From: an uncultured Alistipes sp.
Lineage (GTDB): Bacteria > Bacteroidota > Bacteroidia > Bacteroidales > Rikenellaceae
Reading direction: 5' to 3'
NCBI GenBank assembly: GCA_900546065.1
Contig: URBK01000019.1
Span: 1 to 59,883 of the forward strand
Length of the DNA stretch: 59,883 nt
The translations under genes and the position numbers were made by a program. This document shows positions 1 through 59,883 of the stretch, piece after piece; within the stretch, counting starts at the first letter, position 1, and each line of letters starts with the position of its first letter. The notes beneath the pieces were generated by a model. It searched no databases, was not told the origin of the DNA, and worked only from the letters and a program-made list of their open reading frames with translations.

Positions 1-41
1 CTGTATTTCAATAATTTCAAAGACCGATTAGCCAACTTTTA

Positions 42-413
42 TTGGACAGTAGTGATATTAAATATGAAAAGAAAAAACTGATGGTTTGCTCGCCTTTGTT
101 TTTAATGGCTATTATTGGCGTGTGGTGGTATGTAAATAACGAAAATTTGCAAATGACGGATCTAATGAGAGCGAATGTAGAAGCCATAACGCAAGATGAA
201 AGCGATCTAATATTGAAAAGCTATAAGATGGATCGTGTTGCAAAAGAGATTAAAATAACATATAATGTTGAGGTTGGAGCCACATTGAATGGGACAACTA
301 TAACTCAAGCCGATATTGAGGTCGGATTTTATAGAGCGGAGATTTCATGTTGCGTAAGTACATTGTTGTGGTGGATGGAGTGCCCTTTCTCAAAGCAAAA
401 TAAGGATTGCTGA
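42..413 (+). CDS. NVEALA-type small exported peptide
   Basis: This 123-residue protein is read from a TTG at 42; an ATG at 81 is the alternative start, and an in-frame stop at 12-14 shows the gene begins inside the window. A Lys-rich stretch (residues 10-12) and a hydrophobic segment (about 15-31) precede the motif N45-V-E-A-I-T50. That resembles the NVEALA motif of small Bacteroidetes secreted peptides, where it follows the signal segment. The C-terminus is short and Cys-rich (two adjacent Cys, then Cys, then a terminal Cys). The stop lies 4 bases before the ATG of the beta-propeller lipoprotein, so the two are probably cotranscribed. NVEALA genes are commonly found beside six-bladed propeller lipoproteins, but their function is not known. 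The region is clearly AT-richer than the metabolic genes to the right. Family assignment rests on the motif and context only. Confidence 0.6.
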   Translation: MDSSDIKYEKKKLMVCSPLFLMAIIGVWWYVNNENLQMTDLMRANVEAITQDESDLILKSYKMDRVAKEIKITYNVEVGATLNGTTITQADIEVGFYRAEISCCVSTLLWWMECPFSKQNKDC

Positions 414-417
414 TGTT

Positions 418-1629
418 ATGCGCATTATCATTTTGTATGCAGCCATTGTTGTAGGACTGTTAGGAATAACAGTATCTTGTTCTGGGAGAGTTGTATCGAA
501 TACTGAGTATCATAATGGTCAAACCTTGTGTGTTGATGCGAGTAAGATGGATGTTGAGGGAAACTGGTCCTTGTTTTTGGATAGTGTATGTGATATTAGA
601 ATGATGCCATTGCTCTTGGATTCAACAGATTTATTATCGGAAATAAAATGTATAAAAGTTTGCGATGGAAGATTTTACTTGTCCGATAAGGTTACCAAAG
701 CGTTATATTGCTGTGATTCTACCGGTCATAAGGTATTTTCCATCAAGGCATTCGGTTGTGGCCCGGGTGAGTATCTGGACTTGACAGACTTTTGTGTACA
801 CGACGATACGTTGTACTTGTTGGATCGTATTGGAGCCAAAATATTGAGCTATTCTGCAATAGACGGCTGCTATATAGGATCAGTGGATATATCACGCAAG
901 GACGATTATTACGGGATACATGTTTCGGATGGACGATTTTGGCTTTTAAGATCAGTGTATTCCTATACGGTCAAAAGCAATGTTTGCCCTTTGGCTGAAT
1001 TTGATCGGACGGGACAACATCTGAACGATTTTCTGCCGCAAGGAGATCGCTATGTTGACAGATTGGCTAATTATCATATGGATTGTTTGATATATCCCAT
1101 GAATAGCGATATTCATTTCGTAATACCCATGCGTAATTCGATTTATGAGATATCAGGTGATTCGGTATTTGTCAAGTATCGGTTTGATTTTGGTGACAGG
1201 GATCTGGATAGATATATCGATGATAAAGATACCCGAATGTCTGACGATGAATTCAGCGAGATGAGGGATTCGCGTAAGATGGTTGCCATCGCGTCAAATG
1301 TGGCAGAAACGGATTCCCATATCATAATCCCGTTGTGGAATGGTAATGACGGGTTGTTTATGTTGTATGACAAAAGGGATGGCAGCAATAAACTGTATCG
1401 ACGTAAGATAAGTGGAGTTTATTTCTTTATGGGAGGTGATAGCCATGTGTATGCTGTTGGTAACGATTGTTTTGCTACCATTGTCTCTCCGTTTAATATA
1501 GTTCCATTTCCCGATCGAAGCAAGGTGTCGAAAGCTTCGGAAAATGTCAAGGTTGCATACGACCAACTTGCGTCTTTGAATCTATCGGAAGATGATAATC
1601 CAATTTTAATGTTATTTCGTGTCCCTTGA
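418..1629 (+). CDS. Six-bladed beta-propeller lipoprotein (TolB-like)
   Basis: A 403-residue predicted lipoprotein: residues 1-20 are hydrophobic and end in the lipobox TVSC, giving lipidated Cys21. The rest has no recognisable catalytic motif. It shows repeated strand-turn segments rich in Tyr, Asp and Gly (for example FSIKAFGCGPGEYLDLTDF near residue 105), typical of the six-bladed propeller families (BF3164 or DUF5128-like) of Bacteroidetes. It follows the NVEALA peptide gene after 4 bases, matching the frequent pairing of these families, so it may bind or sense the peptide at the cell surface (inference). Base composition is AT-rich like the peptide gene, which suggests a shared origin. 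The stop codon overlaps the start of a long hairpin terminator. Confidence 0.7.
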   Translation: MRIIILYAAIVVGLLGITVSCSGRVVSNTEYHNGQTLCVDASKMDVEGNWSLFLDSVCDIRMMPLLLDSTDLLSEIKCIKVCDGRFYLSDKVTKALYCCDSTGHKVFSIKAFGCGPGEYLDLTDFCVHDDTLYLLDRIGAKILSYSAIDGCYIGSVDISRKDDYYGIHVSDGRFWLLRSVYSYTVKSNVCPLAEFDRTGQHLNDFLPQGDRYVDRLANYHMDCLIYPMNSDIHFVIPMRNSIYEISGDSVFVKYRFDFGDRDLDRYIDDKDTRMSDDEFSEMRDSRKMVAIASNVAETDSHIIIPLWNGNDGLFMLYDKRDGSNKLYRRKISGVYFFMGGDSHVYAVGNDCFATIVSPFNIVPFPDRSKVSKASENVKVAYDQLASLNLSEDDNPILMLFRVP

Positions 1630-1674
1630 AACACATAAGCCGCACTGCCCGTCGGGAGTGCGGCTTATGTGTTT
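1629..1674. terminator. Bidirectional terminator between the propeller lipoprotein and metH
   Basis: An 18-bp perfect inverted repeat (AAACACATAAGCCGCACT at 1629-1646 and its complement at 1657-1674) with a 10-base loop. It lies between two convergent genes, and each strand has a short A/T-rich tail, so it can serve both. Confidence 0.8.
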
Positions 1675-1691
1675 GATGTGCCGGGGCAGTG

Positions 1692-5228
<3,537 letters not shown>

Positions 5229-5280
5229 GTCGTCTGTTTTTGTCTCTTCGCCCGCATCCTCCTGCCTGCGGGCCGAAGTG

Positions 5281-6234
5281 TCAATATACCTGTCGGGCTA
5301 TGGCCTCGACGCTCGCCGTGGCGTTCATCGAGTAGAAGTGTATGCTCGGCACGTTGGCCGCCTTCAGCTCGCGTGCCTGTGCTACGGCCCACTCTACACC
5401 CAGAGCCTTCACATCGTCGTTCGAGCGGCAGCGGCGCAGCTCTTCGGCCAGCTCCATCGGCAGGTCTATGTGGAAGGTCTTGGGCAACAGCGCCTGCTGC
5501 GTGAGCGAGGTTAGGGGTTTGAGTCCCGGTATTATGGGCACGGTGATGCCGGCGGCGCGGCAGCGCGACACAAAGTCGAAATATCGGCGGTTGTCGAAGA
5601 ACATCTGCGTAACGACGTATCTCGCTCCGGCGTCGATCTTGGCCTTGAGGTATTCGATGTCGGTGTCGAGGTTCATCGCCTCGTCGTGTTTCTCGGGATA
5701 GCCCGCCACGCCGAAGGTGAAGGGGTGCTCGAGCGGTGTGAACTCTTCGCCGTCGATCATGCGTCCGCCATTGAACTCCTCGACCTGACGGCACAGCTGT
5801 ACGGCATGTTCATGCCCGCCTTCCGTAGGGATGAAGCGGTTCTCGCCGCGGGCGCGGTCTCCGCGCAGCACCAGCAGGTCGGTGATGCCGAGATACGAGA
5901 GGTCGATCAGTTCGTTCTCGAGTTCGGCGCGCGTGAAGCCGCTGCATATAACATGCGGCACGGTCGGGATGCCGTAGCGTCCCTTGAGGGCGGCGGCCAC
6001 GGCTACCGATCCCGGACGCGTACGCTGTGCGGTGCGTTGGAAAACCCCGTCCGAGATCTGTCGGTAGACAACCTCGGTACGGTGTGTCGTTATGTTGATA
6101 TATGCCGGATTGAATGGCATCAGACGGTCGATCGAGGCGAAGAGCTGCTCGATGCTGCGTCCCCTCAGGGGCGGCAGAACCTCGAACGAAAAGGCCGTCG
6201 TGTGCGGTTCGGCAAGAAAAGATGCGACGCTCAT
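5281..6234 (-). CDS. metF: 5,10-methylenetetrahydrofolate reductase MetF
   Basis: Flavoenzyme that reduces methylene-tetrahydrofolate to 5-methyl-tetrahydrofolate, the donor used by MetH, which is encoded next in the operon. The 317-residue protein shows family hallmarks: FSFEVLPP near the N-terminus, NITTHRTE, a [11 protein letters not shown] segment and DLLVLRGDR. An upstream in-frame ATG at 6285 would add 17 residues, but the promoter -7 box lies at 6272-6279, downstream of it, so the start at 6234 is preferred. The intact reductase paired with a B12-dependent synthase suggests methionine synthesis that depends on cobalamin; no MetE is seen in this window. Confidence 0.95.
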
Positions 6235-6271
6235 TTGTCGGAATATGTTTTTTGTTTCTGGTATGTATGGG

Positions 6272-6279
6272 CAAAGGTA
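6272..6279 (-). promoter_or_regulatory. metF-metH promoter -7 box
   Basis: Read on the minus strand, TACCTTTG fits the Bacteroidetes -7 consensus TAnnTTTG. A TTGG lies 19 bases upstream at the -33 position. The implied transcript start is about 30 bases before the metF ATG at 6234 and excludes the ATG at 6285. Confidence 0.7.
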
Positions 6280-6333
6280 CGACATACGTACCGTTTATCC
6301 AACCGCGCGGGCGCGTAATATGGCACCGCGGCG

Positions 6334-6378
6334 CAAAAAAAGGAATACTCCGACAGCATATAGTCTGTCGGAGTATTC
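6334..6378 (-). terminator. Rho-independent terminator of the alcohol dehydrogenase gene
   Basis: A perfect 14-bp inverted repeat (GAATACTCCGACAG at 6343-6356 with its complement at 6365-6378) and an 8-base loop. On the minus strand it is followed by CC and a run of seven T. Confidence 0.9.
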
Positions 6379-6402
6379 GTATGATGACTGTCGGGAAGTG
6401 CC

Positions 6403-7554
6403 TTAGAGAGCCATCTCGAGAATCTTGCGTACCTTGTCGGGCGTGACATCATGGCGCTCGCCCCATACGGCGCCGCGCTCCGTGAAGCGGCGTACGATCT
6501 CATCCACCGTATCCTGTCCTACGCCGTAGTCCGAAAGGCGTGTGGCTATGCCCAGCGAGTGGAAGAACTCCTCGGTGCGGCGGATGGCCTCGTCGATGCG
6601 GGCCTCGTCGTCACCCTCGGTGATACCCAGCACGCGCGTGGCATATTGCAGCAGCTTGTCGTGCTTGTCTTGACGCATTACGCGCAGCAGCTGCGGCAGA
6701 ACGATAGCCAGCGTCACGCCGTGCGTGATTTCGTGCAGCGCCGTCAGCTCATGGCCTATCATGTGAGTGGCCCAGTCCTGCGGTACGCCCATGGCGATGA
6801 AGCCGTTGAGGCCCATCGTGGCGCAGAGCATGAAGTTGGCCATGGTGTCGTAGTCGGGGTTGTCGCCCATGGCTGCGGGCGAGATCTCCATCACGGTCTG
6901 AAGCAGGCCCTCGGCCCAGCGATCCATCACGCGGGCATCGACCGGATAGGTCATATACTGCTCCATGACGTGGACGAAGGTGTCGGCAAGGCCTGCGGCG
7001 ATCATCTTCTTCGGGAGCGAGAAGGTGACGCAGGGGTCGAGCACCGAGAAGCGCGGAAAGACCAGATCCGAGTGGAAGGGGAACTTCTCATGCGTTGTGC
7101 GGCGCGAAATTACGGCGCCGTTGTTCATCTCCGATCCTGTAGCGGGCAGCGTGAGCACCGTAGCCAGAGGCACTGCCTTGCGTACGATGTCGTTGCGGGT
7201 GATTATGTCCCACGCCTCACCCTCGTAAGGGATGGCTGCGGCTATGAACTTCGTGCCGTCGATGACCGAGCCGCCGCCTACGGCCAGCAGGAAGTCCACA
7301 CCCTCACGTCGTGCCAACGCTATGGCCTCGACGAGGGTCTCATATTTGGGATTGGGCTCTATGCCCCAGAACTCCACGACGTTGCGACCCTCCAATGCCT
7401 TGATTACCTGATCGTATACGCCGTTGCGTTTTACGCTGCCGCCGCCGAAGGTGAGCATGATCTTGCTTTGGGCGGGGATCTCCTCGGCGATGCGGGCTAT
7501 GGAACCCTTGCCGAAGATGAGCTTTACGGGATTCTGAAATTCGAAATTGTACAT
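6403..7554 (-). CDS. Iron-containing alcohol dehydrogenase (BDH/YqhD-like)
   Basis: A 383-residue type III alcohol dehydrogenase, expected to interconvert aldehydes and alcohols with NAD(P)H in the cytoplasm. Seen features: the N-terminal LIFGKGS and TFGGGSVK segments, the nucleotide-binding loop AVGGGSVIDGTK, and the metal-binding region with Asp and His residues (AGLADTFVHVMEQY, then HMIGHELTALHEITHG). The start at 7554 is chosen because AAAGGAG lies just upstream, an unusually clear ribosome binding site for this group; the longer reading frame to 7653 has no such support. The gene stands alone between its own -7 box (CAAATTTA complement, 7651-7658) and a strong terminator. The substrate cannot be read from sequence, although similarity is closest to butanol dehydrogenase-type enzymes. 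Confidence 0.92.
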   Translation of the reverse strand: MYNFEFQNPVKLIFGKGSIARIAEEIPAQSKIMLTFGGGSVKRNGVYDQVIKALEGRNVVEFWGIEPNPKYETLVEAIALARREGVDFLLAVGGGSVIDGTKFIAAAIPYEGEAWDIITRNDIVRKAVPLATVLTLPATGSEMNNGAVISRRTTHEKFPFHSDLVFPRFSVLDPCVTFSLPKKMIAAGLADTFVHVMEQYMTYPVDARVMDRWAEGLLQTVMEISPAAMGDNPDYDTMANFMLCATMGLNGFIAMGVPQDWATHMIGHELTALHEITHGVTLAIVLPQLLRVMRQDKHDKLLQYATRVLGITEGDDEARIDEAIRRTEEFFHSLGIATRLSDYGVGQDTVDEIVRRFTERGAVWGERHDVTPDKVRKILEMAL

Positions 7555-7650
7555 CTCTGTCTCCTTTTTGAGTTGTTTGCCGTTCTGATTCGGCGGTCTG
7601 TACAGCAATCCGTGCAACGGACGTGCCGCAGCCGCCGTAAAACGGTTCGG

Positions 7651-7658
7651 CAAATTTA
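7651..7658 (-). promoter_or_regulatory. -7 box of the alcohol dehydrogenase gene
   Basis: TAAATTTG on the minus strand matches TAnnTTTG. The expected transcript start is about 90 bases before the ATG. I see no good -33 TTTG at the usual distance. Confidence 0.5.
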
Positions 7659-7753
7659 ACGTTTTTTTTCTGTTTTGAGGTGTGGCCGCGAAGGATATTA
7701 TCTTATGTCACATTCTGTTGTGCGGGTGTATGCGGCATGAAGGCATAAAAACA

Positions 7754-7779
7754 GAAAAAGAGTTACGCACGCGTAACCC
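7754..7779 (-). terminator. Terminator after tRNA-Arg
   Basis: On the minus strand a 9-bp stem (GGGTTACGC with GCGTAACTC, one G-T pair) with a very tight loop is followed by TTTTTC, 8 bases after the tRNA 3' end. Confidence 0.8.
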
Positions 7780-7786
7780 TTTTCAG

Positions 7787-7860
7787 TGACTCCGACAGGA
7801 TTCAAACCTGTAACCGCTTGATCCGTAGTCAAGTACTCTATTCAGTTGAGCTACGGAGCC
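7787..7860 (-). tRNA. tRNA-Arg (anticodon ACG)
   Basis: The 74-base minus-strand sequence folds as a full cloverleaf. The acceptor stem GGCTCCG pairs with CGGAGTC (one G-U) with discriminator A. The anticodon arm is CTTGA-CTACGGA-TCAAG, giving anticodon ACG. The T arm contains GGTTTGAATCC. The 3' CCA is not encoded. It has its own promoter and terminator, so it is a single-gene unit that reads CGN arginine codons (the A is presumably deaminated to inosine, as in other bacteria). Confidence 0.97.
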
Positions 7861-7878
7861 ATTTGCTTGTTGCGAGTG

Positions 7879-7910
7879 CAAATGTACGGCGAAAAATAAT
7901 AAATTGCAAA
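7879..7910 (-). promoter_or_regulatory. tRNA-Arg promoter
   Basis: Minus strand: -33 TTTG (7907-7910), 20-bp spacer, -7 TACATTTG (7879-7886). This is a full match to the Bacteroidetes housekeeping promoter and ends about 18 bases before the tRNA. Confidence 0.85.
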
Positions 7911-7993
7911 TTTTAGCTCACATTTTTTCTTCCGTCGTATGCTTTTTCGTGTGTGCCTGCATGCTTTTCACGCGATGCGCTCGGCTGCGGCGG

Positions 7994-9076
7994 TCAGTTG
8001 CCGAACGCCTCTTCCAGTGCGGCAAGGAGTTTCTCGCCACGCAGGTTGCGGGCGATGATGGTACCGTCGGCATCGATTAGGAAGTTTGCCGGAATGGATT
8101 GCAGTCCGTATGTCTCGACGGCGCACTCGTCCCCATCCTTGTGTATGTCGATGGCATTTGTCCAGAGCATGTCGCTGCGCATGACGAAATTACGCCACCT
8201 CTCGGGTGAGCGGTCGAGCGATATGCTGCATATCTCGAGCCCCTGAAGCGCGTAACGTGTGTATGCCTTGTGCAGGTATGGCATCTCGAGCATGCATGGA
8301 TAGCACCACGTGGCCCAGAAATCGAGCAGCACGAGTCTCTTGCCCTTGCATACATCGGCAAGGGTGGTGTCGCCCGATATGGTGTGCAGCGGCAGGTCGA
8401 TGAATTTCTGTCCCACCTCCGTGCGTTCGTATATGTCGATATAGTCGGCGAAGCGGCGCATGGCCGTCAGTTCGCGCATCTTGGCGGGGAACTGCTCGAA
8501 ACGGCTGCGCATCTGCCCGGCCGACATGCCTTTGCTCTCCTGATAGAGGAACAACTCTACGCCGATGATGTTGTCGATGTTGTCGTCAACGGCTGTCGAG
8601 ACTATGTCGCGGTATTTGTTTGCCAGCGAGTTGAACCGCTCGCGCGAGAGGCTGTCGCTCGGGTCGAGACGGTAGGCCTCCTCCGTGATATCGGCCAGAC
8701 GCCGCGCCACGATGTTGTATTTGTCGTTTACGGGACCTCCCTCGACTACATATCCGTGCTCAAAGTCGGGGCGCATGCGCAGCGGGCTCTTCTCCAAAAG
8801 CAGCGTCGTGAGCGTGTTGCCGTTGTCGTCGCAGATGATTGCCGTGGCGGGCTCGTCGGCGTGACCCGTGATACGGAAACGGTTGTCGCTGCCGACGGCG
8901 GCCGTGGCTATCGTGTCGGCCGTAGTCTTCTCGACGATAAGATATACCTGACTTGCGGCCTTGTCGGCAAGCTCCCCTTCGATGTCGAAGCGGATACCGT
9001 GCGAGCACCCCGCAGCGGCCGCCATGGCGACGGCCATGAGGAGCGATATGCTGTATTTGGCGATGATGTGTTTCAT
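7994..9076 (-). CDS. TlpA-like thioredoxin-fold lipoprotein
   Basis: A 360-residue lipoprotein (hydrophobic N-terminus, lipobox AAGC with Cys24) expected in the periplasm or on a membrane surface. Residues about 28-115 resemble the DUF4369 beta domain often fused to such proteins. A helical middle segment follows. The C-terminal thioredoxin domain (about 225-360) has the active site W-C258-Y-P-C261 within DFWATWCYPCMLEMPYL and the cis-Pro segment SIPANFLID. The likely role is reduction or exchange of disulfides in exported proteins. The ATG at 9076 is chosen because it begins a proper signal sequence; the reading frame continues upstream without one. A -7 box (TACATTTG) lies at 9116-9123. Confidence 0.88.
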   Translation of the reverse strand: MKHIIAKYSISLLMAVAMAAAAGCSHGIRFDIEGELADKAASQVYLIVEKTTADTIATAAVGSDNRFRITGHADEPATAIICDDNGNTLTTLLLEKSPLRMRPDFEHGYVVEGGPVNDKYNIVARRLADITEEAYRLDPSDSLSRERFNSLANKYRDIVSTAVDDNIDNIIGVELFLYQESKGMSAGQMRSRFEQFPAKMRELTAMRRFADYIDIYERTEVGQKFIDLPLHTISGDTTLADVCKGKRLVLLDFWATWCYPCMLEMPYLHKAYTRYALQGLEICSISLDRSPERWRNFVMRSDMLWTNAIDIHKDGDECAVETYGLQSIPANFLIDADGTIIARNLRGEKLLAALEEAFGN

Positions 9077-9467
9077 TATTTGGTGAGGGTCCCCTGAGGA
9101 TGGAGGCGATATGTGCAAATGTAACCAAAATCTTCGATACGCGGTTATGTTTGCGTCATTTTCTTCAAAACGTAATTTCATGTCGTTTATTATGTACCGT
9201 TCCCGCGTCCCTGCCGTCTGTCGTGCGGCCTCCATCCTTGTGCCGGCTGTGTTTGTTGGTTGGAATAGGGGCCCGGACGCAAAAACCGATACTCGGATTT
9301 GTCTCTGCGGCGCTCTTTGCGTATATTTGTCACCCGATTGCGGTGTGGCGGTAAACATCCGGAGTGTCGGAGTAGATGCCCGGAGTTCCCGGCGGACGCT
9401 GTGGCAGTGTCCGTGGCGCGCGGCAAAAAGGATCGGATCACGTAACATATTATCTTACCATATAGTT
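9077..9467. other. Divergent intergenic region between the TlpA-like gene and mntP
   Basis: About 390 bases holding the minus-strand -7 box TACATTTG (9116-9123) and the plus-strand mntP promoter. The roughly 130-base mntP leader was checked by eye for the yybP-ykoY manganese riboswitch known before mntP in other bacteria, and no convincing match was seen. Confidence 0.6.
9298..9329 (+). promoter_or_regulatory. mntP promoter
   Basis: -33 TTTG (9298-9301), 20-bp spacer, -7 TATATTTG (9322-9329), full consensus. The implied leader to the mntP ATG is about 130 bases. Confidence 0.75.
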
Positions 9468-10049
9468 ATGACAGGTGTCGAGGTATGGGCTCTGGCCATA
9501 GGTTTGTCGATGGATTGTCTGGCCGTGGCCGTGGCCAGCGGTGTCATCATGGAGCGGGTGCGATGGCGTCCGATGCTGACGATGGCTCTGGCATTCGGAC
9601 TCTTCCAAGCGCTGAATCCGCTGATAGGGTGGCTCGGAACAAACTATTTCCGCCATCTGATCGAGAGTGTCGACCATTGGATAGCATTTGCCATCCTGCT
9701 CTTTCTGGGCGGGCGCATGGTGATCGAGTCCTTCGGCAAGGAGGAGAACAAACACTTCAACCCGCTCGATACGAAGGTCATATTGACCATGGCGCTCGCC
9801 ACGAGCATCGACGCGCTGGCGGTGGGCATATCGTTCGTATGTATGGGGATGAACGAGGCGTCGGATCTCGTATATCCGCTCTGCGTCATCGGGTTCGTAT
9901 CGTTTGCGGTGACGATGGCAGGGCTTCTTTTCGGCATAAAGTTCGGCGGCCGATACGCACGCCGCATCAAGGCCGATCTCTGGGGCGGCATAATCCTTAT
10001 AGCCATAGGCGTCAGGGTGCTGGTCGAGCACCTCGGGGGCGAGGCTTGA
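9468..10049 (+). CDS. mntP: Manganese efflux pump MntP
   Basis: A 193-residue inner-membrane protein with six predicted hydrophobic segments that exports Mn(II) and protects against manganese overload. Family hallmarks are the paired Asp-containing helices: GLSMDCLAVAVASG in the first half and ATSIDALAVGISF in the second, an internal repeat with the metal-binding Asp residues. The length is typical (about 190). The ATG at 9468 is chosen because it begins the first helix directly; upstream in-frame sequence is not membrane-like. It is monocistronic between its promoter and a bidirectional terminator. Confidence 0.93.
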   Translation: MTGVEVWALAIGLSMDCLAVAVASGVIMERVRWRPMLTMALAFGLFQALNPLIGWLGTNYFRHLIESVDHWIAFAILLFLGGRMVIESFGKEENKHFNPLDTKVILTMALATSIDALAVGISFVCMGMNEASDLVYPLCVIGFVSFAVTMAGLLFGIKFGGRYARRIKADLWGGIILIAIGVRVLVEHLGGEA

Positions 10050-10075
10050 AAAGCTATGATAGACATATATATGAC

Positions 10076-10105
10076 AAAGGCAGCCTTGCGAAAGAGGCTG
10101 CCTTT
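10076..10105. terminator. Bidirectional terminator between mntP and the TonB receptor gene
   Basis: An 11-bp perfect inverted repeat (AAAGGCAGCCT and its complement) with an 8-base loop lies between the convergent mntP and receptor genes, with AAA/TTT at its base. Confidence 0.8.
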
Positions 10106-10125
10106 GTTGTGTGGATCTGAAGAGG

Positions 10126-12480
10126 TCAGAGCGTAAACTTCAACCCGACGAAGAAGGTACGCGGCTGCGTGGGGCCGTAGATGTAGACCGAATCCTTCGC
10201 GGGGCCGTAGTCGAGATCCCGTTGGAAGCTGTCGAACAGGTTCTTGACACCGGCGCTGAGTTCCATGCCGATAAAGTCGGTAAGGTGGAAGTCGTATGCC
10301 ATGCGCAGGCCCATGTCCCAGAACGAGGGTGTCAGACGCTCGGTGTCGCGTGCGATGTATCCGGCGTTGTGCTGTACGAGCATGGACCCCGTATAGTTGC
10401 CGAAGAGCGAGGCCGTCAGATGCCGCGTAAGGTCGAAGTCGGCCGTGAGGTATCCATAGCTGTCGGGGGAGCGGAACATGCGCCGCTGCGGTTCCACATC
10501 ATCCGACCACCTTTCGGGCTCGTCGTAGCGGCTGCGCTGGAAGGTGTAGCCAGCCTGAAGTTCGAATATACCGGCCATGCCGATCTTGAACTCGGCGGTT
10601 ATGCCCTTGACGGTTGCGCCCGAGGCGTTGTGACGCAGCTTGATTATGTTCCCGGCCTCGTCCTCGCCCACCTTCGAGAGTGCGAATACGTCGTTCAGGT
10701 CGGTATAGAAACCCTCGATGAGCAGGTTGGTCTCCACGCGGCCGAAACAGTGGTAGAGGTCTGCGGAGGCGCTCACGCTGTGCGAGTGCTCGGGCTTCAG
10801 ATTGGGGTCGATGCGTATGATTGCGGCCTGACGGTTCAATACGTCGATATGCAGGTCCTCGTTGTAGGCTTGCGGGGCGCGGTAGCCGCTCGAATAGCTC
10901 AGACGCAGCCCTATGTCACGGTGAGGCGAGTAACGTATGTTGGCGCGGGGCGAGAAGACGGGTTTGTCGACCATGTTATGGGCGTCGAGACGGCCGCCGA
11001 CAATGATGTTGAAACGTTCGTTCTGCCACTCGTTCTGTACGTATACGCCTCCCGACTGTACGGTCTGGGCCATGTGGCGGCCGACGGCGGGGAAGTCGTC
11101 CGAGAGGTCGTTGTAGGTGTACTCGGCACCTGCCGTCAGTTGTGCCGGCATGAACAGGCACCGCTCGAATGCGTAGGTGTATTGTGCCGATGCCACGAGC
11201 GTGAGGTCGGTGGTGTGCCCGTATGTGTCGGGGTTCTTGTCGGTGCCGTAGTAGCTGTTGCGCTTGATCCCCTGTGCCGATATGCCGACACCGTAACGGT
11301 GGCGGGAATCGGCAGAGAACCCGTCGAAACGGAGGCTGCCGCCGTCGATGCGGTGATCGAGCTGCTCGGCTATGTTGGTCATGTGCGGCGCGAGGTCTAT
11401 CGAGTCGCCGCCGCGGCGGAACTCGTGTATGTGGTGGTATTCGGCCGTCAGTTTGGTGTAAGCCGAGGTCTTGTAGTAGCCGCGGAATCCCGCCGTCTCG
11501 GATTGCAGCCGTGGAATGTCGCTGTAACCGTCGCCGTTGCGGTCGTAGGCGTTGCGATTCTTGATCATGCCGAAGAGATATACTCCGGCGCGGCGGTCGT
11601 CCGATACAAACGATCCGTTGAGCGAGGTGTTGTATTCGGCCGTGCCGCCCTTCAATATGTCGGTGATGTTCGACAGCGTTAGAGAGTTGCGCAGCGGCTC
11701 CTTGGTTATGATGTTCACCACGCCGCCTATGGCGCTCGACCCGAAGAGGGCGGAGCCTCCGCCGCGGATGACCTCCACACGCTCGATCATGGCTGTGGGC
11801 AGCTGCTCGAGGCCGTAGACGGCGGCCAAGGAGCTGAATATGGGGTTCGAGTCGAGCAGTATCTGCGAATATTGTCCTTCGAGTCCGTTTATGCGCAACT
11901 GTGTGGTGCCGCAGTTGCCGCAGTTGTTCTCTATGCGCAGCCCCGACTGGAACTTCATCGTCTCCGCAAGGTCGGTCGAGGCCGTGCGGTCGAAGAGTTT
12001 GGCAGAGGCGACGTTGACGATAACCGCCGAGGAGCGTTTGTTGGTGACGTTGCGCGTGGCCGATACTACGACCTCATCCATGGCGAGCGTCTGCTCCTGC
12101 ATGACGAAATTAAGCTCGACGGTCTTGTTGCGTTTCATTACAACCTGCTGCTCGACCGTAGAGTAACCTATGGCTTCGGCGACAATGGTACATGGGCCTT
12201 CGGGCAGATTCTTCAGATAGTAGTGTCCCGTGGCGTCGGCCGTGGTGCCTATGGTTGTCCCCTTGACCGATACTGTCACATAGGGTATATGCTCCTGACG
12301 GTCGAGCGATATGATATGCCCGTAGATGTTGGCATCCGTGGCCTTGGGCTGTGGAGGTGTCTCCGAAGTGAGGGTCGCGCTGTGCGCTGCCGCAGGCGGG
12401 GTGTCCGGCGTGGCGGCAAATATATCGTGTGATGTCGCTGCCATAAGTATGAGCGCAGCGGCGGTGAGTATATTCTTCAT
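10126..12480 (-). CDS. TonB-dependent outer-membrane receptor with CarboxypepD-like N-terminal domain
   Basis: A 784-residue outer-membrane transporter powered by TonB. After a signal peptide (about 1-22) comes a carboxypeptidase-regulatory-like domain (ANIYGHIISLDRQEH to about residue 135), then the plug (AMDEVVVSATRN; CGNCGTTQLRINGLEGQYSQILLD; IERVEVIRGGGSALFGSSAIGGVVNIITK) and a 22-strand-type barrel that ends in a C-terminal F-T-L. The CGNCG plug motif recurs in a Bacteroidetes receptor group thought to import metals or metal complexes. The ATG at 12480 begins the signal sequence, so the longer frame to 12639 is rejected. The gene lies 160 bases downstream of a His-rich membrane protein gene on the same strand, which supports a role with metal (inference). 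The substrate is unknown. Confidence 0.9.
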   Translation of the reverse strand: MKNILTAAALILMAATSHDIFAATPDTPPAAAHSATLTSETPPQPKATDANIYGHIISLDRQEHIPYVTVSVKGTTIGTTADATGHYYLKNLPEGPCTIVAEAIGYSTVEQQVVMKRNKTVELNFVMQEQTLAMDEVVVSATRNVTNKRSSAVIVNVASAKLFDRTASTDLAETMKFQSGLRIENNCGNCGTTQLRINGLEGQYSQILLDSNPIFSSLAAVYGLEQLPTAMIERVEVIRGGGSALFGSSAIGGVVNIITKEPLRNSLTLSNITDILKGGTAEYNTSLNGSFVSDDRRAGVYLFGMIKNRNAYDRNGDGYSDIPRLQSETAGFRGYYKTSAYTKLTAEYHHIHEFRRGGDSIDLAPHMTNIAEQLDHRIDGGSLRFDGFSADSRHRYGVGISAQGIKRNSYYGTDKNPDTYGHTTDLTLVASAQYTYAFERCLFMPAQLTAGAEYTYNDLSDDFPAVGRHMAQTVQSGGVYVQNEWQNERFNIIVGGRLDAHNMVDKPVFSPRANIRYSPHRDIGLRLSYSSGYRAPQAYNEDLHIDVLNRQAAIIRIDPNLKPEHSHSVSASADLYHCFGRVETNLLIEGFYTDLNDVFALSKVGEDEAGNIIKLRHNASGATVKGITAEFKIGMAGIFELQAGYTFQRSRYDEPERWSDDVEPQRRMFRSPDSYGYLTADFDLTRHLTASLFGNYTGSMLVQHNAGYIARDTERLTPSFWDMGLRMAYDFHLTDFIGMELSAGVKNLFDSFQRDLDYGPAKDSVYIYGPTQPRTFFVGLKFTL

Positions 12481-12640
12481 CGTATTTTTTGTTTTTGGGT
12501 ATGTATGATGTGTCCTGTGCGCCCGGAGCGCAGGACTTGTGAGGTGTACACCCGTATATGCGTGTAGACGGTGTCGCGGCAGCGCATGGTCGCGTGCCGC
12601 ATGTATGTGCGGAGGAACTATTCCCCGAACGTATGTCATG

Positions 12641-13000
12641 TCAGATTGTTGCGGGCGGCGCTCGCAGAGAGTAGTGTATGGTCGGGCGACTGTATATGGC
12701 CGAGGTACGGCGTACGGGCAGAATAACCGAGGCTGCAGCCGAGGCTGTCAGCGTAAGGAGAGCGGCTGCGGCCAATGCCGTGAATACGGACAGGAGGCTT
12801 ATGGCCTTGCACTGCTGTGCCGAGTGTGAGTGATGGGGGTTGTCGCTCGAACCGGAATATGGGTGCGAGTGTACGACCAGATGTCCGCCGACGTGGTGGC
12901 TGTGCACGAAGAGTGACGTGCTGCCCAGATATTCCGTGAAGAGCAGCAGCAGGAGCAGGGCTCCGATCTTGCGGGCGTATCCGAATCGAACGTTTGCCAT
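12641..13000 (-). CDS. Small His-rich membrane protein, probably metal-binding
   Basis: A 119-residue protein of unknown family. The N-terminal hydrophobic stretch (GALLLLLLF, about 13-21) is followed by a His-rich segment (about 31-63) containing HSHH, HSHP and HHSHS plus a Cys. A second hydrophobic helix (about 70-95) and a basic tail follow. Such His clusters usually bind zinc, copper or nickel. It sits upstream of the CGNCG-type TonB receptor on the same strand, so the pair may form a metal-uptake unit (inference). The chosen ATG is at 13000 because the promoter -7 box ends only about 6 bases upstream; the longer frame to 13129 would begin before the promoter. Confidence 0.65.
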   Translation of the reverse strand: MANVRFGYARKIGALLLLLLFTEYLGSTSLFVHSHHVGGHLVVHSHPYSGSSDNPHHSHSAQQCKAISLLSVFTALAAAALLTLTASAAASVILPVRRTSAIYSRPTIHYSLRAPPATI

Positions 13001-13006
13001 CACGGG

Positions 13007-13014
13007 CAAAGGTA
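13007..13014 (-). promoter_or_regulatory. -7 box of the His-rich protein gene
   Basis: TACCTTTG on the minus strand, the best form of TAnnTTTG. Its position puts the transcript start within a few bases of the ATG at 13000, so the mRNA would be nearly leaderless. A clear -33 TTTG is not seen. Confidence 0.55.
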
Positions 13015-13138
13015 ATTCAAATTTTTCGGGAAAAAGCCTCGCGGCGAAGATATTTTTTGACGGAATAATTTTCTGTCGTGAAGCGACGCCGGCACTCATG
13101 CCGGACTTTGTCGTTGGGGCTGCCCGCAAAACAAAATC

Positions 13139-13164
13139 ACCCGACAGATTTCGGTCTGTCGGGT
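13139..13164 (-). terminator. efp terminator
   Basis: A perfect 10-bp stem (ACCCGACAGA and its complement) with a 6-base loop. The minus-strand tail GATTTTGTTTTG is T-rich. It lies 54 bases after the efp stop. Confidence 0.8.
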
Positions 13165-13217
13165 GTGTATGTCGGCCTTGGATCCGGCCCGGTGAGTGTT
13201 TCGGACACTCTCGAGCA

Positions 13218-13790
13218 CTAACGTATGCGCTCGTAGTACTCGCGCGTACGGGTGTCGACGCGGATCTTGTCGCCCGTGTTGATGAAGAGGGGCACCTTGA
13301 TGGTGGCGCCGGTATTTACCGTAGCGGGCTTGAGCGAATTGGTAGAGGCTGTGTCGCCCTTGATTCCCGGCTCGGTGTACGTAACCTCCATATCGACGAT
13401 GGGGGGCAGCTCGGCCGAAAGAACGATCTCCTTGTCGGTGTGGAACATCACCTCGACGATCTGGCCGTCGGCCATAAGATCGTAGTTGTTGATCAGGTTC
13501 TTGTCGATGATGATCTCCTCGAAGGTCTCGGTGTGCATGAAGTGAGCTCCCATGTCGTCCTCATAGGTGAACTGATAGGGACGGCGCTCGACGCGTACCT
13601 GCTCGATCTTCTGTCCTACCGACGAGAAGGTGTTTTCGATTACGCGGCCGTTCTCGAGGTTCTTGAGCTTCGAGCGGACGAATGCGGGGCCCTTGCCCGG
13701 CTTGCAGTGCTGGAAATCGACTACGAGGTAGGTCTTGCCGTCCATTTCGATGCACATGCCGATCTTGATGTCTGCAGCTGTGATGGTCAT
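13218..13790 (-). CDS. efp: Translation elongation factor P
   Basis: A 190-residue factor that binds the ribosome between the P and E sites and relieves stalling at proline runs. It has the three beta-barrel domains of the family. The loop CKPGKGPAF carries K33 at the position that is modified in several bacteria. The C-terminal domain contains GDTASTNSLKPATVNTG and ends INTGDKIRVDTRTREYYER. The length and start are normal. It is monocistronic, with a -7 box TATCTTTG at 13832-13839 and its own terminator. Confidence 0.97.
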   Translation of the reverse strand: MTITAADIKIGMCIEMDGKTYLVVDFQHCKPGKGPAFVRSKLKNLENGRVIENTFSSVGQKIEQVRVERRPYQFTYEDDMGAHFMHTETFEEIIIDKNLINNYDLMADGQIVEVMFHTDKEIVLSAELPPIVDMEVTYTEPGIKGDTASTNSLKPATVNTGATIKVPLFINTGDKIRVDTRTREYYERIR

Positions 13791-13831
13791 AAGATATGTA
13801 TTTTATACGTTTTTGAAATTTTCAAGCGGCG

Positions 13832-13839
13832 CAAAGATA
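13832..13839 (-). promoter_or_regulatory. efp -7 box
   Basis: TATCTTTG on the minus strand matches TAnnTTTG and lies about 42 bases before the efp ATG. The -33 region is T-rich without a clear TTTG. Confidence 0.6.
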
Positions 13840-13877
13840 CTAAAAAATCCGAAAAAACAGATGCCCGTGCGCGCATT

Positions 13878-14429
13878 TTATTTACCCTCAAACTCATAAT
13901 GGGGCAGCGCGACGCCGGCTTGGGCCAATATCCGTTCGGTAACGGTTGCGGCGAGCTGCTCGACAGTGTGTGGATGCGAGTAGAACGACGGCGATGCGGG
14001 CAGTATTACGGCGCCGGCGTCGGTCAGGGCGGCCATGTTGTGCAGGTGCAGCGACGAGTAGGGTGCCTCGCGCACGACACATACGAGACGCCGCCGCTCC
14101 TTGAGCATGACGTCGGCGGCGCGTTCGATGAGCGACGATGATACGCCCGAGGCGATGCGGCCGATGGAGCCCATCGACGCGGGGACTATGATCATCGACT
14201 CGAAGCGTGCCGAGCCGCTGGCGGCGGGGCAGAACATGTCGCTGTTGTCGTATCGGACGATGCGGTCCGATTCTGGCAGACGCTCGCCTTCGTACTCCAT
14301 GACGCGGCGTCCGTTGTCGCTTACGATGAGGGCTATCTGCTCGATGTCGGGTGCGCCGAGCAGCCGCTCGGCACACTGCCGGGCATATATTGCGCCGCTG
14401 GCGCCCGTGACGGCCAATATCACTTTCAT
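13878..14429 (-). CDS. ubiX: Flavin prenyltransferase UbiX family
   Basis: A 183-residue flavoprotein of the UbiX/Pad1 family, which attaches dimethylallyl phosphate to FMN to make the prenyl-FMN cofactor of UbiD decarboxylases. Seen motifs: the N-terminal VTGASGAIYA, the central PASMGSIGRIASGVSSSLIERAADV, and VVREAPYSSLHLHNM with the conserved Arg-Glu. The C-terminal half has ILPASPSFYSHPHTVEQL. It begins 11 bases after the polysaccharide deacetylase stop, so the two are cotranscribed. No UbiD partner is present in this window. Confidence 0.93.
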   Translation of the reverse strand: MKVILAVTGASGAIYARQCAERLLGAPDIEQIALIVSDNGRRVMEYEGERLPESDRIVRYDNSDMFCPAASGSARFESMIIVPASMGSIGRIASGVSSSLIERAADVMLKERRRLVCVVREAPYSSLHLHNMAALTDAGAVILPASPSFYSHPHTVEQLAATVTERILAQAGVALPHYEFEGK

Positions 14430-14440
14430 ACGGTTACACT

Positions 14441-15049
14441 TTACAACTCTATGATTTTACACTTGAGTCCCATCTGTTTTATGCGTTCCAGCACGCGGGG
14501 CAGGGCGTAGCTCATGTTTCGGAACGACTTCTCGCTGTCGTGGAAGGCGATGATGCAGCCGGGCTGTATGTACTTCACCACGCCGCGGTAGCACTCTGCG
14601 GGCGATATTGCCGAGGTGTAGTCGCGCGAGAGGATGTTCCACATGATGATCTTGTACCGGCGGCCGACGGCGCGCATCTGCGAGGGCGTGACGCGGGCGT
14701 AGGGCGGGCGGAAGAGGTCGCTGTGGAGTATGTCGTCGGCGAAGTCCACATCCTCGATATACTTCTCAAGGGGCATGCCCCAACCCTTCTGGTGGGAGTA
14801 TGTGTGGTTGCCGATCTTGTGCCCCTCGTCGCGCATGCGCTGGTAGAGGTCGGGGTATAGCTCGGCGTTCTTACCCAGCACGAAGAAGGTGGCCTTGGCG
14901 TCGTATCGCCGCAGCGTGTCGAGAATCCACTCGGTGATGCCGGGCGTGGGCCCGTCGTCGAAGGTGAGGAATACGCCGTTGCTGTCGTCGATCTCCCATA
15001 TCATGTCGGGATAGAGGCGTCGGATGAATTTGGGCGGATTTATCTTCAT
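14441..15049 (-). CDS. Polysaccharide deacetylase (CE4/NodB fold)
   Basis: A 202-residue metal-dependent carbohydrate deacetylase. CE4 motifs are visible: motif 1 TFDDGP (catalytic base and metal Asp), motif 2 HKIGNHTYSH (metal-binding His residues), motif 3 RPPYARVTP, and a later IAFHDS with the catalytic His. No signal peptide or membrane anchor is obvious, although the N-terminus (MKINPPKFIRRLYPDMIWEI) resembles that of small Bacteroidetes deacetylases. The ATG at 15049 is chosen because the -7 box is at 15118-15125. It is the first gene of an operon with ubiX. The target could be peptidoglycan, capsule or a glycan intermediate. Confidence 0.9.
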   Translation of the reverse strand: MKINPPKFIRRLYPDMIWEIDDSNGVFLTFDDGPTPGITEWILDTLRRYDAKATFFVLGKNAELYPDLYQRMRDEGHKIGNHTYSHQKGWGMPLEKYIEDVDFADDILHSDLFRPPYARVTPSQMRAVGRRYKIIMWNILSRDYTSAISPAECYRGVVKYIQPGCIIAFHDSEKSFRNMSYALPRVLERIKQMGLKCKIIEL

Positions 15050-15117
15050 GTACGGTCTTTTTTTTCGCTGTTGAGGACGTCGCTGCGGGGCGTCGCGGCT
15101 CCCGTATGCGAACAAGG

Positions 15118-15125
15118 CAAAAGTA
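15118..15125 (-). promoter_or_regulatory. -7 box of the deacetylase-ubiX operon
   Basis: TACTTTTG on the minus strand fits TAnnTTTG, about 70 bases before the ATG at 15049. Confidence 0.55.
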
Positions 15126-15155
15126 GTGCTTTTTTGTGTAAATCGGGGTATGTAT

Positions 15156-15186
15156 TTTGCGGAAAGTGTTTTTTGGGTTATATTTG
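15156..15186 (+). promoter_or_regulatory. Promoter of the DUF4837 lipoprotein gene
   Basis: -33 TTTG (15156-15159), 19-bp spacer, -7 TATATTTG (15179-15186), full consensus, about 60 bases before the ATG at 15248. Confidence 0.8.
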
Positions 15187-15247
15187 TGAACGTGTTGTGC
15201 CGCCTCGTGACGGCCGCAAACGGATTATAAAAACATTATCTGTGATT

Positions 15248-16309
15248 ATGAAACGGATCATCATTAATATCGCCGCAACATTGGCATTGTGTGCTGTGGC
15301 GGTGGGGTGCGATGCCTTCCGCAAGGCGTCGTCAGCCGGTGCCTCGGCAACGGGCAATCCCTACGAAGTGATCGTCGTGTGCGCTCAGCCCGAATGGCAG
15401 AGCGAATTGGGCGATACGCTGCAGGCGGTATTGCGGCAGCCCGTATCGGAGCTGACAACATACGAACCCATGTTCGACGTGATGCGAATCCTGCCCAATA
15501 ACTTCGGCAGCCTTGCCGAGCGCCACCGCAACATCATCACCGTGCAGGTCGACGCCTCGATTGCCGAGCCTTCGATTACGGTGCGTTATGACGTGACGGC
15601 CAAGCCGCAGGTCTTTATCTCGATAAAGGGCCCCGACGACAAGAGCGTTGCGGACTACGTATCGGAGAACCGCGACAATCTGGTACGCGTACTGGAGAAG
15701 GCCGAGCGCGACCGCTCGATCGACTACGGCAAGCGTTTCGCCTCGGAGCAGACCGAGGTGCTGCTGCGCGAGAAGTTCGGCGTGCAGATGTATGTGCCCG
15801 ACAACTTCCAAGTGCGCACGCAGAGCGACGATATGGTGTGGATTTCGCAGGAGTATCCTGCCGCAAGTCAGGGATTCTTCATCTATAAATACCCCTACGG
15901 AGGCAAGGGCTCGCTCTCGACGGCATCGCTGATAGCCGCACGCGACAAGTTCGCCGCCCGCATACCGGGACCGGCCGACGGGTCTTATATGTCGACCGTG
16001 AAACAGATAGCCGACGCCGCGGGTGAGAACTATATCGACTTCGAGCCGCAGATGCGCATGCTGGAGATCGACGGCCGTACGTGGATCGAGATGGCGGGAC
16101 TGTGGGATGTCGAGAACTATGTCATGGGAGGCCCGTTCGTAAGCTATACGACGGTGAACCAAGCCACTAACGAGGTCGTGACTCTCGATTGCTATGTCTA
16201 TGCCCCGAAGGGTGACAAGCGAAACATGCTGCGCGAGTTGGAGCACTTCGTCTACCTGATCAACTTCCCCGCAACGTCGGCCGACATGTCGGCGGGTAAG
16301 GGCAAGTGA
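15248..16309 (+). CDS. DUF4837 family lipoprotein
   Basis: A 353-residue lipoprotein (hydrophobic N-terminus, lipobox AVGC with Cys21) of the Bacteroidetes-restricted DUF4837 family, whose function is unknown. Characteristic segments are NPYEVIVVCAQPEW, EPMFDVMRILPNNFG, RHRNIITVQVD and QTEVLLREKFGVQMYVPDNFQVR. There is no catalytic motif. It is transcribed alone from a strong consensus promoter, divergent from the deacetylase operon. The family is close to universal in the phylum, suggesting a core envelope role (inference). Confidence 0.88.
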   Translation: MKRIIINIAATLALCAVAVGCDAFRKASSAGASATGNPYEVIVVCAQPEWQSELGDTLQAVLRQPVSELTTYEPMFDVMRILPNNFGSLAERHRNIITVQVDASIAEPSITVRYDVTAKPQVFISIKGPDDKSVADYVSENRDNLVRVLEKAERDRSIDYGKRFASEQTEVLLREKFGVQMYVPDNFQVRTQSDDMVWISQEYPAASQGFFIYKYPYGGKGSLSTASLIAARDKFAARIPGPADGSYMSTVKQIADAAGENYIDFEPQMRMLEIDGRTWIEMAGLWDVENYVMGGPFVSYTTVNQATNEVVTLDCYVYAPKGDKRNMLRELEHFVYLINFPATSADMSAGKGK

Positions 16310-16616
16310 CATTCGTCGTATGGGATTCCTTGCAGGGGCTCTGCGCAAGTGCGCGGGGCCCCTGCTGTGTGTTGGGCGGTGCCATATAATGCGGTGACAT
16401 GCGGCATTTATCCTTTCCGGGGAGTATCTTCTCTATCGAAGCGGGCGAAAGGGGAGACAGGCTTGCCGAAAGGCGCTCGAAAAGCGTCGTAAAAGTTGGA
16501 AATAAGAAAAATTAGACTTATCTTTGTTTCAGCATTTGAAATCTATTGTTAATTCGGGATTCTGATCTTTCGGCAGGTTCGGCAGATTGGAATTCTGGTT
16601 TTTTACTGTTTTAGTT
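16310..16616 (+). other. Intergenic region before greA
   Basis: About 300 bases. At 16332-16365 an imperfect GC-rich hairpin (GCAGGGGC pairing with GCCCCTGC) follows the DUF4837 gene but lacks a T run, so it is at best a weak terminator. The greA promoter is at 16496-16526. Nothing else is seen. Confidence 0.5.
16496..16526 (+). promoter_or_regulatory. greA promoter
   Basis: TTGG (16496-16499) at the -33 position, 19-bp spacer, -7 TATCTTTG (16519-16526). The leader to the ATG is about 85 bases. Confidence 0.7.
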
Positions 16617-17093
16617 ATGGCGAAAGAGGTAATTTATCTTACGGCTGAAGGATTGCAGAAGCTCAAGGATGAGCTCAATCATATGCGTTCGGTGGAGCGT
16701 CCTGCCATATCGGCGGCTATAGCCGAGGCGCGCGATAAGGGCGACCTGTCGGAGAATGCAGAGTATGACGCGGCGCGCGAGGCGCAGGGTCTCTTGGAGA
16801 TGCGCATCGCCAAGCTGGAGCAGACGCTCACCAATGCGCGCGTGATCGACGAATCGAAGATCGACAAGAGCAAGGTGCAGATATTGAGCAAGGTGACGCT
16901 GCTGAACCACAATAACAACAAGCAAGTCGTCTATACGATCGTCTCGGAGAACGAGGCCAACCTGCGCGAGGGCAAGCTCGCTATCGGTACACCCATAGCC
17001 AAGGCTCTGCTGGGCCGCAAGAAGGGCGATATTGTGGAGGTGACGGTGCCTGCGGGTATCATCAAGTTCGAGATCCTCGACATCAGCATCTGA
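16617..17093 (+). CDS. greA: Transcription elongation factor GreA
   Basis: A 158-residue secondary-channel factor that stimulates cleavage of the transcript in backtracked RNA polymerase. It has the N-terminal coiled coil with the acidic tip (DKGDLSENAEYDAARE, about residues 37-52) and the C-terminal FKBP-like domain (VYTIVSENEANLREGKLAIGTPIAKALLGRKKGDIVEV). The length is standard. The ATG at 16617 is preferred because it gives the canonical N-terminus (AKEVIYLTAEGLQKLKDEL). It is monocistronic, followed by a run of nine G and then a hairpin terminator. Confidence 0.96.
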   Translation: MAKEVIYLTAEGLQKLKDELNHMRSVERPAISAAIAEARDKGDLSENAEYDAAREAQGLLEMRIAKLEQTLTNARVIDESKIDKSKVQILSKVTLLNHNNNKQVVYTIVSENEANLREGKLAIGTPIAKALLGRKKGDIVEVTVPAGIIKFEILDISI

Positions 17094-17176
17094 CCCTGCA
17101 CGCCCGAGGGGGCGCGATCGAGAGGGGGGGGGAATAGCGAATAATAGCCGACGTTGTCGGAATAGTGTAGACAAGA

Positions 17177-17221
17177 TACGGGCGGAGAGAATTGTATATG
17201 TTCTCTTCGCCCGTATTTGTT
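17177..17221 (+). terminator. greA terminator
   Basis: A long hairpin of ACGGGCGGAGAGAA with TTCTCTTCGCCCGT (one mismatch), followed on the plus strand by ATTTGTTGTT. It lies about 85 bases after greA and before the convergent sod gene, which it may also serve. Confidence 0.65.
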
Positions 17222-17271
17222 GTTAAGAGATGGCGCGGTGCCGTAACATGTACAGTACCTCGAAACGGGCA

Positions 17272-17886
17272 TTATCGCCGCTTCAGGGCGTCGTAACGAC
17301 ATACGGCAGCTTTCCAGTCGATAACCTGCCATAGGGCCTTGACGGCGTCGGCACGGGCATTGCGGTAGTCGATGTAGTAGGCGTGCTCCCAGACGTCGAT
17401 TGCCAGCAGCGGATGCAGGCCGTCGGTGAGCGGGTTGCCGGCGTTGGATTTGCTTACGATGGAGAGGGCTCCCTTGTCGTCGGCCGCGAGCCATACCCAT
17501 CCCGAGCCGAAGAGCGCGACGGCAGCCTGAGTCATGTCCTGGCGCAGCGAGTCCGTGTCGCCGAAAGCGGCGTTTACGGCCTCGAGCAGCGGCCCCGAGG
17601 GCATGCGCTGCGGTGCGGGCGAGAGCGTGGCGAAATAGAAGTCGTGGTTCCACGCCTGCGCGGCGTTGTTGAAGAGGGGACCGTCGGCCTGACGGATAAT
17701 CTCCTCGAGCGCCATGCCTTCGTAGAGGGTGCCGGCGATGAGCTCGTTGAGCTTGGCGACATAGGCGGCCGTGTGCTTGTCGTGATGGTAGAGCAGCGTC
17801 TCCTCCGAGACGTAGGGTGCGAGCGCCTTCATGTCGTAAGGCAGAGGCGCCAAACGGAACTTTTCGGTTGCAGTGGTGGTTGCCAT
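17272..17886 (-). CDS. sodB: Superoxide dismutase, Fe/Mn family
   Basis: A 204-residue cytoplasmic enzyme that converts superoxide to oxygen and peroxide. The metal ligands are visible: H34 (YHHDKH), H81 (WNHDFYF), and D164 and H168 (DVWEHAYY). The GPLFNNAAQAWNHDFYF and GSGWVWL segments are typical. The metal cannot be settled by eye; Bacteroidetes enzymes of this type are often Fe or cambialistic. It is monocistronic with a full consensus promoter, divergent from the zeta-toxin-like gene. Confidence 0.95.
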   Translation of the reverse strand: MATTTATEKFRLAPLPYDMKALAPYVSEETLLYHHDKHTAAYVAKLNELIAGTLYEGMALEEIIRQADGPLFNNAAQAWNHDFYFATLSPAPQRMPSGPLLEAVNAAFGDTDSLRQDMTQAAVALFGSGWVWLAADDKGALSIVSKSNAGNPLTDGLHPLLAIDVWEHAYYIDYRNARADAVKALWQVIDWKAAVCRYDALKRR

Positions 17887-17936
17887 GATCGTAATTTTAT
17901 AAGTGAAAAGGTGTTAAACAATCGCCCTGTTTATTG

Positions 17937-17968
17937 CAAATATAATACCTTTTCCCGAGAAAAACCAA
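17937..17968 (-). promoter_or_regulatory. Superoxide dismutase promoter
   Basis: Minus strand -7 TATATTTG (17937-17944) with TTGG about 20 bases upstream at the -33 position; about 50 bases before the ATG. Confidence 0.7.
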
Positions 17969-18028
17969 TAAAACAAAATCTCACGGAGGCTTTGTGCATG
18001 GTCGATAGTCGTTGTGCGGTAAGGAGGT

Positions 18029-18059
18029 TTTGGAAAATTGAAGATTATTGTTATCTTTG
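18029..18059 (+). promoter_or_regulatory. Promoter of the zeta-toxin-like gene
   Basis: -33 TTTG (18029-18032), 19-bp spacer, -7 TATCTTTG (18052-18059), full consensus. The expected leader to the ATG at 18078 is only about 12-14 bases. Confidence 0.8.
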
Positions 18060-18077
18060 CGGTGAGGATAATTGCGT

Positions 18078-18647
18078 ATGCCTAAACTCTATGTCATATC
18101 CGGATGCAACGGAGCAGGTAAAACTACGGCATCTTATGCCGTGCTGCCGGAGATGCTTGAGTGTCGGGAGTTCGTCAATGCCGACGAGATAGCGAAGGGT
18201 TTGTCTCCGTTCAATCCGTCGCGTGTCTCGATCGAGGCGGGACGTCTGATGCGTCAGCGTATGGATGTCCTGTTGTCGGACGGTGCGGATTTTGCATTCG
18301 AGACGACGTTGGCCACACGCTATTATGCGCGGTTTATCCGCATGGCTCAGGAAAAAGGGTATTTCGTATCGTTGCTTTACTTCTGGCTGCCGACGCCCGA
18401 ACAGGCGGTCGAACGCGTCGCACGGCGTGTAGCCGAAGGTGGACATAACGTCCCGCCCGAGGTGGTCAGAAGACGATATTATCGCGGCCTGCGCTACCTT
18501 ACGACGCTCTATATGCCGATCTGTGACTATTGGGTCATCTACAACAACAGTTCGGCCGACGGCGTGAAGAAGGTCGCTTACGGCGCCCGCGATGAAATAA
18601 GGGAGGTGGTCGATACGTTAGGTTATAGACAAATATGTAAACTGTAA
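18078..18647 (+). CDS. Zeta-toxin-like P-loop kinase
   Basis: A 189-residue P-loop protein of the zeta-toxin/AAA_33 type. Walker A is GCNGAGKT (residues 9-16). The FVNADEIAKGLSPFNP segment matches the zeta-family NxDxxR/K region, and FAFETTLATR is the family's ETT motif. A conserved RVARRVAEGGHNVPPEVVRRRY block follows. Zeta toxins phosphorylate UDP-sugars; chromosomal relatives may phosphorylate other metabolites. The ATG at 18078 is preferred over an in-frame TTG at 18072. It is followed after 13 bases by a small gene on the same strand, suggesting a two-gene module. The reverse order to the classical epsilon-zeta pair and the unrelated small partner mean a toxin role is only inferred. Confidence 0.8.
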   Translation: MPKLYVISGCNGAGKTTASYAVLPEMLECREFVNADEIAKGLSPFNPSRVSIEAGRLMRQRMDVLLSDGADFAFETTLATRYYARFIRMAQEKGYFVSLLYFWLPTPEQAVERVARRVAEGGHNVPPEVVRRRYYRGLRYLTTLYMPICDYWVIYNNSSADGVKKVAYGARDEIREVVDTLGYRQICKL

Positions 18648-18660
18648 AATATTAGACCTT

Positions 18661-18816
18661 ATGAGTGAGATCGAGATTGAGCAGATGCAGGAGAAAATAG
18701 ATGCCGGGATACTCCTTGCCCAGCAACGCTTGAAAGAGAGAATTAAGAAGGAGGACGGTGAACTTGTCATCATGCGCGACGGCAAGATCACACATGTGAA
18801 GGCCGAAGATTTGTAA
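18661..18816 (+). CDS. 51-residue small protein, possible partner of the zeta-like kinase
   Basis: A short gene of 51 codons from ATG 18661 to TAA 18816. The sequence MSEIEIEQMQEKIDAGILLA is predicted helical and acidic, and then turns basic (QQRLKERIKKEDGELVIMRD) with a short C-terminal strand-like part (GKITHVKAEDL). It begins 13 bases after the kinase stop and both end at one strong terminator, so they are cotranscribed. Small helical proteins next to zeta-type kinases often neutralise or tune them. I do not recognise the family, so this antitoxin role is inference. It is too short for default gene-length cutoffs and easily missed. Confidence 0.7.
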   Translation: MSEIEIEQMQEKIDAGILLAQQRLKERIKKEDGELVIMRDGKITHVKAEDL

Positions 18817-18851
18817 CGGGCCTTCGGGCTGCCGAGCCCCGACACGGAGTA

Positions 18852-18893
18852 CTACGCCCCGACTATTTCGAATAGCCGGGGCGTAGCCTTTTC
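18852..18893 (+). terminator. Terminator of the kinase and small-protein operon
   Basis: A long stem CTACGCCCCGACTATT with AATAGCCGGGGCGTAG (15 paired bases, one mismatch) and a 3-4 base loop, followed by CCTTTTC. Confidence 0.85.
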
Positions 18894-19003
18894 ATATTCG
18901 GCATGTTGCTGCCGCTGAGTATCGGTATGAATCCGTATCTCTTGTTGTTCGTTTTTACAGATAATAAGATGTGCTGGTTGCGCGGCCTTGATGTTATGGC
19001 CTG

Positions 19004-19915
19004 TTATTTATCCTTATGGGGCTCGGAAAAGGCCTCGTATACGATGCGCGATATCTCGGCCGTAAGGGCGGCATTAGCCTTGTCGTCGAGGCCGGAGTCG
19101 GCAATAAACACGGTAATGATGTAGCTGCGCCCGTCTGGCAGGAAGACGATGCCTATGTCGTTGTCGGCAATCTTTATCCCTTGTGGCGTACGGTCCGACG
19201 AGCCGGTCTTGTGGGCCATGACAATATGTTGCGGCAGGCCTGCATGCAATTTGTCTATACCCGTCTCAGTCCTTGTCATGTGGCGAATCAGAGCCTCGGT
19301 GCTCGCCGAGGTCAGCAATTCTCCATTGGCAAGGCGGCCGAGCATGTATGCCGCAGCGCGGGGGCTGCATACGTTTATGCGTTGGTTGTCGATGTCGCGG
19401 TGCATATCCTCTTCAGTCGCGGATATGGTCATGGGGTATATGCCGGCCTGCTCAATGGTTTTGGCGACGGCTTTTATCCCGCCTGCGTAGTCTATGAGTA
19501 TGTCACAGGCGTTGTTGTCGCTCATCGATACAGCGTATGATAACAGAGAGTCGATCGTGGCATCGAACCATCCTTGCGGATGACGCTTGAGCATGGGCGA
19601 ATATGTGTCCGGTCTCATCTGTCCGGCGGCGATCGCAATGCGATGCGATAGCGGAGTATGTGTGACCTCCGTTCTTTTCAGTACGCTGATTGCTACGGGT
19701 ATCTTGAACGTGCTGAGCATGGGGAACATTTCGTCGGCGCGGTATGTTAAGGTACGTCCGTCGGAATCTTCGGCATAGATGCCCACACGTGCAGGTATGT
19801 CGTGCAGCATGGTGTCAATTAGTCCTTGGGCTGCAGATGCTGTCATAGGAGTGTTATGACACGATGTCGCCGTGATGCATAGTATCACGGCGACAGTTGC
19901 GAAAGATATTTTCAT
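19004..19915 (-). CDS. Class A beta-lactamase, subclass A2-like, probable lipoprotein
   Basis: A 303-residue serine beta-lactamase. The motifs are intact: S68-T-F-K71 (nucleophile and general base), SDN at 132-134, the omega-loop E168 in EEDMH (equivalent of Glu166), and HKTGSSD. The EEDMH form and overall length point to the Bacteroidetes A2 group (CepA, CfxA, CblA). The N-terminus ends in TATSC (Cys19), a good lipobox, so it may be membrane-anchored. The ATG at 19915 lies 2 bases after the stop of the upstream PCMD gene, so translation is coupled and the gene is the last of an eight-gene surface-protein operon. It may confer cephalosporin resistance, but its linkage suggests a constitutive or structural context. 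The TTG at 19921 is the alternative start. Confidence 0.93.
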   Translation of the reverse strand: MKISFATVAVILCITATSCHNTPMTASAAQGLIDTMLHDIPARVGIYAEDSDGRTLTYRADEMFPMLSTFKIPVAISVLKRTEVTHTPLSHRIAIAAGQMRPDTYSPMLKRHPQGWFDATIDSLLSYAVSMSDNNACDILIDYAGGIKAVAKTIEQAGIYPMTISATEEDMHRDIDNQRINVCSPRAAAYMLGRLANGELLTSASTEALIRHMTRTETGIDKLHAGLPQHIVMAHKTGSSDRTPQGIKIADNDIGIVFLPDGRSYIITVFIADSGLDDKANAALTAEISRIVYEAFSEPHKDK

Positions 19916-19917
19916 AA

Positions 19918-21519
19918 TCAATATTCGAGTTGCATGCCGTCAACCCACAGGGTACTCTGGGTGCTGCCGGTGAAGTAGTCGCCCAACATGCTTGCGGCGC
20001 ACGATACGATGATGTGCGTGGGCTTGCGCGACGTCGAACGGTACTCAATGGGTATCTCGACCTTGATCCAGCCGTCGGTAGCCTTGTCGCTCACGTATGC
20101 GCCGTATCCGATGACGGCATCCGAGTCTGGCTTGAAGAAAGTGGTGCGGTCGTTGGTGTTGACCTGTACGGGGCAGTCGGGCGTGCCGCCGTATGTACGG
20201 TAGTCCCAGTCGCCCAATGCCACGAATACCTGACAGCGGTCCATGTCTCCCTCCTTGACGGGGTCGTTGTCGGGAGCCCCGTTGAAGCGGTCTATGGGGC
20301 CGTTTTTGTACTTGAGCCATAATGATAGCTTGCGCGGCCGCAGCGTGAACGGACGGCCGAAGTTGACCACGCCGCCCGAGGTGCCGATGACGCGGTCGAA
20401 CTCTCCAACGAAGATATTGCCCGCCGCGAACTTGATTATGACATACTGCGACTGCATCTTGACCGAGTACGATCCCTCCTGCTTGTCCGTGGCGTCGGGC
20501 ATGGTGATGGTGTAGCTCGAGCCGACGGTCGTAGAGCCTTTGTTACCGCTGTCCCACCATTTGGTCTGGAGTTCTGCCACGGCCGAGGCGGGATCGTAGA
20601 AAGAGGAGTATTTCGACGACTCGGCATTAGAGAAGGTCTCGAAGCCCGAGTTGGGCATCTGCATGGCGGCTTCGGTCTGGAAGGTCGTGATTTCGGTGAC
20701 GTCGTCGCCGCTGTATGCGCAGCACTCGTACGATGTGAGCGGCTGCAGCCCCTCGACGCAGGCCGAGAATGTTCCGCCGTCGACGGTGAGAGCCTCACCG
20801 CTTACGTCGATCCACTCCGCTGCTCCCGATGCGCGGTAGCGGAAGCCGTTCGTACGGTCGGCCACACCCGAGGCCTTGAGCCATACGACTGCGGTCCATG
20901 GATCTACCGACACCATCTCGACGACGGTTTCGGTCTGCTCGATATGGATATTCCACACCTCACTAATGTCGTGATACGAGGTCTCGACCTGTACCATGTC
21001 CGAGAAGTCATGCAGCTGCGAGGGGTCGGGGGTGTAGGTGGTGATATCCTTGGGCCCAAGCTTGAAAGAGGTGACCGATATGTTGTTCAGGTCGGTAGAG
21101 CCGTTGACGTATGTCACAACACGGCGGTTGGCAACGTCGATCTCGCTGCTGCCTACCTGACCGTTTACCGTAAAGTAACGCTCTATGGGCTGCTCGGCCG
21201 TTATGGTCCAGACGTAGTCCTGATATATGGTCAGCGTTATGGCTATGGGCTTCGAGAGATCCTGCGCGCCCGTAATATCCCACGACGTCGAGGTTGCCTC
21301 GTCGGCAAAGGTTATGCTTCGTATGTTGACGCTTCGTATGTCGGTCGTCTCGTCGAGGGTTATGGTCACCTTGCGCTTCTCGGAGTCGATATTGACGGCC
21401 GTGGCGCCCTCGACATCCATTGCCGTGATGCGTGGTACGACCACCGGCAGCGGTATGTCGTTCTTGATGCAGCCGCCGGCAAAGAGCGTGAGCAGCAGAT
21501 ATGTTATGAATCGCTTCAT
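19918..21519 (-). CDS. PCMD-domain surface lipoprotein
   Basis: A 533-residue lipoprotein (lipobox FAGGC, Cys17). The N-terminal two-thirds are beta-rich repeats (residues about 25-285) including a fibronectin-like segment. The C-terminal 240 residues form a PCMD-type putative carbohydrate-metabolism domain, recognised by KWWDSG, NFGRPF, CPVQVNT and the final AASMLGDYFTGSTQSTLWVDGMQLEY. The same signatures occur in the 625-residue protein encoded four genes upstream, so the two are paralogues. Its stop is followed 2 bases later by the beta-lactamase ATG. PCMD is structurally a jelly-roll-like domain; binding rather than catalysis is likely, but unproven. Confidence 0.8.
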   Translation of the reverse strand: MKRFITYLLLTLFAGGCIKNDIPLPVVVPRITAMDVEGATAVNIDSEKRKVTITLDETTDIRSVNIRSITFADEATSTSWDITGAQDLSKPIAITLTIYQDYVWTITAEQPIERYFTVNGQVGSSEIDVANRRVVTYVNGSTDLNNISVTSFKLGPKDITTYTPDPSQLHDFSDMVQVETSYHDISEVWNIHIEQTETVVEMVSVDPWTAVVWLKASGVADRTNGFRYRASGAAEWIDVSGEALTVDGGTFSACVEGLQPLTSYECCAYSGDDVTEITTFQTEAAMQMPNSGFETFSNAESSKYSSFYDPASAVAELQTKWWDSGNKGSTTVGSSYTITMPDATDKQEGSYSVKMQSQYVIIKFAAGNIFVGEFDRVIGTSGGVVNFGRPFTLRPRKLSLWLKYKNGPIDRFNGAPDNDPVKEGDMDRCQVFVALGDWDYRTYGGTPDCPVQVNTNDRTTFFKPDSDAVIGYGAYVSDKATDGWIKVEIPIEYRSTSRKPTHIIVSCAASMLGDYFTGSTQSTLWVDGMQLEY

Positions 21520-21534
21520 GCCAGTGTGAGGTTG

Positions 21535-22362
21535 TTAGAGGTGTATCGTGACACCGATGTTTATGTCGAGTACGTTGAGCTTGAACTTGGCCTGCGAGTA
21601 GTTTCGCGTGCCGATCACCTCGCCCGCCTTGATGTATTTGGTGTTGTTGAACGAGACGCCGCCTATGCCCATCGAGACATGTGTGCTGACGTTGTTCATG
21701 GCGAAGACCACGATACCCGGATGCAGGCTCAGTTCGAGCTTGTTGGAGCGGGTGTAGGTGTCCATCGTCTCGGCGTTGTACGTGAAGACGGTCTTGCCGT
21801 TGGTGTACGAGAGCGACACGTCGTTGAACAGGCCGATGCGTCCGCGGTCATCGAGTCCGATGTAGGAGCGGTGGTATATTGCCGTCTGGAACGAGTTCAT
21901 GGTGGCGTGGACATCCTCGACGCTGAAGTTCAGGTCGTCGCTCAGAAAGTCGAGGTCGCCCTTGTTGATGTTGCCGTTGGCGGACGAATATTGCAGCTTG
22001 ACGCCTATCGAGCGGTTGTCGTGGTAGGAGTAGGCCACGTATGGCGCCACCTTGGTTATCGAGCCGTTGGCGTCGAGATTCTGTACGATGAGCAGATATT
22101 CGCTGTTGTTGCTCGAAAAGCTGACGTGCGAGATCTGGGCTCCGACCTGCCATTCGCCCTTGGGTATGATTAGGTGCTGTTGCAGGCCGCGGCGGCGTTT
22201 CTGCTGGAGGGTGTCGCCGCGATGGCGTATCTCGCCGCCGAGCTTTATGGTCTGCTTTGCCGGCTTGTCGGCCTTGACACGTTTGTCAGTCTGGCACATG
22301 GCCGTGCCTGCGGCCAGAAGCGCCGCGGCGAGGAGTGCTGCCTTGATTATGCTCTTTATCAT
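21535..22362 (-). CDS. Small outer-membrane beta-barrel protein
   Basis: A 275-residue protein with a signal peptide (about 1-24, ending at MCQ) and a beta-barrel pattern of alternating polar and hydrophobic strands: GEWQVGAQISHVSFSS, VAPYVAYSYHDNRSIGVKLQYSS, SLSYTNGKTVFTYNAE and a C-terminal VLDINIGVTIHL typical of the last strand. It is similar in layout to the 245-residue barrel 13 bases upstream (both have MGVGM or IGVKL after a short loop and end in an aromatic or leucine strand), so the two are likely paralogues. Probably part of the surface assembly encoded by this operon. Confidence 0.7.
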   Translation of the reverse strand: MIKSIIKAALLAAALLAAGTAMCQTDKRVKADKPAKQTIKLGGEIRHRGDTLQQKRRRGLQQHLIIPKGEWQVGAQISHVSFSSNNSEYLLIVQNLDANGSITKVAPYVAYSYHDNRSIGVKLQYSSANGNINKGDLDFLSDDLNFSVEDVHATMNSFQTAIYHRSYIGLDDRGRIGLFNDVSLSYTNGKTVFTYNAETMDTYTRSNKLELSLHPGIVVFAMNNVSTHVSMGIGGVSFNNTKYIKAGEVIGTRNYSQAKFKLNVLDINIGVTIHL

Positions 22363-22375
22363 GATCGCAAACGTG

Positions 22376-23113
22376 TTACAGGTAATATGCCACGCCGAAA
22401 CCTATGGCAAGTATGTTGACATTGAAATTTATCTGTGAGGCGCGTCGCGTGCCGGTCTCCACCTGATTGTGTATCTGGTCGGTCTGCGAATACTTCAGAC
22501 CGAGCATGCCCACGTTGAGCTCTACGGCCAGATGGTCGTTGACGAAGGCTATCATTCCGGGACTCAGGCCTATCGATGCGAGTTTTGTCTTCTCGTACGT
22601 TCCGACGATGCTGGTGCCGTGGCCGTCGATGAGTTTGGCCTGCCCGCCGCCGAGCGAGAACTGCACCTCGTTGTAGAGGGCGAAACGCTTCGAGTCTCCG
22701 AGCGGGATGTAGTTGCGGTATATGGCTATCATCGAGTAGTCGTGGCTGAGCGTATAGTAGTCCTTGACGTTGATCTGCGTCTGGTCGATGCTCACGCTGG
22801 CCGAGTCGACCTTAAGCAGGTTGCGCCCGTAGGAGAAGCGCATGCCGACACCCATGTTGTCACGCACCATGTAACAGAATACGGGACTCAGCGAGAACCG
22901 GTAGCCGTTTGAATTGATGTCCTCGATGATGAAGAAACGGTAGTTGTCGTTGCGGTGAGTGGAGTAGGCGACCGTACCGCCAACCATCCACGTACCCTTT
23001 TCGATGAATGTCGAAGGGTTACGTTCGAACCCGCGGTCGTAACGTTGTGCCGCGACGTCGAATGTCGCGGCCGCGAAGAGCAGCAGAAGTAATATTTTAT
23101 TCAATCGTGACAT
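22376..23113 (-). CDS. Small outer-membrane beta-barrel protein (paralogue)
   Basis: A 245-residue exported protein: signal peptide about 1-22 ending VAAQ, then barrel strands such as GTWMVGGTVAYSTHRND, FSLSPVFCYMVRDNMGVGMRFSYGR, HDYSMIAIYRNYIPLG and a final INFNVNILAIGFGVAYYL. No catalytic motif is seen. It is preceded by a 43-base gap containing a perfect 8-bp GC hairpin, the largest spacing in this operon, and followed closely by the second barrel gene. The function is unknown; the pair could anchor or export the neighbouring lipoproteins. Confidence 0.7.
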   Translation of the reverse strand: MSRLNKILLLLLFAAATFDVAAQRYDRGFERNPSTFIEKGTWMVGGTVAYSTHRNDNYRFFIIEDINSNGYRFSLSPVFCYMVRDNMGVGMRFSYGRNLLKVDSASVSIDQTQINVKDYYTLSHDYSMIAIYRNYIPLGDSKRFALYNEVQFSLGGGQAKLIDGHGTSIVGTYEKTKLASIGLSPGMIAFVNDHLAVELNVGMLGLKYSQTDQIHNQVETGTRRASQINFNVNILAIGFGVAYYL

Positions 23114-23130
23114 CTGTTATAAAGGGCTGT

Positions 23131-23150
23131 TCGGGGGCCGCAGCCCCCGA
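23131..23150 (-). promoter_or_regulatory. Intra-operon hairpin
   Basis: A perfect inverted repeat TCGGGGGC-CGCA-GCCCCCGA sits between the DUF4493-PCMD gene and the two barrel genes. There is no T run after it on the minus strand, so an mRNA-processing or stabilising element, or a partial terminator, is more likely than full termination. Confidence 0.6.
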
Positions 23151-23155
23151 GTAGT

Positions 23156-25033
23156 CTATTCATATATGAGTTCCATGCCGTCGAGCCACAACTGGCTCGA
23201 AGAACTGCCGGCAAAGTAATCTCCGTACATACTTGCCGCAGCCGAGATGATGATATATTCCGGTATCGTCGTCTCGTCCTTGTAGTCGAGTGTCAGCGTC
23301 ACCTGCTGCCATTCGCTTTCGGATCCGTCGCCCTGCAGAACGATGTCGGAGTAGGCTATGGTACCCTCAATCGAATCTATCGGCCAGAAAGTCTTTTCGT
23401 TAGACGTATTCACCTGTACCGGACAAGTCGCGCTACCACCATATTTCTTGTTGTCCCACGTTCCGAGAGCGAATTTTATTTGTCCCTTGTCAAAGTCGTT
23501 TGTAGTTATCTTACTGCCTTCCGGACCACCTTCATAGTCGACTTGCCCGCCTTGATATTTGACCCAGAAGCGAAGAGCCGTGGGGCGGCCTGTAAATGGT
23601 CTTCCGAAGTTGACTTTGCCGTTCATGCCGTCCAGACCTGCAAATTCTCCGCAGAAAAGATTTCCTGCCGCAAGTTTGTTGACAATGGGGGCCATATTTA
23701 TTTTCTTTGATTGCAGGCGAGCCGAGCGTACACCGTCCTTGTACTTGTCCGAATCGCTATAGCATATGGCATACGATGCGCCGAGCATGCCTGCCGATGC
23801 CGAACTTCCCGAATCCCACCATTTGGTTTTGTTGGCCTCAATATTAGAATTGGGGTCATAGAATGATGTCCATGAATTGCTATCGGCATTGCTTACTGTT
23901 TCGAAACTGCCGTTGGGTATTGTCGGTGCGGCTTCGGTGGTGAATGTGAGTGAGGATCCAGCAACAGTAGGCTCCTTGGTCTGCGGGTCGGGTACAAGCA
24001 GGCGGTATTCATACTCCGTTGCCGGCGTAAGACCCGTCAGGGTTGCGCTGTACATACCCTCACTGTCGCGGTTGGCGGCCGTGCGTGACCATTCGCCCTG
24101 CGACGCTGCGGGACGGTACTCGAAGAAAATGTTTTCCGTACCGAACTCTGTCTCGTCCACATCGGCATGAACGGTGGCGTGTGCCGCCCATATCTCGTAT
24201 ATGCTCGATGCGGCGAGTCCCGTGGATACGGGCTCGAAGATGATCTGGTCGTCGTAGTCGACGGTAGAGGTGTCGACCGTAAGATCGAACGACAGTGTAC
24301 CGTTGTGCTCCGTGTATTTGAGGTTCATTGCATACTTCTTGCCCTGCTCCACGGCGGCGATTTCACCGCTTTTGGTGAATGTCTCGGACCCGTCGGCGGG
24401 CGTAGCGGTGAATGTCCAGTAGAGCGACGGCTCGAATCCCGTGGCTATGAAATATCCCTCAGCGCCGGCGTTCGAAGCCGTGTATTCGAGCTGCTGTGCC
24501 GTATCCTCCTTGTCGAGGCCTATTTTGAACGTATAGTTCGAGAATGTAGCGGCGACGCTCTGATCGAAGGTGACGGCCGTGATGACATTGTTTACCGAGG
24601 CCTCGACCTGTACGGGAGTGGTGACACCCGGCGTGACGGTGAACTCCTTCGAACCCTTGTAGCTCTTCTGGTCGAACGATGCGACGGCAGGGCTCTGCTT
24701 TGCGGCTTCACCGGCATAGATGTCTATGCGGTAGCTCTCGGCGGGCAGGTATATCGGGCCCGACATCTCCGAATAGACAAACTCTCGTACAAGGCCCGTA
24801 AAGTCTCCCCTGTAGATCTTTATGACGGCCGTATTGAGCAGCTCGTCCTGATTCATGGCACGTGTCGCAATACGTGTTTGCGGCGCAGCGGCAGCGGCTT
24901 GTTCGGTCTCTTCCGGTACTACGATGCGGAGCGAGAAGGCTCCCGTTGCGGCGTCGTTGTCGGCGTATTTGTTGCAGGCGGCCGACATCATTGCGGCGGC
25001 CAGCGGTATGATGAGTTTCAATGTGGTTTTCAT
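23156..25033 (-). CDS. DUF4493 plus PCMD surface lipoprotein
   Basis: A 625-residue lipoprotein (lipobox SAAC, Cys20). The N-terminal part (about 30-270) has DUF4493 features (ATRAMNQDELLNTAVIKIYRG, YLPAESYRIDIYAGEAA, EFTVTPGVTTPVQVEA). A fibronectin-like segment follows (about 275-385, ending SLTFTTEAAPTIPNGSFETVS). The C-terminal PCMD domain (about 390-625) shares KWWDSG, NFGRPF, CPVQVNT and the terminal AASMYGDYFAGSSSSQLWLDGMELIYE with the second PCMD protein of the operon. The middle and C-terminal coding sequence is AT-richer than the N-terminal part. It is likely exposed at the surface. Confidence 0.8.
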   Translation of the reverse strand: MKTTLKLIIPLAAAMMSAACNKYADNDAATGAFSLRIVVPEETEQAAAAAPQTRIATRAMNQDELLNTAVIKIYRGDFTGLVREFVYSEMSGPIYLPAESYRIDIYAGEAAKQSPAVASFDQKSYKGSKEFTVTPGVTTPVQVEASVNNVITAVTFDQSVAATFSNYTFKIGLDKEDTAQQLEYTASNAGAEGYFIATGFEPSLYWTFTATPADGSETFTKSGEIAAVEQGKKYAMNLKYTEHNGTLSFDLTVDTSTVDYDDQIIFEPVSTGLAASSIYEIWAAHATVHADVDETEFGTENIFFEYRPAASQGEWSRTAANRDSEGMYSATLTGLTPATEYEYRLLVPDPQTKEPTVAGSSLTFTTEAAPTIPNGSFETVSNADSNSWTSFYDPNSNIEANKTKWWDSGSSASAGMLGASYAICYSDSDKYKDGVRSARLQSKKINMAPIVNKLAAGNLFCGEFAGLDGMNGKVNFGRPFTGRPTALRFWVKYQGGQVDYEGGPEGSKITTNDFDKGQIKFALGTWDNKKYGGSATCPVQVNTSNEKTFWPIDSIEGTIAYSDIVLQGDGSESEWQQVTLTLDYKDETTIPEYIIISAAASMYGDYFAGSSSSQLWLDGMELIYE

Positions 25034-25046
25034 CTGCGTTCCTCCA

Positions 25047-26300
25047 TTATTCTACAACAAGCACTACGGGAATTTCGTTACGGCAGCCGGTGTTGTCGAT
25101 AACGACCATCTTGAAGGTATGTGTCCCTTTGAAGAAGAGGATTGGGCCTTGTGCTGCGCTCAAATCAAATGCTATATTAGTTTGATTCTGGACTTTGTCG
25201 CCATACGGGAATGGGAGTATAGTGGTGAATACGTTTATCGCTCCAGATGACGGACTTACCAAATCCAGCATCGTGCTTTCATCATTGATAGCTTTTACAG
25301 AATTCAAGAATTCGGGACTTGTCGACTCGATCTCGACTGTGAATCGCCTTACCCCATTTGGGACAACGGCATTCATCGTCAGAGTAAAGGGATTTCCCTC
25401 GGCCGGAACCACTATCGGCTGCGAGATGTCGTAATCGCACGTGCTTACGAGCTTTATGCCGCCGTCGCCGGTGGGGGCATTGGGGTCTTCGCCGAGGATA
25501 GTTTCATCGCCGGTGATGTCGTTGTCAAGCGTCTCGTCCTCCACATAGTCCGAGATGGTTATGTCGAACGTAGCGTCACCTTCGCCGTTTATCTTCTGTA
25601 CGAAAGTGATCTGTCGCCACTGTTTGGGCGCTATGCCCGTAAAACTTTTTGTCATGCGCTGTGACTTGCCTTCGATCTCGCCGCGGAAGGTTACGGTTAG
25701 CGTCGAGCCGTTCACGGCGAAATATCCCGCTTTCTTCTCATATTGCGGGCCATTCTCTGCCGAGTGCGTCATGGCATATTCGAGGGGCGAGCCGGCCGTA
25801 AGCTCAACCGAGGTCGAGCAGTTGCCGGTAACCATGTCGAGAAAGTCTTGGTTATATGCCACCGTCACCTTGCATTGAAGCAATGTGCATGTGAGCGTTC
25901 CGATTGAGGTTGTCTTTCCCGCCTCGATGGTGAACTCTTTGGTCGCGCCGTATACGGGATTCTCGAACTCGGCATCCGGAATTTCCGTAGCAGACTGTGC
26001 CGTCAGGGTGTATTTACCAGCGGGCAATTGTATGCTGCCTTTCAGCTCGTTGTATGTGGTCGAGAGAAAGCGTACGCCATCTTCGTTGTCGATATATATG
26101 GCATAGAGGTCGGTTGTGGCGCGTGTCGAAGCCTTCACCTGATGTGTTTCGTCCGACACCTCGATGGCCAGACCGTCGAACGAGAGCGTGCCGGTGGTGT
26201 CTGAACCCTTGCCGCCGTAGTTGAACGTCTCCTTCTTGCATGAACCGAGTGCGACGAGCGCAATCGCCGTCATGAGCATTATCTTTTTCATAATTGACAT
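25047..26300 (-). CDS. DUF4493 family surface lipoprotein (large)
   Basis: A 417-residue lipoprotein (lipobox ALGSC) with DUF4493 characteristics: TRATTDLYAIYIDNEDG, SIQLPAGKYTLTAQSATEIPDAEFENPVYGATKEFTIEAGKTTSIG and a beta-rich C-terminal half that may be a separate Ig-like domain (about 285-417). Alternative starts are ATG 26300 and ATG 26291; the longer frame to 26321 is less likely because it adds non-signal residues. It lies 17 bases after the smaller DUF4493 gene and 13 bases before the DUF4493-PCMD gene. The part encoding the C-terminus (25080-25400) is AT-richer. Confidence 0.75.
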   Translation of the reverse strand: MSIMKKIMLMTAIALVALGSCKKETFNYGGKGSDTTGTLSFDGLAIEVSDETHQVKASTRATTDLYAIYIDNEDGVRFLSTTYNELKGSIQLPAGKYTLTAQSATEIPDAEFENPVYGATKEFTIEAGKTTSIGTLTCTLLQCKVTVAYNQDFLDMVTGNCSTSVELTAGSPLEYAMTHSAENGPQYEKKAGYFAVNGSTLTVTFRGEIEGKSQRMTKSFTGIAPKQWRQITFVQKINGEGDATFDITISDYVEDETLDNDITGDETILGEDPNAPTGDGGIKLVSTCDYDISQPIVVPAEGNPFTLTMNAVVPNGVRRFTVEIESTSPEFLNSVKAINDESTMLDLVSPSSGAINVFTTILPFPYGDKVQNQTNIAFDLSAAQGPILFFKGTHTFKMVVIDNTGCRNEIPVVLVVE

Positions 26301-26317
26301 GTTTTTTTCGGTGTCTA

Positions 26318-27061
26318 TCAATCATTTAACTCGATATCGCCGAGGTCGATGGTCTCGGTGGTGTCGTTGAACGTTACGGTGACGCTTGTGCCGCCGACGC
26401 TCGAGGCATCGAATGTCACCGTGTAGCAGGTTGCGGGATTTATGCCCGTATCGTATGTCTTGGAGAATGACTGTGCAGTGCCTCCCTGATTCGTAAGCGT
26501 ACCGTCGATTGTAAATTTATAGGCATCGATGAAGGCGCCGCGGCTCTCTCCGGCGGGGAATGCGATCTGCGTGCCGGCTGCCGTTGTTATCTTGAAAGAG
26601 TAGTCGGTGAAGTAGTTTCGGAACATATCGGTGCACGAAACCTTCACTATGGCATTGGCCAGCGATACCGGTATGGTGATCTGTTTCGAGTCGCCGCCAT
26701 TTATAGTGAATGGCATGCTGCCCGTAAAGCACGGTTTGTCGAAACCCTCATCCGAGACGCTGCCATATTGGGCCGTAGCGGTATATTCACCTGCGGCGAT
26801 GGTGTATGGTTCAGTCATCTGGGCGATTGTCCCGCTCCATACGGTTTTCTTTTGGGCGTCGGTTATGGTGAGCGTAAAATCGGCGGCCACGGGCAGATCC
26901 GTTATGTCGGATACCTTGCTGCGGGTGACGTCGTTTACCTCCTGCTGCGTCGCTACGGCGAATGTTATGGTGCCTTCGGCTGCGGTCGGGGCCTCGCTCT
27001 TGTGGCAGGCGGCCGCTGCGACTGTAGCTAAACACAGAATCGATGTCTTGATAAATTTCAT
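26318..27061 (-). CDS. DUF4493 family surface lipoprotein (small)
   Basis: A 247-residue lipoprotein (lipobox AAAC, Cys19). Residues about 28-247 match the DUF4493 pattern shared with the two downstream genes: ADFTLTITDAQKKTVWSG, YTIAAGEYTATAQYGSVSDEGFDKPCFTGSMPFTINGGDSKQITIPVSLANAIVKVSC. It contains only this domain, so it is the minimal version, perhaps a subunit in a stack with the larger paralogues. It sits 16 bases after the fimbrillin-like gene. Confidence 0.75.
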   Translation of the reverse strand: MKFIKTSILCLATVAAAACHKSEAPTAAEGTITFAVATQQEVNDVTRSKVSDITDLPVAADFTLTITDAQKKTVWSGTIAQMTEPYTIAAGEYTATAQYGSVSDEGFDKPCFTGSMPFTINGGDSKQITIPVSLANAIVKVSCTDMFRNYFTDYSFKITTAAGTQIAFPAGESRGAFIDAYKFTIDGTLTNQGGTAQSFSKTYDTGINPATCYTVTFDASSVGGTSVTVTFNDTTETIDLGDIELND

Positions 27062-27077
27062 AACTTATTTTCCGTTG

Positions 27078-28922
27078 TTATTTTACTATTTGCACTCTTA
27101 TGTTGTCGATATAGAGCCATTGGTTACAGTAGGTATTAGTCTTCTTTCCCGAACCGTTTACTTCCCAAGAAAAACGTGTTTGAGAATTGCAATTCTCTAT
27201 ATAGAATTGGGCATTTTTCAGATCAGATGTCCATGTGGCGTTTGTTCCGGGATCTTCAGCCGACATCAGTTCCGTGTCTATTCTCGAACCGCCTGATGAC
27301 GTTAATCCTCCTCCCACATACACTTCGTAATATCCGCCCAATGCCTCAGCGTTGGTTGTGTGCCCGAAGCTTATCAGCGGGGTGAAAACACTATTCTCTG
27401 TGGCTCCTCCGTACGAGAACGATATCTGCACCTTGACCGAATGCCCCTCCTTGATACCCATAGGAGGAGTGTTGGCTCGCCCTCGGTAATTACCATAACT
27501 ATCAACATTAAGGAATGAGGAAGCATATGCAAATTCACGTCTGTTTTTAAGACGCATTCTGCCGTTGGAAATTTTTATTTGGTTACCAGTCCAACCTTCA
27601 TTGGCAAGACCTGTTATCGCTGTGGCGACTTCTGATTTGTCACTGTTCCCGTCGTCTCCATTGTTCGAGAAATCAGGTACAGAATCAAAATTCTCATAAA
27701 GAAGATACGGAACCGTGAGGGCGACCTCTGCCGACGTACCTGCGGCTTTGGTGTCCGGCATTGTTATGTCCGAGGTGACGATTGCGTTTTCAGACTCGAA
27801 CTGTACATTGACTGGCTGGTTTGCAAGGGCCTCATACAGGGCGATCAACCTGTAGGAATCGAAGTTGAGGTCGTAATAGCCGCCCGAGTTTAGGCGTGAG
27901 GCATCTATCGTAAGCACATTGTTGCCCGTCTCGCTCCAGTTGACGCCTTCGGGTGCCGTTAGGGTTATGGTCTTCACATCCTCGCCGAGGTTGTTGGCGG
28001 CGATGGTGAACCGAATCTTGTTTTGGTACTCTTTCAGCACAGGATGCAGTGGCACGGGCGTCACATGCCCTGCGGCGAAGGTGCGGCCGGCGAGCAGTAT
28101 GTCGTCCACCGTGGCGGCATAGTTCTGCGAGTAGAGCGATACCTTCATCACGTCGTCGGCACCGTATTGCGTCGACGGGAATATTGCGGCGCAGGCATAC
28201 GCATACTCTGCGGCCGTTGAGGCGTCGAGCGGCTCCGTGAGGTTCAGCTCGACGGTATTGCCGCCTTCGGCGAGTGTCATTCCGCCGTCGGGATCTGTTA
28301 TGTCGGCCGTGGCACGTCCTGCGATCTGCTGTGGCATGGTGAGGACGATGCGCTCGACGGGCTCGCCGAGGACGTTGTCACCCTCGGGTATGTAGAAGCG
28401 CAGCACGTGCAACATGTGTTGCATCGTGAGCGACAGATCGGGGCCGTTCTCCAGAGGCCCGAGCTGCGAGGCTTCGGCCGGTGTGGCGATCATGATATCG
28501 GCGCCGCTGCCGACGCGCCCATCCTGCACGGCGGGGATGGTGAATGTCGCCTTCGTGCCGTCAAGGCTCTCGGGCTGCGGGTATGTTGCGTAATAGGTGT
28601 ATCGGCCTTCCGCCATAGCCTGTGGCAGTGTTGAAGAGAAATATGCCTCGGATCCGTTCACGCCGCGATAGTATATCTGGAAGGGCTGGGCACTGAGTGT
28701 GAGCTCACTGGCTTCGTTGCGCGCCCACAACGCTATGCGGTCGTCTTTCGACCACGAGGTGCTGCGGCCGTCGTCGTTGATCTGGGTACGGGTCTGCTCC
28801 CCGCCGACACGGAACCCTACGGTGACGGGGCCTGCGTCGGGATACGGGAGCGTGTCTTTTGCCGTGCATGATACGAGCAAAGAGATTGCAAGCGATATGG
28901 CGAAGACGAAAAGTCTGTACAT
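27078..28922 (-). CDS. Fimbrillin-family surface lipoprotein, first gene of the operon
   Basis: A 614-residue lipoprotein (lipobox LLVSC, Cys19). The N-terminal half carries Mfa-like/fimbrillin features: GEQTRTQINDDGRSTSWSKDDRIALWARN, YYATYPQP, MQHMLHVLRFYIPEG, and the domain structure of Bacteroidales fimbrial subunits. The C-terminal part (from about residue 405, NFDSVPDFSNNGDDG onward) is a separate beta-rich domain ending WLYIDNIRVQIVK, reminiscent of a carbohydrate-binding jelly roll. The coding sequence changes from GC-rich to AT-rich at about 27700, exactly at this domain boundary. As first gene of the operon it has a -7 box about 85 bases upstream. Confidence 0.78.
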   Translation of the reverse strand: MYRLFVFAISLAISLLVSCTAKDTLPYPDAGPVTVGFRVGGEQTRTQINDDGRSTSWSKDDRIALWARNEASELTLSAQPFQIYYRGVNGSEAYFSSTLPQAMAEGRYTYYATYPQPESLDGTKATFTIPAVQDGRVGSGADIMIATPAEASQLGPLENGPDLSLTMQHMLHVLRFYIPEGDNVLGEPVERIVLTMPQQIAGRATADITDPDGGMTLAEGGNTVELNLTEPLDASTAAEYAYACAAIFPSTQYGADDVMKVSLYSQNYAATVDDILLAGRTFAAGHVTPVPLHPVLKEYQNKIRFTIAANNLGEDVKTITLTAPEGVNWSETGNNVLTIDASRLNSGGYYDLNFDSYRLIALYEALANQPVNVQFESENAIVTSDITMPDTKAAGTSAEVALTVPYLLYENFDSVPDFSNNGDDGNSDKSEVATAITGLANEGWTGNQIKISNGRMRLKNRREFAYASSFLNVDSYGNYRGRANTPPMGIKEGHSVKVQISFSYGGATENSVFTPLISFGHTTNAEALGGYYEVYVGGGLTSSGGSRIDTELMSAEDPGTNATWTSDLKNAQFYIENCNSQTRFSWEVNGSGKKTNTYCNQWLYIDNIRVQIVK

Positions 28923-29005
28923 CTGTTGTTATGTTGTTTTATGGCACTGTGTTTTTATAACACTGTGGCGGCGTACCGCTTGTTTTCGGTTTGCATTTTA
29001 TGCTC

Positions 29006-29013
29006 CAAAAGTA
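29006..29013 (-). promoter_or_regulatory. Promoter -7 box of the eight-gene surface operon
   Basis: TACTTTTG on the minus strand fits TAnnTTTG; the -33 region has only a partial match (TTCC at 19 bases). The roughly 80-base leader contains two direct repeats CACTGTG (28945-28951 and 28961-28967), 16 bases apart, which could bind a regulator. Confidence 0.5.
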
Positions 29014-29127
29014 GTAACACTGAGATTGAAAAGGAAATAAATTCAACGAACGGGCATATTTTGATCATGAAAACCCGTGACGGCTCAACTGCCGGACGAT
29101 GAATATGATGTGTGCCGGAGACGGAAA

Positions 29128-29166
29128 CGGCGGGATCGGATGATGTTCCAACATCCGACCTCGCCG
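29128..29166 (-). terminator. Possible terminator after the S9 peptidase gene
   Basis: An imperfect GC-rich stem-loop (CGGCG...GGATG with CATCC...CGCCG) lies 22 bases after the stop; on the minus strand it is followed by TTTCC, a weak T tract. Confidence 0.5.
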
Positions 29167-29188
29167 TGACGGTCGCTGTTTTACGATA

Positions 29189-31360
29189 TCAGTTTTTGAG
29201 GTACTTGTCGAGCCAGCCGAAGAACTCGCGGTTCCATACCATCGAGTTCTGTGGCTTGAATACCTGATGGCCCTCGTTCTTGAACTCTACGAGGCGGGCG
29301 TCGAGACCCTTTAGGCGTGCTGCGGTAAAGGCTTCGAGCGACTGCGTGTAGGGTATTCTGAAGTCGAATTCGCCGGTGAAGATCAGTATGGGCGTATCCC
29401 ACTTGTCGACGAACTTGTGGGGCGAGTTCTCATACGAACGCATGGCCGTGGCGTTCTCCTTCTCCCAGTATGGGCCGCCATAGTCGTGGTTGATGAAGAA
29501 GAGCTCCTCGGTCTGGCCGTACATGGATTCGAAGTCGAAGATACCGCAGTGCGAGATGAAGGCCTTGAATCGGCCCTCGTGGTGCCCGGCAAGGTAATAT
29601 ACCGAATATCCGCCGTACGAGGCTCCGACACATCCCATGTGGTCGGTGTCGCACCACGGCTCGCGTGCCACGTCGTCGATGGCCGAGAGGTAGTCGCTGA
29701 TGTTCTGCCCCGAGTAGTCGCCCGAGATCTGCTCGCGCCACTCGCTGCCGAACGAAGGGCATCCGCGGCGGTTGGGCGCCACGACGACATATCCCTGCGC
29801 CGCCATGAGCTGGAAGTTCCAACGGTAGCTCCAGCCGTTGGTGACGGTGCTTTGCGGGCCGCCCTCGCAATAGAGCAGCGTGGGGTATTTCTTCGCGGGG
29901 TCGAAGTCCGGGGGCAGGATCACCCATGTGAGCATCTGCTTGCCGTCGGTGGTGGTTACCCAGCGCTTCTGCACTTCGCCCATGTGTATGTTGTCGTATA
30001 TCTCCTTGTTTACGAACGTTATCTGCTCTCCCTTGCCCGAGGCCAGATCCATCGCGAAGAGCTCGTTGTCGCGGCTTATGGTCATGATGGCGGCTATGCA
30101 TTTTCCGTTTTGCCAGCTGAACGACGATATGTGGTGGTCGCCCGAGGTGAGTACCTTGACTTCAGCGTCGGCACCGTTGCCCGAGGCGGGTACGGCTACC
30201 GCGCATATCTGCTGCGTGCCCTCGATGGCCGAGATGAAGAGCAGGTTGTCGTTGTCGGTCCATGCGACGTTCTGGGCGCTGTGGTCAAAGTTTGCGGAGA
30301 GATCTGTGATCTTTTCCGTGCCCGTGTCGTATATCATCAGACGGTCCTTGTCCGATTCGTAGCCGGGGGTGGCCATCGAACGGTAGGCTATGCGCTTACC
30401 GTCGGGTGACCATACGGGGTAGCGGTCGTAGCCTACGGCCTCGGCTACGTCTATACGCGGAGCTGCCGGGTCGTTCGAAAGGCCGCCCGTAAGGGGCTTG
30501 TTGATGTTTACGGTCGAGCCGTCGGCCGTGTCATAGACGTATATGTCCGAGTCGGTCGAGACGGCATAGGCCGTGCCCGTGAGCTTCTTGCATGTATATG
30601 CGAGCTTTGTGCCGTCGGGGCTCCACGCAATCTCCGAGGCGTCGAAGTAGGGTGCCAGCGGGGCGTCCCATGCGGCATCCTCACCGAGTATGTCGACCGG
30701 ATTGATGAGGCCCTCGGGGCGAATGTCGGCGATGAAGATATGGCTGTAGTCACCCTCGTCCCAATAGTTCCAGTGTCGGCACATCAGGTCGTCGTATATG
30801 CGTGCCTGCGACTTGTCCATATCCTTGTAGATGTCGGCCGAACGTCGGTCTGCGGCGTGAACCTTGCGCGTGAAGAAGAGTTTCTGCTCGGTGGGGGCTA
30901 TTCCGTATGCGTCGATGCCCTCGTGTATGTCGGATACCTGACGTACGTCGCCGCCGTCTGGGTTCATCGACCACACCTGCATCGTGCCGCTGCGGTCGGA
31001 GAGGAAATAGATGCGTTTCGAGTCGCTGTTCCACTGCGGCGAGGAGGCGTTCGACGATGTGTCGGTCAGGGCGCGCTCGCTGCCCGTCGCCATGTCGTGC
31101 AGGAATATAACCGTGGTGCCCTTGTTCTCCTGCATGTCGTAGCGGGTGACCGTATATACGGCCATCGTGCCGTCGGGCGAGAGGGCCGCCTCGCCCAGAC
31201 GTCCCATCTTCCACATCACTTCGGGTGTGAAGCGTGCGGCGCTGATCTCTTCGGCCGTGAGCAGACCCTTCGGGCTGCTCGATTCGGGCACTGTCTGCGT
31301 AGAGCACGAGGCCGCGGCCAAGGATGATGCGATCATAACGATTGATATTGCTTTTTTCAT
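29189..31360 (-). CDS. S9 family prolyl oligopeptidase-type peptidase
   Basis: A 723-residue lipoprotein (lipobox AASC, Cys19), so exported. An N-terminal seven-bladed propeller of PD40-like repeats (SPQWNSDSKRIYFLSDRSG, IAWSPDGTKLAYTCK, YPVWSPDGKRIAYRSMATPG) limits substrates to peptides. The C-terminal alpha/beta hydrolase has the catalytic triad S581 (GASYGGYS), D666 (GEFDFRIP) and H698 (NEGHQVF). It is related to the Bacteroidetes dipeptidyl or acyl-peptidases (DPP5-like). It has its own terminator and is separated from the surface operon, so it is an independent unit. The exact peptide preference is unknown. Confidence 0.93.
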   Translation of the reverse strand: MKKAISIVMIASSLAAASCSTQTVPESSSPKGLLTAEEISAARFTPEVMWKMGRLGEAALSPDGTMAVYTVTRYDMQENKGTTVIFLHDMATGSERALTDTSSNASSPQWNSDSKRIYFLSDRSGTMQVWSMNPDGGDVRQVSDIHEGIDAYGIAPTEQKLFFTRKVHAADRRSADIYKDMDKSQARIYDDLMCRHWNYWDEGDYSHIFIADIRPEGLINPVDILGEDAAWDAPLAPYFDASEIAWSPDGTKLAYTCKKLTGTAYAVSTDSDIYVYDTADGSTVNINKPLTGGLSNDPAAPRIDVAEAVGYDRYPVWSPDGKRIAYRSMATPGYESDKDRLMIYDTGTEKITDLSANFDHSAQNVAWTDNDNLLFISAIEGTQQICAVAVPASGNGADAEVKVLTSGDHHISSFSWQNGKCIAAIMTISRDNELFAMDLASGKGEQITFVNKEIYDNIHMGEVQKRWVTTTDGKQMLTWVILPPDFDPAKKYPTLLYCEGGPQSTVTNGWSYRWNFQLMAAQGYVVVAPNRRGCPSFGSEWREQISGDYSGQNISDYLSAIDDVAREPWCDTDHMGCVGASYGGYSVYYLAGHHEGRFKAFISHCGIFDFESMYGQTEELFFINHDYGGPYWEKENATAMRSYENSPHKFVDKWDTPILIFTGEFDFRIPYTQSLEAFTAARLKGLDARLVEFKNEGHQVFKPQNSMVWNREFFGWLDKYLKN

Positions 31361-31557
31361 GGTTTAGAGTGTGTGTTTGTCTTGTAATTTAATAGTCTTT
31401 CATGCGTCGCGCCAGCCGCTTTGAAAGCGATTTGGCGAAACGCGTCTCCGGCCTTCATATCACGAAATACGGCAGGCAGCGATGCACGACGGAAACTCGG
31501 AGCGGAAAACTTCGGCAGCGAATCTTCTGCGCTGTGGCCTTTGCATATCTTTTTTCG

Positions 31558-31565
31558 TATCTTTG
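31558..31565 (+). promoter_or_regulatory. -7 box of the NUDIX-porX-tsaE operon
   Basis: TATCTTTG (31558-31565) fits TAnnTTTG, about 20-38 bases before the two candidate NUDIX starts. A TTTG exists only 14 bases upstream, shorter than usual. Confidence 0.55.
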
Positions 31566-31602
31566 CAGTCGCGCCGCCGCGTCGATGGCGGCTTCGGACA
31601 TA

Positions 31603-32235
31603 ATGGATACTTACACAATATACTTTGCCGATGTGAGCGTCGTAATCACGTCGCAACCTCTTCCGTCGATATATTCCGTTATGGAGTGTGACGACGAACT
31701 GCGTATTTCGCGCACGAATTTAGTTAAAAAAGCCGAAACGGACAAATATATCGCCGTCCTGACGCCCGATGTCGAGCGTACGATGGCCTCGCTGGCGGCA
31801 CAGTTCGTGCAGGTCGAGGCTGCGGGCGGCGTGGCCGTGGACGGTCTGGGGCGCCGGTTGCTGATACGCCGCAACGGCCGCTGGGATCTTCCGAAGGGAC
31901 ACCGCGAGGCAGGCGAGTCGCTCGAGGCGTGTGCCGCGCGCGAGACCGAGGAGGAGACGGGGGTGCATGTGGCCTCGGTGGGGGAGCTGCTCTGCACGAC
32001 CATACACTGCTACAACCTCTACGGCCGCTGGGAGATGAAACATACGTCGTGGTTCGAGATGCGGGCGGCCGAGGGCTCCGTGCTGCGCCCGCAGGGTGAA
32101 GAGGGTATCGTCGCGGCCGAGTGGGTCGATGACGTGGAGGTGCGGCGGCGAATTAAGATGTCGTTTCCCACAATTCGGGAGGTGTTCCGTACGTTATATG
32201 AAAGGGAAGGCCGCACCGATGCGGCAAGTGTGTAA
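31603..32235 (+). CDS. NUDIX hydrolase
   Basis: A 210-residue hydrolase of nucleoside-diphosphate-linked compounds. The NUDIX box is complete: GHREAGESLEACAARETEEETG (residues about 107-128). It has an N-terminal extension of about 75 residues before the NUDIX fold (VAVDGLGRRLLIRRNGRWDLPKGH). ATG 31603 is chosen; ATG 31585 is an alternative that adds six residues. It is cotranscribed with porX (15-base gap). The substrate (for example an oxidised nucleotide or dinucleoside polyphosphate) cannot be deduced. Confidence 0.88.
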   Translation: MDTYTIYFADVSVVITSQPLPSIYSVMECDDELRISRTNLVKKAETDKYIAVLTPDVERTMASLAAQFVQVEAAGGVAVDGLGRRLLIRRNGRWDLPKGHREAGESLEACAARETEEETGVHVASVGELLCTTIHCYNLYGRWEMKHTSWFEMRAAEGSVLRPQGEEGIVAAEWVDDVEVRRRIKMSFPTIREVFRTLYEREGRTDAASV

Positions 32236-32250
32236 AAAACTCTGAACGTT

Positions 32251-33807
32251 ATGGTTAAGATACTTTGGGTGGATGACGAGATAGAGCTTCTGCGTCCGCA
32301 TGTCTTTTTTCTCAAGGGCAAGGGTTACGAGGTGGATACCTGCAACAACGGTTACGACGCCATCGACATGGTGCGCGCCACACCCTACGACCTGATAATC
32401 CTCGACGAGATGATGCCCGGCATGACGGGCCTCGAGACGCTTCCGCTGATCAAGGAGGTGCGGCCCACCACGCCCGTTATCATGGTGACCAAGAGCGAGG
32501 AGGAGAACATCATGGACAAGGCAATCGGATCGAAGATCGCCGACTACATAATCAAGCCCGTCAACCCCAATCAGGTGCTGCTCTCGATCAAGAAGTGCGT
32601 GCATTCGCAGCAGCTGGTGACCGAGCAGACTACGGCCGACTACCGTGCCGAGTTCGGGCGCATATCGAACATGTGTCAGATGGCCTCGTCGTTCGGGGCG
32701 TGGTGTACGCTCTACCGCAAGATCACGGGGTGGGAGATCGACCTCTCGGACTCGATGGACCAGAGTATCAAGGAGGTGCTCGTATATCAGAAGAGCGAGG
32801 CCAATCAGGAGTTCTGCAAGTTCGTGCGCCGCAACTACTACAACTGGATCAACAAGCGTGTGGACGAGGAGGAGATACCCGTCATGTCGCACACGCTCAT
32901 GCGCAAGAAGATCCTTCCCGACGTGGAGTCTCACGGCCGCACGACGCTGCTTCTGATCGACAACTTCCGTTACGACCAGTGGCGGTCGATCAGTTCGCTG
33001 CTGAGGGGGTATTACGACGTTGAGGTCGACGACTTCTACTGTGCGATCCTGCCTACGGCCACGCAATATGCGCGCAATGCGATCTTTGCGGGCCTGATGC
33101 CCCTTGCCATCGACAAGCTCATGCCCAACAAGTGGCTCAACGACAACGAGGAGGGCGGCAAGAACCAGTACGAGGAGGAGTTCCTTTCGCGTCAGCTGAC
33201 ATCATGTGGCAAACGGTGGCGCTGGACCTTCGACAAACTGGTGCGTCCGGAGGCGGGGCGCAAGCTCATCGACAACATACAGCGCATCTACGATGCCGAT
33301 TTCTCGGTTATCGTATATAATTTTCTGGATATATTGTCGCATGCGCGTACCGAGACCGACATCATCCGCGAGTTGACCGAGGACGAGGCGTCGTTCCGGT
33401 CGCTTACACGTTCGTGGTTCGAGCATTCGGATCTGTTCGTGCTGTTGAAGCTGCTGTCGGAGCGCGGCCATACGGTGATCATAACCTCGGACCACGGTAC
33501 GATACGTGTGGACAATCCGGTTAAGGTGACGGGTGACCGTGAGACCTCGCCCAACCTGCGCTACAAGACGGGGCGCAACCTGCAGTACAACTCGCGCGAG
33601 GTGTACGAGGTGCTGCGGCCGGAGGATATACAGCTCCCGCGCATAAATCTCTCGTCGAGCTACATCTTCGCCTACAACACCGATTTTCTGGTCTACAACA
33701 ACGATGCGAACCGATTCATACGATATTATCGCAATACGTTCCAGCACGGCGGCATCTCGATGGAGGAGATGATCGTGCCGTACATAGTACTGAAACCCAA
33801 ATTATAA
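32251..33807 (+). CDS. porX: PorX-type response regulator with PglZ phosphatase-like domain
   Basis: A 518-residue protein. The N-terminal receiver domain (1-120) has VDDE, phospho-acceptor D52 in LIILDEMMPG and the K in YIIKPVNP. A helical linker follows, then a PglZ/alkaline phosphatase-superfamily domain (about 200-518) with LLLIDNFRYDQW, AILPTATQYARNAIF, FLDILSHARTE, IITSDHGTIRVDNPV and the C-terminal QHGGISMEEMIVPYIVL. In Porphyromonas gingivalis and Flavobacterium, PorX regulates the type IX secretion system and gliding or pigment phenotypes. Here it lies in an operon with a NUDIX gene upstream and tsaE downstream. No PorY histidine kinase is in the window. Confidence 0.95.
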   Translation: MVKILWVDDEIELLRPHVFFLKGKGYEVDTCNNGYDAIDMVRATPYDLIILDEMMPGMTGLETLPLIKEVRPTTPVIMVTKSEEENIMDKAIGSKIADYIIKPVNPNQVLLSIKKCVHSQQLVTEQTTADYRAEFGRISNMCQMASSFGAWCTLYRKITGWEIDLSDSMDQSIKEVLVYQKSEANQEFCKFVRRNYYNWINKRVDEEEIPVMSHTLMRKKILPDVESHGRTTLLLIDNFRYDQWRSISSLLRGYYDVEVDDFYCAILPTATQYARNAIFAGLMPLAIDKLMPNKWLNDNEEGGKNQYEEEFLSRQLTSCGKRWRWTFDKLVRPEAGRKLIDNIQRIYDADFSVIVYNFLDILSHARTETDIIRELTEDEASFRSLTRSWFEHSDLFVLLKLLSERGHTVIITSDHGTIRVDNPVKVTGDRETSPNLRYKTGRNLQYNSREVYEVLRPEDIQLPRINLSSSYIFAYNTDFLVYNNDANRFIRYYRNTFQHGGISMEEMIVPYIVLKPKL

Positions 33808-33822
33808 CATTATAACTTTTAC

Positions 33823-34239
33823 ATGAAAAAGATCGAGATCGAATCGCTCTCCGAACTGCCGAAGGTGGCCGAGGCGGTGTTGGGGGAGCTGCGCGGCCGC
33901 AGTGTCGTGCTTTTCCGCGGCCCTATGGGGGCCGGCAAGACGACCCTCATAAGCCGCATAGCGGCGGCTCTGGGCGCCGAGGATACGGTGACAAGCCCGA
34001 CGTTTGCGTTGGTGAACCAGTACGAGGGTGAGGGCGGCCGCCGAATATACCATTTCGATTTCTACCGTATAAACAACGTCGAGGAGGCTCTCGATCTGGG
34101 ATACGAGGAGTACTTCTATTCGGGAGAGCTGTGTCTGGTCGAGTGGCCCGAGAAGATCGAGCCGCTGCTTCCGGAGGATGCCATGACGGTCACGATCACT
34201 GTGGGCGAGGACGAGCACCGCTGCTTCACAATCGACTGA
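33823..34239 (+). CDS. tsaE: tRNA threonylcarbamoyladenosine biosynthesis ATPase TsaE
   Basis: A 138-residue P-loop ATPase needed for the t6A37 modification of ANN-decoding tRNAs, acting with TsaB, TsaC and TsaD. It has Walker A GPMGAGKT (residues 33-40), the TSPTFALVNQYEG segment, HFDFYRINN and ELCLVEWPEKIEPLLPED, all family hallmarks. It follows porX after 15 bases, so it is the third gene of the operon. Confidence 0.95.
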   Translation: MKKIEIESLSELPKVAEAVLGELRGRSVVLFRGPMGAGKTTLISRIAAALGAEDTVTSPTFALVNQYEGEGGRRIYHFDFYRINNVEEALDLGYEEYFYSGELCLVEWPEKIEPLLPEDAMTVTITVGEDEHRCFTID

Positions 34240-34565
34240 TCGGCCGATCCGGTCATGACCGATATGGATATCGGTGTCGGATATTGCGTCTGCTGAAACT
34301 GTCGTCATGCCGTGGCGGTGTCTGGAGTTGCGATATGGTGTCCGCACGCGCCGTAGAATAGTATCTGCAGGCGTCGTGCGGATATTTTGTGCCGTCGTGG
34401 CTATATCCCCGTGTGGCTGCGGCCGACGTTTGGGGGCAACTCTTTCGACGATTTGCAGATGCGAGTTTTTTGTGATATTTTTGACGCTGATTTTTCGGCT
34501 GTCGCGAGCTGTGAATGCAGTGCGAAGGCCATAACGGTTAAGAACAAAACAACGAATATATTGTA
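34240..34565 (+). other. Intergenic region before dsbD
   Basis: About 325 bases after the tsaE stop. It contains the consensus dsbD promoter near its end and no clear gene or terminator. Confidence 0.5.
34452..34483 (+). promoter_or_regulatory. dsbD promoter
   Basis: -33 TTTG (34452-34455), 20-bp spacer, -7 TATTTTTG (34476-34483), full consensus; about 80 bases before the ATG. Confidence 0.75.
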
Positions 34566-36581
34566 ATGAAGGGATTTTTCAAACGTATTCTTTTTGCCTG
34601 CGTCGCCTTGGTTGCGGCCCTGCCGTCGTGGGCGCAGCTCGAGCCTGTCAAGTGGAGCACTTCGGTGGATGAGCTGGAGGCGGGCCTTTACCGTATAGTC
34701 TTCACGGCGACGGTGGATGCGGGCTGGCATATCTACGATCTGGGCCCGTACGAAATGGGCGGCCCAATGGCTACGTCGTTCGAGTTTACGCCCGACGGGG
34801 CGTACACGCTCGATGGCGGGGTATATGCCTTGGCGGAGGCTCACCGCGAGTTCGATCCCATCTACGAGATGGAGATAGGATATTATGAGGGCCGCGCGCA
34901 GTTCGCACAGAATGTGCGTTGCTCGGATGGTGCCGTGATAGCCGTTACGGCCGACTGGATGGCTTGCAACGAAACTAACTGTGTCACGGGCGACAACGAC
35001 TTCTCGATTGAGGTCGGAAAGTCTGCCGCTTCGGCGTCGGCTCCGGCAACCGACAACTCTGCCAAAACTGCGGCGAATGAATCAAAGGTCTCGGCTGCTG
35101 CGCCGGCCTCGTCGGGCGGTTCGCTGTGGGGTTATATCCTGAGCGCGATAGGCTGGGCGCTGGTGGCGCTGCTGACGCCGTGCGTCTTCCCTATGATCCC
35201 GATGACGGTGTCGTTCTTCCTGAAGGGCTCGGGCTCGGCCGCCGCGGGACGTTTCCGCGCACTCATGTACGGACTGTTTATCGTTATACTCTATACGGTG
35301 CCCATCGGCATCATAATCCTCATCACGTGGCTCGTGGGCGGTGATGTGGTTACGGCCGACATATTCAACTGGCTGGCGACGCATTGGCTTCCGAACCTTA
35401 TCTTCTTTGCCGTCTTCATGATCTTCGCCGCCTCGTTCTTCGGTGCGTTCGAGATCGTGCTGCCCGAGAAACTCGTGAACGACAGTGACTCGAAGTCCGA
35501 CAAGAAGGGCCTTGCGGGCATATTCTTCATGGCTCTGACGCTGGTGCTGGTGTCGTTCTCGTGCACGGGACCCATTGTAGGCTCGGTGCTCATACAGTCG
35601 ACATCGGGTGAGTTCTGGACTCCGATCATAACGATGCTGGCATTCTCGGTCGTGTTCGCGCTTCCGTTCACCCTGTTCGCTCTCTTCCCCTCGTGGCTCA
35701 AGAAACTGCCCAAGAGCGGCGGCTGGCTCAACTCGGTGAAGGTCGTTCTGGGATTTGTCGAGCTGGCGCTGGGCCTTAAGTTCCTCAGCGTGGCCGACCA
35801 GACATACCACTGGGGTATTCTCGACCGTGAGGTCTATCTGGCCCTGTGGATCGTCATCTTCTCTCTGCTGGGGCTCTATCTGTTGGGTAAGTTGCGCTTC
35901 AAGCACGACAGCGATATGCCGTATCTGTCGGTTACGCGTCTGGTGCTGGCGATCATTACATTCGCATTTGTCGTATATATGGTCCCGGGAATGTGGGGCG
36001 CGCCCTTGAAGGCCTTGTCGGGATATATGCCGCCGATGCAGACGCAGGATTTCGTCATGACGGCGGGCAGCGGCGCGGCGGCGTCATCGTCGCAGTCGTC
36101 AGCGCCCGAGACGGGTGTCAAGTACGGTGATGTGCTCAAATTGCCGCTCGGACTGGAGGGATTCTTCGATCTGGCCGAGGCCGAGGCCTATGCCGCCAAG
36201 GTCGATAAACCGCTCTTCGTGGACTTCACGGGCCACGGCTGCGTCAACTGCCGTGAGATGGAGGCGCGCGTGTGGTCGGATCCCCGTGTGCTGGAGCTGC
36301 TGCGCAACGAGTATGTGATCGTGGCTCTCTATGCCGACGACAAACTCAAGGTCGACGAGAGCGACTGGGTTACGACCGATACGGGCAAGGTGCTCAAGAC
36401 GCTGGGCAAGATCAACTCATATTATGCATTGAAGACATACGGCGTCAATGCCCAGCCATATTATGTTCTTCAGGGCCGCAACGGCGAGCCTTTGGTCGAG
36501 CCGCGCGGTTATGATCTCGACGTGGATGCCTTCGTGCAGTTCCTTCGCAGCGGAGTGGAGGCTTACCGCAATAACAAATAG
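34566..36581 (+). CDS. dsbD: Thiol:disulfide interchange protein DsbD
   Basis: A 671-residue inner-membrane electron shuttle that passes reducing power from cytoplasmic thioredoxin to the periplasm. After a signal peptide, the N-terminal beta domain (about 20-160) holds Cys at 119, 134 and 139. Eight hydrophobic helices (about 185-495) carry C206 (LLTPCVFPMIP) and C333 (SCTGPIVGS), the redox pair of the membrane domain. The C-terminal thioredoxin domain has GC559VNC562. Two low-complexity Ala/Ser linkers separate the modules. The protein could supply electrons to the TlpA-like lipoprotein encoded at 7994-9076 (inference). The terminator lies 15 bases downstream. Confidence 0.93.
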   Translation: MKGFFKRILFACVALVAALPSWAQLEPVKWSTSVDELEAGLYRIVFTATVDAGWHIYDLGPYEMGGPMATSFEFTPDGAYTLDGGVYALAEAHREFDPIYEMEIGYYEGRAQFAQNVRCSDGAVIAVTADWMACNETNCVTGDNDFSIEVGKSAASASAPATDNSAKTAANESKVSAAAPASSGGSLWGYILSAIGWALVALLTPCVFPMIPMTVSFFLKGSGSAAAGRFRALMYGLFIVILYTVPIGIIILITWLVGGDVVTADIFNWLATHWLPNLIFFAVFMIFAASFFGAFEIVLPEKLVNDSDSKSDKKGLAGIFFMALTLVLVSFSCTGPIVGSVLIQSTSGEFWTPIITMLAFSVVFALPFTLFALFPSWLKKLPKSGGWLNSVKVVLGFVELALGLKFLSVADQTYHWGILDREVYLALWIVIFSLLGLYLLGKLRFKHDSDMPYLSVTRLVLAIITFAFVVYMVPGMWGAPLKALSGYMPPMQTQDFVMTAGSGAAASSSQSSAPETGVKYGDVLKLPLGLEGFFDLAEAEAYAAKVDKPLFVDFTGHGCVNCREMEARVWSDPRVLELLRNEYVIVALYADDKLKVDESDWVTTDTGKVLKTLGKINSYYALKTYGVNAQPYYVLQGRNGEPLVEPRGYDLDVDAFVQFLRSGVEAYRNNK

Positions 36582-36596
36582 AGACCGCAACTTATA

Positions 36597-36640
36597 AAAC
36601 TTCAAGAGGCCAACCTTTCCGGGTTGGCCTCTTGAAGTTT
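36597..36640. terminator. Bidirectional terminator between dsbD and the GH2 gene
   Basis: A 19-bp perfect stem (AAACTTCAAGAGGCCAACC and its complement) with a 6-base loop, between convergent genes. Confidence 0.85.
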
Positions 36641-36649
36641 GTAATAGTG

Positions 36650-39511
36650 TTAATCGTACGATATGTTGTGCAGCGCCTCGATTTGGTCGTTGCCCTGCGT
36701 GTGGAAGATCTCCTGCAGTTGTTGGGGTGACATCTCCGTGTCGGGCTTGAAGTCGACTGACGACATGTAGCGCAATATCGACCGCATAAACTGCCGCACC
36801 TCGGGCAGGTCGGCCGCGGGCTGCAGGTCGGCCATGCATACGAGGAGCTTGCCTTTGCCTACGGTTGCCTCGAAGAGCAGTCCGAGACGGTGGTTGCGCT
36901 CGATGTTGTCGATCACCTGCACCGTGGGGCGGAAGCCTTCAGGCATGGCGTCGAGAATGAGCGGGTAGCTGTTCTTGATGATGGCGTACCATTGCCAGTC
37001 GGTGTGGAAATCGGTCGGAAAGTCCTCGAAGAGCGGGTGTTCGGGGTCGGTGAGTATGCCGAGTGTGCCCGGAGATGGCTCCTTGTGCATGTTGTCGCAA
37101 ATGCTCTTGAACATACGGTAATTCCAGTAGTCGGTCTGGAAGAGCCCGCCGACCGTTGCTTCGGCGCATTGTGTGCGGTCGGGCATCAGCAGCACCTTTT
37201 CGCCTCGTGCCAGTGCCTCGAGTGCTGCGTCGACAGTGCGTGTAACGGTTACCTTTGCGGCTGCGCTCTCGGCGGCAACGTCTACGGCCCCACGGTCGGG
37301 ATATACCCAGAATGTGTAGCTGTTGCGGTATGGCGTGCCCTTTATTTCGAGCGTAAGGCATACCTCATACGCCTTTTTTGACTCGGGCAGCAGCGTCGCG
37401 ATTGTCCCTGCATCCAGCACTCCCTGCTTCTCCGGCTGCGGTTCGATTGTTATCGTGCCTGCGGCTATGGTGCGGCCCTTATCTTGGCGGGAGAAGCGCC
37501 ATGCGACCTTTCGGCCGGCAAGATCCTGAGGCGAGTAGTTGGCTATGCGGATGTCGCCGTAAATATTATTGTCGGCAATCCAGCATACGCGGTCGCAGAT
37601 GAACAGCGGCACGGTCTGGTTGCAGAACTCGCGCCAACGTTCGGGCGCGATGAGCCCCTTCGAGTTCATGAAGGCGTCGAGGATGCCGACGTATGCCGAA
37701 CCCTGTCCCGGATAGTCCTGCAGGTCGAGCAGCTGGAAGCCGCCGAATCCGCGTGTGCGCAGGTCCATCTCTATGTCGGCGCGGTAGAGCCGTACGGCCC
37801 ACTCGCCCGATGCCCGGGCAAAATCCTCGGCCTGCGACTCCATGCCGGCCTCGCGCAGACGTCGGCGGAACTCCTCAAGATTCCACGGGGCAAGTACACC
37901 CGTGTATTTGTCGATCTGTGCATAGTCGGGATATATCTGGAACTGTCCCGTCTCGTGGCTTATGATGGGTACGGGGCACGATGCTATGGCTTGCGAGAAG
38001 TCGGTACGGGTGTTGGGGTAGGTGTTGTTTATGATGCCACCCTCTTCGGCGTCGGCAAAGGAGAATGATCCGCGCGTATGGGTCGAGTAGTCGTCGGCCC
38101 AGCCGTTGCGGCAGGTGACAAAGTAATCCTCGCCTGCGGCGTGGCCGCGCGAGCCGAGATAGTTGTTCGAACCGTAAGCGTAGAGATGGCGGTCATCCTC
38201 GGCGCGGAAGCGCTCCACAAGCGCATTCATAACCTTCTGGTCGCCCGACATCTCGTTGCCGAGGGCGAACATCACGAACGAGGCGTGGTTGCCGTAGGCG
38301 CGTTGTATGGCTGTGCCATCGGTCGTGAGAAAGCTGTTGAGGCGCTCGTCATTGCCGAGCGAACCCCATATCGGCAGTTCGGCCTGAAGGTATATGCCCT
38401 CCAAGTCGGCGGCCGTGAAACATGCCTCGGGCGGACACCACGAGTGGAAGCGGCAGTGGTTGATGCCGTAGTCGCGCAGTGTGCGGAAGTAGTGACGCCA
38501 CGATTCGACGTCCATGGGCGTGTGTGCCGTAAGTGGGAAAACACATGCGTCGTGCTTGCCGCGCAGGAATGTCGTAAGGCCGTTTATGGAGAATTGTGTC
38601 CCCACGGCCGCGAACCGGCGCAGACCGAATGCCGTTTGGAGTTCGTCGTGCCCCTCGATGCGGGCCGTGAGACGATACAGTGCGGGTGAGAACTCGCTCC
38701 ACAGAAGCGCATTTTCACCCACCGGGAGCGTTATGTCGTACTCCGCGCGGCCGCGTTGCAGGGGCGCCGTTACGGCCTCGACGCGGTGTCGGCGCGGCGA
38801 GTTGAATGCCTCGGCCGAGAGTGTCAGGCGGGTGCCGTCGGCCAGATCTTCCGATCCGGCAACCGTAATCCTGACGCGTGCGCTTTTGGCCTCGGGGTCG
38901 GGATAGACGCGTATGTCGGATATGTGTACTGCATCGGCCGCCTCGAGTTCAATGCGTCCCAATATGCCGTTCCAGTTGGTCTGTGTCGACTCGGAGCAGG
39001 CATGGGAGCTGTTGCGTACCTGTGCGGGAATGCTCTCGCCGTTGTCGACACATACGGTTATGCGGTGGCGGCCTGCGGTGAGGTATTGCGTCAGGTCATA
39101 GCGTTGCGGCGCGGAGATGCGGCTGTCGGAGCCGACATACTCACCGTCTACCCATACGCGCGTCGGGCGCGTGCGCTCCAGCGTCAGGGTTATCGTGTGG
39201 CCCTGCCACTCGGCGGGAATATCGACCTGCCGGCTGTACCATGCAGGCCCCGTGTAGGTGTAGCGGCGCGAGAGATGTGTCGTCTCGCTGCGGTTGTCGT
39301 TGCGGTTGCCCTTGCCGTTCGTGTCGGTCGTACCCGGAAGGGTGACGCTGTCGGGCAGCTCCCGGTCGGTGTAACCTTTGGCCTGTCCCGTGCCGTCGGC
39401 GTCGAGCGCGAAACTCCAGCTTCCGCCGAGATCCATCGTCATGCGGCCGACATCCTGTGCCGTAAGCTGCTTACACAGCAACAGCATCATCAATATTGGT
39501 ATTATTCTCAT
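36650..39511 (-). CDS. Glycoside hydrolase family 2 enzyme
   Basis: A 953-residue exported glycosidase: signal peptide about 1-19 (ending LTAQ), an N-terminal galactose-binding-like domain (GPAWYSRQVDIPAEWQGHTITLTLERTRPTRVWVDGEYVGSD), an immunoglobulin-like domain (about 195-290) and a TIM barrel with the catalytic acid/base E420 (ALGNEMSG) and nucleophile E520 (ISHETGQF). The C-terminal part (about 600-953) has extra domains not needed for catalysis. GH2 includes beta-galactosidases, beta-glucuronidases and beta-mannosidases; the activity cannot be assigned by eye. A consensus -7 box is at 39544-39551 (minus strand). It is divergent from the first SusC/D locus, separated by 1.2 kb, so a functional link is plausible. 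Confidence 0.9.
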   Translation of the reverse strand: MRIIPILMMLLLCKQLTAQDVGRMTMDLGGSWSFALDADGTGQAKGYTDRELPDSVTLPGTTDTNGKGNRNDNRSETTHLSRRYTYTGPAWYSRQVDIPAEWQGHTITLTLERTRPTRVWVDGEYVGSDSRISAPQRYDLTQYLTAGRHRITVCVDNGESIPAQVRNSSHACSESTQTNWNGILGRIELEAADAVHISDIRVYPDPEAKSARVRITVAGSEDLADGTRLTLSAEAFNSPRRHRVEAVTAPLQRGRAEYDITLPVGENALLWSEFSPALYRLTARIEGHDELQTAFGLRRFAAVGTQFSINGLTTFLRGKHDACVFPLTAHTPMDVESWRHYFRTLRDYGINHCRFHSWCPPEACFTAADLEGIYLQAELPIWGSLGNDERLNSFLTTDGTAIQRAYGNHASFVMFALGNEMSGDQKVMNALVERFRAEDDRHLYAYGSNNYLGSRGHAAGEDYFVTCRNGWADDYSTHTRGSFSFADAEEGGIINNTYPNTRTDFSQAIASCPVPIISHETGQFQIYPDYAQIDKYTGVLAPWNLEEFRRRLREAGMESQAEDFARASGEWAVRLYRADIEMDLRTRGFGGFQLLDLQDYPGQGSAYVGILDAFMNSKGLIAPERWREFCNQTVPLFICDRVCWIADNNIYGDIRIANYSPQDLAGRKVAWRFSRQDKGRTIAAGTITIEPQPEKQGVLDAGTIATLLPESKKAYEVCLTLEIKGTPYRNSYTFWVYPDRGAVDVAAESAAAKVTVTRTVDAALEALARGEKVLLMPDRTQCAEATVGGLFQTDYWNYRMFKSICDNMHKEPSPGTLGILTDPEHPLFEDFPTDFHTDWQWYAIIKNSYPLILDAMPEGFRPTVQVIDNIERNHRLGLLFEATVGKGKLLVCMADLQPAADLPEVRQFMRSILRYMSSVDFKPDTEMSPQQLQEIFHTQGNDQIEALHNISYD

Positions 39512-40765
39512 GTCGTAAATGGTATTTGTCCGGTTGGTAACAACAAAGATAATAAACCGGCGATGCAATGGCAAGTCAAACCTGCGGTTTTACGGGGCGG
39601 ATGTATCGCTGTGCCGTTTCCATGGCGCTCCTGATCCCATTTTTAATGGCCCTTTATCGGATAAATCTCCCAAATTTTCCTCTGTTTCGCCATGCGTATG
39701 ATTGTGCCGCAGACGACAATTATTTCCATGAAGGGTATATTTCTTCCATGATTCGCGGAAGAGAGGCAGACGTATGGCGGGCGGTGTATTATAAAAATTT
39801 TTAATAAATGTTTTGGCGCGCGTTTCGCCCTGACGGCACATAGCGTCATGGGCGGCCTCTTTTCGAATTTTTCCGGCTGCTGTTATTCCGCTGACTAATA
39901 TTGCTATATGCGCGTCGACGCTGAACCTATGCGGTGAAAATGCAATTTGTCTTTTCCCGCGTAACATTATTTGCTCTTTATACGGTTTAGTATTAAAAGT
40001 GTTATTGGCCTTTTTTTATAAAAAACCGAATGGCTAAATTTACCAATCGAAAGAGTGGAGATATAGAAACGAAAAATTTATAATAAAAAAATTATGTCTG
40101 AAATATTGCTTGAATGCAAATAATGATTAACTTTGTAAATGAAGAAGGAAGTGTAATAATGCCCGAAAACAGGTTATATTATTTGACCGCGTCATTGGAC
40201 AAATGCGCGCGGAGACATGAGGAGGGAAAATTGCCCCCCCCTATCGGACATGTCATTTTGTTGTAAATCACAGTTTTGTAGAGTACAGGCACGGCTATTT
40301 GAGCCATGGGTGCAGTCGGTGTGACATGTAGGTGATGCAGTGTCGCATCGATTATCGTGTTTTGTTGTATTCGATTAGCGGCGGGCGGCGGAGCCCGTGA
40401 AAATGGCCGTATCGTTGTATGCTTGACGATGATACGAGAACGACAGCATATTCCCTGTGTCCGTAAAGGGGGCTTTCGCTTGGTGCGAAGGTATCCTGCG
40501 ATTGCGGGTTGGGAAAGATTTGAACCAACCGTTTTGAACCTAAAATAAAGAACAACACTAACCTAAATGATTATGCCTATGAATAGAGCCTAACTACGAT
40601 CCTTTAACTACATCACCATTGCATACTTAATGTTCGGATCAATGTGTGGAGTCCGAATTTGACAACGTATTGCGCAGGCATCTTGACGATGCGGTGCAGA
40701 ACGTTGTATGGAGATGTATATACCATTTATCAGACAAAACCATCAACCTAACTAAATTTCTAACC
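39512..40765. other. Long intergenic region with divergent promoters and leader of the first SusC/D locus
   Basis: About 1.25 kb without a gene, clearly AT-rich (39780-40140) and then mixed. On the minus side a -7 box TATCTTTG (39544-39551, with TTGC 19 bases upstream) serves the GH2 gene. On the plus side TTGC (40106-40109), an 18-bp spacer and TAACTTTG (40128-40135) could start the first SusC/D locus. That gives an unusually long leader of about 620 bases containing a run of eight C (40234-40241). No convincing riboswitch or small gene was found in the leader. Confidence 0.55.
40106..40135 (+). promoter_or_regulatory. Probable promoter of the first SusC/D locus
   Basis: TTGC (40106-40109), 18-bp spacer, TAACTTTG (40128-40135). 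The spacer is slightly short, and the start lies about 620 bases before the first ATG. Confidence 0.5.
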
Positions 40766-42169
40766 ATGAACAGATTCAACGTGAGAAAACCCTTACTGTC
40801 CGTAGTGATGTTATGTGCTATGGGCATTGTTGGGTGTAAAGACGATTCGACGGCAGGCGGCGGGCAACCATACGATCCGTCTAAGCCCATCGAATTGACC
40901 GATTTCTATCCTAAGGAAGGAAAGTATCAGGAGAAGGTGATTCTGCAGGGCAGCAACTTCGGAACCGATCCGAGTGCCATCAGAGTCTATTTCAACCAGC
41001 GCCCGGCTGCCGTTATCGGCACTACCGGAAGCGAGATCTACGTTCAGGCGCCGCGTCTGCCGGGAGACGAGTGTAAGTTGTCTGTTGTCATCGGCGAGGA
41101 CTCGGTGGTGTACAACGACATCTTCCTCTATGAGTCGTCGATGACCGTGGCTACGGTCGTGGGCAACGGAACGAAGATCTACAAGGCCGGAACATTGGCC
41201 GAGGCTCAGGTCTCGCCCTACTATTGCTGTGTGGATGAGAGCGGCAACGTATTCGTGATCAGCCGTAACGGTGATGAGGGCGACGTTTCGACGATCGCCC
41301 GTATAGACGAGGTGAACAGCGAGTTGGTAACGCTCGCTTCGAATACCATCGGTAACGTACCGTGCGTCGACCCTGAGACTCAGGTCGTATCGTTTGCCAC
41401 GGAGACCACCATCGGCTCGTTCATGACGCTCGACCCCAAGGAGATGTGGGCTCCGCGTTACCGCGAGATGAAGTGGCCTGCAGGAATACCTGCGCAGATA
41501 ACCAACGGTTACAAGCACTGTATGGTGGTGAATCCCGACGACGGATACATCTACTGCCGTTTCTATTTCGGACAAGTGGTGCGTATTGACCCCAAGAGCT
41601 ACGAGACGACGGTTATCGCCGTAACGCCGCAGGGTGACAGCTACGGTCTGTCGTTCAATCCCCAGCACCCGAATATCCTCTATATCACGATGGACAGCAA
41701 CGGTCTGGCATACGAGACGCCTCAGGGAACGCTCGGTACGGCCAACAGTATATGCTGCATCGACGTGTCGGCCTACAACGGATATGACGATCCGGCAGAG
41801 GCACAGGCCGCATGTCTCGAGACCTTCGAGCGTCTGTCGTCGCCCCAGACGTCGGGCGGACACCGCGACGGCAAGCTGGAGAATGCGCAGTTCCGTCGCC
41901 CGTTCCAGATGTTCTGCGACGCCGATGGCAACATGTATATTGCCGACTGCGATAACCAGTGCATTCGCCGCATGGTGATTGATAGGGACAATTACCGCAC
42001 CGGAACCGTCGAGACGGTACTCGGTATGCCGGGTACGGCAGGCTGGCAGGACGGTACCGAGGAGGAGGCTCTGTTCCAGTATCCTCGCGGTATCGGTATC
42101 GCCGATGACGGTACGGTTTACGTAGCCGACTACGGCAACGCCCGTATACGTAAGCTCTCGATTAATTAA
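40766..42169 (+). CDS. IPT/TIG and NHL-repeat surface lipoprotein
   Basis: A 467-residue lipoprotein (lipobox GIVGC, Cys24) encoded just before a SusC-like gene. Residues about 40-120 form an IPT/TIG domain (IELTDFYPKEGKYQEKVILQGSNFGTDPSAIRVYFNQRPAAVIGTTGSEIYVQAP). The rest is an NHL-like beta propeller (ATVVGNGTKIYKAGTLAEAQVSPYYCCVDESGNVFVIS; DADGNMYIADCDNQCIRRMV; VLGMPGTAGWQDGTEEEALFQYPRGIGIADDGTVYVADYGNARIRKL). Such proteins occur in SusC/D loci as surface glycan-binding proteins or sensors. The ATG at 40766 is chosen because it starts the signal peptide. Confidence 0.85.
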   Translation: MNRFNVRKPLLSVVMLCAMGIVGCKDDSTAGGGQPYDPSKPIELTDFYPKEGKYQEKVILQGSNFGTDPSAIRVYFNQRPAAVIGTTGSEIYVQAPRLPGDECKLSVVIGEDSVVYNDIFLYESSMTVATVVGNGTKIYKAGTLAEAQVSPYYCCVDESGNVFVISRNGDEGDVSTIARIDEVNSELVTLASNTIGNVPCVDPETQVVSFATETTIGSFMTLDPKEMWAPRYREMKWPAGIPAQITNGYKHCMVVNPDDGYIYCRFYFGQVVRIDPKSYETTVIAVTPQGDSYGLSFNPQHPNILYITMDSNGLAYETPQGTLGTANSICCIDVSAYNGYDDPAEAQAACLETFERLSSPQTSGGHRDGKLENAQFRRPFQMFCDADGNMYIADCDNQCIRRMVIDRDNYRTGTVETVLGMPGTAGWQDGTEEEALFQYPRGIGIADDGTVYVADYGNARIRKLSIN

Positions 42170-42189
42170 CCCTTAACGACACAACTGAT

Positions 42190-45100
42190 ATGAAATATTC
42201 AGCATTTATATGTTCCCTATTTATATTCTTATTTATAGGTGTACAGTCGATCTTTGCCCAAGACTATACGATGAAGGGTAAGGTATCGGACAGCAACGGT
42301 CCGTTGGTCGGCGCCAGCGTGGTGGTGAAGGACAACCCCGCCATCGGTACGATGACCGACTCGGACGGTATGTTCACGATAAAGGTTTCGCGAGGCAGCA
42401 CGCTGCTGTTCTCGTATCTGGGATACAAGGACGTCGAGTATCTGGTGACCAAGCAGGAGCAGAACCTCGACATCAAGTTCACCGAAAGTGCCACCGAAGT
42501 GGAAGAGGTGGTGGTGACGGCACTCGGTACGCAGCGTAAGATTTCTACGCTGTCGGCCGTGACGAGTGTCGACGTAAATGACCTTCAGCAGCCGGTGGCT
42601 TCGGTGGCCAACCTCCTCGGAGGACGTGTTGCTGGTGTGATCTCGACCATGTCGAGCGGTGAGCCCGGTAAGAATATCGCCGACTTCTGGATCCGCGGTA
42701 TCGGTACCTTCGGTGCCAACGCCTCGGCTCTGGTGCTTATCGACGGTCTGGAGGGTGACATCAACTCACTCGACCCCGCCGATATCGAGAGCTTCTCGGT
42801 GTTGAAGGATGCCTCGGCAACGGCCGTGTACGGTGTGCGAGGTGCAAACGGCGTTGTGTTGATCACCACCAAGCGCGGTAAGATCGACAAGCTGGAGATT
42901 ACGGCCCGTGTGGCCTTCACGCTCTCGCATCTGAAGCGTCTGCCCAATTATGTCGGTGCATACGAGTATGCACAGCTGGCAAACGAGGCCCGCGCCATCC
43001 GTGGCGAGGAGCCCCTCTACTCGGATATCGAGATGAACATTATCCGCAACGGTCTGGATCCCGACCTCTATCCCGATGTGAACTGGCAGGACGAGATCAT
43101 CAAGCACAACTCGTGGAAGCAGAGCTACTACGTCAGCGCACGAGGCGGTGCACAGGCCGCACAGTACTTCCTTAGTTTGGGTGCCAGCATCGAGGATGCG
43201 GCCTACAAGCAGGACAAGTCGAGCATCTACAGCTCGAACGTAGGTTACAATACCTATTCGTATCGTGCCAATATCGACATTAACCTGACCAAGACGACGA
43301 AGATCTACTTCGGTTCGGACGGCTTCCTGAAGGTTCAGAACGAGCCCGGTGTTGCCAATACCGACTATATATGGCAGGCACAGGCGTCGATCAACCCTCT
43401 TCGTCTTCCCACGATGTACTCTAACGGCCAGATGCCGGCCGTAGGTTCTGGTTCTGAGACCTCTCCCTATGTGATGATCAACCAGATGGGCCGCCGCTCG
43501 TCTCAGGAGTTCTCGGGCAAGGTGACGCTGAACATCGAGCAGGACCTGTCGATGATAACCGAGGGCCTCAAGATCCGCGCGCAGGGCGCATACGATATTA
43601 CCAGCTGGTTCAACGAGTCGCGCCTTATCCAGCCCGCCCTCTACGAGGCAGTAGGCCGTACGCAGGAGGGTGAACTCGTGACAATTCTCCGCGTTCCCGA
43701 GCAGGCTGCATCTTACGGCAAGAGCACCGACCAGTATCGCAAGTACCACTTCGAGAGTACGTTGAACTATGACCGCGTCTTCGGTGACGACCACCGTGTA
43801 TCGGCTCTGGTTTACTACTACATGAGCGACGAGAAGACGGCAAGTTCGGGTACCACCAACATGAACTCTATCCCGATGCGCTATCAGGGTCTGTCGAGCC
43901 GTATCACCTACGGTTTCCGCGATACCTACATGATCGACTTCAACTTCGGTTATACGGGTTCGGAGAACTTCCAGCCGGGCCGCCGCTTCGGATTCTTCCC
44001 CTCGGTGGCTCTCGGATGGGTCCCCACGCAGTATGAATTCATGCGCCGCGGCCTTCCCTTCCTGAACTTCCTCAAGATCCGTGCATCGTACGGTACGGTA
44101 GGTAACGACCGTCTGGCCGGAAACCAGCGATTCCCATATCTGACGCTCGTAAACCGCGGTTCGGTGTCGCCGTTCGGCTCGACCGCAGTCGAGAGCCTTA
44201 TCGAGTCGTATATCGGTGCCGACAACCTGTTGTGGGAGAAGGCTATCAAGGCTGACCTCGGTATCGAGGGCCGTCTGTTCGGCGACAAGGTCAACTTCGT
44301 GGTCGACTTCTTCAACGACAAGCGTGACGGTATCTTCCAGCAGCGTGTGCAGGTGCCCGAGTACGTGGGTCTTATCTCTCAGCCCTACAGTAACGTGGGT
44401 GCCATGAGAAGCTACGGTGCCGACGGTAACATCAGCTTCACGCAGCGTCTGGGCAAGAATACGTGGTTGACTCTGCGAGGCAACTTCACCTACTCGAAGA
44501 ACGATGTCGAGAACTGGGAGGAGGCCAACCCCGCATATCCTTATCAGGAGGCTTCGGGTTATCCCTACGGCGTAGTCCGCGGTTACCAGTCACTGGGCCT
44601 GTTCAAGGATGAGTACGATATCGAGACCAGCCCCATCCAGACCTTCGGTACGGTTATGCCGGGTGATATCAAGTATCGTGACGTCAACGGTGACGGCCGT
44701 ATCGACGCCGATGACATGGTGCCCATCGCATACAGCTTCAACCCGCTGTTGATGTATGGTTTCGGAGGTGAGTTCCAGTACAAGAACTTCACGATCGGTG
44801 TGCTCTTCAAGGGTACGGGACGTACGGATTATTTCCGCGGCGGTACGGGTTACACCCCCTTCTACGAGGGACGTACGGGTAACGTGCTGACTCAGGCGGC
44901 TGACCCGCGCAACCGTTGGATCCCGATGGAATACGCTGTGGCAAACGGTATCGACCCGAGTCTTGCAGAGAACCCGAATGCTCTTTATCCCCGTTTGCAG
45001 TACGGTCTGAACAACAACAATTCACAGACGTCGGACTTCTGGAAGGGTGATGCGCGCTATCTGCGTCTGCAGGAGGTTACGCTCAACTACAACTACAAGG

Positions 45101-45270
45101 CCAATGCGCTGAAGAAGGTCGGTATCTCGTCGATCGACTTCCAGCTGGTGGGCAACAACCTCTGCGTTTGGGACAAGGTCAAGATATTCGATCCCGAGCA
45201 GGCTACCAGCAACGGTAAGGTATATCCTCTCCCGATGACGATAACCTTCCAGATGTATGTCCATTTCTAA
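42190..45270 (+). CDS. susC: SusC/RagA-type TonB-dependent transporter (first locus)
   Basis: A 1026-residue outer-membrane importer of oligosaccharides or other nutrients. Signal peptide about 1-24, then a carboxypeptidase-regulatory-like domain (YTMKGKVSDSNGPLVGASVVVKDNPAIGTMTDSDGMFTI), the TonB-box-like VEEVVVTALGTQRK, the plug (IRGIGTFGANASALVLIDG; IESFSVLKDASATAVYGVRGANGVVLITTKRGK) and a large barrel ending LPMTITFQMYVHF. It is followed after 8 bases by the SusD partner. The substrate is unknown. Confidence 0.96.
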   Translation: MKYSAFICSLFIFLFIGVQSIFAQDYTMKGKVSDSNGPLVGASVVVKDNPAIGTMTDSDGMFTIKVSRGSTLLFSYLGYKDVEYLVTKQEQNLDIKFTESATEVEEVVVTALGTQRKISTLSAVTSVDVNDLQQPVASVANLLGGRVAGVISTMSSGEPGKNIADFWIRGIGTFGANASALVLIDGLEGDINSLDPADIESFSVLKDASATAVYGVRGANGVVLITTKRGKIDKLEITARVAFTLSHLKRLPNYVGAYEYAQLANEARAIRGEEPLYSDIEMNIIRNGLDPDLYPDVNWQDEIIKHNSWKQSYYVSARGGAQAAQYFLSLGASIEDAAYKQDKSSIYSSNVGYNTYSYRANIDINLTKTTKIYFGSDGFLKVQNEPGVANTDYIWQAQASINPLRLPTMYSNGQMPAVGSGSETSPYVMINQMGRRSSQEFSGKVTLNIEQDLSMITEGLKIRAQGAYDITSWFNESRLIQPALYEAVGRTQEGELVTILRVPEQAASYGKSTDQYRKYHFESTLNYDRVFGDDHRVSALVYYYMSDEKTASSGTTNMNSIPMRYQGLSSRITYGFRDTYMIDFNFGYTGSENFQPGRRFGFFPSVALGWVPTQYEFMRRGLPFLNFLKIRASYGTVGNDRLAGNQRFPYLTLVNRGSVSPFGSTAVESLIESYIGADNLLWEKAIKADLGIEGRLFGDKVNFVVDFFNDKRDGIFQQRVQVPEYVGLISQPYSNVGAMRSYGADGNISFTQRLGKNTWLTLRGNFTYSKNDVENWEEANPAYPYQEASGYPYGVVRGYQSLGLFKDEYDIETSPIQTFGTVMPGDIKYRDVNGDGRIDADDMVPIAYSFNPLLMYGFGGEFQYKNFTIGVLFKGTGRTDYFRGGTGYTPFYEGRTGNVLTQAADPRNRWIPMEYAVANGIDPSLAENPNALYPRLQYGLNNNNSQTSDFWKGDARYLRLQEVTLNYNYKANALKKVGISSIDFQLVGNNLCVWDKVKIFDPEQATSNGKVYPLPMTITFQMYVHF

Positions 45271-45278
45271 CCTTAAAA

Positions 45279-47288
45279 ATGAGATTTAAGATGAAGCGAT
45301 TATATATGATAGTTCTGTCGCTGGCGGTTGCTTCGATGTTCGGGTCTTGCAACTTCCTTGATGTAGACAGATATTTTTCCGATGAGATAAAGATCGACTC
45401 GGTATTCAACAGTACGCGAAATGTTGAGGCCTACATGTGGGGTATCACGAACTATTTCGGCGACGAGGGCTCGATCCATCAGAATGCCGACACTCCGGGT
45501 CCGTTGGCTACCGACGAGGCTTTCACCATGTACGAGACTCTGCACGGCTATAACGGTCTGCGTCTGGTGTTGAACGAGATCAACGCCAGCAACCTCTACT
45601 CTTTCGAGACGATGTATAAGAATTCATACATTGCCATCCGCAAGTGTAACACTCTGTTCCAGCGCATTGACGAGGCTGCTGACATGACGGCCATTGACCG
45701 CGCCGAGATCATGGCGACGACGCGCTTCCTGCGTGCCTACGCTTACTATAAGATCCTGACAGTCTTCGGTCCTCCGATCATCGTCGGCGACGAGGTGATC
45801 CCCTCGAACGAGGAGCTCGTTGCATACGACTGCACGCGTTCGACCTATGACGAGGCTGTGGAGTATATCTGCTCGGAGCTTGAGGCTGCGGCCGTATCTC
45901 TGCCCGCGACGCGTCCGATCATGGAGTTCGGCCGTCCGACGAAGGGTGCCGCCTATGGACTTATCGCCCGTATACGCCTCTATCACGCCAGCCCGTTGTT
46001 CAATGGCGGAGCCGCAGCCAAGCGTTGCTTCGGTACGTGGAAGCGCAGCTCGGATGACGCATACTATGTATCTCAGACCTATGACGAGTCACGTTGGGCT
46101 CTGGCTGCCGCCGCTGCCAAGCGCGTGATGGACATGACCAACGGCGGAGCCCCCATGTACCGTCTCTATACGGTTGAGGCCGACTCGGATACGCCAGCTC
46201 TTCCGGAGGGCGTGACGAGCGATCCCAACTACTATGAGCCATGGCCTGTCGGAGCTGCCGGTATCGACCCCTATCGTTCGTATTCGGAGGGTTTCAACGG
46301 CGAGGCCGTGCTTGCAACCAACCCCGAGTATGTATGGGCCCGCAACAGCGGTACGCTCGTTGCCAATACGCAGATGGCATTCCCGCTGAAGGCCGGCGGT
46401 TGGAGCGGTATGGCTCTCCCGCAGAAGATTATCGACAACTTCGCAATGGTTGACGGCCGTTCGATTGACAACTCGAGCGAGAAGTATCCCTACTCGGAGA
46501 GCGGTTTCACCACGCAGCAGAAGAACTTCTCGGGTTACCGTCTCAACAGCGGCGTATTCAACATGTACAACAACCGTGAGATGCGTTTCTACGCTTCGGT
46601 AGGTTTCAGCGAGTGCTACTGGCCCTGCAGCTCGAGCACCACGTCGGGACTCTACAACCTGACCATTACCTACTACTACGATTCGGCCAACGGTAAGCTG
46701 AACAGTGCTACCGACTATACGCCTACGGGCTATGTGATCAAGAAGTTCATCCACCCGTCGGATGCATGGGACGGAACGAATGCCCGCCGTATGGACAAGG
46801 CCTTCCCGATAATCCGCTATGCAGACATTCTTCTGATGTATGCCGAGGCGCTGAACAACCTGACCACGACCCATACCGTACAGTTGGGCGAGCAGACCTA
46901 TACCGTATCGCGCGACATTCAGGAGATCCGCAACGCCTTCGATCAGGTGCGTCACCGTGCCGGTCTGCCGGGCCTGTCGGACAGCGATCTGGCAAGCGTC
47001 GACCACATGCAGGAGTTGATCGAGCGTGAGCGTATGATCGAGCTTCTGCACGAGAACCATCGTTACTTCGACGTACGCCGCTGGGGTATATACGAGGAGG
47101 TCGAGAGCGAACCCGTTACCGGCATGAATGTCGACAGCGGCAAGGCCGGATTCTATACCCGCGTTATCCCCAATACCTCTCGTATCGGCTCGCGTCTTGT
47201 GAACAAGAAACTCATGTTCCTGCCGCTGCCTCTGAGCGAGATCCGCAAACTCCCGTCAGTGGACCAGAACCCGGGATGGGAAGACTAA
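45279..47288 (+). CDS. susD: SusD/RagB-type surface glycan-binding lipoprotein (first locus)
   Basis: A 669-residue lipoprotein (lipobox FGSC) that forms the lid of the SusC barrel. It is alpha-helical with TPR-like repeats, recognised by LRAYAYYKILTVFGPPIIV, GAAYGLIARIRLYHASPLFNG, ADILLMYAEALNNL and the C-terminal LIERERMIELLHENHRYFDVRRWGIYEE. It ends KLMFLPLPLSEIRKLPSVDQNPGWED, the family's usual tail. ATG 45279 is used; ATG 45291, giving MKRLYMIV, is equally possible. Confidence 0.95.
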   Translation: MRFKMKRLYMIVLSLAVASMFGSCNFLDVDRYFSDEIKIDSVFNSTRNVEAYMWGITNYFGDEGSIHQNADTPGPLATDEAFTMYETLHGYNGLRLVLNEINASNLYSFETMYKNSYIAIRKCNTLFQRIDEAADMTAIDRAEIMATTRFLRAYAYYKILTVFGPPIIVGDEVIPSNEELVAYDCTRSTYDEAVEYICSELEAAAVSLPATRPIMEFGRPTKGAAYGLIARIRLYHASPLFNGGAAAKRCFGTWKRSSDDAYYVSQTYDESRWALAAAAAKRVMDMTNGGAPMYRLYTVEADSDTPALPEGVTSDPNYYEPWPVGAAGIDPYRSYSEGFNGEAVLATNPEYVWARNSGTLVANTQMAFPLKAGGWSGMALPQKIIDNFAMVDGRSIDNSSEKYPYSESGFTTQQKNFSGYRLNSGVFNMYNNREMRFYASVGFSECYWPCSSSTTSGLYNLTITYYYDSANGKLNSATDYTPTGYVIKKFIHPSDAWDGTNARRMDKAFPIIRYADILLMYAEALNNLTTTHTVQLGEQTYTVSRDIQEIRNAFDQVRHRAGLPGLSDSDLASVDHMQELIERERMIELLHENHRYFDVRRWGIYEEVESEPVTGMNVDSGKAGFYTRVIPNTSRIGSRLVNKKLMFLPLPLSEIRKLPSVDQNPGWED

Positions 47289-47315
47289 TTGTTTCACGGA
47301 TAAAAAGTTGAGATT

Positions 47316-48269
47316 ATGAAATTCAGATATATAATGACTGCTGCGGCTCTGCTCGGTCTCGTTGCCTGCAACGAGAACAAGGTCTTCGAGAAGGAGCAGT
47401 ATAAGAATGTCTTCGGTTTCATCAGTGACACCGAAAACATGAACAGCAAGGTTTTCAGTCTTCACAAGACCGAGTCGGAAGGTTATCTGGCCTTTTCGAT
47501 GGGCGGCACCAACAACATCACGGAGGATGTGACGGTGAACATCGTCGAAGATCCCGAGTTGATCGAGACGTACAACCGCAACAACTACGATCAGGAGGTT
47601 GCCAAGTATGCCAAGCCCATGCCCAAGGACAAGTATGAGATCACGTCGATGCAGTGTGTCATCAAGGCCGGGGAGACTGGAGGCGTTATCCCCGTTAAGA
47701 TTCGTCCTGCGGGGCTTTCGCCCGACACGACCTATCTGATACCGGTGCGTGTCGATACCTACGATCGTTGTGAGATCAATCCCGAGAAGAGCTATCTTCT
47801 CTACAAGGTTCTTATCGAGAACCGTTGGGCTGTCGGTGACGGAACGACGAGCTATACGCTTCGCGGCAAGCGCCGCATTCTGGGTGACCAGTCGGAGCTC
47901 TCGATGCCCGGAACAAAGATTCTCTTCCCGCTGACTGACAAGCGAGTACGTACGATGGTCGGGAACGAGGCCTATGCGGCCGACGAGGAGACGCTCTATC
48001 GCGGCGCCATGATACTCGAAATCGCCGATAACGGCAAGGTCAAGATCCTTCCGTATCGCGACGTAGAGGTCGTGCAGCTCGACAATGAGGATCCCGAGTA
48101 TCCCAACAAGTTCTTTATCGAGGACGACGGATTCAACACCTACAAGACCTTCCTGTTGTGCTACCAGTACACGTTCGAGGGTGTCACCTACGTGATGAAG
48201 GAGGAGTTGCGTCTGCAGTTCAATCCCGACGATGAGGAAGACTATGAAGATGACCCTGTTGAAGAATAA
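47316..48269 (+). CDS. DUF4361/BT3987-like surface lipoprotein
   Basis: A 317-residue lipoprotein (lipobox GLVAC, Cys18). It has the N-terminal beta domain (VFGFISDTENMNSKVFSLHKTESEGYLAFSMGG), an EITSMQCVIKAGETGGVIPVKIRPAGLSPDTTYLIPVRVD segment typical of DUF1735-like domains, and a C-terminal DUF4361-like domain. It ends in an acidic tail (PDDEEDYEDDPVEE). It lies between susD and a Big-domain lipoprotein, the place where surface glycan-binding proteins usually are. No catalytic residues are seen. Confidence 0.75.
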   Translation: MKFRYIMTAAALLGLVACNENKVFEKEQYKNVFGFISDTENMNSKVFSLHKTESEGYLAFSMGGTNNITEDVTVNIVEDPELIETYNRNNYDQEVAKYAKPMPKDKYEITSMQCVIKAGETGGVIPVKIRPAGLSPDTTYLIPVRVDTYDRCEINPEKSYLLYKVLIENRWAVGDGTTSYTLRGKRRILGDQSELSMPGTKILFPLTDKRVRTMVGNEAYAADEETLYRGAMILEIADNGKVKILPYRDVEVVQLDNEDPEYPNKFFIEDDGFNTYKTFLLCYQYTFEGVTYVMKEELRLQFNPDDEEDYEDDPVEE

Positions 48270-48286
48270 CTTAACAACCGAGTACA

Positions 48287-49345
48287 ATGAAAAGATACAT
48301 ATTTAGTTTAGCTGCTCTGTTCGCCGCTGGCGCATTGACCTTTACGGCGTGCGACAACTATGACAGAACGGAGGTTGATTACGCCATATTTGTCAATCAG
48401 CAGTCTGTCACGATGTTCGTGGGCGAGCAGACCCAGTTGGTTGCCAGTCCCGCAGATGGCGGTACGTTCAACTGGTATACCGATGACGCCGAGATCGCAA
48501 CTGTCGAGAACGGACTTGTGACGGCCGTGGGCGAGGGCGCAACCACGATATATGCCGAGCGTGACGGCATGACCTTCTATGTGGACGTGACGGTCCAGAA
48601 CAAGATTGTGCTTACCGATATAAAGCTCAATTCGTATGATCTGCAGCTCACCATAGGCAGCACCTTCGAGATGTCGGTCGAGATGGTGCCCATCGATGCA
48701 AATGACGTATCACTCTCGGATTTCGAGTGGTGGTCGGATGACGAGGCTGTGGCCCGTGTGAACCTTGCCGGTGAGATTACCGGTGTCGGCGAGGGCAGCA
48801 CTACGGTACATTATCGCAAGGGTACGATCGAGAAGACGGTTTCGGTTTACGTATCGACGACGCTTCCGTTCAACGGCCCGCATATCCTGAGTGCCGAGGC
48901 TCCTCTGGAGTTGTGGTTCCGCGACTTCGATATGGGCGGCAAGAATGTGGCCTTCTTTGACAACTCGTCGGGCAACAGCGGCGGCAGCACCTATCGTTCG
49001 GACGGTGGCGACACCAACAGTGCCGATGTGGATATCGAGGGTGCCGGCAATATCGGTTACACGGCTTCGGGCGAGTGGCTCCTCTACACGGTTGATGTGC
49101 AGGATGCCGGAACCTACTCAGTGGTTGTAAGTGCCTCGGGTAATGGCGGTACATGCTATGTTGAGGTAGACGGCGTGAATGTCACCGGTGATCTTACGCT
49201 TAACGCTACGCCGGGCGGATGGGGCGATTACCAGCCCAATGCTCCGTTCGAGCTTGAGTTGACCGAGGGCATGCACAAGATCAAGTTCTACATGAGCAAT
49301 GCCGCATACAACATTAACTTCTGGACGTTTACGTACAAGGAGTAA
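48287..49345 (+). CDS. Big-domain and CBM6-like surface lipoprotein
   Basis: A 352-residue lipoprotein (lipobox FTAC). Two bacterial Ig-like (Big_2) domains follow: NQQSVTMFVGEQTQLVASPADGG...ATVENGLVTAVGEGATTIYAERDG, and LNSYDLQLTIGSTFEMSVEMVP...GEITGVGEGSTTVHYRKG. The C-terminal 150 residues look like a CBM6-type jelly roll (AEAPLELWFRDFDMGGKNVAFFDNSSGN to HKIKFYMSNAAYNINFWTFTYKE; the GYTASGEWLLYTVDVQDAGTYSVVVSAS segment is typical). It is the last gene of the first locus, probably a glycan-binding subunit. Confidence 0.82.
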   Translation: MKRYIFSLAALFAAGALTFTACDNYDRTEVDYAIFVNQQSVTMFVGEQTQLVASPADGGTFNWYTDDAEIATVENGLVTAVGEGATTIYAERDGMTFYVDVTVQNKIVLTDIKLNSYDLQLTIGSTFEMSVEMVPIDANDVSLSDFEWWSDDEAVARVNLAGEITGVGEGSTTVHYRKGTIEKTVSVYVSTTLPFNGPHILSAEAPLELWFRDFDMGGKNVAFFDNSSGNSGGSTYRSDGGDTNSADVDIEGAGNIGYTASGEWLLYTVDVQDAGTYSVVVSASGNGGTCYVEVDGVNVTGDLTLNATPGGWGDYQPNAPFELELTEGMHKIKFYMSNAAYNINFWTFTYKE

Positions 49346-49365
49346 CGCTGCGGCAAAACAATCGG

Positions 49366-49397
49366 GGAGGCGAATGAAAATTCGCCTCCTTTTTTTG
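49366..49397 (+). terminator. Terminator of the first SusC/D locus
   Basis: A perfect 10-bp stem GGAGGCGAAT-GAAA-ATTCGCCTCC followed by seven T. Confidence 0.95.
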
Positions 49398-49803
49398 TAA
49401 GGTCGGCTCCGAGAGTGGGGTTGGTGTGTGTGAATACCTATGTGTTCCCGAGACGGCCGTATTACCGATATTACTTTGTGTATATGCCGGTAGGTTGTGC
49501 GAAGGGCGTATCTTGCGGGTTCGAGATGAGGTCTGAATATACGTGCCTGAGATGTGGATTGAAGATATGTGAGTATTACGTGTCGAAGATGTGTGTCGAG
49601 AATGGGTGTCGAGGAGAAGAGTATGGAATGTGAGTCATGTGAGTTGGAAAGATAGTCGGAGGCGTGTGTTGAAGACGTGGATGGGAAATGTCTGAGGGAA
49701 AGAGAGCGGGTGTGGAAGCAGAAGTAGGAGACAGAAAGGGAAGGGTGGTGTCGTTTGCCGCAAGTGCGGGTATGGTTTCTGCTGCGTGGAAGGTATGGGT
49801 ATG
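49398..49803. other. Non-coding purine-rich region between the first SusC/D locus and rplT
   Basis: About 400 bases with strong strand asymmetry: the plus strand is G+A and GT rich (for example GTGTCGAAG-like units repeated at 49577-49620). The longest open frames here are low-complexity and have no start signals, so no gene is called. Confidence 0.5.
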
Positions 49804-49831
49804 AAAAAAGCGGGATGCATTTGCATCCCGC
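49804..49831 (-). terminator. rpmI-rplT terminator
   Basis: A palindromic hairpin GCGGGATGCA-TT-TGCATCCCGC; on the minus strand it is followed by TTTTTT, about 85 bases after rplT. Confidence 0.85.
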
Positions 49832-49915
49832 TTTGCTTCGACCGTCTCGGCGTCCACGAGGGACAACGTAGCGATCGTCTGCCGACGGAGGAGTCACCCC
49901 CCCCCTGCGGACAGG

Positions 49916-50260
49916 CTATTTAACTGCGTTAACTATTGCTTCGAAAGCCTTGGGCTCGTTGAGCGCCAGATCTGCCAGAACCTTGCGGTTCAGGGCGACG
50001 CCTTTGGCGTTAACCTTACCCATGAATTCAGAATAGGTCATACCGTAGGTACGAGCGGCGGCGTTGATACGCGTGATCCACAGTGAACGGTAAGTCCTCT
50101 TTTTGATCTGGCGGTGTGCGTATGCAAACTGCAGACCTTTCTCGACAGTGTTTTTGGCTACTGTCCAAACGTTTCCCCTTGAACCAAAGTTACCCTTGGC
50201 AAGCTTCAAAACCTTTTTTCTCCTTGCGCGTGACGCAACAGCGTTAACTGAACGTGGCAT
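49916..50260 (-). CDS. rplT: 50S ribosomal protein L20
   Basis: A 114-residue ribosomal protein essential for 50S assembly. It begins [42 protein letters not shown] and contains [28 protein letters not shown], the signature of L20. It follows rpmI by about 105 bases on the same strand. Between its stop and the terminator lies a run of nine C (49897-49905). Confidence 0.98.
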
Positions 50261-50366
50261 AGTAAATAAGTTTTTGATGGAACTCGCAGCGGCACGATTC
50301 TCTCGTACTCTTTGGGGCTGCTTTGTCCCGCATTAATTTGTTAATAAAAAAGTTTCCGGCGGTCGG

Positions 50367-50561
50367 TTACTTTACGAGCAGGCTCTTGATCTTGGCCTCG
50401 TCGGCAGCCGACACGGTCGAAGCGTAGCAGAGATTGCGCTTCTGTTTCTTAGTCTTTTTGGTCAGGATGTGACTGTGATAAGCGTGCTTGCGCTTGATCT
50501 TACCTGTGCCGGTGAAAGTAAAGCGTTTCTTTGCAGCGGCATTAGTTTTCATTTTTGGCAT
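50367..50561 (-). CDS. rpmI: 50S ribosomal protein L35
   Basis: A 64-residue basic ribosomal protein: [44 protein letters not shown]. It is first in the rpmI-rplT pair. No infC precedes it, although infC is normally the neighbour; instead there is a promoter (-7 TATCTTTG, 50597-50604) and a 720-base gap to the next gene. Confidence 0.98.
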
Positions 50562-50596
50562 TTTTCGAAAAAGTTAATTTAGTTAAACATAGCGTG

Positions 50597-50604
50597 CAAA
50601 GATA
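50597..50604 (-). promoter_or_regulatory. rpmI-rplT -7 box
   Basis: TATCTTTG on the minus strand, about 36 bases before the rpmI ATG; the upstream spacer contains nine consecutive A (minus strand). Confidence 0.65.
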
Positions 50605-51085
50605 CGCTTTTTTTTTGAATATGTGCGCGGCGAGGATATTTTTTACGTCGGCGGTGAGGCCATAGGTCGCCATGTTTTGCCTGAAAAGGATGTGAAGATA
50701 GCGTAACTCGGGCGATTCAGATGCCGGCATTACGGTCGGGAACGGCTGGTGTCGTCGGCTTTGGAGGATGTTTGTCGACTTCGTTGTTTGATGTGGATAA
50801 AAGGGAACTTTTTTTCTGAGATTACATTGGTGCGTGATTCGAGCAGGCAACCAAAAACACTTTCATTATTAAATATTTTATCTATTCTGGGTCGCGATTA
50901 TTATTTGCGTCCTTTTTTTGTTGTAATCGTATTTTTCGGGGCAAAACGGACTTTCGTTGTTGAAATTATTTAAAAATAAAAATCATATCATGCGTTTAGT
51001 GCTGGAAATCAATGTGTAACGCACGAAAGTGGACCTTTTAATAAATTTGCTAACGAAAAAATGTTACCGTCAGAAGTAAGAAAAA

Positions 51086-51116
51086 TTTGCAAGCATAAAA
51101 TTAAATATTAAATTTG
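51086..51116 (+). promoter_or_regulatory. Promoter of the second SusC/D locus
   Basis: -33 TTTG (51086-51089), 19-bp spacer, -7 TAAATTTG (51109-51116), full consensus. The leader to the ATG at 51282 is about 160 bases. Confidence 0.8.
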
Positions 51117-51281
51117 CATTACCGAAACTTCAACCGACATAGTACTCGTAAGAGCAAAAAATTGATGTTCGTTTTGCTTGTGGAGTGCATGTCGTGTTTA
51201 TGTTAATGGGGAAACGGTTGTCGAGCCCGTTTGTAAAAAAAAGTCTCGACACTAACCTTTTTTTAACCTAATTATTAAATT

Positions 51282-54200
51282 ATGGTCAATTTCTACTCAT
51301 TCTCAAAGAATGTAGGGGGGGGGAAATTCCGAAATTCTGTGATTTCAGTATTTACCGTTGTATTGTTATGCTTTTCGGTAAATGCCAATGCGCAGAATAT
51401 AACCGTTACGGGTACTGTTACTGACGCTAACGGCCCGATGGTCGGAGTTGCCGTAATCGAGAAGGGTAACGAAACCAATGGTGTCGCTACCGATGTCGAC
51501 GGTAAATATTCAATTCAGGTTCCCGCCTCTGCCGAGATTGTATTCGAGAGCCTCGGATATCAATCGCAGACGATCAAGGTCGGATCGAAGACCGTGATCA
51601 ATGTCAAGATGGAAGAGAGCGCGCAGCGTCTGGACGACGTTGTGGTTACTGCTTACGGTACCCAGAAGCGAGCCTCGATCGTAGGTGCCATTCAGACGGT
51701 GGAGCCTGAAAGTCTGGATGTCGGTACTACAGCCAATCTGAGTAACAACCTTGCAGGTCAGATTGCGGGTATCATTGCCTACAAGCCTTCGGGTGAGCCG
51801 GGATATGATGCTTCGAGCTTCTGGATCCGCGGTATTTCGTCTTATCAGGGTACCACCACGCCGCTTGTGCTTGTCGACGGTATCGAGCGTACGCTCGATG
51901 ACCTCGATGTCGAGCAGATCGAGTCGTTCTCGGTGCTGAAGGATGCATCGGCGAGCGCCATGTACGGTGTGCGCGGTGCCAACGGTGTTATCGTCATCAC
52001 GACCAAGCGCGGTAAGATCGGTAAGCCGAGTGTAAACTTTCGTATCGAGCAGTCTATCCAGACGCCGACGCAGCTTCCCGAGTTCGCTGGAGCGGCCGAC
52101 TACATGGATCTCTTGAACGAACTTTATGCCGAGGAGAAGGGTGCCGGTTCGTATGTTTACGCACCTACGGTCATCGAGCGTACGCGTACGGGTTATGACC
52201 CCGAGCTCTATCCCGACGTGAACTGGCTTGAGGCCATCACAACCAACCTTGCCGAGAATACGCGCGCCACGCTGAATGTGAACGGCGGTAGCGAAATCCT
52301 GCGTTACTCGTTGGTTGCGACCTATTTCCGCGAGCATGGCATCATGGCCGTCGATCCGAATGTGGACTTCGATACGGCTACTCGTCTGAACAAGTTCACG
52401 GTACGTTCTAACGTTGACGTGAACATCACGAAGACCACGTTGCTCGGTATCAGCATCGGCGGTTATCTGCAGCAGCTTCGCAAGAGTGCCCAGTCGACCG
52501 ATACGGCATTCGATATAGCATTCCAGACTCCGAGCTTCGTGCACCCGCCCATCTATGAGAACGGCGCAATTCCTATCCGCTCGGGCCGTAACAACCCGTG
52601 GGCCGAGCAGACCCAGAAGGGTTACTCGCGTGTGACCGACTCGAAACTCGAGACTCTCGTTACGCTCGACCAGAAGCTGGACTTCATCACCGACGGCCTG
52701 TCGCTGAACGTGAAGTTCGCATTCGATAACTACCAGAGCAAGACTCTTACCCGTAGCAAGACTCCCGATTATTATAATGTAGCCACGACGCGTGACGAGA
52801 ATGGAGAGCTGATCCTCGACATCGAGAACTACGGACAGGAGTTCCTCGGAACCGAGGCAAGCGGTACCTACGGAAACAACCGTACCTACCTCGAGGGAAG
52901 CATCCACTACAACCGCACCTTCGGTGAGAAGCACAATGTGGAGGGACTGTTGCTCTACATGCAGGACAGCTACGACAGCGGCAGCTACCAGCCCTATCGT
53001 CATCAGGGATTCTCTGGCCGTCTCTCTTACAACTATGACAACCGTTACGTAGCCGAGTTCAACTTCGGTTACAACGGATCGGAGAACTTCGCCAAGGGTC
53101 AGCGTTACGGATTCTTCCCGTCGGGAGCAATCGGCTGGATCATCTCGGAGGAGCCTTTCTTCAAGCCCGCCAAGCATATCTTCTCGACGTTGAAGCTGCG
53201 TGCATCGTTGGGTCTGGCCGGTAATGACCAGATCGGAGGTCGCCGTTTCGCATACATCACCACCATCAACGAGGGTCAGGACGGCTATACGTGGGGCTAC
53301 ACGGGCGGTTACTCGCGCAACGGTGTCACCGAGGGTGATCCGGGTATCAGCGACCTGTCATGGGAGACCGTGCGCAAGGCCAATGTCGGTATCGAGATCG
53401 GTCTGTTCAACGAATTCAACCTGCAGTTCGATATCTTCGACGAGTATCGTACCGATATTTTCATCCAGCGTTCGTCGATACCTACGCAGAACGGTTTCAT
53501 CAACACTCCGTATGCCAACTACGGTATCGTGGACAACAAGGGATTCGAGGCATCGCTTTCGTGGAGCCACCGTTTCAACAAGGACTTCTATCTGCAGTTG
53601 CGCGGTACGGCATCTTACGCCAAGAACTGGGTTCGCGAGCGTGACGAGGCCGAGTCTCTGAAGGGAACCTATCGTAGCGCCACGAACCGTTCGGTGAACG
53701 AGCACTACGGATACGTTGCATTGCGCCTCTATGAGGACAGCGATTTCATCAACGGCGCGCTCGATCCGTCGCTGCCGCAGCCTGAGCTCGGTGCCGATCC
53801 CATGCCGGGAGATATCATGTATCAGGACCTTAACGGCGACGGTGTGATTACGGCCATGGACCAGACCTATATGGGTCATACGACTGCTCCGCGCTTCGTA
53901 TACGGTTTCGGCGGTAACTTCATCTACAAGAACTTCGATTTCAACGTCTTCTTCCAGGGCGTAGGCGATGCATACAAGGTTATCGGCGGTGGTTCGAACT
54001 ACTTCCTGCCCGGCTCGGGTCAGGGTATTCTTGGTAACCCCTATTCGAACTATCAGGATCGCTGGACCGTGGATAATCCTTCGCAGGATGTCTTCTGGCC
54101 GCGTCTGCACTACACCTCTACTATCAATAACCTGTCTTCGACGTGGTGGCTCAAGAACATGTCGTTCTTGCGCCTGAAGAACGTCGAGATCGGTTACAGC

Positions 54201-54377
54201 CTTCCCAAGTCGTGGGTAGAGAAGGTGCGTCTGAAGAAGCTCCGCGTATATGTAAGCGGTAATGACCTGTTGACCTTCTCAGGATTCAAACTCTGGGATC
54301 CCGAGATCGATACGAATACCGGTCTTCGTTACCCGGGAATGAAATCGGTTGTGTTCGGTATTGATTTGAACTTCTAA
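51282..54377 (+). CDS. susC: SusC/RagA-type TonB-dependent transporter (second locus), with a poly-G tract near its start
   Basis: A 1031-residue outer-membrane importer. The N-terminal signal segment ends NANAQ (about residue 38). Then come the carboxypeptidase-like domain (ITVTGTVTDANGPMVGVAVIEKGNETNGVATDVDGKYSI), the TonB-box-like LDDVVVTAYGTQKR, the plug (IRGISSYQGTTTPLVLVDGIER; IESFSVLKDASASAMYGVRGANGVIVITTKRGK) and a barrel ending YPGMKSVVFGIDLNF. Codons 12-14 are GGG-GGG-GGG, a run of nine G (51315-51323). With eight G translation would stop after about 19 residues, and with ten G after about 46, so gain or loss of one G would switch the gene off. The ATG at 51282 is the only good start before the signal sequence. 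The SusD gene follows 20 bases later. Confidence 0.95.
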   Translation: MVNFYSFSKNVGGGKFRNSVISVFTVVLLCFSVNANAQNITVTGTVTDANGPMVGVAVIEKGNETNGVATDVDGKYSIQVPASAEIVFESLGYQSQTIKVGSKTVINVKMEESAQRLDDVVVTAYGTQKRASIVGAIQTVEPESLDVGTTANLSNNLAGQIAGIIAYKPSGEPGYDASSFWIRGISSYQGTTTPLVLVDGIERTLDDLDVEQIESFSVLKDASASAMYGVRGANGVIVITTKRGKIGKPSVNFRIEQSIQTPTQLPEFAGAADYMDLLNELYAEEKGAGSYVYAPTVIERTRTGYDPELYPDVNWLEAITTNLAENTRATLNVNGGSEILRYSLVATYFREHGIMAVDPNVDFDTATRLNKFTVRSNVDVNITKTTLLGISIGGYLQQLRKSAQSTDTAFDIAFQTPSFVHPPIYENGAIPIRSGRNNPWAEQTQKGYSRVTDSKLETLVTLDQKLDFITDGLSLNVKFAFDNYQSKTLTRSKTPDYYNVATTRDENGELILDIENYGQEFLGTEASGTYGNNRTYLEGSIHYNRTFGEKHNVEGLLLYMQDSYDSGSYQPYRHQGFSGRLSYNYDNRYVAEFNFGYNGSENFAKGQRYGFFPSGAIGWIISEEPFFKPAKHIFSTLKLRASLGLAGNDQIGGRRFAYITTINEGQDGYTWGYTGGYSRNGVTEGDPGISDLSWETVRKANVGIEIGLFNEFNLQFDIFDEYRTDIFIQRSSIPTQNGFINTPYANYGIVDNKGFEASLSWSHRFNKDFYLQLRGTASYAKNWVRERDEAESLKGTYRSATNRSVNEHYGYVALRLYEDSDFINGALDPSLPQPELGADPMPGDIMYQDLNGDGVITAMDQTYMGHTTAPRFVYGFGGNFIYKNFDFNVFFQGVGDAYKVIGGGSNYFLPGSGQGILGNPYSNYQDRWTVDNPSQDVFWPRLHYTSTINNLSSTWWLKNMSFLRLKNVEIGYSLPKSWVEKVRLKKLRVYVSGNDLLTFSGFKLWDPEIDTNTGLRYPGMKSVVFGIDLNF
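51315..51323 (+). repeat. Homopolymeric tract of nine G inside the second SusC gene
   Basis: Nine consecutive G at codons 12-14, the type of tract that mutates by slipped-strand mispairing. Confidence 0.95.
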
Positions 54378-54397
54378 TCGGTAACAATTCAAGGATT

Positions 54398-56473
54398 ATG
54401 AGAATATATAAATATATTTTGGTTCTGGTAGTGGCGATGTCGACGATGACCTCGTGCAACTACCTCGATAAGGAGCCCGATACCGAGCTTACGTTGGATA
54501 TGGTATTCGACGATAAGGTCCGTATGGAGGGTTGGTTGGCCTATGTCTATTCGGGTCTGCCGGATCCCCTGTGGGGCTACACCAACAAGTACGGCTGTGC
54601 TGCGTTGGCCGATGACCTGCGCCCCTCATATCTGTGGTATCAGTGGAGTTGGGACTGCAACCAGCGTGCCATCGGTATGTGGGCTACCAACACCAGCTGG
54701 AACGGTGACGTTTGGGCCAATATGCCCCGAAAGATCCGTGAGGCCAAGATCTTTATGGAGAATGTCCACACCATCGACTCGGATAACGTATATCAGAGCG
54801 ATGTGGACAATATGAAACTCGAGTGCCGTGCGCTTATCGCATACTACTATTGGTGGTTCCTCTACTGGTACGGACCGTGCCCGTTTGATCCCGAATCGCC
54901 TTCGGTGCCTTCGTCGACGCCTATCGACGAGTTGAAGTATGGTCAGGAGCCTTGGGATACGGTTGTTGATTGGCTCGACAACGAGCTCAAGACGGTAGGC
55001 GACTTGCTTCCGGTAGAGTACTCGGAGAGTGACAAGTTCGGCCGCATCAACCGCTTCTTCTGCTACTGTACGCGTGCCCGTATGTTGCTCTTCAACGCCA
55101 GCCCGCTGGTGAACGGCAACCCGATGTATTACGATCACGTTAACCACGAGGGTGTGAAACTCTTCCCGCAGAGCTACGATGCCAACAAGTGGCAGCGTGC
55201 GTTGGAGGCCAACAAGGCCGTCATCGATCTGGCTGAGGAGTACGGATATGAGTTGTTCAAGGTTTACAACGACGATGGTACGATCGATCCCTTTATGTCG
55301 CTGTTGGGTGGAGCTACGTCTCCGTTCAACCCGCAGGGCGGTAACAACCGCGAGGTTCTGTTCGCTCGTCCTTCGGTCTCTTACACCACGTGGGTTGCAT
55401 ACAACACTCCTTACGGATACAAGGGTAACGGCGGTATGAGCGTATCGCAGTCGTTGGTCGACGCCTTTGCCTTGAGTAACGGTATCTATCCGTTCGATCC
55501 TCTTGACGGCGAGTATGAGGGTGACTATTATCAGAAGGATGCCAACGGTTACAAGACCATTCCCGTTATCAATCCCGATGCTACTCAGGCCGGATATTCG
55601 GAGACTGCATTTGCCACGGATCCCGTATATCGCAAGACGAAGTGGTCGGGTTCGCAGGATGTGCGTGACGACGGTACGGCTATGATCACCGATGCCAATA
55701 CCTATATGATGTATGTCAATCGTGAGCCTCGTTTCTACCTTACCACGAAGTATAACGAGATGTGGTTTGTTCCGGGCAAGCGTAAGTGCTGCTTCTATAA
55801 CAGTGCCTACCTTGATGCCGGTCAGACTTTCGAGGATCTGGTAGGCCATACGTCTAACGATAACAATGGTACGCACGATGCGCCCAACAACGGTTATCTT
55901 GCCAATAAGGCCGTCAAGCCGGGTGATGATAACCTGAACGGCAGCTTCGTATACCAGCAGGGTAAGTTCTACGGTCTGGCCGAGTTCTATCTCAACTATG
56001 TAGAGTGTCTGAATCAGGTCGAGCCCGGAAACTCGGATATTCTGAAGTACTTGAACCTTATTCGTGAGCGTGCAGGTGTGCCCAAGTACACGTGGGGAGC
56101 CGCAGGCGAGGATGAGATACAGGTGCCGTCGGATCAGGAGTCGATGGATCGTTTGATCAAGCGTGAGCGCCGCGTGGAGCTTTGCGTCGATGATTCGAAC
56201 ATCCGTTGGTCGGATCTCCGTCGTTGGATGATGATGGAGGAGGTTTGCGACGGTCAGGATTACTACCACGGTGGTATGAACTTCACCGGAACGAAGCGTT
56301 CGACCGACAAGAACGATCCTCGTGCCTTCTACGTGCGTACCGCTAACGGTCTTCCGCGCGTATGGAAGGAGGAGTACTATTGGATGCCTATCTTCCAGAC
56401 AGAGATCGATAAGAACGAGAATCTCGTGCAGCTTCCCTTCTGGGAGGATGCCGCTACCGATGATGGCGAATAG
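54398..56473 (+). CDS. susD: SusD/RagB-type lipoprotein (second locus)
   Basis: A 691-residue lipoprotein (lipobox MTSC) and partner of the upstream SusC. Family features: LECRALIAYYYWWFLYWYGPCPF, FFCYCTRARMLLFNASPLVNGNP, AEFYLNYVECLNQVEPGNS, LNLIRERAGVP, and DRLIKRERRVELCVDDSNIRWSDLRRWMMME. It ends in WMPIFQTEIDKNENLVQLPFWE. The many Trp and Tyr residues are consistent with glycan binding. It is 20 bases after susC and 19 bases before the SusE-like gene. Confidence 0.95.
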   Translation: MRIYKYILVLVVAMSTMTSCNYLDKEPDTELTLDMVFDDKVRMEGWLAYVYSGLPDPLWGYTNKYGCAALADDLRPSYLWYQWSWDCNQRAIGMWATNTSWNGDVWANMPRKIREAKIFMENVHTIDSDNVYQSDVDNMKLECRALIAYYYWWFLYWYGPCPFDPESPSVPSSTPIDELKYGQEPWDTVVDWLDNELKTVGDLLPVEYSESDKFGRINRFFCYCTRARMLLFNASPLVNGNPMYYDHVNHEGVKLFPQSYDANKWQRALEANKAVIDLAEEYGYELFKVYNDDGTIDPFMSLLGGATSPFNPQGGNNREVLFARPSVSYTTWVAYNTPYGYKGNGGMSVSQSLVDAFALSNGIYPFDPLDGEYEGDYYQKDANGYKTIPVINPDATQAGYSETAFATDPVYRKTKWSGSQDVRDDGTAMITDANTYMMYVNREPRFYLTTKYNEMWFVPGKRKCCFYNSAYLDAGQTFEDLVGHTSNDNNGTHDAPNNGYLANKAVKPGDDNLNGSFVYQQGKFYGLAEFYLNYVECLNQVEPGNSDILKYLNLIRERAGVPKYTWGAAGEDEIQVPSDQESMDRLIKRERRVELCVDDSNIRWSDLRRWMMMEEVCDGQDYYHGGMNFTGTKRSTDKNDPRAFYVRTANGLPRVWKEEYYWMPIFQTEIDKNENLVQLPFWEDAATDDGE

Positions 56474-56492
56474 TTTTGATTAACGCAAAAAA

Positions 56493-57683
56493 ATGATGAT
56501 TATGAAAAACATAATGAAATTAATGTTGCTCGTCGGCGTTATCGGCTTCTCGGCTTGCGAAGATCCGGACGGTTTGGACAACTGGTTCGACAAACCGGAG
56601 GCAGATCGCAATATGGAGCTGATTCTTCCGGGCGAGGAGTTGATCTTGACGGAGGAGAACTCCGGAGAGTCGTTGACTTTCTCGTGGAATGCGATCAATC
56701 CGCCGACGGAGGAGTACACGATACGTTACGTGTTCAAACTCGGCATTCAGGGCCAGAACTATACACCGGCACTTACAAGTGGTGACCTGACTTCGGATGT
56801 CACTTCGTTCACCATTACGAAGCGAGCCCTGAACCGCTTCCTGATACAGGATTGCGCTCTTGCTCCCGATGTGGAGGTTGAGTTGCAGGCCAAGGTTTTG
56901 GCTTACATCGAGGGCGGTACCTTCTATTACAAGCCTACGATCTCGGAAAAGACGATGATGGCTATGGCCTACGACATTCCGTTGCAGCGCCTCTATATTG
57001 TAGGAGACGCCAATCCTGCGGGCAGCGGCTTGGAGAGTGCTGTGGAGATAACCAGTCACAACAAGAACTTCTTCTATCAGAAGATTGGGGTACTGAATCC
57101 TAATTCGTCTTTCATCATAACCACTCAGCCCGATGCCATGTATCCGGCATTCGTCCGCAATGGTGACAGCGAGATGGTATATGTGACCTCGGAGACTGAG
57201 GCTGCGCAGTACAGTCAGTTCACGACTCAAGGTGCCTATGTCAGCGGTGCTCTCGGCACGGCCAATACGTTTGCCGTCAGCGTTGATTATAATGATGAGG
57301 CCGATGTACCGACGGGTAGCTGCTATGTGGGCCGTTATTGCACGCTTCCCGTATATGTAGTTGGTGATGCCATCACGGGCGGCTGGGGTACGTGGGTTGC
57401 CTTGACTTGGGATTACAAGAATCCTGACGAGATGACACTCTCGGGCGACTTCTTCGATAAGGCTACCACCAACAGCGAGGGTTGCTTCAAGATGCACTCT
57501 ACGCAGTCGTATAATGATCCTTCGTGGCGTCCGGCTGTTGCGAATGCCGATCCCCGTACGGATAATCGTGTGGTAACATCGTATTCAGGTGATCCTAAGT
57601 GGAATATTCCTGACGGCGCGGCCGGCAGCTATACGCTCCACTTTAAGAACCATGAGTTGTGGATCAGTCTGGAGGCTAATTAG
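56493..57683 (+). CDS. SusE/SusF-like surface lipoprotein
   Basis: A 396-residue lipoprotein (lipobox GFSAC). The N-terminal SusE-like Ig domain (LILTEENSGESLTFSWNAINPPTEEYTIRYVFKLGIQGQNYTPAL) and two C-terminal starch-binding-like repeats (LYIVGDANPAGSGLESAVEITSHNKNFFYQKIGVLNPNSSFIITTQPD; VYVVGDAITGGWGTWVALTWDYKNPDEMTLSGDFF) match SusE/SusF-type glycan-binding proteins. It is the last gene of the second locus. The start could also be ATG 56502 (MKNIMKLMLL). No enzyme gene is linked, so the locus is an uptake or binding unit. Confidence 0.85.
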   Translation: MMIMKNIMKLMLLVGVIGFSACEDPDGLDNWFDKPEADRNMELILPGEELILTEENSGESLTFSWNAINPPTEEYTIRYVFKLGIQGQNYTPALTSGDLTSDVTSFTITKRALNRFLIQDCALAPDVEVELQAKVLAYIEGGTFYYKPTISEKTMMAMAYDIPLQRLYIVGDANPAGSGLESAVEITSHNKNFFYQKIGVLNPNSSFIITTQPDAMYPAFVRNGDSEMVYVTSETEAAQYSQFTTQGAYVSGALGTANTFAVSVDYNDEADVPTGSCYVGRYCTLPVYVVGDAITGGWGTWVALTWDYKNPDEMTLSGDFFDKATTNSEGCFKMHSTQSYNDPSWRPAVANADPRTDNRVVTSYSGDPKWNIPDGAAGSYTLHFKNHELWISLEAN

Positions 57684-57718
57684 TGCAGAGAAAACCTTAA
57701 TTCCTCTTAATTTTGTCA

Positions 57719-57750
57719 GCGGCGGGGCAGTGATGCCTCGCCGCTTTTTT
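57719..57750 (+). terminator. Terminator of the second SusC/D locus
   Basis: An 11-bp stem (GCGGCGGGGCA with TGCCTCGCCGC, one G-T) with loop GTGA, followed by six T. Confidence 0.95.
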
Positions 57751-57756
57751 GGTGTC

Positions 57757-57898
57757 TGAGTCCGAGCCTAAGTCCGAGTCCGAGTCCGAGCCTGAGTCCG
57801 AGCCTGAGTCCGAGCCTGAGTCCGAGCCTGAGTCCGGGTCCGAGTCCGAGTCCGAGTCCGAGTCCGAGTCTGCTGTCTGCTGTCTGCCCTCTGCCCTC
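57757..57898. repeat. Hexanucleotide tandem repeat, then a short 7-base repeat
   Basis: About 19 units of the six-base motif GAGTCC or GAGCCT (57757-57870), forming partly a 12-base higher-order unit TCCGAGCCTGAG. Four units of TGCTGTC or TGCCCTC (57871-57898) follow directly. It lies just downstream of a strong terminator and has no start signal, so it is unlikely to be coding. Confidence 0.95.
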
Positions 57899-58381
57899 TG
57901 AGCCTGCCGTAATGACTATTGAACCCGAACCACCATCAAGATCACCTCTTAGCTTGGACTTGTTCATGGTGTCTGTCATAGCATCTGCATTCCTTATTAT
58001 ATATATGTATATAGTGTGATTTACCACGATGGTAATGATATTTGCAGAGGCCGAGCGTTCAAACCAATGTAAATCCGTCGCCGAGACAGATGGGGCATGC
58101 GTATATATTATGGGGTGGCAGCCATGTGGGCGAGTATTGACCGGGCACTTTGCCTGTTGTGTTCATGCCATGCTGAGGCCTGCCTGCTGTAATCTTATAT
58201 ACCGTATTTAAGGCTTGGGGAGGTATTTGACCTTACTGTTGAGACTGGATATCGTGGAGTAGGGGTGGACTGCCGGTTTGTGTGACGATGTAGACTCAAT
58301 ATTGTACGTACAACACAAAAAGCTAATAGTCAGACGGCTATACTTTCGTTTTGAAAATTGTGAAGAAAAAATCGAAAATAA

Positions 58382-58752
58382 TTTGGATGTTACGAAAATA
58401 TGTCGTTACTTTGCACCCGCTTTGATGAAGGAAATACTTCTGAAAAGCAAGGTTCTTAAGAAAAGTTTTTCGAAAAAATCTTTCAAAAAGATTTGGAAGT
58501 TGTCGAAAAACGCCTTACCTTTGCACCCGCTTCGATGAAGATAACACTTCACGAATGCGAAAGTTCTTAAGGCGGTTTCGATGATGAAAAAAAATCTTCA
58601 AAAAGATTTGGAAGTTATCAAAAAACCTCTTACCTTTGCACCCGCTTCGATGAAGATAACACTTCACGAACGCGAAAGTTCTTAGGACGGTTTGATGATG
58701 AAAAAAATCTTTCAAAAAGATTTGGAGATTTGAAAAACTTGCCTTAACTTTG
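58382..58752 (+). promoter_or_regulatory. Tandem array of four rRNA promoters in about 115-bp repeats
   Basis: Four repeats each carry -33 TTTGG, a roughly 20-bp spacer and a -7 box. P1: TTTG 58382-58385, degenerate -7 near 58407. P2: TTTG 58492-58495 and TACCTTTG 58516-58523. P3: TTTG 58607-58610 and TACCTTTG 58631-58638. P4: TTTG 58721-58724 and TAACTTTG 58745-58752. P2 to P4 have exactly 20-bp spacers. Unit spacing is 109, 115 and 114 bases. Shared flanks include CACCCGCTTCGATGAAG after each -7 box and a palindrome AAATCTTT-AAAGATTT overlapping each -33 box. Confidence 0.9.
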
Positions 58753-58929
58753 CACCACTTTCCCACTCTTCGGAGCGGGGTTGTGACAGAGATGAAATTC
58801 CGAACAAAATTGGAATAAAGTTCTTTGAAGATTTTGAGCAGCTAAGAAAGTTTTATCCACTCTCTCAAGAGAGTGATTTCAAACAATACCTTTGAGATTA
58901 GAGCTAAAGATTTAAATAATTCATTTAAT

Positions 58930-59883
<954 letters not shown>

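What the first reader, a model, noticed from the sequence alone, without database searches (positions are those of the whole stretch)
51315..51323. Poly-G tract predicted to phase-switch a SusC-like receptor
Nine consecutive G form codons 12-14 of the second SusC-like gene, before the signal sequence. I translated the alternatives: with eight G a TGA follows after about 19 residues; with ten G a TGA follows after about 46. So single-base slippage in either direction silences the transporter, while the downstream SusD and SusE-like genes stay in frame. Phase variation of SusC/D systems is known mainly by DNA inversion; slipped-strand control of a SusC would be unusual.
Basis: partly seen in the sequence, partly recalled or inferred. 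Interest (0 to 1): 0.8.

Follow-up and report, generated by a model that had tools for sequence, protein, structure and literature searches.

The report
Slippery G9 tract in SusC gene
A gut bacterium related to Alistipes carries a run of nine Gs just after the start of a nutrient-importer gene; relatives keep that run in the DNA even where the protein changes, which suggests that slippage of the run switches the importer on and off, although no switching has been observed.

Summary
In detail: G9 at 51315-51323 forms codons 12-14 of a SusC-type receptor (51282-54377). Eight or ten Gs would end translation after 19 or 47 residues. The nearest orthologs lie in Alistipes MAGs.

The tract is kept at DNA level: G9 in 4 of 5 orthologs read as DNA (G002, G003, G130, G032), GGGGAGGGG in the fifth (G001). 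In G130 it is shifted one base, so the peptide differs. In G130 and G032 no glycine codon outside the tract is GGG (0 of 94, 0 of 105), while conserved fourfold codons share the window's third base in only 39% and 34%. In a related species, proteins with a near-identical partner include 6 of 16 lacking the first 67 residues; that fits OFF states, at protein level only.

Tempering this: G/C runs of exactly nine are abundant across the genus and largely intergenic, pointing to a mutational attractor, and no 8- or 10-G allele of this gene was seen in DNA.

Verdict: probable slipped-strand contingency locus, working like meningococcal hmbR, in a protein family known for phase variation by inversion. 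Switching itself is unproven.

The parts
51315..51323 (+). G9 homopolymer, codons 12-14 (Gly-Gly-Gly), the proposed slippage switch
51282..54377 (+). SusC/RagA-type TonB-dependent receptor, 1031 aa, in frame (ON) with G9
51282..51395 (+). N-terminal segment read by eye as a signal peptide (MVNFYSF..KFRNS / VISVFTVVLLCFSV / NANAQ); the tract lies in its n-region
   Evidence: sequence; no signal-peptide predictor was run
51086..51116 (+). promoter-like pair TTTG (51086-51089), 19-nt spacer, TAnnTTTG (51109-51116); the Bacteroidota consensus is recalled, not from a call
   Evidence: sequence; both elements kept in G001 and G002, the second altered in G003
51251..51284 (+). conserved leader running into the start codon (ACTAACC..TTTTTTAACCTAATTATTA..ATG), closely alike in G001, G002 and G003
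54398..56473 (+). SusD/RagB partner gene, starting 21 bases after the susC stop
   Evidence: PF07980, PF14322
56493..57683 (+). SusE-like gene, third in the row
   Evidence: PF14292
51339..51341 (+). in-frame GTG after the tract, a possible alternative start; also GTG in G001 and G032, another codon in G002, G003 and G130
   Evidence: sequence

Best explanation
The G9 tract is a slipped-strand (contingency) switch in the n-region of the signal peptide of a SusC-type importer. With nine Gs the receptor is made and exported (ON). Gain or loss of one G during replication shifts the frame before the signal-peptide core and ends translation within 19-47 residues (OFF); a further slip restores it. 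Shown: sequence, frames, DNA-level retention of the tract in related species, genus-wide excess of G/C runs of nine. Indirect: OFF forms in another species, seen only as N-truncated proteins. Inferred: slippage rate, reversibility, and benefit (perhaps escape from phage or antibody, or avoiding a costly importer).
For: Tract is G9 in G002, G003, G130 and G032, shifted by one base in G130 so that VGGGK becomes SRGGE. The only GGG codons of the gene are in the tract in the window, G130 and G032; G001 and G002 have one more each. Third-base identity with the window at conserved A/G/P/T/V codons falls to 0.39 (of 264) in G130 and 0.34 (of 260) in G032. In one related species 6 of 16 proteins with a near-identical partner lack exactly 67 N-terminal residues and are interleaved with full-length ones (P0026/P0015 and P0023/P0009 differ by 1 aa in the shared part, P0022/P0010 by 3). 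Of 36 distinct SusC genes held as best-match loci carry G9 in the 5' coding part (3 are orthologs) and none carries a run of 8 or more in the remaining 102.7 kb. A different SusC is split at its G9 in the complete genome G154 and is one open frame in the near-identical G013 copy.
Against: No 8- or 10-G allele of this gene was found in DNA; the four uninterrupted orthologs are all nine and in frame. G001 has an interrupted tract, so at least one lineage does without. The G154/G013 pair differs by one base at the edge of the tract, not in the number of Gs (both nine), so it is a frameshift at a tract rather than a plain length change. N-termini are also shortened among near-identical proteins of two control sets (2 of 71, 8 of 40), though by 15-26 residues to a position that is Met in the partner, not by 67 to one that is Val. 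Long G/C runs are a genus-wide, mostly non-coding feature. Retention is not special to this gene: of the window's other three runs, the C9 at 49897 is absent from the site in G001, G002 and G003 and the G9 at 17124 could not be aligned, but the C8 at 40234 is C9 in both G002 and G003. The DNA behind the truncated proteins could not be read.
Confidence: 0.6

Rival explanations
1. Mutational attractor without a selected switch: replication in this genus drives G/C runs of 7 or more towards nine, genes mostly purge them, and this one is tolerated because nine is a multiple of three. Occasional frameshifts are simple loss of function.
For: In 1.2 Mb of G154, G/C runs of length 6/7/8/9/10 number 117/5/15/51/2 while A/T runs fall off smoothly; 57 of 68 runs of 8 or more touch no gene call; runs of at least nine have a median of 19 per genome in 180 genus genomes; mutS is over its cut-off in 7 of 8 genomes, so simple loss of mismatch repair is unlikely; one leader tract beside the other PUL is also kept in relatives.
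Against: A neutral tract should be broken by substitutions over the divergence seen here (fourfold third-base identity 34-39%); it is broken in 1 of 5 orthologs. Mutational drive could still mend or rebuild it. SusC tracts lie at the 5' end in the 36 genes, but two G154 SusC genes have internal tracts.
Confidence: 0.28
2. Translation starts after the tract (GTG 51339 or later), so the tract is only in the leader and slippage does not shift the frame.
For: An in-frame GTG follows the tract in the window, G001 and G032.
Against: It is another codon in G002, G003 and G130, while the upstream ATG and an open frame through the tract are present in all five orthologs read. In the window no basic residue would be left before the hydrophobic stretch.
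Confidence: 0.05
3. The glycine-rich peptide is selected at protein level and the GGG codons are incidental.
For: At least two adjacent glycines are present in 4 of 5 orthologs (G001 has Gly-Glu-Gly).
Against: Neighbouring residues and the register of the tract change (VGGGK, SRGGE, CGGGR), yet the codons stay GGG in genes that otherwise hardly use GGG.
Confidence: 0.04
4. Sequencing or assembly artefact in the tract length.
For: Homopolymers are error-prone; the window's origin is unknown.
Against: The same G9 is read in four other genomes, and nine Gs keep the gene open.
Confidence: 0.03

Closest known systems
Neisseria meningitidis haemoglobin receptors HmbR and HpuAB (poly-G in the ORF)
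   Same: Outer-membrane receptor system with a coding poly-G tract; hmbR is ON at effective lengths divisible by three, commonest length nine (51.3%), and one of 76 hmbR sequences has an A within the tract (PMC3786947, passages read), as G001 has here.
   Different: Meningococcal tracts vary among isolates with ON/OFF states checked by phenotype; here only nine is seen in DNA. SusC is a SusD-paired importer in another phylum. No orthology was tested.
Bacteroides fragilis SusC/SusD phase variation by DNA invertase (Nakayama-Imaohji 2009, not read; seen as a summary sentence and reference in passages of PMC12632263 and PMC11868660)
   Same: ON/OFF control of SusC/D outer-membrane importers in Bacteroidales.
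   Different: Inversion by a recombinase versus slippage. Here one imperfect 17-nt inverted pair spans the promoter; it was not followed up.
Campylobacter poly-G phasome (recalled; PMC11868660 passages cite Bayliss 2012 on repeat number and rate)
   Same: Many G tracts per genome, some in surface genes.
   Different: In this genus most tracts are outside genes and the length peak at exactly nine is very sharp.

Membership tests
Slipped-strand (SSR) phase-variable locus | Homopolymer long enough to slip, inside the ORF or promoter | tested here: met
   G9 in the ORF
Slipped-strand (SSR) phase-variable locus | One-unit gain or loss abolishes the product | tested here: met
   by translation only
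Slipped-strand (SSR) phase-variable locus | Tract retained beyond protein constraint | tested here: met
   interrupted in 1 of 5 orthologs
Slipped-strand (SSR) phase-variable locus | Tract length differs among or within strains | tested here: inconclusive
   only nine seen in DNA, one genome per species; N-truncated proteins in a related species
Slipped-strand (SSR) phase-variable locus | High-frequency reversible switching with a phenotype | not testable with these tools
   needs cultures or reads
SusC/RagA TonB-dependent receptor | CarboxypepD_reg-like domain and Plug, with susD next to it | tested here: met
   no beta-barrel Pfam match at 0.001, but full-length SusC-like homologs
Invertase-controlled SusC/D | Inverted repeats flanking the promoter | tested here: inconclusive
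   (50300-51700): three pairs of 12-19 nt, 84-92% complementary; only arms 50555-50571 / 51372-51388 (17 nt, 88%) span the promoter, with the right arm inside susC; no invertase was sought
HmbR/HpuB family | Haemoglobin-receptor orthology | not tested
   compared for working only; no membership claimed

The most novel reading that the evidence does not exclude
The genus has a mutational set-point of exactly nine for G/C runs and has built a phasome on it: SusC importers, surface lipoproteins and PUL regulators carry tracts placed so that nine is usually ON, with one-base slips giving combinatorial ON/OFF importer repertoires, independent of the DNA inversions used by Bacteroides.
Probability: 0.33. 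Interest if true: 0.82.

Novelty: new variant of a known kind. Interest (0 to 1): 0.6.

Why it matters
SusC proteins decide what a gut Bacteroidales cell imports and can serve as phage receptors (recalled). Control by slippage would be stochastic and invisible to searches for DNA inversions, and would add a second route to importer heterogeneity in a common gut genus. The sharp nine-base mode also makes it possible to test directly how replication sets homopolymer length.

Tried and rejected
Mismatch-repair loss as the cause of the tracts: mutS1 over cut-off in 7 of 8 genomes; G130's best hit was below it. mutL was not searched. Finding more orthologs by leader pattern: 5 of 180 genomes, namely G002, G003, G130 and two not examined (G087, G169). 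The leader DNA search gave 6 of 180; the short matches in G111 and G090 were set aside. One search gave four loci; L003 (33%) and L004 (43%, partial) are not orthologs. DNA for the truncated proteins: a search of 268 family genomes found nothing nearer to P0010 than 81%. A first hexamer gene model over-called antisense ORFs; coding counts come from the retrained model. From I kept only the frame readings at 321785 and 907602. One search stopped with an error on the last tract (1199770), after all counts were printed. One of its 11 'in gene' tracts (981868) only touches a stop codon. One search counted five 5' tracts by its rule; I added L076 and L078, which it listed as 'upstream' because their longer N-terminus shifts the expected start, although both runs lie inside the open frame. 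G002 and G003 stretches were chosen around tracts, so their histograms are not genome-wide. In one search the script picked a wrong-strand ORF for L221, which was therefore not read. No structure prediction was run.

Literature: nine searches of open-licence PMC. Alistipes + phase variation + homopolymeric and + slipped gave 0 papers. Of the seven papers only passages of PMC12632263 were seen. No paper was read whole.

Full report
The tract. Nine Gs lie at 51315-51323 and are codons 12-14 of a 1031-aa ORF at 51282-54377. The product has CarbopepD_reg_2 and Plug domains; SusD and SusE-like genes follow. The N-terminus reads MVNFYSFSKNVGGGKFRNS, then a hydrophobic stretch and NANAQ, so the tract lies in what looks by eye like the n-region of a signal peptide. 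With 8 or 10 Gs the frame closes after 19 or 47 codons; 6 or 12 Gs keep it.

Is it more than chance? The window has four G/C runs of 8 or 9 and none of 7. A synonymous re-draw of the window's called genes expects 0.5 coding runs of at least 8, so one such run is not surprising by itself. But the gene has 101 glycine codons (GGT 56, GGC 20, GGA 22, GGG 3) and the three GGG codons are the tract.

Orthologs. A scan of GTDB contigs gave two full-length orthologs, 93% identical, in Alistipes MAGs, among four loci; genome searches added G003, cut by its contig end after about 245 codons, G130 (75%) and G032 (73%). Tract: G002 G9, G003 G9, G130 G9, G032 G9, G001 GGGGAGGGG. In G130 the run starts one base later relative to the ATG, giving SRGGE in place of VGGGK, still in frame. 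In G130 and G032 none of the glycine codons counted outside the tract is GGG (0 of 94 and 0 of 105), while conserved A/G/P/T/V codons share their third base with the window in only 39% (of 264) and 34% (of 260). The tract is therefore kept by selection or by mutational drive rather than by the protein. The upstream ATG and open frame are present in all five; the in-frame GTG after the tract is GTG in G001 and G032 but not in G002, G003 or G130.

Other tracts of the window in relatives. The C9 at 49897 is absent from the aligned site in G001, G002 and G003, and the G9 at 17124 fell outside alignable sequence. The C8 at 40234, in the leader of the neighbouring PUL, is C9 in G002 and G003. So retention is not unique to the SusC tract.

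Natural OFF forms. Among the 26 closest proteins, P0020 and P0022-P0026 (965-966 aa) lack exactly the first 67 residues compared with P0008-P0015 (1032-1033 aa) of the same group. Their longest contigs are 8 to 370 kb and they are interleaved with full-length forms (P0026/P0015 1 difference, P0023/P0009 1, P0022/P0010 3 over the shared part). By a 97% rule, 6 of 16 proteins with a near-identical partner are truncated; in two control sets the figures are 2 of 71 and 8 of 40, but there 15-26 residues are lost, down to a position that is Met in the partner, whereas here the new start is Val in the partner. P0007 (1005 aa) also lacks the tract region but has no near-identical partner.

A second SusC. 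In the complete genome G154 a SusC is split at a G9: the upstream ORF carries STN, CarbopepD and Plug, the downstream ORF the beta-barrel, in different frames. In G013 the same gene is one open frame of 1119 aa. The two loci are 99.4% identical over 4.8 kb; around the tract they differ by a single-base length difference at its edge, both having nine Gs. This shows a frameshift at a G9 in an otherwise intact SusC, not a plain change in G number. Other coding tracts include an LRR lipoprotein whose signal peptide and body lie in different frames (907602), two ORFs in different frames meeting at a C9 in G003 (L198; read here as one split surface protein, DUF4906 match just below cut-off, not verified), a GLUG/fn3 protein, a hybrid two-component regulator, an AraC regulator, and a further SusC with C9 at codons 6-9 in G002. 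The SusC at G154 189119 has G9 in the signal peptide in G154, G153 and G156, an interrupted run in G160, and none in L217-L220, L222 and L223.

Genus-wide pattern. In 1.2 Mb of G154, G/C runs of length 6, 7, 8, 9, 10 number 117, 5, 15, 51, 2. Runs of at least nine have a median of 19 per genome in 180 genomes of the genus (9.5 per Mb), against a median of 2 runs of exactly nine (0.55 per Mb) in 246 other genomes drawn from the order (the two patterns differ, for G002 27 against 23, and the order draw includes some family members). Only 11 of 68 runs of 8 or more in G154 touch a gene call, against 80-88% of runs of 4, 5 and 6; the figures are 1 of 4 in the window, 3 of 25 in the chosen G002 stretches and 3 of 27 in those of G003. 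Nine thus looks like a length to which slipping runs settle, and genes largely exclude such runs. Against that background, of 36 distinct SusC genes among the best-match loci carry G9 in the 5' coding part (3 of them orthologs) and none a run of 8 or more in the remaining 102.7 kb, although G154 has two other SusC genes with internal tracts.

Mechanism. Replication slippage at a run of nine, with nine giving a 3n register and thus ON, would explain the retention and the length. OFF cells would lack the receptor; SusD and SusE may fall by polarity. Benefits are inferred only. The strongest rival is that nine is merely a tolerated mutational end point; it explains the genus-wide spike but less well the retention in orthologs whose synonymous sites are so diverged.

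Known systems. The nearest in working is hmbR, with a coding poly-G that is ON at 3n, most often nine (PMC3786947, passages). SusC/D phase variation in Bacteroides is described as inversion (PMC12632263 and PMC11868660, passages); the words 'slipped' and 'homopolymer' do not occur in the first, and 'homopolymer' occurs once in the second, about Mycobacterium. Searches with Alistipes and slippage terms found no paper. I rate this a new variant of a known kind, not yet shown to switch.

Noticed in passing
window 40159-40266: Short ORF (35 codons, read by eye) in the roughly 600-nt leader of the first PUL (first gene at 40766), with CCC CCC CCT at a poly-C run that is C8 here and C9 at the same site in G002 and G003; it begins MP(E/Q)N in all three. 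It could be a leader peptide with a Pro-Pro-Pro stretch at a slippery tract.
   Followed up: partly
L105-L124, L145-L184 (G154) and genus-wide: Spike of G/C runs at exactly nine bases with very few of seven, mostly outside genes.
   Followed up: partly
protein P0021: First about 600 residues nearly identical to the window's SusC, the rest clearly different; a barrel swap at a conserved ENFAxGxRYGFFPS stretch or a metagenome chimera.
   Followed up: no
proteins P0008/P0012 and P0010/P0014: Lys or Asn at the codon right after the glycines while the region from residue 68 on is identical, suggesting extra variability or errors beside the tract.
   Followed up: no
window 50555-50571 and 51372-51388: Imperfect inverted pair (17 nt, 88%, 800 nt apart) spanning the susC promoter and the tract; the right arm is in the signal-peptide codons.
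   Followed up: no
G003 contigs C2, C11, C13 (L185, L194, L196): Contigs end about 110-160 bases beyond a G/C tract of 9-11, as if assembly breaks near them.
   Followed up: no
L053, L067, L091, L094: C9 runs 170-300 bases upstream of the expected SusC start, possible promoter-side tracts.
   Followed up: no
window 51251-51284 and other SusC starts: A CTAACCTAA-like motif just before the start codon recurs by eye at several SusC genes.
   Followed up: no
L207 (G136): Another SusC relative with C9 coding for a proline run about 290 bases into the open frame held.
   Followed up: no
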